Origin: Verrucomicrobiaceae bacterium
GTDB taxonomy: Bacteria > Verrucomicrobiota > Verrucomicrobiia > Verrucomicrobiales > Verrucomicrobiaceae
NCBI GenBank assembly: GCA_027489965.1
Contig: JAIXZA010000144.1
Coordinates: 62,001-126,000 of the forward strand
DNA: 64,000 nucleotides
Direction: 5' to 3'
Positions 1 through 64,000 of this stretch are shown one piece after another. A program made the translations under genes and the position numbers. The notes beneath the pieces were generated by a model. It did not search any database. It saw only the letters and a list, made by a program, of their open reading frames with translations, and had not been told where the DNA came from. Numbering within the stretch: position 1 is the first letter of the stretch; every line of letters begins with the position of its first letter.

Positions 1-789
1 CCACAGGGTTTGGAAATTCAGCACTGTAGAGACAAGCATGATGCCATTGAGATTCATGCGGTGGGAACGCAACAGTTCACCGCTGAGGGCCGCAGCGCGC
101 GTGGTGCCGTAGCTTTCTCCAATGAGAAACTTCGGTGAAGGCCAGCGTGAATGCTTGGTCACGTAGAGACGAATGAACTCGCCTATGCTTTTGGCATCTT
201 CATTCAGGCCGAAGAAATTCTTGGCGTCTTCGGGTTTCGCTGCACGACTATAACCCGTGCCGACAGGGTCGATGAAAACAAGATCGGTCTCATCTAAAAG
301 ACTGTATTCGTTTTCCACCAGTTGATAAGGCGGCGGCACAGCAAAACCGTCATCACGTAACTTCACGCGCTTCGGACCTAGCAATCCCATGTGCATCCAG
401 ACAGAAGAGGAGCCTGGACCACCATTGAAGGAAAAAGTCAATGGCCGTGCCGCTGCGTCAGGCGCGCCCTTTTTAACATAGGCGATGTAAAAAATGTCTG
501 CCGTGGTTTTCCCCTCCGCATCTTTCAGAGGCAAGGTGCCGGCTATGGCGGTGAACTCGATCTTCTGACCACCAAGAGTGATGCTATGTTCGGTCTCACT
601 TTGCTTGTCTGCCTTTTCATCAGGTTTCTTGTCCTCTTTCTTTTCATCCTTGGCATCAGCTTTTCCTTTAGTCTTCTCTTCTGTCTTTTCTTCTGAATTC
701 GGCGCAGGATCCTTCTTGGCTTCTTGGCTAATCGCCAAGTTGCAACTGAGGCTAGTGATGAGGAGAGTCGTGAAGATTCGGCGGAACAT
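1..789 (-). CDS. Peptidase S10 (serine carboxypeptidase) family protein, 3' end outside window
   Basis: The minus-strand frame is open from an ATG at 789 to the window edge (263 codons seen, C-terminus missing). The protein starts with a hydrophobic export signal (about residues 1-23). A very charged Lys/Glu/Asp linker follows (about 25-60), then the S10 alpha/beta-hydrolase core. The core shows the oxyanion stretch FNGGPGSSS near residue 122, the DPVGTGYS motif, and the nucleophile motif GESYG with Ser226. The family removes C-terminal amino acids from peptides. The export signal implies a periplasmic or extracellular role, which is inferred. The catalytic Asp and His lie beyond the window. 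The gene is divergent from the gene at 865. Family assignment is firm; substrate unknown. Confidence 0.9.
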   Translation of the reverse strand, partial: MFRRIFTTLLITSLSCNLAISQEAKKDPAPNSEEKTEEKTKGKADAKDEKKEDKKPDEKADKQSETEHSITLGGQKIEFTAIAGTLPLKDAEGKTTADIFYIAYVKKGAPDAAARPLTFSFNGGPGSSSVWMHMGLLGPKRVKLRDDGFAVPPPYQLVENEYSLLDETDLVFIDPVGTGYSRAAKPEDAKNFFGLNEDAKSIGEFIRLYVTKHSRWPSPKFLIGESYGTTRAAALSGELLRSHRMNLNGIMLVSTVLNFQTLW

Positions 790-864
790 GGGCAAATACT
801 ATCAAACGATCTAACCCGTCGTCCATAAGATTGATGATCCGACGATCCTGTGCCAAAATCCATC

Positions 865-2343
865 ATGCCCAGCCCGCTTTCCTATCTGCTCGTGGACGGT
901 CACAGCGTCCTGCACGCGTGGCCTGAATTGAAGCGCCATCAGGTGGTGGCTAGTAAGCGCCATCTGGCCAGGACAGAACTGCTGAAACGTCTGCGCGATT
1001 TCCAGGACAGCAGCGGCTCACAGGTGGTGGTGGTTTTTGATGGCACCCAGGCGCAAATGACTGAGGAGCGTGAGAAGGATGGACTCCAAATCATCTATGC
1101 CGATTCTGGGAACAGCGCAGACCACCTGATAGAAAAATTAGCCGCCAAATATGCCAAGACCCATCCCATGCGCGTGGTCTCAGCCGATGGCATGGTCGGC
1201 GAGACCGTCATGGCCTTTGGCGCTGATTGGATCAGTCCTGACATGCTCAAAACCCTGTGCCAGGGTGCCGATAAGGAGATCCAGCAGCAGATCGATAAGC
1301 TTAAATCACGCCGCCAGATCATGGCTTGGCTAGGACTAGGCGGAGCTAGCATGGCTTTGCCAAGCTGTGCCTCAGGTTCGAGCCCGCCCTCTCTAGCACT
1401 TCATGAAGCCTCACTCAGTCAAGCCGCCAGCTATTGCGCGACTCGGAAAAGCCGCGCGCTGCTCATCAAGCAGGACGGCCACATCCTCCACGAAAGCTAT
1501 CCAAATGCAGGTCGCAAAGACGAACCCTATCGCATCTTCAGTGGCACCAAAGGTTTCTGGGGACTCGCCGCGATGGCCTCCGTCGAAGAGGGTTTGATTC
1601 ACCTTGATGAAAAAGTCTCCAAGACCTTGCCCGAATGGAAGGAAGACAACAGAAAGTCTGAAATCACACTCGATCAACTGCTTCACTTTACAGGCGGCCT
1701 GGAGCGCTGTCTCAAACTGCATGAGGATGGACTGAAAGATCGCAATCAACTGGCCATGGCACGACCCCTCGTTGCAGCACCTGGGAAATCCTTCATTTAC
1801 GGACCCAGCCAGCTACAAGTGTTTCATGAAGTCCTGAAGCGGAAGCTCAAAAAATCACCGACACACTATCTAGAGAAACAGGTTTTGAAACCTCTCGGTC
1901 TAGGCTCTCAACGCTATCTACCTGATGCAGCTGGGAATCCACTATTGGCCGCTGGCTTTGTCATGACCGCTCGGCATTGGGCTAAGATGGGTGACTTGCT
2001 ACTGGAGAAAGGCAGCGCCGTCCTGAACTCATCCTCGTTTGAAAAAATGCTGCAGGGCTCCAAAGCCAATCCCGCTTATAGCTTTGGTTTCTGGAACAAT
2101 CGCGCAGCCGGAAAAGCCGGGGCTAGAGAAATCGATATCGAAGATCAACTGGAGCGCGACTGGAGCAGCCAGTCCTGGGCGAACGTCTGCCTCTGTAAAG
2201 ACGCACCGCCAGACCTGATCGCCTGCATTGGCAGTTCCTACCAGCGTCTCTACGCCATCCCTTCCCGTGGACTCGTGATCGTGCGCCTTGGCCAAAACGC
2301 CAACTTTTCCGATGCTGATTTTCTGCGTCTGATTCTAGCCTGA
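865..2343 (+). CDS. NYN (YacP-like) RNase domain fused in frame to a class C beta-lactamase-like serine hydrolase
   Basis: One uninterrupted frame of 492 codons from ATG 865; a GTG at 850 would add five residues. Residues 1 to about 145 look like a YacP/NYN nuclease: LLVDGHSV with Asp11, VVFDGTQ with Asp59 and NSADHLIE with Asp86, the acidic residues expected for metal-dependent RNA cleavage. Next comes a segment resembling a Tat lipoprotein signal: twin Arg at 149-150, a hydrophobic stretch, then LPSC with Cys168. Residues from about 180 match beta-lactamase-fold serine hydrolases, with the SxxK nucleophile motif SGTK (Ser226, Lys229). The YxN motif is replaced by YGP. A cytoplasmic RNase ahead of an export signal makes little sense as one polypeptide. 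The second domain may start internally, for example at the ATG at 1240, or a stop codon may have been lost. Domain calls are good; the meaning of the fusion is open. Confidence 0.75.
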   Translation: MPSPLSYLLVDGHSVLHAWPELKRHQVVASKRHLARTELLKRLRDFQDSSGSQVVVVFDGTQAQMTEEREKDGLQIIYADSGNSADHLIEKLAAKYAKTHPMRVVSADGMVGETVMAFGADWISPDMLKTLCQGADKEIQQQIDKLKSRRQIMAWLGLGGASMALPSCASGSSPPSLALHEASLSQAASYCATRKSRALLIKQDGHILHESYPNAGRKDEPYRIFSGTKGFWGLAAMASVEEGLIHLDEKVSKTLPEWKEDNRKSEITLDQLLHFTGGLERCLKLHEDGLKDRNQLAMARPLVAAPGKSFIYGPSQLQVFHEVLKRKLKKSPTHYLEKQVLKPLGLGSQRYLPDAAGNPLLAAGFVMTARHWAKMGDLLLEKGSAVLNSSSFEKMLQGSKANPAYSFGFWNNRAAGKAGAREIDIEDQLERDWSSQSWANVCLCKDAPPDLIACIGSSYQRLYAIPSRGLVIVRLGQNANFSDADFLRLILA

Positions 2344-2430
2344 TTGGGGAGTGCTGATTACGAATGAGATATCGGCTTCATGGGCTCTGCACTCCGAGAT
2401 CATGGGTGTGATGGGTCAGAATTTCACCGC

Positions 2431-4002
2431 TCATTTTTCTGCCTTGCTTTGCTTTTTCAAAGGTCCGCCGGGGCGGGCGGAGGTGAGCTTAGTATGGCGG
2501 ATGACGGGGATGCCTCTGACAAGAACGTGATGAAAGCCTTCGGCGTAATGATGGGGATCGCTAAAATGGCTGGGATCTTGAATTTCAGCCAAATCAAAGA
2601 GGACGATGTCGGCATGGGCACCTTGACGGAGTATGCCACGGTCTTTGAATTGGAAAGTTTGCGCGGGTAGGCTGGTCATGCGGCGGATGGCTTCTTCCAA
2701 AGGAAGCGCTTTTTGTTCGCGCACATAGTGTCCTAAAATGCGGGCATTGTTGCCATAACTGCGAGGGTGAGGCACGTCCTCGCCAAGGACGCGTGGACCA
2801 CCATCGCTGGCGATCATGGTCTGGGGATGCTTCAAAAAGGTGCGGAGATCGGCCTCGTTCATACCGTGGAAGATGCCGCTGCCGCCGCCGCGTTTTTCAA
2901 TGTCGAGCAGCAGCTCGATTTGCCCTTCTAAACTGTCGCTGCCTCGAACACGCTTGGTTGCTAAGGGCAGGCTAAGGCCGTTGAGGGATGGATCTGCAGT
3001 GAATCGTGCGATGACCGCATAGCTGTAGTCTTTTCGGCCACTGCGCTGAAGGATCTCTTTCATGCCCGCGATGATGTGGGCCTTCTTATGTGGATCGGCC
3101 AAGCGTGCGGCGAAGTCTGCTCGGCTGCCTTCCAGGGCCTGATCGGGGATGGTTTGCCGTAGGCCAGTGCTGGAGGCGGTATAGGCGTAGAGATCATGGG
3201 TGATACTTAAGCCCTCAGCGCGTGCTTTGTCGAGGTAGGTCAGGACTTCAGCGGCTTTCCCCCAGGCGGTGGGACCGGAAAGTTTGATGTGACTGAGCTG
3301 GGTGCGGACCTGGGCTTCACGGGCGATCTGTGTCAGCTCGCTGAGTGCGTCAAAAATGCGCACGGTTTCATAGCGCATATGGCTGGCATAGACGCCGTCA
3401 TGCTGGGCTACGATTTTGGCGAGCGCGATGAGTTCGTCCGTCTTGGCAAAAGAACCGGGCACATAAATCAAGCCGGTGCTCATGCCGACAGCACCGTCCT
3501 TCATGGCTTGATCGACGAGGTTTTTCATGACCTCGAGTTGGTCTGCATTGGGAGCGCGGATGAATTTTCCGCCCATGCCTTGTTCCCTGACATCGCCATG
3601 ACCGATCAGGGTCGCTACATTCAGGGTGGTGCCAGTTTTTGTAATCTCAGCAAAGAAGCGCGCCACGTCTGTGCGGGACATGCCACAGTTTCCAGTGACG
3701 ATGGTGGTGACACCCATGCGCAGAAAATTCTCGGCAGCAGGGACGTCACAGATTTTTTCTGAGTGAGTGTGAACGTCGATGAATCCAGGCGCGGCATACT
3801 GGCCTGTGGCATCGATCACGTCTTTAGCTGAGCCAGTAACTGCGCCGATGGCAGTGATGCGCCCATCCTGAATACCGATGCTACCGGTGAATGCAGGTGC
3901 TCCAGTACCATCCAGGATCTGGGCATTTTGAATGAGCAGGTCATACTCGGCTGCTGAAATCAATGAAAAGCAGGCAAAGAAAAGGAAAAGGGAAAGTCGC
4001 AT
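2431..4002 (-). CDS. N-acyl-D-amino-acid deacylase-like amidohydrolase, exported
   Basis: 523 residues from the ATG at 4002, chosen because a clear signal peptide (MRLSLFLFFACF..., cleavage near residue 18) begins there. Longer starts would run into the divergent transporter gene. Metal-dependent amidohydrolase fold: the N-terminal beta segment ends in GFIDVHTHSE (HxH metal ligands), followed by GNCGMS with the Cys typical of D-aminoacylases, YASHMRYE, LSHIK and a late ASDGGPR Asp. Known family members hydrolyse N-acyl-D-amino acids or related amides and dipeptides. The signal suggests periplasmic action. Divergent from the dctA-like gene with about 75 bp between starts. Exact substrate cannot be read from the sequence. 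Confidence 0.85.
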   Translation of the reverse strand: MRLSLFLFFACFSLISAAEYDLLIQNAQILDGTGAPAFTGSIGIQDGRITAIGAVTGSAKDVIDATGQYAAPGFIDVHTHSEKICDVPAAENFLRMGVTTIVTGNCGMSRTDVARFFAEITKTGTTLNVATLIGHGDVREQGMGGKFIRAPNADQLEVMKNLVDQAMKDGAVGMSTGLIYVPGSFAKTDELIALAKIVAQHDGVYASHMRYETVRIFDALSELTQIAREAQVRTQLSHIKLSGPTAWGKAAEVLTYLDKARAEGLSITHDLYAYTASSTGLRQTIPDQALEGSRADFAARLADPHKKAHIIAGMKEILQRSGRKDYSYAVIARFTADPSLNGLSLPLATKRVRGSDSLEGQIELLLDIEKRGGGSGIFHGMNEADLRTFLKHPQTMIASDGGPRVLGEDVPHPRSYGNNARILGHYVREQKALPLEEAIRRMTSLPAQTFQFKDRGILRQGAHADIVLFDLAEIQDPSHFSDPHHYAEGFHHVLVRGIPVIRHTKLTSARPGGPLKKQSKAEK

Positions 4003-4075
4003 GATGCCAATGGCCAACGCTGAGGATGAATGTGGTCTTGCTCCGTGAGATGAAATCAGCCTAAACTGATTTATC

Positions 4076-5395
4076 ATGGAAAATGTCGTCTCCCGCAAGC
4101 CTTGGTACCGTGTCCTCTATATCCAGGTGATCATCGCGGTGATTCTAGGGATCATCGTGGGTTTCCTAGATCCAACGCTGGGTGCCAAACTGAAGCCGCT
4201 GGGAGATGGCTTCATCAAGCTGGTGAAGATGATGATTGCTCCGATCATCTTTTGCACGGTGGTGCATGGCATCGCCTCCATGGGTGATTTGAAAAGGCTG
4301 GGGCGTGTGGGGGCCAAGACGTTGTTGTATTTTGAGATCGTCTCAACCCTGGCGCTGATCATCGGCCTGATCGTGGTAAATGTGTTGCAGCCTGGCGTCG
4401 GCTTCACGCCGGCAGATGAGGTCTATCATGCCACGACTCCTGCTGCAGCTATCGAGTCCAGCCATGGCTCAGTGGAAAAGTCAAAGACGCTGAGCACGGC
4501 TGACTTTTTACTGCACATCATTCCGGACACGTTTCTCGGAGCCTTTGTTTCGGGTGATCTTTTGCAGGTGCTCTTTATCGCCATCCTCACCGCCTTTGCC
4601 ATCGCGAAGATGGGAGAGCGTGGCAAGCCTGTGCTCTTGGTGATCGACTATGGATCTGAAGTCTTTTTTGGTCTGATGCAGATGCTGGTGAAGGTGGCAC
4701 CTGTGGGTGCTTTCGGGGCCATGGCTTACACGGTCGGGGCGCATGGACTGAGCGTGCTAGGTCGGCTGATGACGCTGATGGCGGGCTTTTATCTCACCGC
4801 AGGTTTCTTTGTCATCGTCGTTCTCGGTGCGATTGCTCGGGTATCTGGCTTCTCGATCTTCCGGTTTCTCAGTTATATCAAAGATGAGCTCTTGCTGGTT
4901 TTGGGGACGAGCTCCTCAGAGACCGCGCTGCCTGGGTTGATCCAGAAAATGAAACGCCTCGGTTGCGGCCACGCGACGGTGGGATTGGTGGTGCCGACGG
5001 GTTACAGTTTCAATCTAGATGGCACCAATATTTACATGGCCATGGCGGCGGTCTTTTTAGCGCAAGCAACCAATACGCCCCTGAATCTGAGCGCCCAGAT
5101 CAGTCTTCTGCTCGTGGCAATGGTAACGTCAAAGGGCGCTAGCGGGATCACTGGAGCTGGCTTTGTAACACTGGCCGCAACGCTGCAAGCCGTGCCCGGA
5201 ATTCCGATCGAGTCCCTAGCGCTGCTCGTTGGAATCGACCGCTTCATGAGTGAATGCCGAGCGTTGACCAACTTCATCGGCAATGGCGTGGCCACAGTGG
5301 TGATCAGTCGCTGGGAGGGAGAAGTCAGCGCCGAGACACTGAATCAAAATTTGCGCCTGATTGATCCGATTCCTCTGCCACCGCCGACTCACTAA
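4076..5395 (+). CDS. dctA: DctA-type dicarboxylate/amino acid:cation symporter (DAACS family)
   Basis: 439 residues, the usual length of the family, with about eight hydrophobic segments plus two re-entrant loops. Diagnostic motifs are present: the serine-rich loop SSSETALP, the [13 protein letters not shown] signature, and a C-terminal [16 protein letters not shown] region that carries substrate and cation ligands. Located in the inner membrane, it should import C4-dicarboxylates or acidic amino acids with Na+ or H+. Divergent from an exported D-aminoacylase-like enzyme, which suggests uptake of liberated acidic amino acids, though this link is inference. Its stop overlaps the stop of the convergent FAD oxidoreductase gene by 4 nt. 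Substrate within the family (succinate, glutamate or aspartate) is uncertain, so the symbol is a family label. Confidence 0.9.
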
Positions 5396-6819
5396 GCGCG
5401 CTGACCCATTTGCTTGAGCTTGGCTTCTCCCTCAGTCCAGGGAACTTCGTGAGGCAAGCGTTTGCTGGCAGCGGCGAGGGCGGCGGTGACGCCTGCGGCT
5501 TCGCCCATGGCGACGGCGTTGCCCGTCACTCTGTAGCTGGAATGCGCGATGAAGTCTCCGCTGATACAGCGCCCAGCCATCATGAGACCGTCCACGTCTT
5601 TGGCGATCAGGGCGCGCAAAGGAATGTCATAGGGAATGACTTTGATACCGCGATTGGTATAACCCGCTTCTTTGTTATGTTCTGCAGTCAAAGCGTGGAT
5701 GTCCACGGAGAAGGTGGGGCGGACGATGCCATCCTCATAGCGTGCACCTTTGATGAGATCCTCTTTGGTGACGGTGAATCGGCCTGCAATACGACGTCCA
5801 TCTCGAACACCGATCTGCTCGGCCGTGGCAGCGAGTTGGATACCTGCCCAGGGACCGCCGAGTTTGCGCAGACCATTGACGATTTTATTCATTTCACTGC
5901 GGGCACGGATGGTGGCTTCAGTGACTTGAGCCGCATCATAAGGAATGACGCTGAACTCGTGGTTCATCATGACTAGCAGTAAATTATCCCGCACCTGCCA
6001 GAGCGTGGGTTTAGAGTAGGAAGGGAAGAAACCTGCGCGCTTGATCTCAGCCAAAAAGGCCTCCTTGGCGATGCCGTCTTGCTTGCTAGGATCGGCACCA
6101 TGGATGAACGGAGTCAAAGCAGCCGCGTCCTTGGCCACGAGCAGCGCATTCAGCGACATGGGCTGGCAAGGGCAGGCTTTGGACTCGCCGATCTCAAAAG
6201 CGCATCCGGCTAGGGCACCGAGATCGCCATCACCCGTGGTATCAATGAACACAGGAGCCCGCCAAGCTTGGCGGCCTGATTTGGATTCGGTGACGATAGT
6301 GGTCAGTCGATTGCCTTCTTTATAGGCAGCGGCGACGCGAGTGTGGAGTTGCAATTTCACACCAGCTTCCACGCACATGTCCTCCAGCAGCAGCTTCATG
6401 CCCTCCGGTTCGTAGCAGATGCTTTTTTGACTCGTGCCACGGCGTGCATCGCGCTCATCCAGACGTTTAGTGAGTTCTTTGGCAAAGCCAGGTTTATCAA
6501 AATCCAGCAAATAGCCTAGCAACCCCGCCGTCCAGACGCCGCCCAGACAGCCACGCCATTCAAAGAGACGGACTTTGGCCCCGGCACGCGCTGCCGTGAT
6601 GGCGGCGGTAACACCCGCTGGACCCGCACCGCAGACGATCACGTCGGCATCTTGGACAAGCGGCAGATCTTGGGCAGGCTCATGAAAGCTTTGACCGTCG
6701 GCAGAGAAAGCTTTCTCAACCTCCGCTGCAGACATCAGAGCTGGCGTGATGGTCGCACCTGAAAAGGCAGCACGCAAAAAATGGCGGCGGTTGAAATCAG
6801 AAGGCGAAGTGGAATTCAT
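5392..6819 (-). CDS. Tat-exported FAD-dependent oxidoreductase
   Basis: 475 residues from the ATG at 6819; an in-frame TTG ten codons upstream is less likely. Residues 9-30 form a twin-arginine signal ([12 protein letters not shown]). The FAD-binding Rossmann motif [14 protein letters not shown] follows near residue 60. The motif [15 protein letters not shown] and the late block [14 protein letters not shown]...[16 protein letters not shown] are typical of the FAD_oxidored family common in PVC bacteria. It should bind FAD non-covalently and act in the periplasm after folded export. The gene stands alone, convergent with dctA. The substrate is unknown; many relatives are simply annotated as exported FAD oxidoreductases near carbohydrate genes. 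Confidence 0.85.
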
Positions 6820-6955
6820 GGTAAAAAGAGGATGGACTTTACGAGCCAAATTGGCAATTTGAATCAGTTCGCGGACAAGAGACTGGAAGAGCTTGAATAA
6901 GAAAGGGCTGAAAAGAGTTTAAAATGGGGCATCTTTGCCTCGTCTTTGATCTTCT

Positions 6956-7819
6956 ATGAAACTCACCGCTCTCTTTTTAACTCTTCTTGGCGCAGTGCCC
7001 GCTTTTGGCGAGGTCGAAATCAATCTCGATAAGCTCGGCACAAGTCTGGGCGGCTGGAAGGCGCGGAAAGGGAAGGCGGCGGAGTATGAGATCTCGGAGT
7101 CGCTTTACCGCACCTATCAGCCTGAAACGTCTCCATCGCCAGACGGTGGCATCTTTGTTTCGATCCGAATCGATCATCTGCGCGGATTCATGTCCTCTGA
7201 CGACCACGCCAGCCTAGAACTGAGCTTTGCCAATGATGGCACCCTTGTCACAGCGCAAAGCAGTCTGGCGCTGCAAGGCCGTACGATCAGCAGTGAACTG
7301 ATCAAAGGTGGAGCCTCGGCCTCCACCTCGGTGGCGGCGCCGTATGTGGATCGCGCGGTGAAGATCGGCACAGATCTGGTGGCTGATTTGTCGTCGAAAC
7401 TGCTGCGTGAAAAGATTGTGGAGCCAGGACGAGTCTCCTTTCCAGCGGCGATCCGGCATAATTACAATCTGATCTATCAGTCTGTACAGGTGAAAGCGGA
7501 TAAGCCCGCGATGCCCAGTGAGACCACGGGTGCGAAGCCGCCGGAATCGCTGCCAGATGAAAAAAAGGCTGCTGAAAAAAAGGAGGAGTCCGCTCCTGCC
7601 GCAGAAGAAAAGAAACCCGAAGAACCCGCCAAGCCAGGCACCAAGACCGTCTTCGATGCCCACACAAAAAAGGAGGTGCCACTGCCCAATATGACTTCTT
7701 ACAATGGCAGCGGAGCCCCCCAGACACCTCTGCCGGCGAACACGAAAGCAGAGATGCTAGGCGTCGGCAAAGAGGCGCTCAAAATCGCTCGAGATGTGGT
7801 GAAGGAAGGCATGAAATGA
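6956..7819 (+). CDS. Exported protein of unknown function with Lys/Glu/Pro-rich linker
   Basis: 287 residues beginning with a clean signal peptide (hydrophobic residues 4-17, AFG cleavage). The first half (about 20-175) looks like a folded domain without a motif I recognise. Residues about 180-225 are a low-complexity linker rich in Lys, Glu, Ala and Pro. The end (about 230-287) contains short polar stretches. It is convergent with priA, the two stops being directly adjacent (7819/7820). No conserved catalytic residues are evident. The charged linker resembles spacers between periplasmic domains. No function is proposed. Confidence 0.7.
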   Translation: MKLTALFLTLLGAVPAFGEVEINLDKLGTSLGGWKARKGKAAEYEISESLYRTYQPETSPSPDGGIFVSIRIDHLRGFMSSDDHASLELSFANDGTLVTAQSSLALQGRTISSELIKGGASASTSVAAPYVDRAVKIGTDLVADLSSKLLREKIVEPGRVSFPAAIRHNYNLIYQSVQVKADKPAMPSETTGAKPPESLPDEKKAAEKKEESAPAAEEKKPEEPAKPGTKTVFDAHTKKEVPLPNMTSYNGSGAPQTPLPANTKAEMLGVGKEALKIARDVVKEGMK

Positions 7820-10138
7820 TCAGCCCAGATTCACGGGATCAACATCCCAGGTGACAATGATGTCTTGCGGTAGCGTGATCGACTCGACCACGGACTGAAT
7901 GTAGCGTGCGAGCGGTCGGATCCGGTCACTGCGCATCATGAGTTGAAAGCGAAACTGTCCATGGGCTTTCGTCAGGTTTGAAGGTGAGGGGTCGCCCATC
8001 AGCGTGCCGGGTGGAAGTTTGGCCGCTAGCCGCTTATGCAAAGTGGTCAGGGTGAATTCAGCCTGAGCCTCATGTTTGCCACGACTGCTGATCAGAACGA
8101 CGTGGCTGTAAGGCGGATATTTAAAGGCTTGGCGGTGCTCAAGTTCCTGCTGGGAAAAGCCTTCGAAATCATTGTGTCGACTAAACTGTATGGCCGGACT
8201 GTGAGGTGCGTAGGTCTGCACAAAAACTTCTCCTTTCACCTCTCCACGACCTGCGCGACCTGCTACCTGGATCAGCAATTGCAACGTGCGTTCAGCGGCC
8301 CGGAAATCGGGAATGTTGAGAGCTGTGTCCGCATTCAGAACGCCGACGAGGGTCACATTGGGGAAGTCCAGACCTTTGGCGATCATTTGAGTGCCAATCA
8401 AGATGTCCAGCTTCTGAGCGCGGAAGTCTTTGAGCGTGTCACGCAGTTGATTCTTCCGCTGCATGGTATCGGTGTCCACTCGGGCCATGCGGGCATGAGG
8501 GAAAACTTCCTTAACTGCAGCCTCCACACGCTCCGTCCCAAAGCCGCCATACTTCAGTGCAGGATCATTGCAGGCTGGGCATTTGGTGGGTGGCATACGG
8601 CGGGCTCCGCAGATGTGACAGACGAGCCGATTATCCTTTTTATGCAATGTCATCGGCACGGCACAGTCTTGACACTGCACGACCTCTCCGCAGGTGCTGC
8701 AGGACAGGCTGGTATTAAAGCCGCGTCGATTCAGGAAGAGAATCGTTTGTTCGCGCTTCTCCAATCGCGACGTGATGGCGTTACGCAGCTTTTCAGACAG
8801 GATGCCTGCGTTTGCAACTGAGACACCCATGCCTTTACGGCGCTCTAAGCGCATGTCCACGATGCGGATCAGCGGCATGGATTTGCCATCGGTGCGCTTG
8901 GTCATGCGCAGCAGTTCATACTTACCGATACTAGCATTTTGAAAGGACTCCAAACTCGGTGTGGCAGAACCGAGCAGCACAGGGCAGCGCTCGATGTGGC
9001 CGCGAACTACAGCCAAATCCCGGGCATGATAGCGAGGCGCATCCTCCTGTTTGTAGGAAGGCTCATGCTCCTCATCGACGATGATCAAACCCAGTCTCTC
9101 TAGCGGGGCAAAAATGGCACTGCGGGCACCGATGACGATGTCCGCGCGGCCTTCCTGGACCTTGAACCATTCGTCATGCCGTTCGCCATCGCTCAAGTGA
9201 CTGTGCAGCACAGCAATGGCATCTTTCTTCTCGGAAAAGCGGGCTTTGAAGCGCTCGATCGTCTGCGGTGTAAGACTGATCTCGGGCACCAAAACGAGAG
9301 CTGTTTTACCTGATTTTAAGACCTCTGCGATGGCTTGAAGATAAACCTCTGTTTTACCGCTGCCCGTGACCCCGTGGAGCAGCATGGGACGGGCTTCTTT
9401 TAGTGCGTTGATGGCCTTCATCACCGACTCAAACACACTTTGCTGCTCTTCCGTAAAGGTGAGCGCTTGGCTTGGCAAAAATTCTTCGGTTTGAAACGGA
9501 TCACGCTCCACACGAACTTCACTTCGAGTGATGTAGCCCGCCTTGAGCAGCGGTTTGATGATGCTGACCGCTCTTGGCAAATCTCGTCGTAAATCACTCA
9601 GCGTGGCCTCTCCACCATGAGAACGCAGGGTTTCCAAAATACGGGCCTGCATGGGCGCGGTCTTGTGCAGTTTGTCCATCACCTCAGCGGACAATTCTTT
9701 GACCAGTTTCAAATGGCTGTCGGTGAGGAAAGTCTCCGGCTTATCCCGCACTGCTTGAGGCAGCATGGTGCGCAAGACACGATGGACAGGCACGATGTAG
9801 TACTCAGCCACCCAGTCCGCTAGTTTCAGCAGGCCAGGCGTGAACATGGGGCGTGAGCCGACGATGCTGGCGATCTCTTTCAGACGATGCTGATGGGGCG
9901 AGGACTCCAGAATAGCCATCACCACAGCGGGTTGGCGCTGGTTTTGCAGCGGCACCATGACCCGCGTGCCGACAACGAGTCGTGATATAAAACGCTCAGG
10001 GATAGCATAATCCAGCTCCATCACCGCTGATCCTTCCAGCTGCACCCGGGCGACACCGGCTACATCACTCAGCGGCTCCGCCACTGTTTTGGCAGGGGAG
10101 GCTTCTAGCTGGAAGAGGGATGGATCAGACGCTGACAC
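7820..10138 (-). CDS. priA: Primosomal protein N' (replication restart helicase PriA)
   Basis: 772 residues, close to the usual 730-800. PriA is a 3'-5' DNA helicase that recognises abandoned replication forks and starts reloading of the replicative helicase. Order of parts: N-terminal 3'-DNA-binding region and winged helix (to about 220); Walker A GVTGSGKT near residue 256; DEEH box (VDEEHEPSYKQED) near 353; GSATPSLES; a zinc module with eight cysteines (SCSTCGEVVQCQDC and VCHICGA...KCPAC, about 483-525); then helicase motifs V and VI (TQMIAKGLDFPNV, VAGRAGR). All key residues are present. Convergent with the exported protein at 6956. The start at 10138 (ATG) has no strong Shine-Dalgarno, as for most genes here. 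Confidence 0.96.
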   Translation of the reverse strand: MSASDPSLFQLEASPAKTVAEPLSDVAGVARVQLEGSAVMELDYAIPERFISRLVVGTRVMVPLQNQRQPAVVMAILESSPHQHRLKEIASIVGSRPMFTPGLLKLADWVAEYYIVPVHRVLRTMLPQAVRDKPETFLTDSHLKLVKELSAEVMDKLHKTAPMQARILETLRSHGGEATLSDLRRDLPRAVSIIKPLLKAGYITRSEVRVERDPFQTEEFLPSQALTFTEEQQSVFESVMKAINALKEARPMLLHGVTGSGKTEVYLQAIAEVLKSGKTALVLVPEISLTPQTIERFKARFSEKKDAIAVLHSHLSDGERHDEWFKVQEGRADIVIGARSAIFAPLERLGLIIVDEEHEPSYKQEDAPRYHARDLAVVRGHIERCPVLLGSATPSLESFQNASIGKYELLRMTKRTDGKSMPLIRIVDMRLERRKGMGVSVANAGILSEKLRNAITSRLEKREQTILFLNRRGFNTSLSCSTCGEVVQCQDCAVPMTLHKKDNRLVCHICGARRMPPTKCPACNDPALKYGGFGTERVEAAVKEVFPHARMARVDTDTMQRKNQLRDTLKDFRAQKLDILIGTQMIAKGLDFPNVTLVGVLNADTALNIPDFRAAERTLQLLIQVAGRAGRGEVKGEVFVQTYAPHSPAIQFSRHNDFEGFSQQELEHRQAFKYPPYSHVVLISSRGKHEAQAEFTLTTLHKRLAAKLPPGTLMGDPSPSNLTKAHGQFRFQLMMRSDRIRPLARYIQSVVESITLPQDIIVTWDVDPVNLG

Positions 10139-10334
10139 AGTCTCATCATGGAGCGGTCTATGGATTCATGCCACCGTACAACGGTAGAAATGCAGGCACC
10201 GAAAAAATATTTTCAGATTTTTTGAACTTCATTTCAAGAGGCTGGTCTGAAGTATCAGTCAGCTTTTCAATAATTCGTTCTGCGACCTGCTTCTGATTTC
10301 CGGGAGCCTGATGAGGTAGGCACAGGACAAACCT
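10139..10334. other. Intergenic stretch upstream of priA leading into a plus-strand terminator
   Basis: No protein gene is seen here. On the plus strand the stretch ends directly in a strong terminator (10335-10368), so a short plus-strand RNA divergent from priA is possible. Around 10270-10325 either strand can form a long imperfect hairpin: on the minus strand GUUUGU/ACGAAU, CUGUG/CGCAG and ACCU/AGGU stack around an apical GGAA. This superficially resembles a small SRP RNA but lacks a proper apical helix. The priA promoter should also lie here; I could not place it. Confidence 0.35.
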
Positions 10335-10368
10335 AGCGGATCGGGAGTTTTTCTCGATCCGCTTTTTT
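10335..10368 (+). terminator. Strong rho-independent terminator, plus strand
   Basis: Nine-base-pair stem AGCGGATCG (10335-10343) pairing with CGATCCGCT (10355-10363), 11-nt loop, followed by a run of T residues to 10368. The T-run is on the plus strand, while both flanking genes are on the minus strand. It therefore terminates either an unannotated plus-strand transcript or antisense transcription. Confidence 0.7.
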
Positions 10369-10411
10369 GTCGGTTGGCGTCCTTGGAGCTCTGCCCATGG
10401 GACCAGTCTTC

Positions 10412-10580
10412 ATCCTAAAAACAGGAATGGCTGACCGCCGATTTGCATCCGTCATTGATTCCACAAGGCTTTTCGCCTCTCGGGCGGTGTCACCCAAGAC
10501 ACAGCCGCTTCGAGTCGAAGAACCCTTGTGAAACCAAGCCCTGGCGCAACTCAATGATCTTCCATTCCTGTTTCTAGGAT
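10412..10580 (-). ncRNA. Candidate structured RNA of unknown family
   Basis: Three nested stems are visible. A 19-bp outer stem (10412-10430 with 10562-10580). A 7-bp stem TCATTGA/TCAATGA (10452-10458 with 10551-10557). A 10-bp stem (10459-10468 with 10524-10533). Inside are small hairpins: on the minus strand CUUCG/CGAAG, GUGUC/GACAC and CGCC/GGCG. The only two irregular positions in the long stems are G-U pairs on the minus strand but A-C mismatches on the plus strand, which favours a minus-strand RNA of about 170 nt. No known family (6S, SRP, tmRNA, RNase P, T-box) fits convincingly. A weak 73-codon frame covers the region and looks like a by-product. The 3' end could extend to the hairpin at 10335-10363, which has only a weak T-run on this strand. 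Confidence 0.5.
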
Positions 10581-10653
10581 CATCAAATTTTGTGGAAATT
10601 GAAAGGATCTGAGCTCCATGCGAATAGTCTTAGCCACTGGGGGTAAGCTGTAG

Positions 10654-11403
10654 CTACTTCATCAATTCAGTGACTTTTGGCAGAATGGCTTGGGACCATT
10701 TTTCATAGCCTGTTTCACTGAGGTGTAGCAGGTCTGGCATGATTCCTTTTGGTAGCACGCCGTCGGCTTGCAGGAAGGTATCGCTGATATCTTGGTAGTG
10801 CACAGTTTGATCATCCGCGAGTTTGCTGATGAGCCTATTTGTGGCGATGTTCTGTTGACGCTTCTCGTCATTGGCGTCAGCTCCACGCGGGAAGATGCCC
10901 AGTAGCAGTATCTTCATTTGCGGCTGTTTTTCACGCAATAGCTTGATAATGGCGCTCACGCCTTCGGCGGTTTGCTCGGCAGTGGATTGATACATTGCGC
11001 CTTTCAATTCCACTTGGGGGCGGCCCTGATGGCCTGTGTTATTGGTGCCGATCATGAGCACGGTTAGCTTTGGTTTCAAACCGTCGTAATTTCCATTCTG
11101 TAGGCGCCAAAGCACATGCTCGGTGCGGTCGCCTCCAATGCCAAAATTTGCAGCCTTGAGTGGCGCAAAGTGTTTCTCCCACGATGCTTTTCCTTTTCCA
11201 CTCCAACCTTGGGTGATGGAGTCGCCCAGGAACACGAGCGGTGATTCACCCTGTTTGGAGATCGCATTAAAAGATTCATGGCGCTTCATCCACCCAGCAT
11301 CTCTGGGAACCGGTGAAATGGCGTAGTTCACGGCTTCTTGAGCCGGAAGCAAAATGGCGGACCCAAGAGTGAGGGCTAAACTGAGATGGATGATTAATTT
11401 CAT
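10654..11403 (-). CDS. Exported SGNH/GDSL-type esterase
   Basis: 249 residues from the ATG at 11403, where a signal peptide begins (MKLIIHLSLALTLG..., cleavage after LLPAQ). SGNH-hydrolase blocks occur in order: FLGDSITQGW with the nucleophile Ser in block I, the NFGIGGDRTEH Gly block II, MIGTNN with the Asn of block III, and a C-terminal DLLHLSETGY with the catalytic Asp/His pair. The pattern matches the platelet-activating-factor acetylhydrolase-like group common in Verrucomicrobia and Planctomycetes. These are often acetyl-esterases acting on glycans or lipids. Predicted periplasmic. Divergent from the DUF1501 gene. Substrate not determined. Confidence 0.88.
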   Translation of the reverse strand: MKLIIHLSLALTLGSAILLPAQEAVNYAISPVPRDAGWMKRHESFNAISKQGESPLVFLGDSITQGWSGKGKASWEKHFAPLKAANFGIGGDRTEHVLWRLQNGNYDGLKPKLTVLMIGTNNTGHQGRPQVELKGAMYQSTAEQTAEGVSAIIKLLREKQPQMKILLLGIFPRGADANDEKRQQNIATNRLISKLADDQTVHYQDISDTFLQADGVLPKGIMPDLLHLSETGYEKWSQAILPKVTELMK

Positions 11404-11570
11404 AGTAAGGGTGTTGATTGGAGCACGCGACAGGAGGTGTGCAATGGGATCGTCAAGACACTGCACCCAGCTCCTTGCCTCTCATCCCTCTGCGCTCCGA
11501 GCCTCATCATTCCGAGTTTTTAAACACACCCTAGATAAACAGGCTGCGTGGCACCCGTATTCCACCCATC

Positions 11571-13004
11571 ATGCTAACCATCAACGGCACATCTCGCTCC
11601 AACTGCTCAGGCGTTACGCGTCGGGAGCTTTTGCAAATCGGCGGCTCGGGGTTGTTTGGTATGACCTTACCGGGCGTTCTCGCCGCGCAGGAGGCACAAC
11701 AGGCTTTTGCGGGAGGGAAGGCTAAGTCCGTGATCTTTTTATTTCTATTTGGAGGTCCGAGCCAGCTGGAGACCTTTGACATGAAGCCGGGAGCCAAGAG
11801 TGAGGTGCGCGGGCCTTTCAAACCGATCAAGAGCCGCACGCCGGACCTGCTCATCAGCGAGCACTTGGGCCGTCTGGCAAAGATCTCGGACAAATACGCG
11901 GTCATCCGTTCGATGACGCACAACTACAACGATCATAGCGGTGCGGGGCATTATCTCCAGACCGGGCACCGCTGGCATCTGCCCGTGGGTGGTGGCTTTT
12001 CGGCCACGCCGCAGGATTGGCCGTCGATGGGCTCCGTGGTAGAGCATTTAAGCCAAAAAATGCCCGGTGGCATGGAGCGCGATCTCGCCTCGTATGCCGT
12101 ACTGCCGAACCGGCTCGGCAAATTGCAGGATCGCGGGCAATACATCCGACCCGGCGAGTATGCAGGCTGGCTGGGCCAAGCTTACAACCCGATGACCACC
12201 GTCATCGACAAGAAAGACGTGAAGGACAATCCCTACTGGCGCGCCTGTGCCGATGGCGAGTTGAGCTACGAGATCGAAGGGCTCAAGCCAGTCATTCCTG
12301 TGGGCCGAATCCAGGAGCGTGTCGGTTTGCTCGATCAGTTCGAGGCCGTGCGCGCGCGGCTCGACATGGGCGATGGCGATGCGATGAACCTGCATCGCAA
12401 GCGGGCGATGGCGCTCATCTCCTCCGACAAAACGAGCAGCGCGCTCAACATCCGCGCCGAGGCCGAAACGATGCGTGATCGCTACGGACGCCACCTTTTC
12501 GGCCAAAGCTGCCTCATGGCACGTCGGCTTGTCGAGGCAGGCACGCGCTTTGTCACCGTCCATTACGATAGCCCCGATGGCTACGGCTGGGACTCGCATC
12601 GCACCAGCGATGACGTGCGCGATCATCTGCTGCCCACCTTTGATCAAGGTTGCTCTGCGTTGCTCACCGATCTCGACGAGCGCGGATTGCTCGATGAAAC
12701 ACTCGTCATCGCCATTGGCGAAATGGGCCGCACGCCGGTCCCAAATGCCACCTGGGGCCGTGGCCACTGGAGTACCTGCTTCCCCGCGCTCATCGCCGGA
12801 GCTGGCGTGCGCGGCGGCATCGTCTATGGAGCATCTGACAAAGAAGCCGCCTATCCCGACGACAAGCCTGTCTCGCCCGAGGACCTGGCCAAAACCATCT
12901 ACTGGTCCCTCGGCATTGATCCCGATCTCATGCTCATGAACCGCGAGAACCGTCCGATTCCAATCGTGGATGGCGGTAAGCCTGTGATGGGCTTGTTTGG
13001 GTGA
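11571..13004 (+). CDS. Tat-exported DUF1501 protein
   Basis: 477 residues. A twin-arginine signal (VTRRELLQIGGSG, about 16-40) precedes a DUF1501 domain, a sulfatase/alkaline-phosphatase-superfamily fold that is greatly expanded in Planctomycetes and Verrucomicrobia. Recognisable blocks: LFLFGGPSQLETFDMKPG, DHSGAGHYLQTGH, HYDSPDGYGWDSH, GEMGRTP and WGRGHWS. In most relatives this gene sits beside a DUF1549/DUF1553 cytochrome-containing gene. No such partner is present here. The biochemical role of the family is unknown. Codon use is somewhat more GC-rich than in neighbouring genes, especially between 12300 and 12950. Confidence 0.9.
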   Translation: MLTINGTSRSNCSGVTRRELLQIGGSGLFGMTLPGVLAAQEAQQAFAGGKAKSVIFLFLFGGPSQLETFDMKPGAKSEVRGPFKPIKSRTPDLLISEHLGRLAKISDKYAVIRSMTHNYNDHSGAGHYLQTGHRWHLPVGGGFSATPQDWPSMGSVVEHLSQKMPGGMERDLASYAVLPNRLGKLQDRGQYIRPGEYAGWLGQAYNPMTTVIDKKDVKDNPYWRACADGELSYEIEGLKPVIPVGRIQERVGLLDQFEAVRARLDMGDGDAMNLHRKRAMALISSDKTSSALNIRAEAETMRDRYGRHLFGQSCLMARRLVEAGTRFVTVHYDSPDGYGWDSHRTSDDVRDHLLPTFDQGCSALLTDLDERGLLDETLVIAIGEMGRTPVPNATWGRGHWSTCFPALIAGAGVRGGIVYGASDKEAAYPDDKPVSPEDLAKTIYWSLGIDPDLMLMNRENRPIPIVDGGKPVMGLFG

Positions 13005-13134
13005 CCTGGCTGTGAATTCCCGAAGGTGACGGCGACGCCAAGCCGCCACCGCGACAACGAGTCTCCTAGCTTGGGGAAGTGCCACGCAATATTTTTTGAT
13101 TAACAGGCAGCGCTCAGTTATACCATGGAACTGA

Positions 13135-14706
13135 ATGTCGTTTACTTCCTGGCAATATGCCCTCTTTCTGCCACTCGTGGTGGTCCTCTATTGGCCACTG
13201 CCGAGACTGGGGCGCATGGCGCTGCTTTTGGCCGCCAGTTACTTCTTTTACGGACTTTGGGATCTGCGCTTTTTAGCTCTGTTGATGGCTTCTACCGGCA
13301 TCGACTATTTTTGTGCACGGTCGATGGTCGGCATCCGCGAAGGCCGTGCTAAAATTCTATGCACGACCCTTGCACCCATCGTCTGGCTGGGTGGCTGTAG
13401 CTTTTTGGGTCAGTCAATCATCAGCATCAGTCCAACTAGCCTAATCGTCGCTGGAATTTTCCCCGTGCTCTTTGTGCCGATGCATGAGTGGATCTGGACT
13501 TGGTCAGAAGAAAAACGCCGCCGAGGCTTTATGTGGTTGAGTGTTTTGACCAATCTAGCAGTGCTAGGATTCTTCAAATACTTCGGCTTTTTTGCCAGCA
13601 GCCTACTCAACTTGCTTGGCGCTGCAGGGATTGATCCTGGCTGGACTCTACCGCACATCATTCTGCCAGTGGCTGTGTCCTTTTACACCTTTCAATCCGT
13701 CGCTTACGCCGTGGATGTCTATAAGGGCAAGCTGCAGCCAGCCACGGATTTGCTGACTTTTTCCGCCTACTTAGCTTTCTTTCCTCAATTGGTCGCGGGT
13801 CCAATCGAGCGGCCTGCTAAATTCATGCCGCAGTTCACCCAAGCCGCGCGCTGGGAATGGGAGCATCTTCATGCGGGACTTCGCCTGCTCTTGATTGGGG
13901 CCTTCAAAAAAGTCTTCGTTGCTGACAATTGCGCGGAGATTGCCAATTACGTTTTTCATCCTGATGCCACTCCGAATGCTCCTTGGGCGCTACTGGGCAT
14001 CCTGGCTTTTGCTTTTCAGATTTATGGGGACTTCTCAGGTTACACGGACTTGGCGCGCGGATCAGCCAGGCTTTTGGGGATCAACTTGAGCACGAATTTT
14101 CGTTTCCCTTATTTGGCCTCCGGCCCTTCCGACTTTTGGCAACGTTGGCACATCACTCTTTCCAGTTGGTTCAGAGATTACGTGTACATTCCACTCGGTG
14201 GGAACCGTTGTGGCCCGACTCGCACGGTGGTCAATCTTTGGATCACGATGGTTCTGGCGGGACTCTGGCACGGGGCTAGTTGGACCTTTGTTTTATGGGG
14301 TGCCTATCACGCCCTGATGCTGACAGCCTACCGACTCATTCCAGGACTGGGCGCTTTAGAAACGGCAACAACTCGTGGTAAGCGCCTGTTTGCCATCAGC
14401 TTCATGTTTGTCCTCACACTTTTTGGCTGGGCCATTTTCCGCGCCCAGACGCTCGGTGGACTGGAGCACTGGATGCATGCCATGACGATTTGGACCCCAA
14501 CGGTCCCGTGGTTCCGTGCTGCTTGTTGGCTGTTCATACACATCCTACCGCTGATTTTACTCCAGATCGCCAGTCGGCATTTGGAGGATGAGTCCGAGCT
14601 GGGGCATCTATCCTGGTGGTCACGTGGGCTAATCTTTTTTGCCCTCTTTTTACTCTTTGCCAGCTCTAGCACCAGCGAACAGGAGTTCATTTATTTCCAA
14701 TTCTGA
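13135..14706 (+). CDS. MBOAT family membrane O-acyltransferase (AlgI-like)
   Basis: 523 residues with about ten hydrophobic segments. A GGAA lies just upstream of the ATG at 13135. MBOAT signatures are clear: YFPQLVAGPIERP, FRFPYLASGPSDFWQRWHITLSSWFRDY and GLWHGASWTFVLWGAYHAL, the last containing the invariant catalytic His near residue 378. The family moves acetyl groups across the inner membrane for O-acetylation of exopolysaccharides such as alginate. The stop codon shares its A with the ATG of the next gene (TGATG), so the two are probably translationally coupled. The polymer is unknown; the AlgI resemblance alone does not prove alginate. Confidence 0.92.
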   Translation: MSFTSWQYALFLPLVVVLYWPLPRLGRMALLLAASYFFYGLWDLRFLALLMASTGIDYFCARSMVGIREGRAKILCTTLAPIVWLGGCSFLGQSIISISPTSLIVAGIFPVLFVPMHEWIWTWSEEKRRRGFMWLSVLTNLAVLGFFKYFGFFASSLLNLLGAAGIDPGWTLPHIILPVAVSFYTFQSVAYAVDVYKGKLQPATDLLTFSAYLAFFPQLVAGPIERPAKFMPQFTQAARWEWEHLHAGLRLLLIGAFKKVFVADNCAEIANYVFHPDATPNAPWALLGILAFAFQIYGDFSGYTDLARGSARLLGINLSTNFRFPYLASGPSDFWQRWHITLSSWFRDYVYIPLGGNRCGPTRTVVNLWITMVLAGLWHGASWTFVLWGAYHALMLTAYRLIPGLGALETATTRGKRLFAISFMFVLTLFGWAIFRAQTLGGLEHWMHAMTIWTPTVPWFRAACWLFIHILPLILLQIASRHLEDESELGHLSWWSRGLIFFALFLLFASSSTSEQEFIYFQF

Positions 14707-15695
14707 TGCGCGCCTTGACTCGTAGCTTTCTGCTTTTTTTGACTCTTTGGCTAACCCTTGAGTTGGCTGTTCGTTTTATTTTTGTATCGACCATGGAGGG
14801 TCGTTTTGATTACGGCTACCACCCCACGGCAGGATTTCAGGAGGTCGATGATAAGGTGAATCTCAAGCGCACCGGAGGTCGGAGATTTTTCCCGCAATCA
14901 TTTCAAAAAGAGCGACCCAAAGATGTCTATCGCGTCATGGTGATTGGTGATTCTGTGGCTCGGGGCACCAGCGTCCATGAATCCTACACTGGTTATCTGC
15001 AAAAAGAACTTCTAGTAGCAGGGATCAAGGCTGAATGCTTGAACTTAGGATTGCCAGGTTTTGGGGCTCGCAGAAAAGATTTAGTGGTTCAGCAGGTTCT
15101 CAAATACCAGCCTAGTCTGGTCATTTTGCATGTGGGAACCACCAATGAGTACGAAGATGAAAGAGAGTGGGGAAAGAAGGAAAGCTTTAATAGCCCACAT
15201 CCGAAAAACTGGCTTATGAGGTCAGTGGCCCTGCGGCAGGTGTACGGCATCAAGACGGAAAAGGTGGATGGTCAGCTTTTGCCACAGGAAGTGCGAGCCA
15301 TTGGTTCTGCACAGGATGCGATGACAGAACAAATCGCTTCAAAAGATCCTGAAAAGCAACGGCAATGGACCCAGTTTGTTGAGGCCACCACGCGAGAAAG
15401 CATCAAACGTTTGCAGGATGCTGGTATTCCCACACTCATCGTTACCCAAGTGAATTTTGAAATCAATGCTCAACAAGTCACTCTCGATGATCGCTCAATA
15501 TCCAATTGGATTGGTGATCTAGTTTCGGACAAAGTGCTGCTCCTGCCCATGAAGAGCGTTTTCATGCCAGATCAGGCTCGCAAACTCTTCATGGATTCGG
15601 CTCATGTACTGCCTGAAGGGCACCGCCTGATTGCCAGGTCTCTAGCGTCGCTTCTCAAGGAGAAGGGCTGGCTGCCGCTACCTTTGCAAAAGTAG
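14706..15695 (+). CDS. Membrane-anchored SGNH hydrolase-like protein, MBOAT partner
   Basis: 329 residues. One N-terminal hydrophobic segment (about 6-27) places the rest in the periplasm. The SGNH fold is indicated by VMVIGDSVARGTSVHES (block I Ser), LGLPGFGARR, LHVGTTNEY (Asn) and a C-terminal DSAHVLPEGHRLIA with an Asp-x-x-His pair. It is coupled to the MBOAT gene by a 1-nt overlap. MBOAT plus SGNH pairs (AlgI with AlgJ/AlgX, PatA with PatB) transfer acetyl groups to sugars, so this protein is probably the periplasmic transferase or esterase of the pair. That pairing is known for the families; the target polymer here is not known. Confidence 0.82.
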   Translation: MRALTRSFLLFLTLWLTLELAVRFIFVSTMEGRFDYGYHPTAGFQEVDDKVNLKRTGGRRFFPQSFQKERPKDVYRVMVIGDSVARGTSVHESYTGYLQKELLVAGIKAECLNLGLPGFGARRKDLVVQQVLKYQPSLVILHVGTTNEYEDEREWGKKESFNSPHPKNWLMRSVALRQVYGIKTEKVDGQLLPQEVRAIGSAQDAMTEQIASKDPEKQRQWTQFVEATTRESIKRLQDAGIPTLIVTQVNFEINAQQVTLDDRSISNWIGDLVSDKVLLLPMKSVFMPDQARKLFMDSAHVLPEGHRLIARSLASLLKEKGWLPLPLQK

Positions 15696-15717
15696 TGACT
15701 GTCGATCTTCCTATCGG

Positions 15718-16890
15718 CTAAGCCTGATACAATCGTTCAATCAGGCCGATGGATTTGGCCCCGGGGAGAGCCCCAACTTCCATTTGATTCATGACGTAGG
15801 CGAAGGAGATAGCATTTTCAGGATCGGCAAAGGCTAGACAACCACCAGCGCCTGGATGACCAAAGGCCTTCAATGATGGACCGAAGTGCTGGCGCATTTT
15901 CCCAGGAGGCTGTTCGGGGTCTTGATGGATCGGGTCCTGCATGACGCCGGCGGCAAAGGCAATCGGGGTACATAGCACGCTGTCATCCTGCTGAGAAAGG
16001 GGCTCACTGAGCAGGGCTACCACTGAGGCGGGCACGATCTCGCGGCCATTCCAGGAGCCGCCTTGGGCTAGCATCGCGTAAAATTGGCCCAGGCCTCTAG
16101 CGCTGCCGACCCCACCCATGCTGGCATAGCCTGTTTTCCAGGTCTCTGGCTGATTAAAGTCACTGACAGCGTTTAGACCCATGGGTGAGGTAAAGGTACG
16201 TTGCGTCAGCGTGCCACTCGTGCTGAAGGCTTTGAGAAAAGGCTGATCACCCCCTGCGATGCTGATTTTACCTGGGTAAATGCAGGCCACTCGGTCATGC
16301 TGAGCAGACGGTAGGCCGATCCAGAAATCAAGACCTAAGGGGCTACCGATGGTCTCGCGGAAGTATTCGCCCAGCGACTCCAAGCCAGTGATGCGGCGGA
16401 CGATTTCGTCCATCAGGAAACCAAAGGTGCGGGCATGGTAGCCCTGTTTGGTGCCGGGCTCCCAGAGTGGCGTCTGCTGTTCGATCGCATCAATCACGGC
16501 CTCGTAATTAAAGATCGGTACGCGCTCATCTATGGCACAAAGCCCAGCCGTGTGGGATAGCAAATGGGCAAAGGTCATGGCGGCTTTTCCACCAACAACA
16601 AACTCTGGCCAAACTTCTGAAACGGGGCAATCCAGCGGCAAATTTGCCTCATGCAAAGCCATCAGGCAGCACACAGCAGCTGGTCCTTTGGTGGCAGACC
16701 AAACGGGTGCCAAGGTATCGACATCCCAGGCTCGCGACCGTGACCGATCCATGTGTCCATGTGATAGATTCAGGATTTCGACCCCATTTTGCCAAATAGA
16801 GACAGAGGCGCCGAGCTCTCCTCGGGTGTGGAAATTTTCCTCAAACCAAGTGGTGACGTCTGCTAGGGCATGGGGTGCGGGTTGATACAT
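15718..16890 (-). CDS. Beta-lactamase-family serine hydrolase (class VIII esterase-like)
   Basis: 390 residues, no signal peptide seen. The SxxK motif is SATK (Ser65, Lys68). The second motif reads GYHARTFGFLMDEI (a Tyr in the position of YxN), and the C-terminal HPGAGGCLAFADPE block is typical of EstB-like esterases, where HPG/GGS replaces KTG. Members hydrolyse esters of short-chain acids; beta-lactam activity is usually weak or absent. Cytoplasmic location is inferred. The start codon lies 2 bp from the inverted-repeat element at 16892-17051, so its upstream signals lie inside that element. Confidence 0.85.
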   Translation of the reverse strand: MYQPAPHALADVTTWFEENFHTRGELGASVSIWQNGVEILNLSHGHMDRSRSRAWDVDTLAPVWSATKGPAAVCCLMALHEANLPLDCPVSEVWPEFVVGGKAAMTFAHLLSHTAGLCAIDERVPIFNYEAVIDAIEQQTPLWEPGTKQGYHARTFGFLMDEIVRRITGLESLGEYFRETIGSPLGLDFWIGLPSAQHDRVACIYPGKISIAGGDQPFLKAFSTSGTLTQRTFTSPMGLNAVSDFNQPETWKTGYASMGGVGSARGLGQFYAMLAQGGSWNGREIVPASVVALLSEPLSQQDDSVLCTPIAFAAGVMQDPIHQDPEQPPGKMRQHFGPSLKAFGHPGAGGCLAFADPENAISFAYVMNQMEVGALPGAKSIGLIERLYQA

Positions 16891-16891
16891 T

Positions 16892-17051
16892 ATTCCAATG
16901 AGCTTTGAAGATGGTGTTTAGCCTCGCTGCCAATGTGTTCGGTGGCTAGACGCGGACGAGGACTGTATTCGAGCAATACCTGACGAGGACGCAACGAAGC
17001 CAGCGGACATATTAGCAAGAGGATGGCTTCGTCTTGAAAGCTCATTGGAAT
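16892..17051. mobile_element. MITE-like element with perfect 15-bp terminal inverted repeats
   Basis: ATTCCAATGAGCTTT at 16892-16906 is perfectly inverted at 17037-17051. Similarity continues inwards for another six or so bases with two mismatches. The 160-bp unit has no coding capacity. It carries a direct repeat of GACGAGGAC around a small hairpin GTATT-CGAGC-AATAC. It exactly fills the gap between two minus-strand genes, ending on the stop codon of the TPR gene. Alternatives are a transcription terminator or a folded regulatory RNA. I found no second copy and no obvious target-site duplication in the window. Confidence 0.5.
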
Positions 17052-17530
17052 TAGAGTTTGGCCAATTTTTCTCTCAAACTAGCTAGGTCCGGGTCTTTTC
17101 TGGCATAGCTACGCAGGCTGCCGTCCATTTCAAAAGATTGCTCTAAAAGCTTCAACGCCTTGTCTTTCTGCCCGAGTTTAGCCATGTAACAGCCGACATT
17201 GTAATAATAAACTGGCTTGGCTTTAAGCGCCGCTGGACCACGGGCCAATAAATCCAGAGCCTCATGAGTTTGCCCAAGTTCATGTAGGCAGTAGGCCGCA
17301 TGGATGTAGCCTCCAGGCTCCTTGGGCTCTATTTGACAGAGTTTTTGGGTCAGCGGCAGGGCCTCTGCCCAGCGCGACTCTCCCATGAAACAGAGAGCTG
17401 AAATTTCCAGAGCGTCAGGCCTTTCAGCCGCTATGGCGGATAATTGAGACAGCTCTTCCCGAGCCTCTGAATGGAGGCCCAGCTCGACATAGCCCTGTGC
17501 GGCCTGAATTCGGCGTTCTGACTCGGTCAT
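17051..17530 (-). CDS. Tetratricopeptide-repeat protein
   Basis: 159 residues from the ATG at 17530 (MTESERRIQAAQGY); a longer start would extend over the divergent pdhA 5' region. The whole protein is made of about four TPR-like helix pairs, for example YVELGLHSEAREELSQL, YCLHELGQTHEALDLLARG and YNVGCYMAKLGQKDKALKLLEQ. No signal peptide, so probably a cytoplasmic protein-protein interaction scaffold. Partner unknown. The stop codon coincides with the right end of the inverted-repeat element. Confidence 0.8.
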   Translation of the reverse strand: MTESERRIQAAQGYVELGLHSEAREELSQLSAIAAERPDALEISALCFMGESRWAEALPLTQKLCQIEPKEPGGYIHAAYCLHELGQTHEALDLLARGPAALKAKPVYYYNVGCYMAKLGQKDKALKLLEQSFEMDGSLRSYARKDPDLASLREKLAKL

Positions 17531-17645
17531 GGTGCGTAAGAAGCTACTTGAACAACAATGTGGGCGCTGCAACAAGGCATTTGTCCGACGATTCTCACCC
17601 AAAGCTTGCTTCCTGCACTCTTCTGCCTACTCTCACCTTCCCTTT

Positions 17646-18716
17646 ATGGCCACCGCGAAAGCCCCTACCGCCGCCCAGCATCCTATCAACGCCAAGCTTA
17701 CAGCTGATGAAAAAATCGAGCTGTATCGCAAAATGGTGCGAGTCCGCCGCTTTGAGCAAGTCTCCATGCTGCATTATCAAGGCGGTCGCATGGGGGGTTT
17801 CCTGCATCTTTACATCGGCCAGGAATCCGTTGCCATAGGCTGTGTCTCGCTCATGGGTGAGAATGATCACGTCATCACGGCCTACCGTGACCACGCCCAC
17901 GCGCTCGGCGTCGGTATGAGCATGAACGAGTGCATGGCTGAGCTTTTTGGAAAAGCGACGGGGTGCTCCAAGGGCAAAGGTGGCTCCATGCATTACTTTG
18001 CTCCAGATAAAAACTACTGGGGTGGTCACGGGATCGTCGCCGGACAAACACCACTTGGTCTCGGTCTCGCCTACGGCTTGAAATACCGTGGGCTCAAAGG
18101 AGCTGCCATGTGCTTTCTCGGTGATGGTGCCGTGAATCAGGGTGCCTTTCACGAATCCCTGAACCTTGCCGGTCTCTGGGATCTGCCCGTCATCTACGTG
18201 ATCGAAAACAACGGCTACTCCATGGGCACCAGCCAAGAGCGCTCCTCCGCCTTTGATGGCTGCCTTGCCAAGCGCGCCGAAGGTTACGGCATCGCCTGGG
18301 ATCAGTTCATTGGCGAAGATATTTTTGAAGTTCGTGCCCGCGTCCAAACGGCCATCGACCGCGCTCACAACGAGAGCAAGCCGACCGTTCTAGAAATCGC
18401 CACCTATCGCTGGGAAGGTCACAGCGTCGCCGATGCGAATAAGCTCAAATACCGTACCAAAGAAGAAGTCGAGTGCTATCAGCGTGAGCATGACCCCATC
18501 CAGGTCATGAAACGCAATCTCATCGAAGCCGGCATCGCCACCGAAGAGCAGCTCAAAAGCATTGATCGCGAAGCCCAAGCCGAAGCCGAAGCCTCAGGCG
18601 AATTTGCCAAAGCCAGCCCCTACCCAGAACCCGAGTCCATTTTTGACGACGTGTACTGGGAAGTGGACAACAAAACCGAAGCTGGCGCGACGGGCAGGCA
18701 TTTCTTCAACGACTGA
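17646..18716 (+). CDS. pdhA: Pyruvate dehydrogenase E1 component, alpha subunit
   Basis: 356 residues from the ATG at 17646; an upstream in-frame extension has no domain content. It is the thiamine-diphosphate-binding half of the alpha2beta2 E1 enzyme, which decarboxylates pyruvate and feeds acetyl groups to E2. Seen: the KMVRVRRFEQ start, AYRDHAHALGVG, KGKGGSMHYF, the ThDP motif GDGAVNQGAFHESLN ending in ENNGYSMGT, and the phosphorylation-loop-like YRWEGHSVAD. All binding residues are intact. The usual neighbours (E1 beta, E2, E3) are absent, so the complex must be encoded elsewhere. Acetoin or branched-chain E1 alpha are alternatives, but the motifs fit PDH better. Confidence 0.92.
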   Translation: MATAKAPTAAQHPINAKLTADEKIELYRKMVRVRRFEQVSMLHYQGGRMGGFLHLYIGQESVAIGCVSLMGENDHVITAYRDHAHALGVGMSMNECMAELFGKATGCSKGKGGSMHYFAPDKNYWGGHGIVAGQTPLGLGLAYGLKYRGLKGAAMCFLGDGAVNQGAFHESLNLAGLWDLPVIYVIENNGYSMGTSQERSSAFDGCLAKRAEGYGIAWDQFIGEDIFEVRARVQTAIDRAHNESKPTVLEIATYRWEGHSVADANKLKYRTKEEVECYQREHDPIQVMKRNLIEAGIATEEQLKSIDREAQAEAEASGEFAKASPYPEPESIFDDVYWEVDNKTEAGATGRHFFND

Positions 18717-18747
18717 GTTCTGCTATTGGCAGTCCTTGGAACGAAGA

Positions 18748-18773
18748 TTCAATCCGTCTCTTGATGGATTGAA
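18748..18773 (+). terminator. Possible terminator after pdhA
   Basis: Perfect 8-bp stem TTCAATCC/GGATTGAA with a 10-nt loop, flanked by CCTTG and CAAGG that could extend it around a bulge. Only a short interrupted T-rich stretch (TGTTATTT) follows, so termination efficiency is uncertain. Confidence 0.4.
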
Positions 18774-18802
18774 CAAGGTGTTATTTGCGTTCATAGAAAG
18801 CC

Positions 18803-19564
18803 ATGATCTCTCTCGCTGAACTCACTGCCCACCTTAACAGCACGCTGCGGATACCAGACCTGACGGACTACTCAAATGCGGTTAATGGATTGCAGCTTGA
18901 GAATCGTTCTGGCAAAGTCACACGCGTGGCTGCGGCGGTGGATGCGACTTTGCCGGTGGTCAAAAAGGCTATCGCGGCTGGGGCAGACCTGTTGATTGTG
19001 CATCATGGTATGTTTTGGAGTGGACTCCAGCCTTGGACCGGCGCCGCCTTTGAACGCATGAGTTTGGCCCTGCAAAACAGTCTGGCCATCTATAGCGCTC
19101 ATCTGCCGCTGGATGTCCATGCGACTCTGGGGAACAACGCTTGTATTGCCCGCGCGATGCAGCTCACGCCGAGTGGCGGTTTTTTGGATTACAAAGGTCT
19201 GTCTGTCGGGGTGACCTGCGAGGCTGAGCTCTCGCTCGATGAGGTCATTTCTCGCTTCACCCGCGCGCTAGACGGTGGTCGTGTTCATGTCTGTGCAGGT
19301 GGGCCAAAGACTACTCGGAAGATCGGTATTTCCTCGGGTGGCTCAGGCTCCGAGGTGGCGGCGGCTGTAAAGGCAGGTGTGGACACCTTCATCACGGGCG
19401 AGGGCCCACACTGGAGTTACACCTTGGCTGAAGAACTTGGCATCAATGTGCTCTATGGCGGGCACTATGCGACAGAGACCTTTGGGGTGAAGGCGCTGGC
19501 TCAGCACCTTCAGACTCAATACGCTCTGCCTTGGACGTTTGTGGACCACCCAACGGGTCTGTGA
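18803..19564 (+). CDS. Nif3-like dinuclear metal-centre hydrolase-like protein (DUF34)
   Basis: 253 residues. The Nif3/YbgI family forms hexameric rings with two metals per subunit. Expected ligands are visible: LLIVHHGMFW (two His), YSAHLPLDVH, and late GEGPHWSYTLAEE and GGHYATETFG. Recent family work suggests GTP cyclohydrolase I-like or metal-related roles, but no settled function exists. No signal peptide, so cytoplasmic. It follows pdhA after 86 bp containing a hairpin, so co-transcription is doubtful. Convergent with the PL14-like gene. Confidence 0.9.
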   Translation: MISLAELTAHLNSTLRIPDLTDYSNAVNGLQLENRSGKVTRVAAAVDATLPVVKKAIAAGADLLIVHHGMFWSGLQPWTGAAFERMSLALQNSLAIYSAHLPLDVHATLGNNACIARAMQLTPSGGFLDYKGLSVGVTCEAELSLDEVISRFTRALDGGRVHVCAGGPKTTRKIGISSGGSGSEVAAAVKAGVDTFITGEGPHWSYTLAEELGINVLYGGHYATETFGVKALAQHLQTQYALPWTFVDHPTGL

Positions 19565-19574
19565 CCTCACGATT

Positions 19575-20366
19575 TTACTTTTCAGAAGATTTCACGACCT
19601 TGAGTTGGCTGAACTCTGCAAAACAGGGTCTGGTAGGTGCCCAGGAGGAGTCATTGCCGCCGTGGAAACTTTCGAAATACAGGCTATCCACGCCAAAGGT
19701 AGCCGTGCTGCGCCACTCCAGGTTTGATTGATCGACGACAAGGCGTTCTTTCTCATTCGGGAGCGCGATCCACACACGCAAAATGCCGTCGCGCTTTCCA
19801 CTGGTATTCATGTGGACTGCCATCCCTACTTGAACTGGCTTACCGATGGGGAAACGAAAGTCTTCGGGGAAGGCAAAGCTCTCACCGTATTTTTCGGGTT
19901 GGTTTTTGTGATACACATAGGCCTCTCCTCGGCCATCTTTCCGCCACATGAGTCGGGCAGAGAAACCATTGCTGCCATCGGCTGGGCGACCGCCACTGAC
20001 ATTCTCGGGGCCTCCGCAAAAGCCAGGCAGCTTGCCGCCTTTAACAAAGTCGAAGTCTTTGCTAAATTGCAGCGTGTAATGAAGCTCCGCAGACTCATGA
20101 TTTCCGATCGGCCAGCGCCAGCCGGTGCCGCCTTTTTCTGGGCCGATACCGCCCACGGCATAGTTCACTCGCAGGCACTTTACACCGTCTCGTTCTTTGA
20201 GTGAAACATGGCCTTCCTTGATGCCGTCTTCGAACTCGCAGCCTGGCCAGTCCTTTTTCCAATCTTCGACGGAATACTTACCGATTTCGCCAGTCAGCGC
20301 TATCGTGATGGGTAATTCCGCAGCTTGAAGACTGAGGGAGAGCGCTATTAAAATGAGGGATTTCAT
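19575..20366 (-). CDS. Exported polysaccharide lyase family 14-like protein
   Basis: 263 residues with a signal peptide (MKSLILIALSLSLQA). The body looks like the PL14 beta-jelly-roll: FVKGGKLPGFCGG, GFSARLMWRKDGRGEAYVYHKNQ, PVQVGMAVHMNTSGKRDGILRVWIA and VDSLYFESFHGGNDSSWAP. These are the substrate-cleft strands seen in alginate and glucuronan lyases of this family. It would cleave uronic-acid polysaccharides in the periplasm or outside the cell. Family placement is by visual motif match, so moderate to good. Its presence 5 kb from an MBOAT O-acylation pair is suggestive only. Confidence 0.75.
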   Translation of the reverse strand: MKSLILIALSLSLQAAELPITIALTGEIGKYSVEDWKKDWPGCEFEDGIKEGHVSLKERDGVKCLRVNYAVGGIGPEKGGTGWRWPIGNHESAELHYTLQFSKDFDFVKGGKLPGFCGGPENVSGGRPADGSNGFSARLMWRKDGRGEAYVYHKNQPEKYGESFAFPEDFRFPIGKPVQVGMAVHMNTSGKRDGILRVWIALPNEKERLVVDQSNLEWRSTATFGVDSLYFESFHGGNDSSWAPTRPCFAEFSQLKVVKSSEK

Positions 20367-20423
20367 GAAGAGGAAAAGATTTTGGTTAGCAATCGCAGTT
20401 TTTCAACGCAGCATCAGTAGAGC

Positions 20424-21353
20424 ATGATTGCGCGACTTTTCCCATACCTTCTTCCCCTCATTGCAGTCCTTTGTGCCCCAGTGATGACCACTGCCGCGCC
20501 ACCATCTCCGCCCGGCTTTTTTGCGCTGCGAGATCTCGACTACGCCAACCAAAATAATCCACGCCAAAAGCTGGATCTGTATCTGCCTGAGAAGCCTTCG
20601 AAAAAGCCGCTACCCCTCATCGTTTACATCCATGGCGGCGGCTGGGAAAGCGGCAGCAAAAATGAACCAGGAGTGTTGCTGCACTTCATTCAAAAAGGTT
20701 ATGCAGGCGCATCTATCGGTTATCGACTCACGAATGAGGCCAAGTGGCCGGCGCAGATTCATGATGTGAAAGCAGCTATGCGTTGGCTCAAGGCACACGC
20801 TAAGGATCACGGATTCGATGCCGAAAAAATCGGTCTGTTTGGCATCTCGGCAGGTGGTCAACTCGTGAGTCTGCTCGGCACCAGTGACGGCGTGAGCGAG
20901 CTGGACGGCACCGTCGGCACCGCAGGCACTTTGCCCAAGATTGCCTGTGTGGCTAATTTCTGTGGTCCCGCGAACTTCCTGAGCTTTCCAGGCAAGGGCA
21001 GCATTATCGACTCAGAAAAATCTGGCACAGCCATCACCAAACTTTTCGGCGGCCCCATGAGCCAGCATTTGGCAGAAGCCAAGGCCGCATCACCGATCAC
21101 TTACGTGAGCCGCGACGATCCGCCGTTTCTACACATCCACGGCACAGCGGATACGTTAGTCCCACTATCTCAGGCAGAAGAGTTTGATGCCGCATTGGAT
21201 AAAGCCGGTGTCTCCAGCACCCTTCTCACGGGTGAAGGAGCGCCACATGTGTTTTTCTCGCCTGATTTGGTCAGTAAAATGCAGACCTTTTTTGATCATC
21301 ATCTGCAAGGCAAACCAGGCGATGTAAAGCAAGGACCGGTGCTTGTGAAATGA
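20424..21353 (+). CDS. Exported alpha/beta-hydrolase (esterase/lipase family)
   Basis: 309 residues with an N-terminal signal (MIARLFPYLLPLIAVLCAPV, cleavage near 25). Oxyanion-hole motif VYIHGGGWESG and nucleophile motif GISAGGQL identify the BD-FAE/hormone-sensitive-lipase-like group. The Asp in HGTADTLVPL and the His in GAPHVFF complete the triad. Relatives act as acetyl-xylan or feruloyl-type esterases or general carboxylesterases. Its last codon overlaps the start of the next gene (ATGA), so the two are one transcription unit. Confidence 0.87.
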   Translation: MIARLFPYLLPLIAVLCAPVMTTAAPPSPPGFFALRDLDYANQNNPRQKLDLYLPEKPSKKPLPLIVYIHGGGWESGSKNEPGVLLHFIQKGYAGASIGYRLTNEAKWPAQIHDVKAAMRWLKAHAKDHGFDAEKIGLFGISAGGQLVSLLGTSDGVSELDGTVGTAGTLPKIACVANFCGPANFLSFPGKGSIIDSEKSGTAITKLFGGPMSQHLAEAKAASPITYVSRDDPPFLHIHGTADTLVPLSQAEEFDAALDKAGVSSTLLTGEGAPHVFFSPDLVSKMQTFFDHHLQGKPGDVKQGPVLVK

Positions 21354-22390
21354 CTCCGCGCCTACTCATCATTGGTGGCGGGCTAGCTGGAATGTCGCTT
21401 GCATGGCGACTGCATGAGCGTGGTGTTCCCTTCATGATGGTGGATCGTGATGAGCCACAGACATCTTCCAAAGTAGCCGCGGGATTGATCACACCTATCA
21501 CTGGAATGCGGCTGGTTTTGAACTGGCGAATCGCTACGCTTTATCCAGAAGCCGCCACTTTTTATCAGCAGCTGGAGCAGGAATTGAGGGGTCGATTTTA
21601 TCATGAGACAGCCATCGTGAGTCTCTTGCTGGATGAAAAGGCCGTCACCCAGTGGCAGAAGCGGCAGTTGCAGCCAGAAGTGCAGCCTTATCTACTGACT
21701 GGAGACAGCGCTGCCCTTGTGGATGAGTCCATCTTTACCAATCCCCACGGCGGTTTTGAGCAGCGCGGGGCTTGGTTAGATACATCAGCGTTTTTAGCTG
21801 CCAGTCAGCGCTATTTTCAGACTCTAGGTTGTTGGCAACAAGCTGAGTTTCCTTTCTCTGAATCGGGCGGACCCATCCAATGGAATGGCCAAATGTATAC
21901 CCACACCATTTTCTGCATTGGCTGGGAAGCAGCCAAACATCCTTGGTTTGATTGGCTACCTTTTCGCAGTGGTCGTGGCACCGTTTTTGAAGTCAAAGCA
22001 GATACGGGTGGTGAGACGCGCATCATCAATCGCGGCTGCTGGCTGCTGCCTCGTGGCGACGGTGCCCTGCGGGTCGGACCGACTTATGAGTTCAACTTTG
22101 ATCATCCGCATCTCCCCTCACCAGTAGCTGTAGCAGGCTTAGAAACGAAATTGCAGGCGCTGCTGAAGCGCCCCTATGAAATCACTGGCTCACAAACAGG
22201 AGTCAGGCCCATCATCCAGCATCGGCAGGCACTCATAGGTCGGCATCCTGCGCGGCCCAACATCGCCTTCATGAATGGCCTGGGATCCAAAGGCGTGCTG
22301 CGCGCTCCCTGGTTGTCGCGACAGCTTGTGGAGCACTTATTAGATGGGAAACCGATTGAATCGGAACTGGACCTAGCAGGGAATTTTTAA
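21350..22390 (+). CDS. FAD-dependent oxidoreductase, DAO family
   Basis: 346 residues. The N-terminal dinucleotide motif LLIIGGGLAGMSLAWRL binds FAD; VDRDEPQTSSKVAAGLITPITG is the second DAO block. The C-terminal GSKGVLRAPWLSRQLVEHLL is the flavin-closing helix. It resembles the glycine-oxidase-like/MnmC C-terminal group of amine oxidases. No signal peptide, so cytoplasmic. It overlaps the esterase gene by 4 nt at its start and overlaps the convergent xth stop by 4 nt at its end. Substrate unknown. Confidence 0.82.
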   Translation: MTPRLLIIGGGLAGMSLAWRLHERGVPFMMVDRDEPQTSSKVAAGLITPITGMRLVLNWRIATLYPEAATFYQQLEQELRGRFYHETAIVSLLLDEKAVTQWQKRQLQPEVQPYLLTGDSAALVDESIFTNPHGGFEQRGAWLDTSAFLAASQRYFQTLGCWQQAEFPFSESGGPIQWNGQMYTHTIFCIGWEAAKHPWFDWLPFRSGRGTVFEVKADTGGETRIINRGCWLLPRGDGALRVGPTYEFNFDHPHLPSPVAVAGLETKLQALLKRPYEITGSQTGVRPIIQHRQALIGRHPARPNIAFMNGLGSKGVLRAPWLSRQLVEHLLDGKPIESELDLAGNF

Positions 22391-23142
22391 CCCATCACTA
22401 GTTCAACGGGACAATGATCTGATCCGTGAACGTCATCACGAATGGTGCAGCTTTTCAGCGCTGGACGCAGAGACTCTGAGGCCAGCCAATAATCTAGGCG
22501 CCAACCAATGTTTTTAGCCCGTGCGTCCGGCGTGCGCTGCGTCCACCAAGTGTAATGATGCGGCGTGGGATCCAGTTCGCGAAAGACATCCAGAAAGCCT
22601 GCCTCCAGATGCTGAGTAAAACTGGCGCGCTCCTCATCGCTAAAGCCGGGGTTCATGCGATTGGACTTAGGGTTGGCCAGATCGATCTCTTGATGGGCCA
22701 CATTGAGGTCACCACAGACCAGCACTGGCTTCTTTAGCTCCAGCTTTTTGATGAATTGGCGAAAAGCCGCATCCCACTGCAAACGGTACGGCAGACGCGC
22801 CAGTTCTCCTTGCGCATTCGGAGTATAAACCGTCACGACATAGAAGTCGGGAAACTCCGTGGTGATCACGCGACCCTCATTGTCATGATCAGCGTGATTC
22901 ATGCCCAGATCATGGCTTATCCAGGGGACTCGGCTTAGAATGCACGTGCCCGAGTAACCCTTCTTCACCGCGCTATTCCAGACCGCCTGGTAACCCGTGA
23001 AAAACGACAAATCCACCTGCTCCTGCATGGCCTTCGTTTCTTGCAGACAGATCACGTCAGCATCACAGCTCAGCAAGTATTCGTGCAGACCTTTTTTCAG
23101 CGAGGCACGGATGCCATTGACGTTCCAAGTAGTGAGTTTCAT
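22387..23142 (-). CDS. xth: Exodeoxyribonuclease III / AP endonuclease
   Basis: 251 residues from the ATG at 23142, where the typical MKLTTWNVNGIRAS start occurs; longer starts add nothing conserved. Active-site blocks of the EEP family: NVNGIRA (Asn), CLQETKA (metal-binding Glu), VVTVYTPNA (Tyr), LVCGDLNVAH (Asp, Asn), RLDYWLAS and GSDHCPVEL (Asp-His). It nicks DNA at abasic sites during base-excision repair and has 3'-5' exonuclease activity. Cytoplasmic. Length and motifs match bacterial XthA/ExoA closely. Confidence 0.94.
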   Translation of the reverse strand: MKLTTWNVNGIRASLKKGLHEYLLSCDADVICLQETKAMQEQVDLSFFTGYQAVWNSAVKKGYSGTCILSRVPWISHDLGMNHADHDNEGRVITTEFPDFYVVTVYTPNAQGELARLPYRLQWDAAFRQFIKKLELKKPVLVCGDLNVAHQEIDLANPKSNRMNPGFSDEERASFTQHLEAGFLDVFRELDPTPHHYTWWTQRTPDARAKNIGWRLDYWLASESLRPALKSCTIRDDVHGSDHCPVELVMG

Positions 23143-23590
23143 GGCCCGCGATCTTCCGCAGCCCATCGAGCACGTCAAACCTCAGATCGGGAATGTTTGG
23201 TGAAAGCTTGCTAAAGCCCATGCCTTGAAAGTCGTGGCAGCGTTTGGGAGTGCTGTGACGGAGATGCACTGAAGGCATCGGCGACACCTTTTTCGCCAAA
23301 ACGGATTATCAAAAGACACCGGATGTTTGCGATCTGATTCTGAAGCTCAGCGAGAAAGACGAGCGGCCTCTAGTTTCAGGTCACCAGCCTCGAAACTCTG
23401 TTATTGAAGTTCAGGAGTTTCGAAAACCAACGGGGCATACCTTTCAGCACTCACCCTAAACAACTGTATTGATTCCCCCGATTCATCTCCTATTGAGCCA
23501 CGGCAAGGGGTAAAGAACGTCTTGGTCAGTAGAAATCCGGTTATGAAATTAAATATGGAGGCAGGATGGACCCAAAAAATGAATGGCACC
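23143..23590. other. Intergenic 448 bp with protein-like but disrupted frames
   Basis: No intact gene. From 23271 to 23459 the plus strand reads through 62 codons with ordinary-looking composition (for example KTDYQKTPDVCDLILKLSEKD), but there is no start codon and a stop lies just upstream. Between 23223 and 23330 other frames are also open. This may be a decayed gene or a copy of a dispersed non-coding repeat. Short minus-strand frames here look spurious. I see no clear terminator for the minus-strand gene that ends at 23591. Confidence 0.35.
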
Positions 23591-26116
23591 TTATTGATTT
23601 TTTGAGTTCTGGGGAGCGGTCTTCGAGATCTTGCAGAGCAGCTTGGCTGATTTGGGTGCAGGTGTGATTTCTGCGTTTACGGCGAGTACTTCGATTTCGT
23701 GTTGGCCGGGATCGAGGCCGGCCAGCACGGCTTCACGTTCCTTGGTGGCTAAGGACCATTTCCCGCCGTCCACACGCCAGACATGCCATTCCGCTTTTCC
23801 TAGACTGATCGTGGCCGTGTCGGCACTGACCTGTGCCAGCTTGGCCTCGCTGACCGGCGCGGGAAACCGAGGGCGCACGCAGAGATAATCCTCGTCACTG
23901 TCCCAGCTCAAGCCGATGCGCAGAAAGGCGTGCCCAGAGTCTGTGACCTGGGTCTCGTAGATGCGGCAGCTCTCGCCGTGCAGAGGATCATCGGCGCTGC
24001 CTGGCTCCAGGAACACGGCCGCCGCTCCTTGAAAGCATTTCCACAGCCGACTGTCGTAGTCCCGCATCCAGCAGACGCCGTGCCGGTCATAGGCGGTGCA
24101 GGTGACCCGGTGCGGCTCCACCGGGCAGACCTCCGGTGGTTGAGGATCGTCGGTGTTGTTGAGCCGTAAATTTTCGATGTCGCTGCTTCCGATCTCCTCC
24201 CAGCGTTTTCCATCCGTGAGCTGATGGTCCATGAAGCCGAGGGATAGGGTGAGGAGGCCTTTCGCGTTAAAGAAGGGGCCACCGGTGGCTTTTGCATCTG
24301 CTCCACCGATTTGATTCGCCTGCCAGCTCTGCCACTGGCCACCATCAAACAAGTGCAGTGAGCCATCCATGCGCAGGAAGGCAATCTGCTGTGGCTTGGC
24401 GGCAGAGGCAAAGGGGGCGTAGCCAGGCCAGTCGTGGATTTGCAGCTTCGATCCGGCGCGCATTCGTGTTTCCAGAGCTTTCCGTGGATCTTGGAAGACC
24501 TCCCACTTGCCACTGGTCTGATCGAGCACGGCGGCTGGGCCGCCCTCCCGAGGCCAAAGCCAGGTCTGCCCGGCACCGTCGTTTGCAAGCATGTTGGTCC
24601 GCAGAGCCAGCACGTTTTCCGGCACCTCCAGGGGCTGCCGAGTACCGTCCTGATCCCAGCGACAAAAGCTGCCATCAGGCAGGCGGCCTAACACGCGGCC
24701 TGCGCCATCATCGACGAGGAAGGATCCTGTCTTCATCTTTTCGATGCGTGCCACGGTGCTGCTTTCTTCTTTTACTGCCTTTAACGGCCTCAACGTGGCG
24801 TCTCCATTTTCTGAAAGCATGAGCATGTGATTTTCATCCACCTGGATCATTCGGACCACCTGACGTCCACCCAGCACGATCGGTTCCGCCTTGGACTCAT
24901 TGGGGAAAAACATCGCCCCATCGCGTGTGCCGCACCAGAAACCATCGGCAGTGGCCAGAACCGGCCTATCCGACCAGCCAAAGAAGGGCTCGGAGTCCAG
25001 CTTTACGGTCCTTCGACGTAGAGTGATGCCGCCTTCTTGGTTCTTCACCATAGCCACCAGCACACTCGTCTGTTTTTCAGGATCGTAGTAGCGCTCCCGT
25101 TTGACCATGAGCTGGTTATTGATGCCGCCGGAAGGCTCGATCTCCACCAAATCCGGTCTTGGAACGCTGAGGAAGTGCCAGGTATCCCCTGCTTTAAAAA
25201 ATTGCTCGATGAATTGCAGGTCCTCATGGCCGCTGAAGCCAGTTTGATCTTCCCGCCCTTCGATGTAGTCCATGACCAATAGTCCGGCCACGGCGATGGT
25301 CAGCTTTCCTTCACGCGGAGTGACGGCCGAGATGGCTCGGTATTTGTCCGGCATTTTGAGATCAACCAAGCTAAATGAAGACCCTTTGCATTTAACCAGT
25401 CCGCGGAGCCTCCAGCGGTGGACAGGCTCCCGCAGGGCTGGATTCCAAAACCAGAGAGCCCCTTCATGCTCGACGGCATGGAGCATGGCATATTCAGCAT
25501 CATTCGAGCTACCCGGCTTGCTATCGGGCGACACTAGCAGGCGCTCCGGCAGCACCAGCGTCTCGGTGTCAGCACCGTCTTTGCTGATGCGCAGCACCTC
25601 ACGGCCCTCGTGAGTGATGAGCAGGCCGTCATCCTCCAGCGGCAAAAGACGCGGTTCCCGCAGCTCCATCTCCACTTTGACCGGCAGTGTGTTTTTGGCA
25701 CCGGTATGCCAGCTCACTTGATAGAGCTTCGGAGCAGAGGTGTCCTTCCAAAGGCAGGCGATGGATCCATCTTTAAGCTTCGTGATGGCCTTGGCAATCA
25801 AGTTGGCTGGAAGGCCCTTCGGTTTCACTGACCTCCAATTGGCGTTTTCCAGTACTTGAAGTTCAGCACCCTGCTTCTGAGCTGCCCAGATCCTACCCTC
25901 TGCATCCGCCACGATGTCGAGCAGACCATGACGGATTTCCTCAGGCAAAACGGATACTCTGGACGCTACCAAACGAGACCAAGCCAGTCCTACTGGGGCG
26001 ATATCCCTTGCCGAAAAGGACGCTACAAGAGCGGCAGATTCATCGGCGGCCTTTTCAGCCCTGATAGGGTCACAAAGGCAGGCAACGATCAGCAGGATAG
26101 CCGTGATTTTTTGCAT
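23591..26116 (-). CDS. Exported beta-propeller protein, sensor-like, unknown function
   Basis: 841 residues with a signal peptide (MQKITAILLIVACLCDPIRA). Most of the protein consists of short repeats with aromatic/Gly-Asp turns (for example IVADAEGRIWAAQ, TWHFLSVPRPD, DRHGVCWMRDYDSRLWKC) that suggest one or two beta-propellers. The segment near the end (LAGLDPGQHEIEVLAVN) resembles the Y_Y_Y domain that follows regulator-propellers in hybrid sensors. No transmembrane helix or kinase domain follows, so it could be a soluble periplasmic sensing or binding protein. It stands alone behind a very AT-rich upstream region. Confidence 0.72.
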   Translation of the reverse strand: MQKITAILLIVACLCDPIRAEKAADESAALVASFSARDIAPVGLAWSRLVASRVSVLPEEIRHGLLDIVADAEGRIWAAQKQGAELQVLENANWRSVKPKGLPANLIAKAITKLKDGSIACLWKDTSAPKLYQVSWHTGAKNTLPVKVEMELREPRLLPLEDDGLLITHEGREVLRISKDGADTETLVLPERLLVSPDSKPGSSNDAEYAMLHAVEHEGALWFWNPALREPVHRWRLRGLVKCKGSSFSLVDLKMPDKYRAISAVTPREGKLTIAVAGLLVMDYIEGREDQTGFSGHEDLQFIEQFFKAGDTWHFLSVPRPDLVEIEPSGGINNQLMVKRERYYDPEKQTSVLVAMVKNQEGGITLRRRTVKLDSEPFFGWSDRPVLATADGFWCGTRDGAMFFPNESKAEPIVLGGRQVVRMIQVDENHMLMLSENGDATLRPLKAVKEESSTVARIEKMKTGSFLVDDGAGRVLGRLPDGSFCRWDQDGTRQPLEVPENVLALRTNMLANDGAGQTWLWPREGGPAAVLDQTSGKWEVFQDPRKALETRMRAGSKLQIHDWPGYAPFASAAKPQQIAFLRMDGSLHLFDGGQWQSWQANQIGGADAKATGGPFFNAKGLLTLSLGFMDHQLTDGKRWEEIGSSDIENLRLNNTDDPQPPEVCPVEPHRVTCTAYDRHGVCWMRDYDSRLWKCFQGAAAVFLEPGSADDPLHGESCRIYETQVTDSGHAFLRIGLSWDSDEDYLCVRPRFPAPVSEAKLAQVSADTATISLGKAEWHVWRVDGGKWSLATKEREAVLAGLDPGQHEIEVLAVNAEITPAPKSAKLLCKISKTAPQNSKNQ

Positions 26117-26139
26117 GGTAATTATAATTTTATATTTAA

Positions 26140-26167
26140 ATTATAATAAAATAAAATAAAATCAAGC
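26140..26167 (-). promoter_or_regulatory. Candidate sigma-70-type promoter in AT-only tract
   Basis: On the minus strand GCTTGA (26167-26162) and TATAAT (26145-26140) are 16 bp apart, with the -10 ending 23 bp before the ATG at 26116. The region 26118-26160 is almost entirely A/T, in sharp contrast to its surroundings. The -35 match is weak. The expected target is the propeller gene at 23591-26116. Confidence 0.35.
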
Positions 26168-26308
26168 TTATCGCGAAATCCTTCAAGGACACAAGAAGAC
26201 CTAAACGGACCCGAATCTAGCAAATTCAAGCCATTGATGGATGAGCTATCCAGCGCTTATGGCAGATTTTGAGTTACCGCCTCTTCATTGACCGGAAGTG
26301 GCGCGGTA

Positions 26309-28315
26309 TCACGGCGCCAAAACGCACTGTTTGATGCCGACTTCGCCTTCAAAGGCAATGAAGTTGAGCTGCTCTTTGGTTTCTGCCAAAACGGCATGCT
26401 TTGCTTTTGTTGTCGTTCCGGCGAATTCCACGGTGAGTTCGTCTCCGTGGAAGGTAAGGCGCATCGTTTGCCAGTCGCTGGCTTTAAATTTCACCCGCGT
26501 TTTAGCCAAGGCCAAAGTCTTGTCGGCTTGTTCGCTTTTATTAGGGTTCTTGGCGATCTCCATGAAGGCATGTGAAAGCACCACTCGGAAACTGTGTGCA
26601 TTGTCGGCGGTGTGGATACGCAACGAGTGGCGATCCGCTTCGCCTAGACGGATTTGCAATTCGATCACTCCATCCTGCATCTTCACCGGACCGGTCAGTG
26701 AAGTTCCTTTGTCGTTGGCCTTGCCAAACATCGCGTCACCCCGCGCGGCCCAACCTTTGCCGCTGAAGGCTTTCAGATCGAGTGGTTCGGCGTTCTTGAG
26801 TGGTGGCAGTTCGGCGAAGACGGGCTTCGGCTTGGCGTCAGCAGGCGGCAATTCACGGCTGTAACCACCATCGCGATAACGGATGAGCAATTTTTCGAGA
26901 TCCTTCACCACATCCGGATTCTGAGCAGACACATCAGTGACTTCGGCAATGTCATATTTGAGGTCGTAGAGTTGACGCTTAAATTGCTCGGCATGTGCTT
27001 TCTTCGCCGCCGGCTTCACATCATCAGCGGGCACGCCTTCGATCCACTTCCAGGCACCTTTGCGGATGGCAAAGTTGCCATCGGCGCTGTGGACGATCAC
27101 ATCGGGTCGCAGTGGGCCTTCATAGGTTTCACCAAGCCAGGCCTTGGACACATCGTGGCTGTCTTCTGCGGCAGCGTCAGCCTTTGGCAGTTTGTAGCCA
27201 GTGATCGCGGCAAGGCTAGCGATGGTATCGACGATGCTGACGGTTTCATCGCATACGGTGCCTGCGGGCACATGGCCGGGCCAGCGCACGATGTAAGGCA
27301 CGCGGAAGCCACCTTCCCACACATCATGCTTTCCACCGCGAAACGGTCCAGTCGGCTTCAATCCAGCCTTTTGCGCATCGGTTTGTACGAGTTTGGCGTT
27401 CTCTGGCTTGGATACGCCGCCGTTGTCGCTGCTAAAAAGCACGAGGGTGTTCTTCGCGAGGCCTTGTTTGTCGAGAGCGTCGAGCACTCGACCTACGCTG
27501 ATGTCGAGATCGCTGATGAAGTCGCAAAACGGTCCGCCTTTGCTTTTCCCAGTCGTCTGCTTCGACGGCGTGATCGGGTTATGCACGCCGACCGGCGTGA
27601 AATAGACGAAGAAGGGTGTCTCCGCGCTTTGTTGGCTGATCCAGTTCACGATCTTATCGGTGAGCGTGGCCATGACTTCGTCGTCGATGCGTTTCGGCGC
27701 ATTCAACTCCAGCGTTTTGACCGTCTTGCCCTTCTGCTGGCCCATCGTGACATACGGCGGACTCGGCGAGGTCGGACTGTCCTTGTTCAAGCCATAGACC
27801 CAGTGATTCTCAACATAAGCGCCGGTGATGTCACCATGATTGCTCGGCACACCAAAGTGATAGTCAAAGCCGATTTCGAGCGGCCCAGGCTTCAGTTCCT
27901 TGGTGAAGTCGCAACGCTCTGCTGTGCCGTAACCGAGGTGCCATTTGCCGACGGCGGCGCAGTTGTAGCCCTGTGATTTGAGCATCGACGCGATCGTGAG
28001 TCGCGTAGTCTCGATGTGCAGCGGTGCCACGGTGCTGAGGACTTCGCTGATGAGCGGGGTTCGCCAACAGTAGCGTCCTGTGAGCATCGCATAACGCGTG
28101 GGCGAACAGACGGACGAGGTCGTATTCCCATCCGTGAAACGTCGGCCTTCCTTCGCGATGCGGTCAATGTTCGGCGTCTGCACCAAAGTTGGATCAGCCC
28201 CGTAGCAACCCGCGCTACCCCAGCCAAAGTCGTCGCTGAGAATGACGACGACATTAGGACGATCCGCAGCAAGGCTAGTTGAAATCAGAAGAATGAGAGG
28301 GAGCAGAAAACGCAT
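26309..28315 (-). CDS. Exported sulfatase with additional C-terminal beta-sandwich domain
   Basis: 668 residues from the ATG at 28315 (signal peptide MRFLLPLILLISTSLAA). Type I sulfatase: metal ligands in VILSDDFGWG, and CSPTR with Cys70, the residue converted to formylglycine, followed by YAMLTGR. Then GKWHLGYG and the metal site FFSSDNGG. It would remove sulfate esters from glycans in the periplasm. About 150 residues after the catalytic part (from about 515) form an extra domain with a lectin/DUF1080-like strand pattern (GVIELQIRLGEADRHSLRIH, WQTMRLTFHGDELTVEF), probably substrate binding. A formylglycine-generating enzyme gene is not in the window. Confidence 0.93.
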   Translation of the reverse strand: MRFLLPLILLISTSLAADRPNVVVILSDDFGWGSAGCYGADPTLVQTPNIDRIAKEGRRFTDGNTTSSVCSPTRYAMLTGRYCWRTPLISEVLSTVAPLHIETTRLTIASMLKSQGYNCAAVGKWHLGYGTAERCDFTKELKPGPLEIGFDYHFGVPSNHGDITGAYVENHWVYGLNKDSPTSPSPPYVTMGQQKGKTVKTLELNAPKRIDDEVMATLTDKIVNWISQQSAETPFFVYFTPVGVHNPITPSKQTTGKSKGGPFCDFISDLDISVGRVLDALDKQGLAKNTLVLFSSDNGGVSKPENAKLVQTDAQKAGLKPTGPFRGGKHDVWEGGFRVPYIVRWPGHVPAGTVCDETVSIVDTIASLAAITGYKLPKADAAAEDSHDVSKAWLGETYEGPLRPDVIVHSADGNFAIRKGAWKWIEGVPADDVKPAAKKAHAEQFKRQLYDLKYDIAEVTDVSAQNPDVVKDLEKLLIRYRDGGYSRELPPADAKPKPVFAELPPLKNAEPLDLKAFSGKGWAARGDAMFGKANDKGTSLTGPVKMQDGVIELQIRLGEADRHSLRIHTADNAHSFRVVLSHAFMEIAKNPNKSEQADKTLALAKTRVKFKASDWQTMRLTFHGDELTVEFAGTTTKAKHAVLAETKEQLNFIAFEGEVGIKQCVLAP

Positions 28316-28448
28316 GACCCGTTGACGAAGCAAATGATCGCCGACTTTCACCGAATCAACTCATTGGGGTTTTTGTCGTTGGGCTGATGGTTTTGTGGTT
28401 TGGCTTTCGTACTTCGCTTCCATGAATCTGCTGCCGTGTTTTGTTGGA

Positions 28449-29177
28449 ATGAAGATCATGCGGTTGGAGCAAAGCGCTCTGATCATAGGCTTCTGCTGCT
28501 GCGTATCGTTCGCTAGAGCTGAGGCGACAACGCAGATGCCGCCAGCGTCCGATGATGGAGCAATTCCTCAAGTCATGAAGGGCGAGGACTTTGAAGCGCT
28601 TCTTGCGAACTCGCCTTTCACACGTTCTCTGGGCGTGTCCGATTCGATCATCCTCACCGGTATCGCACACATCGAGGGCAATGTCTTTGCCACGCTTTTT
28701 GACACCCAGACCATGGAGTCTCAGGTGGTCTCAAAAACGGCCAATCTGCGAGGATGGCAATTGATCGGCGTCGGAGGCAATACTGCTGAATCCCGAACCT
28801 GGATCGCCAAGATCCAAGTGGCCGGGGGACAGGTTATCTCCGTCCGCTATCAACAGCCGCCGAAAAAGACTGTTCGTTTAGGATCAGGCAGTAGCGGCGA
28901 CAGCGGCAATTCTGGTGGCAATTCTCCGCCATTGAATTCGTCTCAAATGGCAGAAGCCAAAAACGCTGCTGTGAACTACAAAGAAGGCTTCACCTCCGAT
29001 GGCTACCCAAATGCCCCACCACCTGAGATGGTGCAAAAACTCTCGCGCCTGAGTGTGGGCCAGCGTGAGGACATCAATCGACAAATGCTCGGCCTACGCA
29101 ACCAAGGCCTCGGCATGGATGAACGGCGGAAGATTTATGAGAACCTCGTGGAGAAGGCGGGTCAGGGAAGACGCTGA
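28449..29177 (+). CDS. Exported protein of unknown function, first gene of a membrane/export gene row
   Basis: 242 residues from the ATG at 28449; an ATG at 28458 is also possible and an upstream in-frame ATG at 28395 less likely. A signal peptide with an unusual Cys-rich core (ALIIGFCCCVSFARA) precedes a small N-terminal domain (about 30-130). A Gly/Ser-rich spacer (SGSSGDSGNSGG) and a helical C-terminal part follow. The domain resembles type II secretion GspC/pilus-type periplasmic modules in its VSDSIILTGIAHIEG and WQLIGVGGN strand pattern, but this is weak. Directly downstream, another frame continues with protein-like sequence to 29302 (see findings). First of eight plus-strand genes reaching 35685. 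Confidence 0.65.
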   Translation: MKIMRLEQSALIIGFCCCVSFARAEATTQMPPASDDGAIPQVMKGEDFEALLANSPFTRSLGVSDSIILTGIAHIEGNVFATLFDTQTMESQVVSKTANLRGWQLIGVGGNTAESRTWIAKIQVAGGQVISVRYQQPPKKTVRLGSGSSGDSGNSGGNSPPLNSSQMAEAKNAAVNYKEGFTSDGYPNAPPPEMVQKLSRLSVGQREDINRQMLGLRNQGLGMDERRKIYENLVEKAGQGRR

Positions 29178-29341
29178 CGGCCTTTTACACTTCCGTCACA
29201 CTGAACGGTCATGAATTGACTCCTGGCCCTTTCTTGCTTGAAGAGACATACCGCGTTTACCAAATCATCGCCAATGCGTCCGAGAATGTGGAGCTAAACT
29301 AACTCCCGTTTTCAATTTCACCTCAAACAAACCCAAACATT

Positions 29342-30508
29342 ATGGCAGACTCCTACACCGAAGTAACAAATCAAAGTTGGTTCAGCCGCATCGGCGACTC
29401 TATCAAAGGCATTCTCTTCGGAATCATCGTCATCCCTGTGATGGTGATCCTCCTGTGGTGGAATGAAGGGCGTGCGGTGACAACAGCCAACAGCCTCGAA
29501 GAAGGTGCCGCTGCTGTCGTCAGTGTAGCTTCCGATAAAATCGATCCTGCCAATGATAAAAAACTCATTCATGTCATGGGCGAAGCCGCTGCCTCCAGCC
29601 CCGCCAGCGATCCAGACTTTGGCATCAGCGCACCTGCCCTGAGATTGCTGAGGACGGAAGAAATCTATCAATGGGTCGAAAACAAAAAATCCGAGACCAA
29701 ACAAAAGGTCGGTGGTGGCGAGGAAACCACCACTACCTACACCTATGAGAAAGATTGGGTCGATGAACCCATTAAGTCTTCTGAATTCAAGCAAGCTGCT
29801 GATCACGTTAATGAAGGCGACCTGATCGCTGGAAATGCTGAGTTTACCGCTGAAGATGTTACTCTTGGTAGCTTTAAAGTCCCATCTGAGTTTGTTAAAC
29901 GCATGGGCAATCCTGAGAAATTCAGCCTCAAGGAGGAGGCGCTGGAATCACTCACAGGCGACCTCAAAGACGTTGCGTCTATACAAGCAGGCGCCTTTTA
30001 CTTTGGAGAGAAACCAAGCGCGCCTCAGATCGGTGATGTGCGCATCTCCTATGAGATCGTCAAGGCAGGTGCCTTCAGTATTCTGGCTGCTCAATTCGGA
30101 GACACCTTCGAAGACTATGCCACAAAGGCTGGTGACTCGATCAGCTTCATCGAAGAAGGCAGCGTCAGCGCTGAGACCATGTTTAAAAATGCAGCCAGCG
30201 CAAATACCATGATGACTTGGTTAGTCCGCTTTCTCGGATTCCTCTTCATGAGCTTTGGCTTTATGGCCATCATGCGCCCCCTCAGTGTGCTTGGCAGTGT
30301 GATCCCATTCATTGGCAGCATCATCGGCATGGGCACGGGGCTGATCTCCTTTGTCCTTGCGGGCACCATCTCGCTGTTGGTCATTGCTATCGCCTGGATC
30401 TTCGTTCGTCCTATACTCGGCATCATCCTTCTTGCGCTTGCCGTTGGGGGCTTCATCTACACTAGGAAATTGGCGGCAACCAGCAAATCAGCAGCCGTCA
30501 CCGTTTAA
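29342..30508 (+). CDS. TMEM43-family membrane protein
   Basis: 388 residues. One transmembrane segment near the N-terminus (about 22-40, ending in the WWNEGRAV motif), a large soluble domain (about 45-285) and a C-terminal block of three or four membrane segments (about 290-382). This layout and motifs such as LLWWNEGRAV, YTYEKDWVDEPI and PSEFV match the TMEM43 family, whose human member LUMA sits in the inner nuclear membrane. Bacterial members have no established function. The soluble part most likely faces the periplasm. It lies between an exported unknown and the glutamate-receptor-like channel, with a 75-bp gap to the latter. Confidence 0.85.
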   Translation: MADSYTEVTNQSWFSRIGDSIKGILFGIIVIPVMVILLWWNEGRAVTTANSLEEGAAAVVSVASDKIDPANDKKLIHVMGEAAASSPASDPDFGISAPALRLLRTEEIYQWVENKKSETKQKVGGGEETTTTYTYEKDWVDEPIKSSEFKQAADHVNEGDLIAGNAEFTAEDVTLGSFKVPSEFVKRMGNPEKFSLKEEALESLTGDLKDVASIQAGAFYFGEKPSAPQIGDVRISYEIVKAGAFSILAAQFGDTFEDYATKAGDSISFIEEGSVSAETMFKNAASANTMMTWLVRFLGFLFMSFGFMAIMRPLSVLGSVIPFIGSIIGMGTGLISFVLAGTISLLVIAIAWIFVRPILGIILLALAVGGFIYTRKLAATSKSAAVTV

Positions 30509-30583
30509 CTTCTTTTCTATTCTCACCTTAGATTGCTGAATTTTTATTCATCCATCAGCGTCCATCAACTCCCCATAACTCCC

Positions 30584-31669
30584 ATGCGCCTACTCACACT
30601 CCTTTGCGGATTTTGTCTTCTTAACTTCACTGCAAGTCAAACTTTGGCCCAAGCACCTGTCAGTAAGGTCCGAGTAGTCACTCGTAATCTTGAGCCCTTC
30701 TCCTTTGATAAAGATGGCCGCCGACTCGGCTATGCAGCAGAGCTTTGGGATCAACTCGCACGAGAATCTAATCTGGAGTATGAAGTCCAAGTGGTCAAAA
30801 CTGCACAAGAAATCATTGATGCGCTGAAAAACAAAACTGCAGATATCGGCGTCGGTGCCTTGAGTGTCACCGCGCAGCGCGAGGCAGTCATTGATTTCAC
30901 GCAGCCCTTTTATGAGTCCGGCCTGCAAGTCCTCGTATCTGGTTCAAGCGGGAACTTTGCAGATAACATTCTGTCACTCATTACAAACCTGTTTAATCTT
31001 GAGTTGATCGGTATGTTCCTACTGCTCATCGGTACCATGTTCATCATATCCCATCTCGTCTGGCGTTGTGAGCACAAGGTGAATGAAGATCAATGGCCTG
31101 CGGATTATAAAGCAGGTCTATGGGAGTCTTTTTGGTGGACAATCAGCACCCTGCTTGTTGGCGGAGCCGATAACAAAGGGCCAGTTGGAGTTGGTGGCCG
31201 TATAGTGGCCATCGTTTGGATGTTGTTGAGCATTGTTCTAGTGTCCTTACTCACAGCTTCTTTTACAACCACCCTAACCATCAACACCCTCAAAGGTGAC
31301 ATCAATGGCCCAGGAGATCTTCCTGGGCGTAAGGTTGCCACAGTGAAAGGTAGCACGACAGAAACTTGGCTCACCGCCAAAGGCGCAAAGGTGCAACCTT
31401 ATGCTACAGTCACCGAGTGCATCGCCGCCCTTAAGGATGGTTTAGTCAATGCTGTCGTTTATGATGCGCCAGTCCTCCAGTATGAATCCTCCAAAATGAA
31501 TGACGAAAAACTGCAGATGGTTGGTCCTGTGTTTGAGCGACAAAACTACGCCTTTGCCCTCCAGCAGGATAGTCCTCTCCGTGAAAAGCTCAATCAGGCA
31601 CTTCTTACCGCATCCGAACGCGGTATTGGCAATGAACTGCGCAAAAAATATTTCGGAGAAGATCAATAA
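30584..31669 (+). CDS. Prokaryotic ionotropic-glutamate-receptor-like ligand-gated ion channel
   Basis: 361 residues from the ATG at 30584 (signal peptide to about residue 23). Family order is complete. Ligand-binding half S1 (about 26-122) resembles SBP_bac_3, with Arg99 in TAQREAVIDFTQPFY where amino-acid carboxylates bind. Then M1 (about 139-160), a pore loop (about 181-200), M3 (about 205-228), and the second half S2 (about 236-355) with the YDAPVLQYE Asp. The filter reads LVGGADNKGP where GluR0 has the potassium filter VGYGD, so Tyr and one Gly are replaced. M3 ends in LLTASFTTTLT, similar to the YTANLTSFLT gate of animal receptors. Inner membrane with the ligand site periplasmic. Ion selectivity and ligand are unknown. 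Confidence 0.88.
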   Translation: MRLLTLLCGFCLLNFTASQTLAQAPVSKVRVVTRNLEPFSFDKDGRRLGYAAELWDQLARESNLEYEVQVVKTAQEIIDALKNKTADIGVGALSVTAQREAVIDFTQPFYESGLQVLVSGSSGNFADNILSLITNLFNLELIGMFLLLIGTMFIISHLVWRCEHKVNEDQWPADYKAGLWESFWWTISTLLVGGADNKGPVGVGGRIVAIVWMLLSIVLVSLLTASFTTTLTINTLKGDINGPGDLPGRKVATVKGSTTETWLTAKGAKVQPYATVTECIAALKDGLVNAVVYDAPVLQYESSKMNDEKLQMVGPVFERQNYAFALQQDSPLREKLNQALLTASERGIGNELRKKYFGEDQ

Positions 31670-31792
31670 TTCTGGCCTTTAATCTGCTCTGAGCGGCAAT
31701 TATCTAACTGGTCTTTTGTGTCGTTTGACAAAGCATTTTCCTAGGTCAAAACTAGCAAAGTTAGACCTCATCTTTATCTAACGCCACCCATC

Positions 31793-32755
31793 ATGAATAC
31801 TCCCGTTCTTATATGCCTTGCCTGCATCATGGTTACCTCAATCTCCATGGCCGAGCAGCCCATCAGCTACCCTGAAGATAAACCTATCATCGACATCACA
31901 TTCCCGGATGGTTGGGACGTCAAACCTAAAGAAGGTGTTCTCTATGCACACCCCGCAGACGATGCCAGTTTTTTCATGTCATTGGCCCCTCTCGAAGCCA
32001 CCAGCGATGATACTGCCGCCGGTGCAGCTGAGGTCAAAGAGGAGATCGAAGACCTCTTCAAAAACGTCGTTTATCAAGAACCCGAGGAAACGGAGATCGG
32101 CGGACTGAGTGTTCTGCTAATCAATGCCAAAGGCGAGGATGAGGACGGTAAAGCGAATATCAATCTTTGGATGATCACCAAAAAAGGTGACCCAACTCTG
32201 ATGCTCCTGAAATGCATCTCATCCCAAGAGGCTTTTGAAAAACATGGTGAAGAGGGTTTAGCTATCATTAAGACAATCGCCGCACATGAAGCTGGAAGCA
32301 CTGCGCAAAACTTCAGCTTTCCGAGCAAAGAGAATCCAGAGTATTCCATCGACTTTCCTGCCGACTGGAAAATGGAGAACAATGACGAAGGCACCTACGT
32401 CGAATCGCCTGATAAACTTATCGCGATGAATGTGCTCTTCATTGATGCCGCCGATGTCGAAGTCGCTCGTGAGAGCATGAAAAAGAAGGTCGGTGATAAG
32501 TATGCTAGCATTGAGTGGAATCAGGGCGGTGAGCCTGAAGTCAATAAGGACGAAGCTCTGGGACTAACCGCCATCTTCGATAATGCCGTCGCCGTAGATT
32601 CAGACGTGAAATACAGCGTGAACTTCGTCCAGTACGTCCGCAAAGGCAGTGACAAATTTCTTCTGTTGTTGAGCCAGCAACCCCTGAAAGCTCTGGACAC
32701 CCACGGTGAGGCCATGTCCGGGATCATTAAGTCCATCAAGGTTAAAAACCAATAG
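31793..32755 (+). CDS. Exported protein with two tandem copies of an unknown domain
   Basis: 320 residues with a signal peptide (MNTPVLICLACIMVTSISMA). Two halves of similar design follow: each starts with a strand-rich FPDGWDV / FPADWKM motif (about residues 40 and 187), continues with a negatively charged stretch, and ends near a hydrophobic strand plus HGEEGLAIIKTI / HGEAMSGIIKSI. This points to an internal duplication of a PsbP-like or similar small alpha/beta domain. Strongly acidic overall. No catalytic motif. It lies in the same row as the channel and TMEM43-like genes, after a 123-bp gap. Confidence 0.75.
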   Translation: MNTPVLICLACIMVTSISMAEQPISYPEDKPIIDITFPDGWDVKPKEGVLYAHPADDASFFMSLAPLEATSDDTAAGAAEVKEEIEDLFKNVVYQEPEETEIGGLSVLLINAKGEDEDGKANINLWMITKKGDPTLMLLKCISSQEAFEKHGEEGLAIIKTIAAHEAGSTAQNFSFPSKENPEYSIDFPADWKMENNDEGTYVESPDKLIAMNVLFIDAADVEVARESMKKKVGDKYASIEWNQGGEPEVNKDEALGLTAIFDNAVAVDSDVKYSVNFVQYVRKGSDKFLLLLSQQPLKALDTHGEAMSGIIKSIKVKNQ

Positions 32756-32777
32756 GCTCCAAAAGCTCTGTTTTGGA

Positions 32778-32812
32778 AGGCATGACATGGAAATACAAAT
32801 CGTGTCATGCCT
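32778..32812. repeat. Intergenic 10-bp inverted repeat (hairpin)
   Basis: AGGCATGACA (32778-32787) is perfectly inverted as TGTCATGCCT (32803-32812) with a 15-nt A-rich loop. No T-run follows on the plus strand, so it is not a standard terminator. It may be an RNA stability or processing hairpin or a protein-binding palindrome between the genes at 31793 and 32854. Confidence 0.5.
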
Positions 32813-32853
32813 CACAAAAAGTGAACTGGAATCGTTGCTAGAAATTCAATCTT

Positions 32854-33261
32854 ATGGAGCAGCCGCCTGCACTTCCCAGTGACACTAACGATGCGCCAAA
32901 CAAAGGGAAAATCTTTGGCGGCATGGTCATCATGGCTGCATGGATTTTTCTGCATGTGGTGCTGTTTTATCTCTTTGCCGGCAGCGGTGTTCTCGTGGAG
33001 ATTTTCGTTGGTTTTGTTAAAACCATCCTGCTGAACGACAACAATGCATTTCCCTCAATCGGACATGCTTGGGAAGGCACTCTCAAAACTGGTTTGGTCC
33101 TCGCAGGTTCTGCGGGCATTCCTCTTGGCTTAGCCAAGTTTTGGATCACTTACCAAAAGCATCTCAAGAAAGTCTTTTGGTTATTACTGATCCTCGGGTT
33201 CCTTTTTGAACTCTACGCTTTGTTTATTTTTATCTCAACGGCCTTCACCGCGCCGACCTGA
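32854..33261 (+). CDS. Small membrane protein of unknown function (paralogue of the next gene)
   Basis: 135 residues. After a polar N-terminus (about 1-20) come three or four hydrophobic segments, about 21-55, 75-95 and 105-130. The C-terminal half (VLAGSAGIPLGLAKFW...KKVFWLLLILGFLFELYAL) is clearly related to the protein encoded at 33323 (VLTGLAGIPAGLAFFW...KRLLWTFGLLLIVGLALQIL), so the two arose by duplication. Inner membrane. No known family recognised. Confidence 0.72.
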   Translation: MEQPPALPSDTNDAPNKGKIFGGMVIMAAWIFLHVVLFYLFAGSGVLVEIFVGFVKTILLNDNNAFPSIGHAWEGTLKTGLVLAGSAGIPLGLAKFWITYQKHLKKVFWLLLILGFLFELYALFIFISTAFTAPT

Positions 33262-33322
33262 TGATCTCCCTTCAGGTGGCACGATCAGGCGTTGTTGGTC
33301 CATTGTTATCTTGCCTTGTTTT

Positions 33323-33670
33323 ATGAATCCTAAACCTGGAACTGAAGATTCTGGGAAAAGCGTCTCTATTGGGATGATTTTCCTTGGTCTGATCTTCATC
33401 GTTCTTTGGTTAGCTGGTGCTTTTGTCTTGGGCACTATGAAGCTCATGGCCAGCATCATGGCCAATGATTCAGGCGTTGCCAGCGCTGATGCACACATGA
33501 CCTTAATTGGCGGCATGATGGCAGGGCAGGTGCTAACCGGTCTTGCTGGCATTCCTGCTGGCTTGGCTTTTTTCTGGCGCAGCTGGCGCAAGAGACTTCT
33601 ATGGACTTTCGGCTTACTGCTGATCGTTGGTCTTGCCCTCCAGATTCTATCCTTCACTTCCTTTTTCTGA
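33323..33670 (+). CDS. Small membrane protein of unknown function (paralogue of the previous gene)
   Basis: 115 residues from the ATG at 33323; a longer frame from 33206 would overlap the previous gene without conserved content. Hydrophobic segments at about 15-40, 60-80 and 88-112. Shares the GIPxGLAxFW core and the basic loop before the last helix with the protein at 32854. The stop overlaps the next start by one nucleotide (TGATG), so translation is probably coupled. Inner membrane; function unknown. Confidence 0.7.
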   Translation: MNPKPGTEDSGKSVSIGMIFLGLIFIVLWLAGAFVLGTMKLMASIMANDSGVASADAHMTLIGGMMAGQVLTGLAGIPAGLAFFWRSWRKRLLWTFGLLLIVGLALQILSFTSFF

Positions 33671-34419
33671 TGAAAACCCAACCTATCCTTATCCTCTGCT
33701 TAACTCTAGCAGCCTTGTTTGCCAAAGCAGAATCTAGGGCGCTCTTTTTCGCCAAAGAAACCGACAAAGAATACACTCGCATTGCCCTGAGTATTGACGA
33801 TGATCAAAAAGTCTATGGCACAAAGGTTTGGCAGCCAAAAGGAGAACACGGTGCCAGTGGAACGCTTGAGGGAATTGTCAACGGTGACGTCATCCAAGTA
33901 GTTTACGATTACATGATCGAAGGCTCCGAGCAGAGCGAGGAAATGGTCCTCAAACTAGATGGTGACACACTCCTCATCGGGGAAGGTGAATTGGAAGATG
34001 CAGGCAAAGGACGTTTAAATCTCAAAGAGCCAAACAAGGTAAGCTTCACCAATGCACTAAAGAAAGTGCCCGTCAGCGAACCCAAGCCTGGCACACCCGA
34101 GCGAAAGGAGATGATGGATGCCATGCGTGGCCCAGTTTCTGAATATGCAGGGAAGCCTGTCACATTTACGGGTAAAATTCGTGCCATGGGATCGTGGGCA
34201 CGCTTCTTTGGCTCAGTCGCACCAGCTGATGGTAAAAAAGTGGATGTTGAAGGCATCGCGGCTGACATGGAACTCGATTTTGTGGCTATCCTGAAAAAGA
34301 ATGCCGATGGTAATTGGACGGCCCCACATTGGGGCTTTGCGGGCGACACCGGCGTACTTGAAGAAGCTAAGGAGAAATATCCCAAAGCCCCCTGGCCATT
34401 GTTTGAGTGGGTTCAATAA
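33670..34419 (+). CDS. Exported protein of unknown function
   Basis: 249 residues from the ATG at 33670, coupled to the previous stop. A signal peptide (MKTQPILILCLTLAALFAKA) is followed by a strand-rich domain (about 20-115: IALSIDDDQKVYG, GTLEGIVNGDVIQVVYDYMIEG). A second domain (about 125-249) contains GKPVTFTGKIRAMGSWARFFGSV, reminiscent of OB-like or lipocalin-like strands, and a conserved-looking LKKNADGNWTAPHWGFAGDTG. That last stretch suggests a role where small molecules or ions are bound, but no family is recognised. An 18-bp gap leads to the next gene. Confidence 0.7.
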   Translation: MKTQPILILCLTLAALFAKAESRALFFAKETDKEYTRIALSIDDDQKVYGTKVWQPKGEHGASGTLEGIVNGDVIQVVYDYMIEGSEQSEEMVLKLDGDTLLIGEGELEDAGKGRLNLKEPNKVSFTNALKKVPVSEPKPGTPERKEMMDAMRGPVSEYAGKPVTFTGKIRAMGSWARFFGSVAPADGKKVDVEGIAADMELDFVAILKKNADGNWTAPHWGFAGDTGVLEEAKEKYPKAPWPLFEWVQ

Positions 34420-34437
34420 CTTCAGACAATTACTTCT

Positions 34438-35685
34438 ATGATCCAAAGACTCCTCGTCCTTGCCGTTGCACTTACGGCCTCAATCCTGCATGCCCAAGAC
34501 AAAGCAGCCTTGAAGCACATCTCCAGCGTGTTTAATACCGTGGAGGAAAACTACAAATATTGGCCTCACCATAGCATCACTGGTGAAAATTTAGAAGGCG
34601 GTTATGCCTTTGAGCACCATGTCTGGAAAAGCGAAGATGAGCCACCGCTTTATCGTGTCGAATCACTATCATTTGACGATCACGGACAGGCAAAGAAGCA
34701 ATTTCTCTTCAAAGGCAATGAACTTCTCTTTGTTCTGGACCGTTCGGAGATGACACCCATGCAGGAAAAGGCAGCCACCAGTGTCGTAGAAAAGCGCCTC
34801 TATTTTGCCGAAAGTAGTCTGATCCGTTATTTGGAGAAAAATGGTAAGTTCCCCGAGGGTAAGCCCACCGACACGACCGCCATCAAGAACAAGGAAACCC
34901 CAGTTGAAGAGGTCTTAGGCGCAGGAGAACTCTATGGCGACCTCGATCGCGAAGCTCAGGCAATCATGGCCAAGATTCAGCAAATTTCCTCGGATGACGC
35001 ACCTTCTGCTCCAGCAGCTGCGTCTGGTTCAGCCAGCTCCGGTGACGGCTGGCGCTTGATTCGTGGCTCTCAGTCTCGCAACGGTCAGTATGCGTTGGCT
35101 TGGGGAATGCAGGGGAAATCTGTTCCTGAAGGCGATAGCGATGAGAGTGGTGCACTTTCTGCAAATGATCCAGAAGCCGAAGGCCTAACTAACTATGTAA
35201 TCGACCTGAGCAACGGAGCCATTTTGGGCAAAACGAATGGCATGCATGCCAGTGACAAACCTGACAGTGGCCACTACACGCACGAGGTTGCATGGAGTTC
35301 TGCGAGCAACTACCTGGTTCAAATCTGTAGCGGCAAGTGGGCGACATTCTCCGCCAGCTTCTATGAGATCAGTCCCGTCGATGGAGCGCTCTCAGAGCCG
35401 ATAGACCTCTTGGAAATGGCCAAAAAGGCTGCTTTTTCAAACCTCAAGGGTGGTGACCTCCTGAAAAAGTTTGATAAAGATGACTTCACCACCACCCTTC
35501 ATGATGTGAAAATCGCCCAGCGTGGTTCCAAGACCGTCGTCATTGTCGAAGTCGCAGGGCAAATTCCGAAAAGCGAAGAAGACGGAGCCTACTTCAATCT
35601 CACCCTGACCTTCCAGCTTATGCCTGATGAAAACGGTGGTCAGTCCCAGCTTCAATGTACAGGCACAGAGTCCCATTACGATTGA
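34438..35685 (+). CDS. Exported protein of unknown function, last gene of the row
   Basis: 415 residues with a signal peptide (MIQRLLVLAVALTASILHA). Region 20-160 is mixed alpha/beta. Residues about 185-205 are an Ala/Ser/Pro linker. The second part (about 205-330) has propeller- or beta-strand-like stretches (GWRLIRGSQSRNGQYALAWG, HEVAWSSASNYLVQICSGKWATF), and the C-terminus (about 345-415) adds a small strand-rich domain. No motif recognised. Its end is followed by a weak hairpin (35697-35711). Confidence 0.7.
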   Translation: MIQRLLVLAVALTASILHAQDKAALKHISSVFNTVEENYKYWPHHSITGENLEGGYAFEHHVWKSEDEPPLYRVESLSFDDHGQAKKQFLFKGNELLFVLDRSEMTPMQEKAATSVVEKRLYFAESSLIRYLEKNGKFPEGKPTDTTAIKNKETPVEEVLGAGELYGDLDREAQAIMAKIQQISSDDAPSAPAAASGSASSGDGWRLIRGSQSRNGQYALAWGMQGKSVPEGDSDESGALSANDPEAEGLTNYVIDLSNGAILGKTNGMHASDKPDSGHYTHEVAWSSASNYLVQICSGKWATFSASFYEISPVDGALSEPIDLLEMAKKAAFSNLKGGDLLKKFDKDDFTTTLHDVKIAQRGSKTVVIVEVAGQIPKSEEDGAYFNLTLTFQLMPDENGGQSQLQCTGTESHYD

Positions 35686-36049
35686 TTCTCGCTAAGCTGC
35701 GTTTTCCGCAGTTCTAAATTCATCTCATCGACCTTCTCCCGCGAAAGAGCATTGCTCCTCATTTTAGCCACTCTCATCTCGGTGCTTATTGTTATCTTGG
35801 TTAGTGCTCTGGGTGGATGATATCCGCAACATACGCCAGTTTATCGTCACTTTTGTTGTAATGGTCAGAAGCCAATAAACTCGTGTGATATCAATCTTCC
35901 CAAGAATCTTCGGTCAAATGAGGTGCCCTGCCTAGGCTCTGTATTTTAGACTTCCGATTCACGCTCAGATCCCATCGAGTTAAGCCACAAAAAAGCGCAT
36001 GGCGGTTAGACCATGCGCTTGATTCATTCAGGAACAGTTGGTGTCTGTA
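35686..36049. other. Convergent intergenic region, 364 bp
   Basis: No gene seen. A 5-bp hairpin CTGCG/CGCAG at 35697-35711 with a short T-rich tail may be a weak terminator for the plus-strand gene that ends at 35685. At the other end lies a strong minus-strand terminator (35987-36019). The middle, about 35720-35980, is relatively AT-rich and has no open frame or repeat that I can support. Confidence 0.5.
35987..36019 (-). terminator. Rho-independent terminator of the acidic Cys-tail protein gene
   Basis: Nine-base-pair stem AGCGCATGG (35993-36001) with CCATGCGCT (36010-36018), 8-nt loop. On the minus strand it is followed by a run of six T residues. It sits about 30 bp beyond the stop codon at 36050. 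Confidence 0.85.
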
Positions 36050-37384
36050 TTAGCAGCAACCACCCTCACAGCCACCGCTGCAGCCGCCTTCGCAGCCACC
36101 ACTGCAGCTCTCTTCACATTCTTCAGAGATGCCGTTGCAGTCTTCTTCTTCCATTTCTTCGGCTTCTTCTTCTTCGGTATCAGCGTCTTCTTCATCGGCG
36201 ACGCCATCGCAATCGTCATCTGTGTCTGCACAGTCTGCGGTGCCGTCGTTGTCGTCGTCCGTGTCTTCTTCGTCATCGACGCCGTCGCCGTCATCGTCGC
36301 CGTAACTTTCGCCGACTTCTTCAAAGAGGCTTTCGTCTGCCTCACATGACTCCTCTTCAGAGAGCTCTTCATCGGATTCCTCATCGAGTTCTTCGGACTC
36401 CTCTACAGCCTCTTCTTCGTTGTATTCTTCGATTTCCTCTTCGAAAGCCGTCTCTTCCTCTTCACTTACCTCTTCTTCGACAACCGCTGTCTCTTCGTAG
36501 TATTCGTCATACTCTTCGATGGTGTCTTCGGTGTAGTCCCAGGATTCGTAGCTTTCAAACAACTCCTCTTCACTACCAAAACAGGTGTTCATGACCTCAA
36601 TGTCAGACTCCAAGATGCTCCAGGATTCATAGAAATCTGCATAGTTCACGCTAATAATCTCAGAGTAAGCCCACATAGCATTTTGAAGGCGGCTCCACTG
36701 ATACATGTAGGAGGCATAACCAAGACGTCCCCTTCCTTTTGTGCGACAACGGTCCAGATTGTTGATCAAGTTAACGATGTCATGAACCATGCGTGATTGG
36801 AAGGACTTGGGCTTGGCCTTACCATTGACTTTTTTCAGGTTGGCGAACAATGTATCCAATTGCTTGCTACTCTGCGCCATATGCGCTTTTTCTTTAGCGG
36901 TCAGAGGACCCTTCTTTTTGAAGCGTGCGACGTGTGGGCCGTAGTGTTCCTGATACATCTCATAAGCACTGTGCAGAGAGCTCACTCCGCGCCCCACGGT
37001 GGACTTTGGATACGCTCCACGAATCATCCCCCATGAGGCAGCGAGCTGGGTGATACCGCGACCAGTGTCTTCCAGCCCTTTGATCATGCTGGCATCCTTT
37101 TTCTTGATGCCTTCTTCCATGACATCAATGCCATCCCAAGCGGCATTCAATGCCAGCCAATAGGGCTTGGTCTGCTTGGCTTTTGGATTCACTTCGTCCG
37201 AGTGCTGAACGATGTAAATCAATGACTTCCGCATGTCACCCACAAGACTCAGTGGGCCTGGTTGGTCGCCTGTTTTGTTGGAAACTTTGGCTGGAGTCTT
37301 GGTCGTTTTAGCCTGAATCGTTTGCACGTTCATGCCGAACATGCTGAGGCACGCTAGTATTTGGGTTAACTGGAATATTTTCAT
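36050..37384 (-). CDS. Exported, extremely acidic protein with Ca-binding-type Asp repeats and Cys/Gly tail
   Basis: 444 residues. Signal peptide (about 1-25, ending NVQTIQA). Residues 40-250 form an ordinary, mostly helical, basic domain. From about 265 the sequence becomes a long Glu/Asp tract (EEEVSEEEETAFEEE). It then turns into Asp-rich repeats (DDDGDGVDDEEDTDDDND, DTDDDCDGVADEED) resembling thrombospondin type 3 / dockerin-like calcium loops. It ends in a tail of about 30 residues with eight cysteines, largely C-x-G-G repeats (CSGGCEGGC). Such tails bind metals or form disulfide cross-links in surface proteins. It faces the membrane-gene row across a terminator. Function unknown; a surface or stalk structural protein is one guess. 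Confidence 0.82.
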   Translation of the reverse strand: MKIFQLTQILACLSMFGMNVQTIQAKTTKTPAKVSNKTGDQPGPLSLVGDMRKSLIYIVQHSDEVNPKAKQTKPYWLALNAAWDGIDVMEEGIKKKDASMIKGLEDTGRGITQLAASWGMIRGAYPKSTVGRGVSSLHSAYEMYQEHYGPHVARFKKKGPLTAKEKAHMAQSSKQLDTLFANLKKVNGKAKPKSFQSRMVHDIVNLINNLDRCRTKGRGRLGYASYMYQWSRLQNAMWAYSEIISVNYADFYESWSILESDIEVMNTCFGSEEELFESYESWDYTEDTIEEYDEYYEETAVVEEEVSEEEETAFEEEIEEYNEEEAVEESEELDEESDEELSEEESCEADESLFEEVGESYGDDDGDGVDDEEDTDDDNDGTADCADTDDDCDGVADEEDADTEEEEAEEMEEEDCNGISEECEESCSGGCEGGCSGGCEGGCC

Positions 37385-37958
37385 TGGGTTAGAGCGTTTT
37401 TATAAATGAGGGACTTGATTTTGTCATCTCATTTAAGATGCCAATGTCGCAGCAAAATCTAAGCCAACTTGCGTTCAGGCAAGTCTCTAGAATTCTGATC
37501 AGTTCGTTTATCGAATTAAAAGATCAAACCACCCGCTCCAGCTTTTCATCGAGTCAGGCGTCCAATGCGTCGAGAAGCCCGCTGATGCCGCGGGCTTTGA
37601 AATAGAAGATTTCTTCGTCGCTGATTGGGCCGCTGAAAATGCCGCGTGCGGGATTGGCCCTAGAGGGCGTTTTATACGGCAGCAGATGTCCGTGGAGTTG
37701 ACCGCTCGCCGATGCATTTGCGCGAGTTTCAAGAAACGGGGTCCAACCTGACAAAAAGTAACAAACATCCCGCCAAAGATTAGATCACCATTGATGATAG
37801 CTCTTGAACATGGAGATGATATGCCTGCCAGCTAGGATCAGCATGATAATCAAAGCCACCAGGTTCCAGCCCTTAAACCTCGCTAAGCGTGGCTTGAGCC
37901 TTTATCCATGCGGGATAAATCAACGACTTCCACTGCCGTATTTTGGTTTCATGAAGAA
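37385..37958. other. Intergenic 574 bp with a gene fragment and small hairpins
   Basis: No intact gene. It contains a protein-like minus-strand fragment (37554-37754, separate entry). It also has small hairpins CTTGC/GCAAG near 37469 and TTTATCC/GGATAAA (37901-37919). None has a convincing T-run. The promoter of the acidic protein gene should lie near 37400-37450. Other short frames look spurious. Confidence 0.4.
37554..37754 (-). pseudogene. Gene fragment, possibly a SufB/SufD C-terminal remnant
   Basis: A 66-codon frame opens only at a TTG, has no signal or full domain, yet reads like real protein: GHLLPYKTPSRANPARGIFS followed by ISDEEIFYFKARGI. The last block resembles the IS-x-x-x-x-FY-x-x-x-RGI segment near the C-terminus of Fe-S assembly proteins SufB/SufD. 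No upstream part of such a gene is present. Could also be a coincidental frame or a fragment of another family. Confidence 0.3.
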
Positions 37959-39881
37959 TCACTTGGCCTTTGGATTCTTCAGGAAATAGAGGCGGCCGTC
38001 TTCGGCGCCGATGAGGAGGTCGGGGAGGCCGTTGGCGTCCCAATCGACGGGGGTGGGGCTGGTGTCATGGCCTTCGATGTTGCGGTCACTGACGTTGCCT
38101 TCATCGGTAAACAGCACGAGGCCGTCGCGTTCGCCAGATTGGCGTAGAAACTGGGCGTTTTCGCTGTTGATGAGGATGTCGAGTCTGCCATCGCCATCCC
38201 AGTCCATGAGGCAGAGTTTGCGCCGGCCACTTTTGCCTGCGCTGCCGTTATTGAGATGGAGCAGTTTGCCGTTATGATCGGCAAAGATTCGTTGGGGTGG
38301 CTGCAGGCCATTCTGGGTTCGTGGAAAAAAGCTGAGGTAACCTTCGTGATCCAGCATCACAAGATCCATGAGTCCGTCCTTGTTCCAATCAACGGCAACG
38401 GGTGTGGTGCGCCATTGGGTCAGGAGAGCTTTGCCTTCAGGCCTGAGCCAACCCCAGGCCAGGTGGGGCGGGTCGCCTTTCCATTGAACTTCGATCGGCT
38501 TTTCTGTCGCGAGCTGGGTGCGGTGGCCTGTGTTTTCAAACCAGACGACTTTGCCAAGGATGCTGTTGGCGATGATGTCGAGATCGCCATCATGATCCCA
38601 ATCAGCGACGGTCTGGGTGGTGTAGCCCCACTTGGCTTCGGCGGGCCCTTGGATGCTGCCGTTTTTACCGGCCATGATGCGCAGTGTTTTGTCGCCAGCT
38701 TTGAATTTGATGGGTGCAGCCCACTTAGGCTCAGCAACGCGGGGACCGCTTAAGTTTTCGATGAAGGCGATGTAACCGGCGGTATTGCCCGCAATGATGT
38801 CGGTATCTTGGTCGCCATCCCAATCACAGCCGAAGAGGGTCACGAGGGCCCCGAAATTGATCTCGTGAGCTTCCTGTTGAAAGTAACGAGGCTTGTTAAA
38901 CACGGGCGTTTGATTGGGCCCGAGGAGGCCTGTGTTTTCGATGAAAGCCACGCGGCCATCTTCATCTCCGCAGATGAGATCAGAGTCGCCATCTTTGTCC
39001 CAATCAAAGGCGATGGGATCGATCATTTCCAAGTCCATGCGAAGATGCTTGCCGGCAGAATCAAGAACGCGGGTGCCTTTGGAATACTTGGGCTCGGTGC
39101 GGGTGCCGATGTTTTGGAAGTAGGTGAACTTGTCTAAAAACTCACCACAGAGCAGATCGAGATCGCCATCATGATCAAAATCTTCAAAGTTAGGCGATGG
39201 GCAGCCATAGGTGTCCACGGGCTGCACGCGGAATTCTTGGGCGTAGTTGGGTTCTTCATTGCTGCCGGTATTGCGGAAGATGAAAACAAACCCATGCAGG
39301 GGGCCATTTTGCCATTCGCCTTGAGCATTCCAGGCATCATCCCAGCCGTAGTAGCTCCAGTCTTCGACCGCTGCCACGAGGTCTGTTTGACCATCGCCAT
39401 CATAGTCGGTGTAGCGCCACTGGTGGTGGCGTAGTTTGGGGCCTTTGGTTTGTTTACCCTGGGGCTTGTACCACTTGCTGCTGGGATTTGGAATGGGCTT
39501 TTTGACGAGCGTGCCTTGGGTAGTGAATTCCGGGAACTCCACGCCAGGTCGCATGACGCGCATTTTGCCGTTCACGTAACTGGGCATGATGTAGGTTTCC
39601 GTTTTGCTCAGGAATTTCCCTGGTTTGAAAACAGGCATCGCCTTCTTGGCCGTGTCACCCGTGGTGTTCTCAAAGAGATAAACGCCGTTATGAGGTTTGT
39701 CCGGGCAGGAGACGATCAGATCAAAGTCGCCATCGCCATCGGCATCACAAGGCACAGGCCAGGCCCAAAGGCCGACTTCTAGATCCACGACGAGGCCGGG
39801 GTGATTGTAGAGGATCGGGCGTAAACCTTCGGTGGCGAAGGTGCTGGTGCAGAGCAGCGCAAGGAGTGGCAGGTACTTCAT
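37959..39881 (-). CDS. Exported FG-GAP/VCBS repeat protein
   Basis: 640 residues with a signal peptide (MKYLPLLALLCTSTFA). At least eight FG-GAP/VCBS repeats carry the calcium-binding D-x-D-x-D-G pattern: CDADGDGDFDLI, DYDGDGQTDLVAA, DFDHDGDLDLLCGE, DWDKDGDSDLICGD, DWDGDQDTDIIAGN, DWDHDGDLDIIANS, DWNKDGLMDLVML and DWDGDGRLDILIN. They should fold as a beta-propeller with Ca2+ in each blade. Extracellular or cell-surface, probably binding glycans or proteins; no enzymatic domain is visible. Such proteins are frequent in PVC genomes. It stands alone, with its own upstream region. Confidence 0.9.
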   Translation of the reverse strand: MKYLPLLALLCTSTFATEGLRPILYNHPGLVVDLEVGLWAWPVPCDADGDGDFDLIVSCPDKPHNGVYLFENTTGDTAKKAMPVFKPGKFLSKTETYIMPSYVNGKMRVMRPGVEFPEFTTQGTLVKKPIPNPSSKWYKPQGKQTKGPKLRHHQWRYTDYDGDGQTDLVAAVEDWSYYGWDDAWNAQGEWQNGPLHGFVFIFRNTGSNEEPNYAQEFRVQPVDTYGCPSPNFEDFDHDGDLDLLCGEFLDKFTYFQNIGTRTEPKYSKGTRVLDSAGKHLRMDLEMIDPIAFDWDKDGDSDLICGDEDGRVAFIENTGLLGPNQTPVFNKPRYFQQEAHEINFGALVTLFGCDWDGDQDTDIIAGNTAGYIAFIENLSGPRVAEPKWAAPIKFKAGDKTLRIMAGKNGSIQGPAEAKWGYTTQTVADWDHDGDLDIIANSILGKVVWFENTGHRTQLATEKPIEVQWKGDPPHLAWGWLRPEGKALLTQWRTTPVAVDWNKDGLMDLVMLDHEGYLSFFPRTQNGLQPPQRIFADHNGKLLHLNNGSAGKSGRRKLCLMDWDGDGRLDILINSENAQFLRQSGERDGLVLFTDEGNVSDRNIEGHDTSPTPVDWDANGLPDLLIGAEDGRLYFLKNPKAK

Positions 39882-39998
39882 GATGGAACGGAGGTTAACG
39901 CAGTGAATGCACAGGATTCAGCAGAAAGACTTCACGGAATCTTGCCCGAATCATGACGAAGCTTGACCTCAATGCCTAAGACTGGGATAAAGAGCGTC

Positions 39999-40982
39999 AT
40001 GAAGCATAGCGAGAAGGCCACACTCTATCGTGAATTGGCAAAATTGACCGACGCAGATTTTCATCTGGACCGTTCTCTGGCCTTCCTGCTCGGGCAGAAT
40101 CCCTCTCCTCAGAAACGCGTTTTTTTAGAAGGCCTGAAGCGTGGGCTGGAAAGCGGTCAAAGCGTTGCGGAATCCATTCAAACGCACACTGCTGGTTTGG
40201 TCGGAGGATTGGAGATCGCACTGATCGAGGCAGGGGAACGCAGCGGTCAATTGGCGAATGCATTGAATCACCTCACTCGCTATTTTTCGGCAATGGACGG
40301 GGCCAAGCGACAGGCCAGCAATGCCTTGATCTACCCGTTGATTCTGCTTCATCTGGCCATCTTTTTGCCCGAGCTGCCTGCGATCATCGTCGCGCAGGAA
40401 GAGGATCATCCTTTGCGCCGCCTGGTGCTGGCCCTGATTGGGCTGTGGGTGACTCTTTTTGCCCTCACGGCTCTGTGGCGCTGGCTAACTCAAAAGGCCA
40501 CGGAATCAGCGACCGTCGATGCTTGGCTAAATCGTGTGCCTTTTGTGGGGACAGCACGTCAGCACTGGGCTTTGGCTCGCTTTACGCAGGTGGCTCATGC
40601 CTGCTTATTGGCCGCCATCAACATGTCGGAAACCATACGCATTTCTGGCAATGCCAGCCAGAGTGGGGTTTTAAAACAGGCCTCTCAGCTAGCCGCAGAG
40701 ATGGTTGTGGAAGGTGAGCAACTATCTCTGGCCTTGGCCGAGACGGGGGATTTCCCGGCGGAGTTTGTCCACGGCATCGCCACCGCAGAGGAGGTGGGTC
40801 GATTGGATGAAGAAATGGCGCGCTGGACGGCAGCTGAGACCATGATGGCCAATGAGGCTATCACGCGTGCTTCACTCTGGCTCCCCAAGATCGGTTATGC
40901 TCTTGTGGCGCTTTTTACGGCCTACCGAATCATCATGATGGTGCAGGGCATTTATAGCGGGATGCTGAAGCAGTTTGAGTGA
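39999..40982 (+). CDS. Type II secretion / type IV pilus inner-membrane platform protein (GspF/PilC-like)
   Basis: 327 residues from the ATG at 39999, preceded by AAAGAG; an ATG at 39972 is possible. Two T2SSF domains of about 120 residues: the first with LGQNPSPQKRVFLEGLKRGLESGQSVAESI and IALIEAGERSGQLANALNHL, the second with TQVAHACLLAAINMSETIRI and GIATAEEVGRLDEEMARWT. Hydrophobic segments lie near 115, 150 and at the C-terminus. GspF/PilC connects the assembly ATPase to pseudopilin or pilin assembly. It is a single gene here, without GspE, GspG or pilins beside it. The neighbours are unrelated, so it may be an orphan paralogue. Confidence 0.85.
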   Translation: MKHSEKATLYRELAKLTDADFHLDRSLAFLLGQNPSPQKRVFLEGLKRGLESGQSVAESIQTHTAGLVGGLEIALIEAGERSGQLANALNHLTRYFSAMDGAKRQASNALIYPLILLHLAIFLPELPAIIVAQEEDHPLRRLVLALIGLWVTLFALTALWRWLTQKATESATVDAWLNRVPFVGTARQHWALARFTQVAHACLLAAINMSETIRISGNASQSGVLKQASQLAAEMVVEGEQLSLALAETGDFPAEFVHGIATAEEVGRLDEEMARWTAAETMMANEAITRASLWLPKIGYALVALFTAYRIIMMVQGIYSGMLKQFE

Positions 40983-40985
40983 GTT

Positions 40986-41261
40986 TTACTTCACAATACT
41001 AAAGCTGCGCTGACCGACTAAGGGCGGGATACTGCTGATCTCGCGTTCTTTGATCAGGGATCCGAGATTGCTCTCATCAATGGCGGCCAGGAAGTCTTCC
41101 AGTTCGTCGCTTTCCTGAGACATGACCTGCATTTCGACACGACCATCAGGCAGATTTTTGACGGTGCCGACCACTTCATAACCAGAGGCGATTTGTTTGG
41201 TGCTGTATCGAAAGCCGACTCCTTGAACGCGGCCAGAATAGATGATTTGTTTGGTGGGCAT
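40986..41261 (-). CDS. acyP: Acylphosphatase
   Basis: 91 residues, the normal family size. Catalytic loop GRVQGVGFRY contains the phosphate-binding Arg, and VKNLPDGRVE contains the catalytic Asn. It hydrolyses carboxyl-phosphate bonds such as acetyl phosphate or 1,3-bisphosphoglycerate in the cytoplasm. It is the last gene of a minus-strand run, five bp after the unknown gene at 41267. It is convergent with the GspF-like gene. Confidence 0.93.
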   Translation of the reverse strand: MPTKQIIYSGRVQGVGFRYSTKQIASGYEVVGTVKNLPDGRVEMQVMSQESDELEDFLAAIDESNLGSLIKEREISSIPPLVGQRSFSIVK

Positions 41262-41266
41262 GGGTT

Positions 41267-42694
41267 TTACAGGCGGCTGGCAGCCTGCGCAAAAGCAGGT
41301 GTGGCAGCATCAATCAGAAGGACGCCGAGGCCATTGCGGCTCCTGATAAGGCGCACGTCGCGTCCTCCGGCGGATAGGGTGAACGTTTCAGCTGTGTCCA
41401 AAACGGGTTGAATGTCATAGCGCTGATGCAGGCAGTTGCGCATGGCTTTGAAGAATGCGGCACTGTCTTCCTGGGTCAGCCAAAGTGTCTGCCAGACAGC
41501 GTGATCACGCGGGGCCTCGGGTGCAGGATAGGCCAGCAGACGGTCGCCTTTCCAGCCGCGTGTTCCTTGACCGGCTTCTTCGTCGCTGTTGTAAGTGCGT
41601 AGGGCCGTGAAGATGGCAAAGCGGCCTAGTCGATCGTCCCAGTAAGGAGTCGTCTTTTCGATCTCGGTGCTGGCCAGATCGACCGTTGCGGGCGGCAGAC
41701 GATTCGGATCCAGAAAGCGCTCGGGTTCGATGACTTCCGCGCAGGCTGTTGGTGGGCTCGAGTAGGCGGCATTGAGTTGGGCGAAGTTACCCGCACTGTG
41801 CAGCGATTGGCTAAACTCAAAGCCGCGACTGAATGGAAAGAGCGCCAGTTCTTTGAGATACACGGGCATCGGCACCTGATTGAGGGGATGATCAGGATCG
41901 TCTGCGGGAAGATCGTTGGTGCTTTGCGGAATCGGATTCTGAATGCTGAACAAAAAGCGTGTCAGCGTGGCATCGCCAGCGATGAGCGATTCACGGGCGA
42001 GCCGCTCATCGGTCGTGAGGGGTTGTTTGGCGTTTTCAGGAAAGAGAGTGGTGCCGTATTCACGCAACAGCTGGCCAAAGGCTAAGGCCAGCGGGCGATC
42101 CGGCGCTGGTAGTCCCGGCCCGGGTTTGTCATCTGAAACCAGCAGTGTGCCGGATTCCATGCTATACCAACCACCGAGCTGACGCGCTAAAACGGCTGCT
42201 CGCAAAGGCAGGGGATCGACCGGCTTATCGATCCAACCCAGGGCTGTCAAAGCGAGGGCAAAACGCGGGGCTTCATCCTCGGGTTGTTGCTTGCGCAGCC
42301 ACTGCAGGATGGCTTTCTCCACCTGAGCCTGGCTGGCGCTAGTCGTAGGGATGGGCAGCGCCTTGAGTTGGCGGAATTTCATCATGTCCAGGCCAATGCC
42401 GACAAAGTCAGGCGGATCGTCGGTCATGGGAGGGCTAGGTTCCGTTTTAGCCACTCCTTTCATGCCCAGCGTGCCCAGCTTTTCCAGCAGCTTGGCGTTT
42501 TCATCTTGAAGCGCACCGACCTGACCTTGCAGATATTCGACTTGGCCTTCTAGCAGGACGATCTGCTTGCTTAAATCTTCCGCTTCCGGCGGATCGACTG
42601 CGGGTGACTCTGGATGGTGACTGATCCACCAGCCCAAGCCTGATCCGCCTAGCAGAAGCAGGAGTAGCAGGGCGGCAGGGGAGGGTTTGAGCAT
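41267..42694 (-). CDS. Membrane-anchored coiled-coil protein of unknown function
   Basis: 475 residues. A strongly hydrophobic N-terminal anchor (about 8-22, AALLLLLLLGGSGLGWW), then a coiled coil (about 40-75, LSKQIVLLEGQVEYLQGQVGALQDENAKLLEKLG). A large globular domain (about 95-475) follows, with no motif I know; it includes a conserved-looking PYWDDRLGRFAIFTALRTYNSD stretch. Probably anchored in the inner membrane with the domain in the periplasm. It sits between galM (46 bp upstream) and acyP (5 bp downstream), so it is probably co-transcribed. Relation to sugar metabolism is only guilt by position. Confidence 0.72.
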   Translation of the reverse strand: MLKPSPAALLLLLLLGGSGLGWWISHHPESPAVDPPEAEDLSKQIVLLEGQVEYLQGQVGALQDENAKLLEKLGTLGMKGVAKTEPSPPMTDDPPDFVGIGLDMMKFRQLKALPIPTTSASQAQVEKAILQWLRKQQPEDEAPRFALALTALGWIDKPVDPLPLRAAVLARQLGGWYSMESGTLLVSDDKPGPGLPAPDRPLALAFGQLLREYGTTLFPENAKQPLTTDERLARESLIAGDATLTRFLFSIQNPIPQSTNDLPADDPDHPLNQVPMPVYLKELALFPFSRGFEFSQSLHSAGNFAQLNAAYSSPPTACAEVIEPERFLDPNRLPPATVDLASTEIEKTTPYWDDRLGRFAIFTALRTYNSDEEAGQGTRGWKGDRLLAYPAPEAPRDHAVWQTLWLTQEDSAAFFKAMRNCLHQRYDIQPVLDTAETFTLSAGGRDVRLIRSRNGLGVLLIDAATPAFAQAASRL

Positions 42695-42740
42695 GGTAGA
42701 TTGAGATTAAAGAGCCGTGCCAGCTCCGCAAGATCACGGA

Positions 42741-43814
42741 TTAAGCCGCCGTGAAACGATATAGGGTCGTGCTCCGCAGGGTTTCTCCAGGACGCAGGAT
42801 GCAGCTGGGAAAGGTTGGCTGATTCGGCGAGTCCGGGAAGTGCTGGGTTTCCAGACAAAACCCATTTCGGAAGTGATAAGGACGGTCTGATTTTCCAGTG
42901 TCAGCACCGGTTAAGAAATTGCCCGTGTAAAGTTGCACCCCCGGTTCCGTGGTTAGCACTTCCATGACACGACCGCTTTTCGGTTCCAGAACGCGAGCTG
43001 CTAAAGTCAGGGGGCCATCGGCATGGTCGAGCACGTAATTATGATCATAACCGCGCGCGAATTTGAGCTGTTCATCGTCGGATTCGATCCGATCCCCAAT
43101 CACGGTTGAGGTGGTGAAATCCAGCGGACTGCCGATCACGGATCGCAGTTCACCTGTTGGGATGAGGCCGGCCGTCACGGGGGTAAAGCGGGTGGCGTTC
43201 AGCTTCAATTCATGGTCGAGAATCGTTCCCTCGCCTTCGCCCTTCAGATTAAAAAAGGCGTGTTGAGTGAGATTGACCGGCGTTGGCATGTCCGTGACAG
43301 CCTCATAGTCGATCTGCCATTCATTCTGATCTGTCAGCCAGTAGGTGAGGTGAACTTCGAGATTGCCTGGATAGCCCTCATCACCATCCGCACTTAGATG
43401 TCGGAAACGCACACCTTGAGCGTCATTACGGGCCACGCCTTCAGCTTTCCAGACCGCTTTATCAAAACCTTTCAGGCCACCGTGCAAGGCGCAAGGAATG
43501 CCGGCAGGTTCGTTATTGATGGCCAGCTGAAAGTTCTGTCCATCCAGAGTGAACCGGCCCTGAGCGATCCTGTTAGCAAACCGACCTGCCACTGTGCCAT
43601 GAAAGCCAGAGCTACTCAGGTATTCCTCCAAGGTCTTAAAGCCCAACACCACATCCGCAAGCTTCCCCGAACGATCCGGCACCTCCAGGCTTAGGATGAC
43701 GGCTCCGTAGGTCATCACGCGCATCTTCAATCCATGGCGGTTCGTCAGGGTAAACACATCGACCAACGTGCCATCTGGCAGCGCACCAAAAATTTCAGAT
43801 TGAGGAAGGATCAT
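42741..43814 (-). CDS. galM: Aldose 1-epimerase (galactose mutarotase)
   Basis: 357 residues from the ATG at 43814, preceded by AAGGA; a TTG five codons upstream is less likely. It interconverts alpha and beta anomers of galactose and other aldoses. Landmarks: GRFANRIAQGRF (sugar-binding), NLTQHAFFNLKG with the catalytic acid His, GYDHNYVLD, TTEPGVQLYTGNF, and GFCLETQHFPDSPNQPTFPS with the catalytic base Glu. All residues are in place and length is normal. No signal peptide, hence cytoplasmic. First gene of the galM-unknown-acyP run. Confidence 0.94.
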   Translation of the reverse strand: MILPQSEIFGALPDGTLVDVFTLTNRHGLKMRVMTYGAVILSLEVPDRSGKLADVVLGFKTLEEYLSSSGFHGTVAGRFANRIAQGRFTLDGQNFQLAINNEPAGIPCALHGGLKGFDKAVWKAEGVARNDAQGVRFRHLSADGDEGYPGNLEVHLTYWLTDQNEWQIDYEAVTDMPTPVNLTQHAFFNLKGEGEGTILDHELKLNATRFTPVTAGLIPTGELRSVIGSPLDFTTSTVIGDRIESDDEQLKFARGYDHNYVLDHADGPLTLAARVLEPKSGRVMEVLTTEPGVQLYTGNFLTGADTGKSDRPYHFRNGFCLETQHFPDSPNQPTFPSCILRPGETLRSTTLYRFTAA

Positions 43815-43895
43815 CGTCCTTACTCTCAAACCGCTGAGAGGCCTTGATGCAAGGAAATCCAGGAAACAAAAACCCGAGTCGTTTATTTTGAGCGT

Positions 43896-44786
43896 CTAGC
43901 TGGACGATCTACATACGTGCAAGAGAACTCCGTCTGCACACATAGCCGTGCCATTAGAACGCTCTAGGCTCCTCCAGTCTTCTTTTGAAATGCCGAGAGC
44001 TTTAGCTAGCGCATACTCGCGGTCATGATAGGCAGAGCGAATGTCATCAGGGGACAATCCTGCTTGGTGGTCTCGAAGCACGGCCTCGTGCACCTCCTGG
44101 ATACGCTGTCGATAGGTCGCTAAATGAGCTGCCACATCGCTCACCTCCCCAAAGTGGGTCAGGAAGAGCTTTTGAAAGTTCTCCGCAGCTAGCCGATCTA
44201 CTGAGGCGACATACGCCTTTGGCTCGAACTGCGGCGGCGCAGCGGTCACAGAAAGGTAGTTGGTGCCTGCTAAGCGCATGCCGGCGACATCTCCGGTAAA
44301 GCAGACATCTCCCACGACAAAGGCATGATGATGGCGCGCATGACCTGGTGTATCCCAGGCTGTGACGTTGACAGCGCCTAGGCGCAGGCTTTCCCCGTCT
44401 TGCAGAGCCGTTACGCGCTCGGCTGGCGCTGGCAGCATGTCTCCCCAGAGTAACTCCATCCTTTCGGCGTAAACCTGTCGAGCACTGTCCATGAGCCGAC
44501 TGGGATTGATGAGATGTTGGGCTGCTTTCGGGTGACAATAAACTTGAGCTCCCTGCTGAGCCCACCAGCCTGCGGCACCTGCATGATCGAGGTGGATGTG
44601 GGTGACGAAGACATGACGGATCTTGGTTTCATCCAGCCCCAGTCCCCGAATGCCCGCCCGCAAAGTCTCCAGCGTGGAGCCAGGTCCCGTTTCAATCAGG
44701 GCCAGTTCACCTTCAGATTCGATCACGTAGGCGGCGATCAGGCCGGGCATGTCTTGGAAATGCAGATCAAGGGTATGGACGGTCAC
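43896..44786 (-). CDS. MBL-fold metallo-hydrolase
   Basis: 296 residues, no signal peptide. The zinc motif THIHLDHAG (HxHxDH), a later GHARHHHAFVVGD and FTGDVAG supply the metal ligands, with LTHFGEV completing the site. The protein resembles glyoxalase II/SoxH-like cytoplasmic hydrolases. A C-terminal helical part (about 215-296) is typical of the longer members. Substrate undetermined; thioesters or lactones are typical. Gene end is 9 bp from the TonB-domain lipoprotein gene, which is upstream in the same direction, so co-transcription is possible. Confidence 0.88.
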   Translation of the reverse strand: MTVHTLDLHFQDMPGLIAAYVIESEGELALIETGPGSTLETLRAGIRGLGLDETKIRHVFVTHIHLDHAGAAGWWAQQGAQVYCHPKAAQHLINPSRLMDSARQVYAERMELLWGDMLPAPAERVTALQDGESLRLGAVNVTAWDTPGHARHHHAFVVGDVCFTGDVAGMRLAGTNYLSVTAAPPQFEPKAYVASVDRLAAENFQKLFLTHFGEVSDVAAHLATYRQRIQEVHEAVLRDHQAGLSPDDIRSAYHDREYALAKALGISKEDWRSLERSNGTAMCADGVLLHVCRSSS

Positions 44787-44794
44787 AGGCAGGA

Positions 44795-45256
44795 CTAATA
44801 GACGATGGCTTCGTATTCGATTTTGACGCGTTCTTCAGTAAGCGTCGATAAAAGCTTATCAGGAATGGGCGGGAATAAAGTCTCAGAAATGGCCCGCTTT
44901 GTCAGCTTTGACAGAAGCGAATACTTGCCGGAAATTAATGCTATTCGGTCAGGTGAGCCATTTTTATCAATGTAAAAACGATACCTGACTTTACCAAATT
45001 CAAGTTCGTCGCGATGAGAATAAATCAGCTGCTGCCAACGAACTCCAACACGCGAGGTTGACACTTTAATGTAATGTTTAAGAAGGTCCGAGTCGTCTTG
45101 TCCATCCACAACTTTAAATGGGTGGATCTTGGCTGCGTCCTTTGCTTGAAGAGACGAAGGTTTACCGCCTCTTACTGATTCGGTAGACTTGCTAGCACAA
45201 CCGAGCTGTAAACAGGCAATTAGAATCAAGAGTGCAAGAGGAAGAACACAATTCAT
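44795..45256 (-). CDS. Lipoprotein with TonB-type C-terminal domain
   Basis: 153 residues from the ATG at 45256 (a GTG directly before it is also possible). A lipoprotein signal ends in LQLGC. The last 95 residues repeat the TonB C-terminal-like domain of the upstream gene: FGKVRYRFYIDKNGSPDRI against FGRVRFRFYVDRKGVPQDL, then FPPIPDKLL, and an identical last eleven residues RVKIEYEAIVY. It therefore arose by partial duplication of that gene, with the proline-rich spacer and membrane helix replaced by a lipid anchor. TonB-type domains normally bind outer-membrane receptors. Here the lipid anchor would let it act at either membrane; role unknown. Confidence 0.75.
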   Translation of the reverse strand: MNCVLPLALLILIACLQLGCASKSTESVRGGKPSSLQAKDAAKIHPFKVVDGQDDSDLLKHYIKVSTSRVGVRWQQLIYSHRDELEFGKVRYRFYIDKNGSPDRIALISGKYSLLSKLTKRAISETLFPPIPDKLLSTLTEERVKIEYEAIVY

Positions 45257-45259
45257 CAC

Positions 45260-46438
45260 TTAATAGACGATGGCTTCGTATTCGATTTTGACGCGTTCCT
45301 CATCCAGGTCTGGCAAAAGATCATTTGGGATGGGCGGGATTTGGGCATCCAGGATGGCACGTAGGGTTAGCTCTCTCATTCTGGGATCAGCGTCACGGGC
45401 ATCGGAGAGGATTTGCAGATCCTGCGGCACGCCTTTGCGATCCACGTAAAAGCGGAAACGCACGCGGCCAAAGTTCACGGAGTCACGGGCTAATTTGACA
45501 TAGAGATGCCATTTTTTACCCACGGCTCCGGTGACCTCTTTCATGTAGCGCCCCAGCGGTGTGGCCTCAGAGTCCACGGCATTGTCTCCTTCACGGCTGA
45601 TGGCACCATCCACTTTACTGGTCCGAGTAAAGGGGACGTAGGAGTCTTTTTCAGCCTGGCCAGCTGTCATTTTGATCTCTTCCTCAGTGACTGGGAGCGC
45701 TTTAGCGATCTGCGGTGGCGGCATATCTGCGGGAGCACGGATTTGCGGCTTGGCGGGGGCTGTTTCGGCCACGGGTTGTCGCTCAGGCTTCCGTACTTCT
45801 AGCGGCAGACGGTTCATGTCGAGTCGAGCTGCATCTTTGTCCATCTCCTCCATCATTTTCACCAGGGGCGTGCCCTCTGTCGGCGTGAGCTTGGCCACCT
45901 GTGTGGGCGGTGGTGGAGCCTCCACGGGCTTGAGAATGCTTGGCGGTGCAGGCTGCGTCTGGGGTTGTGGCGGGCGCATGTCAGGTGGCGCAGCTGTTGT
46001 TGGCAGCGTGGCATCGTTTTTCACCTGGCCATCTTTGTAATCGCGGTTGGCCAGTTCCAGCTTAGTCGGAGCATTGCCTTCCATGGTTGGCATCATGAGG
46101 GTAGCGCCGGATTTGGGTGGTAGCTTGCTGGCCGCTTGGGTATTGCGATCTGATTGAAAGGCTGCCTGTTTAGGGGCCGCTGTTTCAGCCACATTCTGAG
46201 TGGTTCGGATGTACGCTTTTTCTGGCGGCTTGGGCGGTGTCGGAACTGGAATGATCTGCTCTGGAAAAATCATCGTCACTTCTGGCACAGGTTCTTCCTC
46301 GACGACCGCTGACGGCTCTGGTAATGGCAATCCAGACTGCAAACTGAATCCCCATAACAGAATCATGAAGGCGATCGCATGGATCACCAATGATCCCACG
46401 AGGCCTGCCTGAGTGTTTCTGTCCTGAGCGATTGTCAC
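45260..46438 (-). CDS. TonB-like protein with proline-rich spacer
   Basis: 392 residues from a GTG at 46438 (VTIAQDRNTQ); a TTG further upstream is the alternative. An inner-membrane helix (about 12-32, LVGSLVIHAIAFMILLWGFSLQ) is followed by a long Pro/Glu/Lys spacer (about 45-270, with PVPTPPKPPEKAY) that would span the periplasm. A C-terminal TonB-like domain (about 290-392, RVRFRFYVDRKGVPQD...IPPIPNDLL) comes last. TonB transmits the proton-motive force via ExbB/ExbD to outer-membrane transporters. No exbB/exbD is present in this window. Followed after 3 bp by the lipoprotein copy of its C-terminal domain. Confidence 0.82.
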   Translation of the reverse strand: MTIAQDRNTQAGLVGSLVIHAIAFMILLWGFSLQSGLPLPEPSAVVEEEPVPEVTMIFPEQIIPVPTPPKPPEKAYIRTTQNVAETAAPKQAAFQSDRNTQAASKLPPKSGATLMMPTMEGNAPTKLELANRDYKDGQVKNDATLPTTAAPPDMRPPQPQTQPAPPSILKPVEAPPPPTQVAKLTPTEGTPLVKMMEEMDKDAARLDMNRLPLEVRKPERQPVAETAPAKPQIRAPADMPPPQIAKALPVTEEEIKMTAGQAEKDSYVPFTRTSKVDGAISREGDNAVDSEATPLGRYMKEVTGAVGKKWHLYVKLARDSVNFGRVRFRFYVDRKGVPQDLQILSDARDADPRMRELTLRAILDAQIPPIPNDLLPDLDEERVKIEYEAIVY

Positions 46439-46593
46439 AAGGCTCAGACAGTGTGCGCAAGGGGGCGCGTTGGCAAGTCGCACCACGACCCTCAAAGACT
46501 TTAGCGGTTGGCGGGGTTTTAGTGGTTAGTTCCAGACAGTGTGTTTCAAGTAGGCACCTGATCATCGAGCCCAAAAGAACAGAGAACCACCCC

Positions 46594-47349
46594 ATGCCCC
46601 TTCCCTTCAACAGCTACCTTAGACTAGCCCTATCCCTCTTCCCCGCTTTCGGTGTTTTGGTGGCGCTCCTGGCTGATTGGTATGCACCAGCAGGGCTCCT
46701 GTTCCTGGTCACGTCTGTGGTCATCACGGTTGGCACACTGGTGCCGCGTTGTGCGTGGTTTGGACCGCTGACCAGCGCTCTGCCAGCAGGTTCAGAAGGT
46801 GTCTGCCTGACGATAGATGACGGACCAGATCCTGAACACACGCTAGCTTTACTCGACATCCTCGATCAGCATCAGGCTAAGGCGATCTTCTTTCTCATTG
46901 GCGACCGTGCAGCGTGTCATCCTGAGTTGGTCAGAGAGATTGCACGGCGGGGCCATGTCATCGGCAATCATTCACAGACCCATCCTGCCGCCACGTTTTG
47001 GGCACTCAATCCTTGGCGCATGTGGGCAGAAATCGCGGGCTGTCAGCAAACACTCATTCAGATTACCGGCACTGCGCCACAGTGGTTCCGTCCGCCAGTC
47101 GGGCATCACAATCTCTTTGTCGCTGCCCCGTTACGTGCGCTTGATTTGAAGATGCTCATGTGGAACTGCCGAGGCTACGATGCGGTGGAAAAAGACCCCG
47201 CCTTGGTACTAAGACGGATTGAAAAAAGTCTGCGTCCCGGAGCCATCATCCTTCTGCATGATGCCACGCCGATCTGTGAAGAGGTGCTGTGCGGCACTCT
47301 CAATCTCCTTCAGCGCCGTGGGTTAAGCCCACAATTAAAGATCGATTAA
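46594..47349 (+). CDS. Polysaccharide deacetylase (carbohydrate esterase 4)
   Basis: 251 residues from the ATG at 46594 (an AGAG stretch lies upstream). Two hydrophobic segments at the N-terminus (about 5-45) anchor it in the inner membrane. NodB-homology motifs follow: LTIDDGPDPEHT (catalytic Asp pair), HSQTH (metal-binding His-x-x-x-His, from GNHSQTHP), RPPVGHHN and a final LLHDAT (His-Asp). The enzyme removes N-acetyl groups from peptidoglycan, chitin or similar glycans with a divalent metal. The periplasmic face is likely. Divergent from the tonB-like gene. Convergent with rpoN. Confidence 0.9.
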   Translation: MPLPFNSYLRLALSLFPAFGVLVALLADWYAPAGLLFLVTSVVITVGTLVPRCAWFGPLTSALPAGSEGVCLTIDDGPDPEHTLALLDILDQHQAKAIFFLIGDRAACHPELVREIARRGHVIGNHSQTHPAATFWALNPWRMWAEIAGCQQTLIQITGTAPQWFRPPVGHHNLFVAAPLRALDLKMLMWNCRGYDAVEKDPALVLRRIEKSLRPGAIILLHDATPICEEVLCGTLNLLQRRGLSPQLKID

Positions 47350-47404
47350 TCCTTAAAACGCGAATCACCCTTTGATCCAATCGTTGCGCAACATTTGGCG
47401 CGAT

Positions 47405-48814
47405 TCAGGAAAACGATTTCCTGAGATGACTTGGCAAGATCCCAAGGGCTTCACGATACTTGGCGACGGTGCGTCTTGCGACCTTAATTCCCTGTTTATC
47501 AAGCAATTTTGCGAGCTTGTCATCGCTGAGCGGCTTGTTTTTGGGCTCCGTTTTGATGAGATCAGAAATAGCGTTTTTGACGCTGGTATTGCTGAGATCT
47601 TCGCCTGAATCGGTTTTCACACCATGACTGAAGAAGAATTTGAGCTCAAAGACGCCATGAGGCGTGGCCATGTACTTACCGGAAATGGCACGACTAACCG
47701 TCGTCTCATGAACCCCCACTTCATCGGCAACCTGAGCCATGTTTAATGGGCGCAGCTGACTCGTGCCGTTTTCGAGGAACTCCTGCTGATGTGCCAAGAT
47801 CTTCACGGCAATTTTGTGAATCGTTTGCTGGCGCTGCTGGATGCTGCGAATGAGAAACTTTCCACTGCGAATTTTGTCTCGGATGTAGTTCCGCACTTCC
47901 GTGCTGCTATCTGACTGACCCAGCATGTCTTTGTAGGCATTGCTTAGGCGCAGATGGGGAAGCTCATCCCCATTCATCACAGGCACCCATTCACCAGCCT
48001 GGCGCTCGACGATGATGTCGGGATTGACATAGTTATTGGAGCTGACACTGAAGCGTGATGCCGGTCTGGGGTCCAAAGTGCTGATGAAATCGGCCGCCCG
48101 TGAAATCTGCTCGATCGGCATGCCCAGCTTTCTCGCCAAGATCGGATAACGCTTATTGGCCAAATCTTCCAGATACATATCGACCAAGCGATAGGCTAGG
48201 CTTTGACGCTTGCTCAGTCGATCCAGCTGAATCAGCAGACACTCACGTAGATCTTCAGAACCGACCCCGACAGGATCAAAGGTGATCAGAGCCGCTTTGG
48301 CCTCATGCAGATCATCGACAGGGATGCCGTGTTGAAGGCTAAGCTCTTCAACCGTGCTATGCAGAAAGCCGCGATCATCAATACTACCAATGAGAAACTC
48401 GAGATTCTTGATCAGAACAGGATCTTTGATTTCAGACGTGCGGAGCTGCGTGGTGAGATGCTCCTGAAGAGTCATCGGGACCACGATCGAATCCATCAAA
48501 AATTGCCAACGCTCCTGATCGTCAGTGCGGCGATTCGGAGACTGCATCATGCTCTGAGCCCAGTACTCACGCCACTCTTCATCCATTTGGGACATGGAAT
48601 CGAGCTCATCACGATCCGCAGGATCTTCAGGGGCCGTGTCTTCCAAGGAAACCTCTGGGCTCTCCAATTCCAAAACAGGATTGATATTGATCTCTTGCTG
48701 GATGATTTGGCGCAAGTCCAAGGTCGGCGCCTGCAGGATTTGCAGGCTCTGCTGCATCTGCGGGCCGATAGCTAGCTTTTGAGTCTGTGACTGATAGAGT
48801 CCTTGGTCGGCCAT
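47405..48814 (-). CDS. rpoN: RNA polymerase sigma-54 factor
   Basis: 469 residues. Region I is the Gln/Leu-rich activator-interaction segment (QTQKLAIGPQMQQSLQILQAPTLDLRQIIQQEI). Region II is short and acidic (EDTAPEDPADRDELDSM). Region III contains the core-binding part and the helix-turn-helix (MAQVADEVGVHETTVSRAISGKYM), and the RpoN box ends the protein (ARRTVAKYREALGI). Sigma-54 recognises -24/-12 promoters and needs enhancer-binding AAA+ activators, none of which is in the window. Followed by no obvious nitrogen-related partner genes. Complete and of normal length. Confidence 0.96.
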   Translation of the reverse strand: MADQGLYQSQTQKLAIGPQMQQSLQILQAPTLDLRQIIQQEININPVLELESPEVSLEDTAPEDPADRDELDSMSQMDEEWREYWAQSMMQSPNRRTDDQERWQFLMDSIVVPMTLQEHLTTQLRTSEIKDPVLIKNLEFLIGSIDDRGFLHSTVEELSLQHGIPVDDLHEAKAALITFDPVGVGSEDLRECLLIQLDRLSKRQSLAYRLVDMYLEDLANKRYPILARKLGMPIEQISRAADFISTLDPRPASRFSVSSNNYVNPDIIVERQAGEWVPVMNGDELPHLRLSNAYKDMLGQSDSSTEVRNYIRDKIRSGKFLIRSIQQRQQTIHKIAVKILAHQQEFLENGTSQLRPLNMAQVADEVGVHETTVSRAISGKYMATPHGVFELKFFFSHGVKTDSGEDLSNTSVKNAISDLIKTEPKNKPLSDDKLAKLLDKQGIKVARRTVAKYREALGILPSHLRKSFS

Positions 48815-48922
48815 TGGTGAGTTAGCGGCAACCTATTCACCGATGCCTTTCGATGGCAAGCAAAGATCAGGCCAAGTTGGAAATTTATTCTTAATAGAAG
48901 GTTACTTACTGCCAGTAATCAA

Positions 48923-48954
48923 AAGCCCACGCCATTCTGAGACGGCGTGGGCTT
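48923..48954 (-). terminator. Rho-independent terminator of the Gfo/Idh/MocA-family gene
   Basis: Perfect 11-bp stem AAGCCCACGCC (48923-48933) with GGCGTGGGCTT (48944-48954), 10-nt loop, TTTTGATT on the minus strand after it. Located about 30 bp after the stop codon at 48985 and upstream of rpoN, so it separates the two genes. Confidence 0.8.
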
Positions 48955-48984
48955 GCGATTGGAGGCTATTATCCGTGATGCTTT

Positions 48985-50520
48985 CTAGCTGATTTGGGGC
49001 AGCTCGAAGCCTGCTGCGTATTCGTCTTGAGCCATCTTGTTGGCCTCATCGGCGAATTCACCAATGAATTTCTCGCTAACGGGATCGAAATCGAGCCAAG
49101 GTCCCACAGCTGCCTGCTGGGCTTTGGTGTCGATTTGATTGGCTTCGAGGTTGGCGATGAAGTGCTCCAGAGTTTCCTGGGCGGCCTTGCTGTTGCTCAG
49201 GCGTTCTTTGATTTCGTCGTTGGAAAGTTTCTTACCAAGGCGGAAAGAAACGTTGGCCATCTGAGACAGCGCCGCTGCATGGAAGCCGTGGGAAACGTGA
49301 AGGTTGCTGTTGACCAGCTTTCCTGCACGGACGGATTCGATGAAGTTCTTCATGTGGTTTGGACCTTCGAGAATCTCGAATTTCTGGATGGTTTTACCTT
49401 CATTGTCGTAGGCCTTGGATTCGGCGATGTATCCACCTTCGCAATGAACAACGTTGCCAATACGCGGGGCCGAGGTTTTACCGTTGATGCGATAAACAGG
49501 TTCTGCGCCCTTGGTCCAGTTCATGTCTTTTAATGGCAGACCGCGATTATCAAAGAGCATCGGTGCGCCTTCAGGATATTCAAAATAAGCCATTTGGTTG
49601 TTGGCGGTTTGACCATCGTCATCGTAGCCCCAGCGACCACCAAAGCTCATGACACGTTTGGGCAAACCAGGATTGCCGAGCATCCAGCGGGCGACGTCGA
49701 GCTGATGTGGCCCTTGATTGCCAATATCACCGTTGCCATAAGCCCACTGCCAATGCCAGTCGTAGTGCATCTGTTCGCGCTGAACAGGGGCGACAGGACG
49801 TGGTGCTGACCAGAGTTTGTAATCAAGATCCACGATTTGCGGCTTGCCGCCCGTGTCACGGAAAGTGCCGACAATACGGCCATTCGCATCTGGTTGAACA
49901 GGTGCGGAAACTTTACCAATGCTCTTACGGGCTTTGTAATTGATACCACGGCTCAGGTTGGTTTTACCAATCTGACCACTCTTCAAGTACTCACTGGCGG
50001 CGGCCCATCCGAGATCGGATCGGCGCTGCATACCGTGCTGAACAACGATCCCTTTCTTTTCAGCAATCAGGGCAGCATCGAGAAGCTTGCGGCCTTCCCA
50101 CATATTGTGAGAGACAGGTTTCTCAACATAGACATGTTTGCCATTGGCAATGCCTGTCATGGCAATCAAGGTGTGGCTGTGATTCGGCGTCGCAATGGTG
50201 ATGGCGTCAATGTCTTTGTCGGCACAGCAGTCGCGGAAGTCTTTGTATTGCTTTACCTCAATACCCTTCTTGGCTAAGGAAGCCACCTGCTTGGCCATGA
50301 CTTTGTCATCCACGTCACAGAGAGCAACGAGACGCACGCCTTTGATCGCCAATAGGCTGCCGATGTGACCACCTCCGCGGCCATTAAAGCCGATGACTGC
50401 GACGCGGACGTCGTCATTGGCACCGATGGTTTTTGCCCAGGTCGGCAAAGTGGCGATACCGGCTGCGCCGGCGATGGTGCCGCGCAGGAAAGTGCGGCGT
50501 GTGGATGGCTGTGAGTTCAT
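48985..50520 (-). CDS. Tat-exported Gfo/Idh/MocA-family oxidoreductase
   Basis: 511 residues. Twin-arginine signal (STRRTFLRGTIAGAAG, about 6-30) followed by the NAD(P)-binding Rossmann domain (VAVIGFNGRGGGHIGSL near 40) with the EKPVSHN motif (Lys near 135). A substrate domain comes after it, containing NQGPHQLDVARWMLG and EGGYIAE blocks. Exported members of this family are highly expanded in Planctomycetes and Verrucomicrobia; some glycoside-hydrolase-like members carry the cofactor through Tat export. Substrate probably a sugar or inositol derivative, which is inference. Ends in a strong terminator, so monocistronic. Confidence 0.93.
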   Translation of the reverse strand: MNSQPSTRRTFLRGTIAGAAGIATLPTWAKTIGANDDVRVAVIGFNGRGGGHIGSLLAIKGVRLVALCDVDDKVMAKQVASLAKKGIEVKQYKDFRDCCADKDIDAITIATPNHSHTLIAMTGIANGKHVYVEKPVSHNMWEGRKLLDAALIAEKKGIVVQHGMQRRSDLGWAAASEYLKSGQIGKTNLSRGINYKARKSIGKVSAPVQPDANGRIVGTFRDTGGKPQIVDLDYKLWSAPRPVAPVQREQMHYDWHWQWAYGNGDIGNQGPHQLDVARWMLGNPGLPKRVMSFGGRWGYDDDGQTANNQMAYFEYPEGAPMLFDNRGLPLKDMNWTKGAEPVYRINGKTSAPRIGNVVHCEGGYIAESKAYDNEGKTIQKFEILEGPNHMKNFIESVRAGKLVNSNLHVSHGFHAAALSQMANVSFRLGKKLSNDEIKERLSNSKAAQETLEHFIANLEANQIDTKAQQAAVGPWLDFDPVSEKFIGEFADEANKMAQDEYAAGFELPQIS

Positions 50521-50654
50521 GGCAGGGGTTTTACACTACGGGTTCTCTGTTTCCGCCAGCGATTCGCGGGCAGGTGAATAGGAAGGCTATCAGATACGAT
50601 GTCTTCGATGCAAACTTTCTTTTGAGTGCACTCAGACCTTTTTAAATACTGGCT

Positions 50655-51263
50655 TCAATCACTCTCGTATTCGTCTTCCTCTTGGGCATCGTTCAGGATG
50701 ATGCGGATGCTGCGCTCTTCTAGGGCGTCGCGCACATCCAGAATGTCTTGTCCGTCAATGCTCAGCCAAAGTTTCGCATGATCACGGGAACGGCCATTGT
50801 GATCGGCATTGTAGGTGAAACCAAAGCGCCCATAAAAAGGCATCGAGGTCACATTCGTCTGCGCCCAAACATCGACAGGTCGGTCATCGACCTCAAGCAA
50901 AGCCAAGCGCGCCGCGAGAAGCGTGGCCCCAAATCCGCGGCGGTGATACTCGCCATGAATCATGCCATGGACGAGCGTGGCCGCATCTGAATCACCGACG
51001 AGTTCAAGTCCACCACAGCCCACGATCTCTCCATCGTGCTCAACAACAAGGTAGTAGGAGGTGCCCAGTTCCAGAAACTCGGTGAAATTCGCCAGTCCTT
51101 CAGGGCTGAGAAAGTCCGGTGTATTGGAGCGGTAAACTTCCAGACAAGCCTCTAGATCGTCTGCTTGATACTCGCGAATGCGGCAGGCGACGAGTTTGGG
51201 CACGATAGCTTCCATGAGAGGAGAAAGATCATCCAGCTCGGTATCGTCTTCGTTGTAAGGCAT
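50655..51263 (-). CDS. GNAT-family N-acetyltransferase
   Basis: 202 residues. A short acidic N-terminus (about 1-30) and an acidic C-terminal tail (AQEEDEYESD) flank a GNAT domain. VACRIREYQADDLEACLEVYRS is the first strand and helix. DGEIVGCGGLEL is strand 4. HGEYHRRGFGATLLAARLALLE is the acetyl-CoA pyrophosphate loop (RxxGxG/A), and FYGRFGF comes near the end. It transfers an acetyl group from acetyl-CoA to an amine; substrate not predictable. Cytoplasmic. Both neighbours run in the same direction with moderate gaps. Confidence 0.88.
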   Translation of the reverse strand: MPYNEDDTELDDLSPLMEAIVPKLVACRIREYQADDLEACLEVYRSNTPDFLSPEGLANFTEFLELGTSYYLVVEHDGEIVGCGGLELVGDSDAATLVHGMIHGEYHRRGFGATLLAARLALLEVDDRPVDVWAQTNVTSMPFYGRFGFTYNADHNGRSRDHAKLWLSIDGQDILDVRDALEERSIRIILNDAQEEDEYESD

Positions 51264-51313
51264 GGCTTTGAAAAAGGTGGTTGGGGGTTAGAAAGTAAAA
51301 ACGCAGAATGGTC

Positions 51314-52255
51314 TCACACGCCGATAGCCTTAAGCGCCCAGGCGATGGCAAGCGGTGTGGTGATGATGCTGACGAGTGTCGTGGCAATCACACACTGCAC
51401 CGCGGTGGGGGCATGGCCACCATAATGGCGGGCGATCATGATGTTGAAAACGGCACTTGGCATGGCTCCTTGAACAATCAGGATGCGCTTTAGCTCAACG
51501 GTCAAAGGCAGATACCAAGCTGCCGCCAAAAAGGCAATCGGGATCAGGGCCAGTCGTAGTAACGGCGCGAGAATGGCAATCGACCACCTCATGCGTTCTT
51601 GGCCCCAAATATCCGCGATGGAAGCTCCGATGATCAGCACCGAAAGAGGCACCGCACAGGCACCCAGCATGGCAAAAGTGTTGTGCATGACCTTGGGCAC
51701 ATAACCATGCAGACCTGCGAAATTCAGCAGCAAAGAAAAGAGGATCGTCAGCACAGGCGGATTCAGTGCCAGCTTCCAAGGGGCGTGACTGAGCCCCGTC
51801 AACAAGCCGACTCCGACCGTCCAGCAGGCTAGTTCGACGCCAAGGGTAAAGGTGAAAAGCACGCCTAGAGTCCCATTGTCAGGAAAGAGCGCTGTCACGA
51901 TGGGGATGGCGACAAAACCATAATTTTGTAAGCCACAAGAAACGGCAAAGCTGCGTCTGCCCTCATGCTTGCGCAGGCCGATCAGCGGCGCGGCAAAATA
52001 AGAAACCGTGATGCCTAGCGCTACCAGTCCAAAGCCTAAACCGGCCGCGATTAAAACTGGCAGCGGATGCATGACTGTTTCATTGCCGACCACACGCTCA
52101 ATGATCAGGCAGGGCGTCAGCAGCATCACGCAGAGACGCATCACCCCGGCATCCACCTCTGCGGGCAGCAAACCCGTTTTCCGCACAGTAAAGCCCGCCG
52201 CCATCGTGAGATACACGGGCAGTACAACGGTAAGAATGCTGGCGAAGTCGAGCAT
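51314..52255 (-). CDS. AEC family transporter
   Basis: 313 residues with about ten hydrophobic segments in two five-helix halves, typical of the auxin-efflux-carrier family. Motifs include LPVYLTMAAGFTVRKTGLLP, SCGLQNYGFVAIPI (crossing helix Asn/Gly/Pro) and MPSAVFNIMIARHYGG in the second half. Members export or import organic anions such as malate or malonate. Location inner membrane. No metabolic gene is adjacent, so its substrate cannot be inferred. Confidence 0.88.
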   Translation of the reverse strand: MLDFASILTVVLPVYLTMAAGFTVRKTGLLPAEVDAGVMRLCVMLLTPCLIIERVVGNETVMHPLPVLIAAGLGFGLVALGITVSYFAAPLIGLRKHEGRRSFAVSCGLQNYGFVAIPIVTALFPDNGTLGVLFTFTLGVELACWTVGVGLLTGLSHAPWKLALNPPVLTILFSLLLNFAGLHGYVPKVMHNTFAMLGACAVPLSVLIIGASIADIWGQERMRWSIAILAPLLRLALIPIAFLAAAWYLPLTVELKRILIVQGAMPSAVFNIMIARHYGGHAPTAVQCVIATTLVSIITTPLAIAWALKAIGV

Positions 52256-52329
52256 AGGAAGGGCCTACGTTGGCGCGTTCAATGAATCAGGCAAGGATGG
52301 AACGCGGGGACATCCACTCCAAGCATTGG

Positions 52330-53145
52330 TTAAGCGGAGCAAGTTCGCCATTTGGAGATGGCGAAGGCTAACACAAAAAGCAGTGTTTGAGCCAAGACGA
52401 TGCAGGCACCGGTGGTGCCGTTGATGAAAAAACTAACGTAAACGCCCAGGCAACTCGCTAGCACCGAGGAGGCTGTGGCAATCATTAACATCCGATCAAA
52501 ACGGTCGGTCAGCAGCCTAGCCGTGCAGCCCGGAGTGACGAGCATGGCCACGACCAGAATGATGCCGACTGCCTGCATGGAGGCAACGATGGTCCCAGAA
52601 AGCAAGGACAGCAGCACGTAGTGCATGAGCGTGGTATTCAACCCGATGGCACGGGCATGGGCGGGATCAAAGCAGAAGAGCATCAGGTCTTTCCGCATGA
52701 TCAAAACAACGCTGAGGGTAATCACGGCGGCGATGATGGTTTGCAGAAGGTCAGCGCGCTCAATGCCGAGGATGTTGCCAAAGAGGATGTGATTCAGGTG
52801 GGCATCTGTCTGGACTTTCGTGAAGAGAACGAGCCCAAAGGCAAACATGCCTGTAAAGACAATGCCCATCACGGTATCTTCTTTGATCCGTGTGCTGGCT
52901 TTGATCCAGCCTGTGGCCATAGCACAGAACAGCCCGGCGGCAAAGGCACCAACAGCAAGCGGCAACCCGAGCATGTAGGCGATGACAATGCCGGGCAGCA
53001 CGGCATGAGAAATCGCATCTCCCATGAGTGACCAACCTTTCAGCACGAGGTAGCAGGAAAGCACGGCGCACACGCTGCCGACCAGAGCACTGATCATGAG
53101 TGCTTCGACCATGAAGGGATATTGCAATGGAGTCAGCCAGTTCAT
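52330..53145 (-). CDS. Manganese/iron-type ABC transporter permease (second)
   Basis: 271 residues from the ATG at 53145, which overlaps the stop of the preceding permease gene by 4 nt (ATGA); longer frames lack conserved content. Eight or so helices of the ABC-3 family, with VLKGWSLMGDAISHAVLPGIV and DPAHARAIGLNT as signatures. Paralogous to the upstream permease (53142-54032): the two probably form a heterodimer in the inner membrane, as in TroCD or SitCD. Last gene of the OMP-troABCD-like operon. Confidence 0.9.
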   Translation of the reverse strand: MNWLTPLQYPFMVEALMISALVGSVCAVLSCYLVLKGWSLMGDAISHAVLPGIVIAYMLGLPLAVGAFAAGLFCAMATGWIKASTRIKEDTVMGIVFTGMFAFGLVLFTKVQTDAHLNHILFGNILGIERADLLQTIIAAVITLSVVLIMRKDLMLFCFDPAHARAIGLNTTLMHYVLLSLLSGTIVASMQAVGIILVVAMLVTPGCTARLLTDRFDRMLMIATASSVLASCLGVYVSFFINGTTGACIVLAQTLLFVLAFAISKWRTCSA

Positions 53146-54032
53146 GACGCGCTGCCAGCTTTTGCCCTGCTGGCTGGGGTGAAGCTCTGTGTGGCAAGAC
53201 GACGCAGTCGACGTGTGGCCAGCAGACCATGCTTGGGTGCACAAAAGAGCGCGATGAGGAACACGAGCGTTTGCAGTACCACGATGCATCCGCCGGTGCT
53301 GCCATTGATGAAATAGCTGACATAGGCGCCCGTGATGCCACACAGCGCGCCGGTGACGGTGGCAATGCTGAGCATTCTCCCAAAACGATCGGTTAGTAAA
53401 TAAGCCGTGGCACCCGGAGTCACGAGCATGGCGACGACGAGGCAGGCACCCACGGTTTGCAGTGCGGCAACGGCAGTCGCCGCAAGCAAGGAGAGCAGGA
53501 GGAAGTGCAGAAACCCTGTATTCAGACCGATGGCACGTGCATGGGCTTCATCGAAGCAGTAAAGCAGTAAATCCCGCCACTTGATCGTGAGCACGAGGAT
53601 GGAGAGTCCAGCAATGATGAGCACTTGCAGGATATCAGGATCAGAAATGGCTAGGATGTTGCCAAAAATGATGGTCTTGAGATTCAGATGGCTCGGATAC
53701 AGGGAGAGTAGCAGCAGGCCCAGTGCGAACCAACTCGTAAACACCACGCCGATCACGGCATCCTCACGCAGCCCAGATTTCCTTTTGATCCAGCCCATGG
53801 TCAGTGCTGCGAGAATCCCTGCGATGAAGGCGCCGACCGAAAAAGGCAACCCGATGATCCAAGCCAGCGAAACGCCTGGAACCACGGCATGAGAAAGGGC
53901 ATCCCCCATGAGTGACCAGCCTTTCAGCGTGATAAAGCAGGATAAAAATGCGCATACGCCACCGATCAAGCCGCTGACGAGAATGGCTTTCAACATGTAG
54001 TCGTATTCGAAAGGAGTAAGGAGGTCAATCAT
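53142..54032 (-). CDS. Manganese/iron-type ABC transporter permease (first)
   Basis: 296 residues from the ATG at 54032; a longer frame upstream covers the non-conserved spacer. ABC-3 family permease with FITLKGWSLMGDALSHAVVPG and DEAHARAIGLNTG, about eight helices, and a basic C-terminal tail of about 35 residues (KHGLLATRRLRRLAT) not present in the second permease. Its stop overlaps the next start. A 127-bp gap with short AATGACGAA repeats separates it from the ATPase gene upstream, so the operon is slightly loosened at this point. Confidence 0.9.
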   Translation of the reverse strand: MIDLLTPFEYDYMLKAILVSGLIGGVCAFLSCFITLKGWSLMGDALSHAVVPGVSLAWIIGLPFSVGAFIAGILAALTMGWIKRKSGLREDAVIGVVFTSWFALGLLLLSLYPSHLNLKTIIFGNILAISDPDILQVLIIAGLSILVLTIKWRDLLLYCFDEAHARAIGLNTGFLHFLLLSLLAATAVAALQTVGACLVVAMLVTPGATAYLLTDRFGRMLSIATVTGALCGITGAYVSYFINGSTGGCIVVLQTLVFLIALFCAPKHGLLATRRLRRLATQSFTPASRAKAGSAS

Positions 54033-54049
54033 ACAAAGGAGCCTCTTGA

Positions 54050-54090
54050 AATGACGAATGAATAAGCACGAATGACGAAGGAATGACGAA
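54050..54090. repeat. Three copies of AATGACGAA in the operon gap
   Basis: AATGACGAA occurs at 54050-54058, 54071-54079 and 54082-54090, within the 127 bp between the ATPase and first permease genes. No stem or open frame is associated. It may be slippage-derived or a protein or RNA binding site. Confidence 0.55.
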
Positions 54091-54159
54091 TCCAAAAGGT
54101 CGAAAAATTTGGCCAAAGCTGCTCAGTTCGTTGTGCGGACTTCATTCTCATATTGTCAT

Positions 54160-55059
54160 TCACCCGCCCACTTCCTCTTTTCTCTTCTTGACCAGTTCCT
54201 CACGCTCGGAGCGGTCCTTGTATTCGAGATGCCCGTCTTTGCCAAACACCAGGGGCCGTTCGTCGTCGGTGAGAAGTTTAACGGTTTTTCCATCATGATC
54301 CTGGATGGTGCTACTTTCAAAATGGAACTGGCGCAGCACGCCGCCAAAAGCCCGGCTAAGGTTGTCTTCCGTGAAGACCTCTTCGAGTGGCCCTGCGGCT
54401 AAAACAGTCCGATTCACAAGCACCACCTGATCACAGAACTCGGGCACACTGCCCAGATTATGAGTGGAAACGAGAATGATTCGGCCCTCGTCACGCAGAG
54501 CCCGCAAAAGCTCGATGATGGCCTCCTCCGTCGTGACATCGACGCCGGTGAAGGGCTCATCGAGCAGGATGATTTGACCATTTTGAGCCAGTGCTCGAGC
54601 CAGAAAGACGCGCTTCTTTTGACCGCCGCTGAGTTCGCCGATCTGGCGTTCTTGGAAGTCGGTCATGCCGACCCTGGCCAGGCTTTCGCGCACCATTCGC
54701 TTGTCTTCACCACTGGGGATGCGCAGAAAATTCATGTGTCCGTAGCGACCCATCATGACCACATCCCAAACGCTGACGGGGAAGGTCCAGTCCACTTCTT
54801 CACTCTGCGGCACATAGGCCACGAGCTTGTGTTTTCGAGATTCTTTGACCGTGCCACCCGCGAGTCGGATGCTACCGCTGACGGGCTGGACAAAGCCCAT
54901 GATGGCTTTAAAAAGGGTGCTCTTGCCACTTCCGTTCACGCCGACGAGAGCAGCGATGGTTCCCTGCTTCAGAGTGAAAGTGGCATCACTCAGCGCCGTA
55001 TGCCCGTTCGGATAGGCAACGGTGACATGGGAAACTTCGATGGAGAGTGGGTGCGTCAT
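54160..55059 (-). CDS. Manganese/iron-type ABC transporter ATP-binding protein
   Basis: 299 residues. Walker [13 protein letters not shown], signature [15 protein letters not shown], Walker [13 protein letters not shown], switch His in VSTHNL: a full set. A C-terminal extension (about 235-299) has a charged [16 protein letters not shown] end, longer than usual. It powers import through the two permeases and sits on the cytoplasmic face. Overlaps the stop of the binding-protein gene by 4 nt, so translation is coupled. MntB/TroB/ZnuC type; the exact metal follows from the binding protein and regulator. Confidence 0.92.
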
Positions 55060-55958
55060 GGGTCAGTAAACGCCTTCACAATCGTGTCGGCGTTGGTTTC
55101 GAGTAGCTTCATATACGTCGGTGCGGGGCCGCTGGCGTCCGTGAGTGAGTCCACATAAAGCACGCCACCAAAACGGGCACCAGTTTCTTTGGCCACTTGT
55201 TGCATGGCCTTGTCACTGATCGTGCTTTCGCTAAAGACAACAGGGATCTGGTTGCGACGTATGGTATCGACGACTTTTTGAACCTGCTGCGGAGTGCCTT
55301 CCTGATCGGCATTGACAGGCCAGAGATAGAGCTCGTTCATGCCGTAATCACGGGCCAGATAGGAAAAGGCTCCCTCACAACTGACGAGCCATCTTTGGGC
55401 CGCAGGCAGAGTCCCTAATTTTTGCCTCACCGGGGAATCGACCGCTTTGAGCTTCTCGGTGTAAGCGGCTGCATTGGCGTTGTAGGTCGCTGCATTTTTA
55501 GCGTCGATTTTCACCAGCGCCTGACGAATGTTTTCGACATAGAGAATGGCGTTTGCTGGCGACATCCAGGCATGGGGATTGGCCTTTCCGTTGTAGGGAC
55601 CTTCGCCGATACTCATGGGCTGAATGCCTGCGCTGATTACGGCAGATGGCACGTCACGCACTTGCTGGAGGAATTTCTCAAACCACCGCTCCAGTCCGAG
55701 TCCGTTCCAGAGCACGAGGTCGGCATCCTGGGCTTTGACGAGATCGAGTGGCGTGGGTTCGTAGTCGTGAATCTCTGCGCCAGGCTTGGTGATAGAATCG
55801 ACCACAGCTGCATCGCCTGCCACGTTTTGAGCGATGTCCTGAATGATGGTGAAGGTCGTGAGAATGCGCTTTTTCCCATCTGCACGCACGGAAGATGGCC
55901 GCTCGCAAGAAGTGAGGAGCGCCAAGACAAGGACTAGGGAAAAAAGTGGACGGAACAT
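55056..55958 (-). CDS. Manganese/iron-type metal-binding lipoprotein of ABC transporter
   Basis: 300 residues. Lipoprotein signal ending LLTSC with Cys18. Cluster A-I fold. Metal ligands can be read: His in EIHDYEPTP, His in NPHAWMSP, Glu in [15 protein letters not shown] and Asp in LYVDSL, the His-His-Glu-Asp set typical of Mn/Fe-binding TroA/PsaA/MntC rather than zinc proteins. It lacks the His-rich loop of ZnuA. Periplasm-facing and anchored by lipid. It lies 12 bp after the outer-membrane protein gene and is coupled to the ATPase gene. Confidence 0.92.
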
Positions 55959-55970
55959 GGATGAGGAAAA

Positions 55971-56753
55971 TTAAAACCGGAGGCTCATGCCAGTAAAGAG
56001 GCCGATATCAGGCGCAGCGCGATTAAGTCCGAGGCGCAGCCCAGCATCGAGAACGAGTTCCGGTGTCACAGCATAGGTCAGGCCAGCATCAAAGAGCGCT
56101 TGAAAGGAGGCGTCTTGTCCGGCAATGCCGACGACTTCGATGAAAGCACCCCATTTTTCGGTCAAACTGAAGCCGAGCGTCGCCGAATGCAGCCACTCGA
56201 GATCATAGCCACTGGTTGTCGCATCGTGTACCACATCCATCTCAGTCATCAGCCCCAGGGAAACGCGATCTGAGAGTGTCATGGCAAACGGCATGATCAG
56301 TCCGCCTGACCAAGCCTGATCACTGACATGGGTGTGCGTGGGGATCGTCACATAGGGCATGATGGCCAATGCCGTGCTGCCCTGATCATTACCCCAGAGA
56401 TTTTTTTTGAGTCGCAGTGTGATGTCACCAAAGCCCGAGGTCCTGGTGGAATCACCGCGCTCGGACTCACCGGCAATGGCGTGACTGTTGACGATCATCT
56501 GAAAGTCCATGTCCGACGAAAGACCGGTCTTGAAGTTCACTTGGCCATAAATCCACTGCTCTGAAACAGCGCCAGGATGCGAATCGCGGCTATAATCGAA
56601 AAAACTCATCTCGATCTGAAACATCCCAGCGGGCACAGAATAAGCGGATTCTGTCGTGTCAGGCCGGTCTGTGCTCATCTCCCGCACCGATTCGGCACTG
56701 AAACTGCGGCTTAGCGCCAGCAGCAAAAGTGGGGAAAGGAGTTGGACACGCAT
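55971..56753 (-). CDS. Outer-membrane beta-barrel protein, MetA-transporter-like, first gene of the Mn uptake operon
   Basis: 260 residues from the ATG at 56753, chosen for the signal peptide (MRVQLLSPLLLLALSRSFSA); longer frames would extend across the operators and the mntR start. The body is made of alternating amphipathic strands ending in an aromatic residue (FTGMSLRF), a beta-barrel signature. TDRPDTTESAYSVPAGMFQIE is the typical start of the MetA/phenol-degradation-type outer-membrane family. It is only 12 bp from the binding-lipoprotein gene and lies behind a predicted MntR site. A role as outer-membrane entry route for manganese is therefore plausible but inferred. Confidence 0.8.
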   Translation of the reverse strand: MRVQLLSPLLLLALSRSFSAESVREMSTDRPDTTESAYSVPAGMFQIEMSFFDYSRDSHPGAVSEQWIYGQVNFKTGLSSDMDFQMIVNSHAIAGESERGDSTRTSGFGDITLRLKKNLWGNDQGSTALAIMPYVTIPTHTHVSDQAWSGGLIMPFAMTLSDRVSLGLMTEMDVVHDATTSGYDLEWLHSATLGFSLTEKWGAFIEVVGIAGQDASFQALFDAGLTYAVTPELVLDAGLRLGLNRAAPDIGLFTGMSLRF

Positions 56754-56760
56754 GGGAAAG

Positions 56761-56774
56761 TTAGCCTGGACTAA
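56761..56774. promoter_or_regulatory. Predicted MntR/DtxR-family operator 1
   Basis: TTAGCCTGGACTAA, a palindrome TTAGCC-N2-GGCTAA with one mismatch, ending 8 bp upstream of the start codon of the outer-membrane protein gene. It is nearly identical to site 2, 48 bp away. Metal-loaded MntR bound here should block the uptake operon. Confidence 0.72.
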
Positions 56775-56808
56775 GAACATCAGCCCAGACTGTTGATCAA
56801 GCGGAAGT

Positions 56809-56822
56809 TTAGCCTGGGCTAA
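56809..56822. promoter_or_regulatory. Predicted MntR/DtxR-family operator 2
   Basis: TTAGCCTGGGCTAA, a perfect palindrome around a central TG (flanking bases GTT...AAC extend it roughly). It lies 64 bp upstream of the mntR-like start and about 55 bp from the divergent outer-membrane gene, so it could control both directions, including autoregulation. Confidence 0.75.
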
Positions 56823-56885
56823 CTTTTCTTGCCTTGGCCAAAGATTGGACTTTGCCGCGGCTCCGTTCTGGCTATTTCTCCGCAG

Positions 56886-57326
56886 ATGCCAACCAAGCGC
56901 CAAGAAACCACCGCGCATGTCCATTCACCGGCCATTGAGGATTATCTGGAGCAGATTCATAACCTGATCGAGGGGAAGGGTTATGCCCGCGTTGTCGATA
57001 TTGCCAAGAATCTAGGCATCTCCCAGGCCAGCGTGACCAACATGATTCAGCGCCTGGATGCTGAAGGTTATGTGATTTACGAGCGCTATCGCGGTGTCGT
57101 CATGACAGAAGCTGGTCGGAAGATTGGCCAAGAAATCGCCCGACGTCATGAGGTGCTCACGCGCTTGCTGGCCAGTTTTGGGCTAGACCCACAAACAGTC
57201 CATGAAGATGTGGAAGGCATGGAGCACCACATCAGCCGCCAGACACTGGAAGTTCTAACGCTGCTCATGGAGGAGCTGGAGGGAAATCCTGAATTGCTCA
57301 TGAAGTTGAAGCGTCAACTAGGCTAG
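56886..57326 (+). CDS. mntR: MntR-like DtxR-family metal-dependent repressor
   Basis: 146 residues from the ATG at 56886. N-terminal winged helix-turn-helix ([40 protein letters not shown]) and the dimerisation/metal domain ([29 protein letters not shown]). Metal ligands expected in MntR can be matched: Asp/Glu in EDYLEQ, His in RRHEV, and Glu-x-x-Glu-His in VEGMEHH. It lacks the SH3-like C-terminal domain, as in MntR rather than DtxR/IdeR. When Mn(II)-loaded it should repress the divergent uptake operon through the two palindromes. Confidence 0.92.
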
Positions 57327-57400
57327 AATTAGGAAATTTCGTCCGACTGATTGCACACGCCCCTCAGCGTGCTAGGCTGCACGTTCACCACCAAAAAATC

Positions 57401-58816
<1,416 letters not shown>

Positions 58817-58892
58817 TTCAGGTTTGATCAGGACTACCTGATTGAGCTAATTAGAGCTCGCTTTAATCTTCAAGCACCTTGGGCTTCCATCC

Positions 58893-61800
58893 TTAGGGTG
58901 ATTTGAGCATTCGTACGCTGCCTGAATCTTTCGGGCTGGTCGTTGGTGTGGTGCTGCCATCTGCTTTCGGCAGAGCATCCCGGAGGAAGAAGCCAAAACC
59001 TTTTTGGACGCCGTTTTCACGCACAAAGATGCCTTGGTAATCAACCTTGCGGGTAATCATAGGAGGCACCAGTGCGGTGGAACGGGGATCATTGTCCTTC
59101 GTTGTGTAGCTGCCTTTGAATCGACCATCCGTGGGAGTGACAGAGAAACTGACGAGCTTGGTATTGGGGTTCACTGTAGTAGCGCCGGCTGCTCTGATGT
59201 TCAGGGTCACATCAGCGTTTACCGCGAGTGGGTCAGTCCCGAGTGTGGTGGCAAATTCAAGCATAGCATTCATTAGCGGAACACCACTGGCGGCAGGCAG
59301 CTCCATGGGGATCACCGATTTATCGGGAGGGGCGTAGAGGCCACCAAAGACCTCCATTTGCAGCAAACCGAAGCCATTTTTATAAATTCGTGAGGTAGGT
59401 TTATCCTGCGGTTTCATCCACAATACCGAGCTGGTACTGGCAAAGGCGTGGCCTGTGGGTCCAGGCGCAGGATCGAGATCGAGAAGTGCGAAGAAGATGC
59501 CTTTGTCGGGAGTGTTGTAGAGAGGCTGGTAAACGTGAACTTTGCCTTCAGGACTGAGATGAGAAGTCGTGGTGAAGCTCTCTCCATCCGCCAATCTGCC
59601 TGTGGCGATGGTCTTACCGTTCGCATCAATGGTCACCGAGCCGAAGCAGTGGCCTTTGGGGGCATCGATCTCGGTGGGAGACTCGAAGGCAAAGGTGTAG
59701 TAGCCGCGCATGGGATCCTGGAACTCAGGAGGCAGCCATTTGTTCCGCCAGGCAAGGAATTGTGGGTGTACGATATTAGCCGTGGTGGGGTCGCTGTCGC
59801 CCGCATCATTCACTTCAAACAAGAGGTTAATGCTGGAGGTGGCGTGCTTGGGCTTCAGCGTGAAAGAGCCGGATGCCCAAGTTGCCGCTGGATTCAGAAC
59901 CGAGAGCGGGCCACTAAACGACAGTATCTCCGTGCCGATGAATGCCTTTCCGCTGTAGGTTCCAGTGCTCATCACTGTGAGGTCGATCCGGCCCCCTAGA
60001 GGACCACCGAGGGCGGAGCCCCGCGTGATGGAGCCTGTAAACACGCCCTCAATGAAAGGAGGCAGCGACTTGACGAGCAGTCGGATTTTCACCGACACTT
60101 TGCCAAATTCATTGCCGACCGTGAAGGTGATCTCGTCGCCTAGAGCTTGGTCTTTGGAAGCCTTCGTCGGGCTCCCTGTGATCCGGCCAGTTTTAGAATC
60201 GATCTTCAAACCAGCGGGCATCACGGCGGTGAAGCTATTGGGAGTGTGAAGAATATTAGCGGGCATCGGGAAGAGCTCATTAACGCTTTGCCCAATGATG
60301 AAGGTCGGCAGTGTCGGTGTGGTGCCCGTGTAGTCAGGCTTGTTGGTGACGACTAATAGCTGCACCTGACCGCCGGTGAATCCGCCCGCCCCAAAAATGT
60401 AAGTACCGCTGTCTCCGGCATCCAAATTTTTGATCTGGAGAGACTTAGTTGTAGCACCTGCGTAGCGGGCATTGTTGGACAGCATCGGTCCACTGGCAAA
60501 GGACCAAAAGGCCAAGGTCACATTGGCTGAGGCGGTGATGGGTAGTGTGGCAGTCCTGCCTCTGCCTACGACGACCCGTGGAATGCTGGGCCGGATGACG
60601 CCGAGCATGCTGCTGTGAGAGACCGTGGCTGCCGGGTTTGTGACCTTCACTGTGTAAGTGCCAGCGGCCGCCAAAGTGACGGGACTCACAGTTAACGTCG
60701 GCGTGGTGACGGCAGGATTAAGTTCCACGTTGTTTTTAAACCAGCGGTAGCTGATGGGCCCAGGGCCAGTGGAAGTGGCATCCAACTGGAGGGTGTAAAG
60801 TTCTTGAATCACCATCATTTCCGGCAGCGGTGTGGTGATGGCGGCCGTGCCGACCTGATTACTGAGCGTGAGGGACCAGGTGATTTCATCCACAATGAGC
60901 CCAGTGGGGTCACGCCTCACCCAGTTCGTAGGATCACGCACCACGGCTTTAATCTTGTGGACACCATTACCGATGCTCGCACTGGCGATATTCAGCGTCG
61001 TTCCCGTTTGTCCTGAAATGGGAGCATTATCGAGCAGCCACTGAACCGTCAGTGCTGGGGCCGTGCTGGGCACCTTCGGCGTGACGCTGAAGCTCAGTGG
61101 AAACTGGCTGGTGACTGTTCTTGACAGTGTTTTGGGGCTATAATCGTCAATGGGAGAAACTCTGCTGTAATAGTTCAGTAGAATAGCCTCACGGGTCACA
61201 CTACCCGGAGGGGCATCAAGAAAGCGCATGAGGGCTGCGTCATGGGGTCGAAACCAGCCGCTCGCGTGATAGTTGGCACCCTCAAAGTGGCCGACCTTGT
61301 CATTGTATAGCGGATCATATTCGGGCGTTCTGGGAACCGGCGTTCCAGACTCGATCCACATGTTCCAGCGAATCTCTGAGAGCACGGTCTTGGCTGTGGC
61401 ATTAGGATACTCCGTGTTCGGGTAGCCAGGAAGTTCCTCGTCATATTCATCCGTCAGCTTGGCAAAGGAGTGCCCCAGCTCGTGCTCCAGAATCTGAGCA
61501 CTGAGGTAATTGGTCGTAGCGATCGCGATGGGGCCGCCACTGCCTCCGTAGGTGTCATCATTGACGATCACGATCGGGATGTCATACTCCGGGACATGTT
61601 TGTTTAAGACAGCATAGGCCCGGCTACTGCCAGTGGAAGAGATCGTGTTCAGCCTATCAAAACCCTGCCCGTTGGTGACAAAACCAGTTTGGAAATAGGT
61701 GTCCTTTAGCACGATCGGTGTCGTGCGCGGGTTTGGGGTGGGCACGTGCGTGTTGTCGGTTCCACTCTCGTTGGAGGCGACCTCGATCCGGTAGATATTG

Positions 61801-62030
61801 AGATAACTGCGATAGCGGTTCCAAGGCTCCTTGCTAAGGAGGAACGTGAGTGTCGCCTGAACATCGGTGGCGAATTGGCCCATCTGGCCGCTTGTGTAGC
61901 CATCGGGCAAAAAGACCATGTTTACACGCGTGCTTCGGCTGCCATTTTCCTCCACCACGACAAGGGTGGAGGTCTGCGCACTCAGTACCGTTGCAGTGAT
62001 GAGGGTGAGGAGCAGGATCAGGGATTTCAT
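58893..62030 (-). CDS. Secreted M64-type metallopeptidase with Ig-like and other C-terminal domains
   Basis: 1045 residues. Signal peptide MKSLILLLTLITATVLSA. Peptidase domain (about 20-310) of the M64 (IgA-peptidase-like) family: NMVFLPDGYT start, then HELGHSF at about residue 183 followed by DEY (HELGHSFAKLTDEYDEE), the zinc ligands and catalytic Glu. After it, Ig-like domains (about 320-500, YRWFKNNVELNPAV...AAGTYTVKVTNPAA), another Ig-like repeat (about 500-570), and a putative-Ig/cadherin-like segment (FTAVMPAGLKIDSKTGRITGSPTKASKD). A long C-terminal region of strand-rich domains follows (FTGSITRGSALGGPLGGRIDLTV, GYYTFAFESPTE). Start overlaps the stop of the partner gene by 4 nt, so the two are coupled. 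Confidence 0.9.
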   Translation of the reverse strand: MKSLILLLTLITATVLSAQTSTLVVVEENGSRSTRVNMVFLPDGYTSGQMGQFATDVQATLTFLLSKEPWNRYRSYLNIYRIEVASNESGTDNTHVPTPNPRTTPIVLKDTYFQTGFVTNGQGFDRLNTISSTGSSRAYAVLNKHVPEYDIPIVIVNDDTYGGSGGPIAIATTNYLSAQILEHELGHSFAKLTDEYDEELPGYPNTEYPNATAKTVLSEIRWNMWIESGTPVPRTPEYDPLYNDKVGHFEGANYHASGWFRPHDAALMRFLDAPPGSVTREAILLNYYSRVSPIDDYSPKTLSRTVTSQFPLSFSVTPKVPSTAPALTVQWLLDNAPISGQTGTTLNIASASIGNGVHKIKAVVRDPTNWVRRDPTGLIVDEITWSLTLSNQVGTAAITTPLPEMMVIQELYTLQLDATSTGPGPISYRWFKNNVELNPAVTTPTLTVSPVTLAAAGTYTVKVTNPAATVSHSSMLGVIRPSIPRVVVGRGRTATLPITASANVTLAFWSFASGPMLSNNARYAGATTKSLQIKNLDAGDSGTYIFGAGGFTGGQVQLLVVTNKPDYTGTTPTLPTFIIGQSVNELFPMPANILHTPNSFTAVMPAGLKIDSKTGRITGSPTKASKDQALGDEITFTVGNEFGKVSVKIRLLVKSLPPFIEGVFTGSITRGSALGGPLGGRIDLTVMSTGTYSGKAFIGTEILSFSGPLSVLNPAATWASGSFTLKPKHATSSINLLFEVNDAGDSDPTTANIVHPQFLAWRNKWLPPEFQDPMRGYYTFAFESPTEIDAPKGHCFGSVTIDANGKTIATGRLADGESFTTTSHLSPEGKVHVYQPLYNTPDKGIFFALLDLDPAPGPTGHAFASTSSVLWMKPQDKPTSRIYKNGFGLLQMEVFGGLYAPPDKSVIPMELPAASGVPLMNAMLEFATTLGTDPLAVNADVTLNIRAAGATTVNPNTKLVSFSVTPTDGRFKGSYTTKDNDPRSTALVPPMITRKVDYQGIFVRENGVQKGFGFFLRDALPKADGSTTPTTSPKDSGSVRMLKSP

Positions 62031-62656
62031 GAGCGTGGCAGGGATATGGAGCCGAGTTGGCCTTCGAGACCGGGCTGGGTGGAGTCAGCAGGTTGGATGA
62101 TTCGGGAAATGTCGAGCCGGACTGCCTCTTTCACTCGCGGCAGCCGCACTTGGAAAGTCACAGGTCCTGCTACGGTATATTCGACAGGTTTGTCAGAGCC
62201 CGACTTTGGGTCAATCACAGCACAGAGGTGATCCGGTGCTGGCAGCAGTTCTTCGGCCAAAACGACATTGTTTTCAGACATCAGTCGGCAGCGTAGCATC
62301 CCAGACCATTCCTCTGGCTTGCGCCGAGGTTTGGAAAAATCACCCTCAATGTCCTGTGCTTCCAGAAACGACAGCTTGCCCTGATCGAGGCTCAGCATGT
62401 AAGCCCGCTTGAATCGCGGTCCTGCCTGGCTGTCATTCTGAGGCATTATTCGTTCAGGCTCAGATGCTGGAACAATTGGAACATCCTTCACAGACAAAGT
62501 TGGTTTCATGCTTACCTTGGCCGCAGATTCGGATTCTGAAAGAATCTTTGCCGTTGATATCTTCTCGCTCTCTGCAGAGTTCGTTAGCTGCAGCTCCCAC
62601 CAAGCTAGTAAACCAGCCAGTAGGCAGAAGATCATAATCAGCCAAGGTCGCCGCAT
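62027..62656 (-). CDS. Membrane-anchored protein of unknown function, coupled to the M64 peptidase
   Basis: 209 residues. A single N-terminal hydrophobic helix (about 5-22) and a polar Ser/Glu/Lys linker (about 28-75) precede a small beta-rich domain (about 80-209) with LSLDQGKLSFLEAQDIEGDF and AGPVTFQVRLPRVKEAVRLDIS. The stop overlaps the peptidase start by 4 nt (ATGA), so stoichiometric translation is likely. It might present or guide the peptidase during export; this is inference. No known family recognised. Confidence 0.75.
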   Translation of the reverse strand: MRRPWLIMIFCLLAGLLAWWELQLTNSAESEKISTAKILSESESAAKVSMKPTLSVKDVPIVPASEPERIMPQNDSQAGPRFKRAYMLSLDQGKLSFLEAQDIEGDFSKPRRKPEEWSGMLRCRLMSENNVVLAEELLPAPDHLCAVIDPKSGSDKPVEYTVAGPVTFQVRLPRVKEAVRLDISRIIQPADSTQPGLEGQLGSISLPRS

Positions 62657-62832
62657 GAGTCGCAGATTGCCACAACGGGTTTGATTTTACCAGCGGTAAG
62701 GAATCCTATTTCGAGATCAATTCTCGCTGAATGATAATGTGGATCACAAAAACACCATCAGTAGCTGCATTCAGACGAGCATCGAATCCGTGTAGGCCGT
62801 TAGAGTCTTCTTGCCTTTGCCGTATCTCTCTC

Positions 62833-64000
62833 ATGCGCTGCTCCACATTCGTCCCCTTGGTTCTATCCGTCGCATCGGCCCTGACAGCTCAGCCGGTCAC
62901 TCAAAAAGTGGATCTTCTGGAGGTCATCAAGTCCGGCAATGTCGAGCACCACGTGAATCCGAAAATGGATTTCCATGATGATCCCAAAGACATCTGGACC
63001 TTTGCCAAGGACGGCAGCTTCAACATCTCCGGCCGCGGCTACGGCTATGTGGCCACAAAGGAAAACTACCGCGACTACCATCTCGTCCTTGAATTCAAAT
63101 GGGGCACGAAGACTTGGGGTGCGCGCGAAAAGAAGGCCAAGGACAACGGCATCCTCCTCCACGCCTACGGCCCGCACGGTGCCTACAGCGACACCTGGAT
63201 GGCCAGCATCGAGGCGCAGATCATCGAGGGCGGCGTGGGTGACATCTTGGTGCTCTCGCCGAAGCTCGCGGATGGCACGGAGCTGACGACTTCGCTCTCC
63301 GCCGAGTTCGTGCTCGACCGTGATCAGGAGAAAATCTGGAAACAAGGCTCCCCACGCCAAACCGTCACCAAAGGCCGCATCAACTGGCGTGGCCGCGACG
63401 AGGACTGGAGCGACACCGTGGGCTTCCGTGGCAAAAACGATGTCGAAAGCCCCAGCGGCGAATGGAACCGCCTCGAAGTCATCGCCAAGGGCGACATGCT
63501 GCAATACTTCGTCAACGGCGCGCTCATCAATGAGGCCTTCGATTGCAAACCCGCCGAAGGCAAAATCCTTCTCCAGACCGAGGGCGCGGAGATGATCGTG
63601 CGTCGTTATGAATTGTATCCGCTCGGCGAGTTCCAAGAGAAATGGTCCGCCATCCAGGCCAGCGGCGGCAGCGACATCGGCGCGGTGCGCGATGGTCAAA
63701 GCGAAGCCCTTTCGCCTGAAGAAAGCATGAAGCGCATTCAGCTCGACGGGCCGTATGAAGTGCAACTCGTCGCCGCCGAACCGCTCGTGCTCGATCCCGT
63801 CGAGGCCACCTGGGACGAAAAAGGCCGCATGTTCGTCGCCGACATGCGCGACTACCCGCTCGGCCCGCCAAATCCCGGAGATCCCTGGCTTTCCCGCATC
63901 CAACTCCTCACCGATGAGAACAGCGACGGCCGCATGGACAAAGCCGTGACCTTTGCCGACCACATGGACAATGTGCAGGGCCTGCTGCCTTACGATGGCG
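62833..64000 (+). CDS. DUF1080 domain protein fused to PVC-type dehydrogenase domain, 3' end outside window
   Basis: At least 389 codons from the ATG at 62833, still open at the window end. Signal peptide (MRCSTFVPLVLSVASALTAQ). Residues about 35-280 are a DUF1080 (3-keto-disaccharide hydrolase, concanavalin-like) domain: IWTFAKDGSFNISGRGYGYV, YHLVLEFKWG, NGILLHAYG, IEAQIIEGG, and GEWNRLEVIAKGDMLQYFVN. From about 305 the start of the PVC-type putative membrane-bound dehydrogenase propeller appears (YEVQLVAAEPLVLDPVEATW, MFVADMRDYPLGP), normally followed by HEAT-like and cytochrome-type parts. A glycan-oxidising or -cleaving exported enzyme, as in many PVC genomes. GC content is higher than in neighbouring genes. 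Confidence 0.92.
   Translation, partial: MRCSTFVPLVLSVASALTAQPVTQKVDLLEVIKSGNVEHHVNPKMDFHDDPKDIWTFAKDGSFNISGRGYGYVATKENYRDYHLVLEFKWGTKTWGAREKKAKDNGILLHAYGPHGAYSDTWMASIEAQIIEGGVGDILVLSPKLADGTELTTSLSAEFVLDRDQEKIWKQGSPRQTVTKGRINWRGRDEDWSDTVGFRGKNDVESPSGEWNRLEVIAKGDMLQYFVNGALINEAFDCKPAEGKILLQTEGAEMIVRRYELYPLGEFQEKWSAIQASGGSDIGAVRDGQSEALSPEESMKRIQLDGPYEVQLVAAEPLVLDPVEATWDEKGRMFVADMRDYPLGPPNPGDPWLSRIQLLTDENSDGRMDKAVTFADHMDNVQGLLPYDG

Follow-up and report, generated by a model that had tools for sequence, protein, structure and literature searches.

Bacterial ionotropic glutamate receptor-like channels with a VGGAD filter motif in the Verrucomicrobiota

Among 22 prokaryotic sequences with the topology of ionotropic glutamate receptors (iGluRs), Ger et al. 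(2010; PMC2950845) found a potassium filter in 12 (Group 1); the P regions of the other 10 were not recognizable as having any known selectivity (Group 2). GluR0 of Synechocystis, with a filter of the TXVGYG potassium type (PMC12332018), is potassium-selective, has been used to complement an E. coli strain deficient in potassium uptake, and has recently been linked to the control of cell volume during KCl stress (PMC13099474); it is also the only prokaryotic iGluR for which a literature search found functional data. In reviews, the animal receptors are traced to the fusion of a potassium channel with a binding protein (PMC11479355, PMC12332018), and GluA1 shows no K+/Na+ selectivity (PMC6385376). 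Outside the iGluRs, the bacterial NirBac channels have altered filters and are non-selective, with Li+, Na+, K+ and Rb+ equally permeant in a NirBac1.1-pore chimera (PMC4607889). No paper on iGluRs of the Verrucomicrobia was found, and a search for “VGGAD” returned nothing relevant.

The gene considered here lies in a 64,000-nt stretch (“the window”) of a contig from a freshwater member of the Verrucomicrobiaceae (JAIXZA010000144.1), with an identical gene in a Verrucomicrobiaceae MAG (JAIXOU010000058.1, C1_MAG_00039). The frame is open, and its features are collected in Table 1. An upstream TTG at 30533, proposed by the ORF finder, is an unlikely start; a signal peptide starts at the ATG at 30584, and the alignment with the closest relative runs from residue 1. 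By its domains and modeled layout the protein is a prokaryotic iGluR. The order proposed in an earlier note made from the letters alone (S1, M1, pore, M3, S2) is borne out, behind the signal peptide, by Pfam and by an AlphaFold2 (AF2) model, with the S1 and S2 halves flanking two transmembrane helices and a re-entrant pore loop. Pfam models over the cut-off were SBP_bac_3 (E 1.3e-21), Lig_chan (2.9e-14) and Lig_chan-Glu_bd (7.9e-13); Ion_trans_2, the potassium-type pore, fell under it (20.0 vs 22.5 bits). The Arg that the note had singled out in its REAVIDF block is R99, and the LLTASFTTTLT gate is present in M3 as it had said. In 46 aligned sequences, across filter types, R99 in S1 is invariant and D294 in S2 is nearly so (at least 90%). 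An amino-terminal domain, M4 and a C-terminal tail are absent from the 361-aa protein, in which nothing follows S2.

Table 1. Features of the channel gene, in window coordinates.
Feature	Position	Strand	Basis or remark
iGluR-like channel gene, VGGAD subfamily	30584..31669	+	361 aa plus stop
N-terminal signal peptide, ~residues 1-24	30584..30655	+	hydrophobic N-terminus in sequence; pLDDT low at 1-11; ordered fold from ~residue 28
S1 half, amino-acid-binding domain, periplasmic, residues 28-120	30665..30943	+	Pfam; structural match to 2pyy
Arg99, expected alpha-carboxylate ligand residue	30878..30880	+	invariant in 46-sequence alignment; aligned to Arg of 2pyy
M1 transmembrane helix, residues 139-163	30998..31072	+	AF2 model
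Re-entrant pore helix, residues 175-192	31106..31159	+	AF2 model; P-loop pN/pS 0.093
Selectivity filter LVGGADNKGP, residues 191-200	31154..31183	+	invariant in 33 homologues; pattern mapped here
M3 pore-lining helix with gate SLLTASFTTTLT, residues 203-236	31190..31291	+	AF2; GluA2 alignment
S2 half, binding domain, periplasmic, residues 238-358	31295..31657	+	Pfam; alignment and structural match to 2pyy
Asp294, expected alpha-amino ligand residue	31463..31465	+	nearly invariant (46 sequences); aligned to Asp of 2pyy AVVFDAPVL

Compared with GluR0, the protein likewise has neither an amino-terminal domain nor M4, and it shares the fold of the binding domain; the filter is where they part, TXVGYG in GluR0 and VGGAD here. 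The filter stretch (residues 188-201) reads STLLVGGADNKGPV. As the earlier note had seen, VGGAD stands where potassium channels have VGYGD, with the Tyr and the second Gly missing, and both are missing from every VGGAD member. GYG occurs in none of 33 VGGAD homologues, which come from the Verrucomicrobiota and from a small number of picocyanobacterial MAGs, and the TVGYG-type potassium signature of Ger Group 1 and GluR0 is thus lacking. Over the same 33 sequences LVGGADNKGP has no nonsynonymous differences at a pS of 0.67. Since no residue has changed despite heavily diverged silent sites, the motif is taken to be a selected pore signature and not the product of error or decay; sequencing error and a pseudogene are ruled out by this invariance. 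Conservation is highest in the P-loop (pN/pS 0.09) and in M3, and the filter is conserved far above the binding domain (S1 0.28, S2 0.36). The pore helix, whose lack of conservation in relatives the earlier note would have held against its own reading, is strongly conserved.

Related channels were fetched from the Verrucomicrobiota and from the phyla of a picocyanobacterial and an alphaproteobacterial MAG. The pore types encountered were TVGYGD, VGGADNKGP, TGGCEAKGP, ATQADEMP, NGGFEERMP, TQAGAAQxAP and ..SGK, so that the bacterial iGluRs sampled have at least six filter motif types. NGGFEERMP and ..SGK belong to proteobacterial iGluRs, and the Nostoc 2pyy core, with an S2 half 93% identical to L118, is of the ATQADEMP type. 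Non-potassium filters were present in 36 of 78 sampled rows, 14 of these being VGGAD, which was oversampled; as a class they are not new, having already been reported (10 of 22 sequences; PMC2950845). With Ger Group 2 the protein shares the S1-M1-P-M3-S2 order, the conserved Arg and Asp ligand residues and a non-potassium filter, and it belongs with that group. Set against the other non-potassium types sampled (ATQADEMP, NGGFEERMP, ..SGK), however, VGGADNKGP is a separate clade. In an unrooted maximum-likelihood tree from which the filter columns had been left out, VGGAD forms a single clade (100/99 support) apart from every sampled TVGYGD branch, and in a quick tree the TGGCEAKGP sequence is its sister (100). 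Four changes between potassium and non-potassium filters are needed on the unrooted tree, at least two of them forced by well-supported branches; because the tree is unrooted, gain and loss of a filter are not separable on it. It also does not contain GluR0 itself. That a potassium filter was “replaced,” as the earlier note put it for GluR0, is therefore neither shown nor excluded by a clade of its own in such a tree. Genes for iGluR-like proteins with GK-type non-potassium pores lie on enterobacterial and rhizobial plasmids (L173, Salmonella plasmid CP074271.1; L171, Agrobacterium pAt1), where they are annotated only as substrate-binding proteins.

The AF2 monomer model (46-row alignment) has a mean pLDDT of 87.9, with the pore helix ending at the filter and the S1 and S2 lobes flanking M1-P-M3. 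For the full-length model, the best Foldseek matches were LBD-TMD structures of AMPA receptors (E 2e-23). In a second structural alignment the best match to the binding domain was 2pyy, the ligand-binding core of a Nostoc punctiforme iGluR (GluR0) with bound L-glutamate (Z 31.3; rmsd 1.3 over 212 residues); glutamine-binding proteins and GluR0 1ii5 (Z 30.4) tied with it. These fold matches support an alpha-amino acid as ligand and do not separate glutamate from glutamine. When the pore alone was searched against solved structures, AMPA receptors took all of the best 60 places, led by GluA2 entries (E 1.3e-5), and no potassium channel was among them. The pore of a TVGYGD relative, used as a control, had potassium channels as its top matches (E 1.6e-10), with AMPA receptors further down the list (1.2e-7). 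The potassium-channel resemblance of the pore is lost in the VGGAD protein. A specifically AMPA-like pore was also considered and dropped, since the potassium-type control matches AMPA pores better; the likeness reflects ancestry shared by the whole family and is not proof of shared selectivity.

The AMPA receptors (GluA1-4) have the full-length fold in common with the VGGAD protein, and in the pore alignment to GluA2, V192 occupies the Q/R site and D196 coincides with the conserved Asp. They differ in having Gln or Arg where V192 stands, one residue fewer after the filter, and YTAN (in SYTANLAAFLT) for LTAS in the M3 gate. They also have an amino-terminal domain, M4 and a C-tail, all missing here, and the protein is not a receptor of the eukaryotic AMPA type. 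The NirBac channels are likewise a bacterial family whose filter departs from the potassium type, but they are Kir-type and without the ligand domain, and their non-selectivity has been measured, whereas the VGGAD protein is known from sequence.

The preferred reading, held at a probability of roughly 0.6, is of an amino-acid-gated, weakly selective cation channel, a minimal (M1-P-M3) prokaryotic iGluR. Four subunits would form the pore, as a homotetramer of the inner membrane. The periplasmic S1S2 clamshells would shut on an alpha-amino acid, most likely glutamate or glutamine, and their closure would exert a pull that opens M3 at its LTASFTTTLT gate. Na+ and K+ would then pass through the V-G-G-A-D filter with little selectivity, as in AMPA-type iGluRs; with both the Tyr and the second Gly gone, the filter should not build a row of potassium sites from its carbonyls, so that weak selectivity is expected. 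Opening would depolarize the cell or admit Na+ in response to a periplasmic amino acid. A role in an ionic or osmotic response, by likeness to GluR0, would be a guess. The literature search turned up no recorded current for a VGGAD channel.

Selectivity for one other cation in particular (Na+ or Ca2+) by way of an A195/D196/N197 ring seems unlikely, although it fares better than the other alternatives. The ten invariant residues, which include D196, N197 and K198 just past the filter, imply tight constraint on the chemistry of the pore, but its narrow part (V192-A195) is without an acidic ring, and the Asp with which D196 aligns is present in weakly selective GluA2. Potassium channels also have an Asp at the equivalent position. 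Somewhat less probable again is a mainly potassium-selective ligand-gated channel with GluR0-like physiology, in which V-G-G and the Asp would be sufficient. The V-G-x-x-D pattern is retained, and the best BLAST match outside the VGGAD/GGCE loci is a cyanobacterial TVGYGD iGluR (L109, 39% identity); the loss of the two residues in all members, the failure of the pore, unlike the control, to retrieve potassium channels in its best 60 matches, and the Ion_trans_2 score all weigh against it. A homologue with the VGGAD filter already described as a potassium channel would also have told against the earlier note; none turned up in the literature searched. Judged from the motif, it is reasonable to hold that the VGGAD filter is probably not potassium-selective, and a partial potassium preference is possible, since VGG retains one filter glycine and the Asp follows; the plant GLR literature warns that selectivity is not readable from divergent iGluR pores (PMC11479355). 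A non-conducting, membrane-anchored amino-acid-binding protein or sensor is very improbable, for while the best NCBIfam models and the plasmid annotations are substrate-binding proteins and the pipeline name for its kin is “transporter substrate-binding domain-containing protein,” the strongest conservation is in P-loop, filter and M3, and by inspection no ABC transporter partner is among the recurrent neighbors in the 3-kb flanks.

No constant operon partner was found among the loci compared. A membrane protein of ~237 aa is encoded downstream of the channel gene in 12 related loci, which is not general. Directly upstream in the window (29342-30508, +) is a gene for a TMEM43-family membrane protein (PF07787, E 2e-78), in the same order in the closest relative (L032) and nearby in reverse orientation in two others. 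Farther along, 36050-37384 (-) encodes a protein that looks secreted and has no Pfam match. Part of it is very acidic and rich in D/E, it has repeats resembling DxDxDG, and its C-terminal tail is CSGGCEGGC; in seven other loci a relative of it is found no more than 3 kb from the iGluR gene, in another arrangement, again not generally.

The distribution of the channel is patchy. Strong matches (74-91% identity) were found in 17 of 34 genomes of the same genus, a recurrence that, together with the invariant filter, tells against a chance motif. The exact filter was present in four of 388 genomes sampled from across the Verrucomicrobiota and in three of 201 genomes from one picocyanobacterial family. 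The VGGAD channels of picocyanobacterial MAGs (L061, L063, L066, L166) make up their own subclade near a Terrimicrobiaceae sequence; transfer between phyla or mis-binned contigs are possible explanations. Carriage by phages or viruses was considered and rejected, as there was no match among phages and the filter pattern was not found in viral contigs. Two broken genes were also seen. In a related Verrucomicrobiaceae MAG a decayed copy (L067:3001-3501) has an in-frame stop in S1 and has lost all after M1, the break falling just ahead of the pore, and in a Chthoniobacterales MAG (L068, G342:C65) the TGGCEAKGP relative is interrupted twice, once where the frame shifts downstream of the pore and again at a stop within S2, from either assembly error or decay.

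As far as searched, VGGAD is apparently an unreported filter subfamily within the non-potassium class already known. A further proposal is put forward tentatively, at a little under even odds: the channels of the VGGADNKGP clade, common to the Verrucomicrobiota and some lake picocyanobacteria, would be gated by glutamate and make up a bacterial subfamily not described before, whose ion preference, non-selective or Na+-conducting, is its own. Since the filters are of at least six types and have switched between potassium and non-potassium at least twice on supported branches, GluR0 is not representative of bacterial iGluRs. A small bacterial iGluR without a potassium filter, and with several orthologues, among them one from the cultured Brevifollis gellanilyticus, would allow the ion preference of the non-potassium branch to be measured directly. 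If the proposal is true, these channels would be evidence for several filter changes among bacterial iGluRs and a simple experimental bridge from the potassium-type GluR0 to the non-selective receptors of animals.
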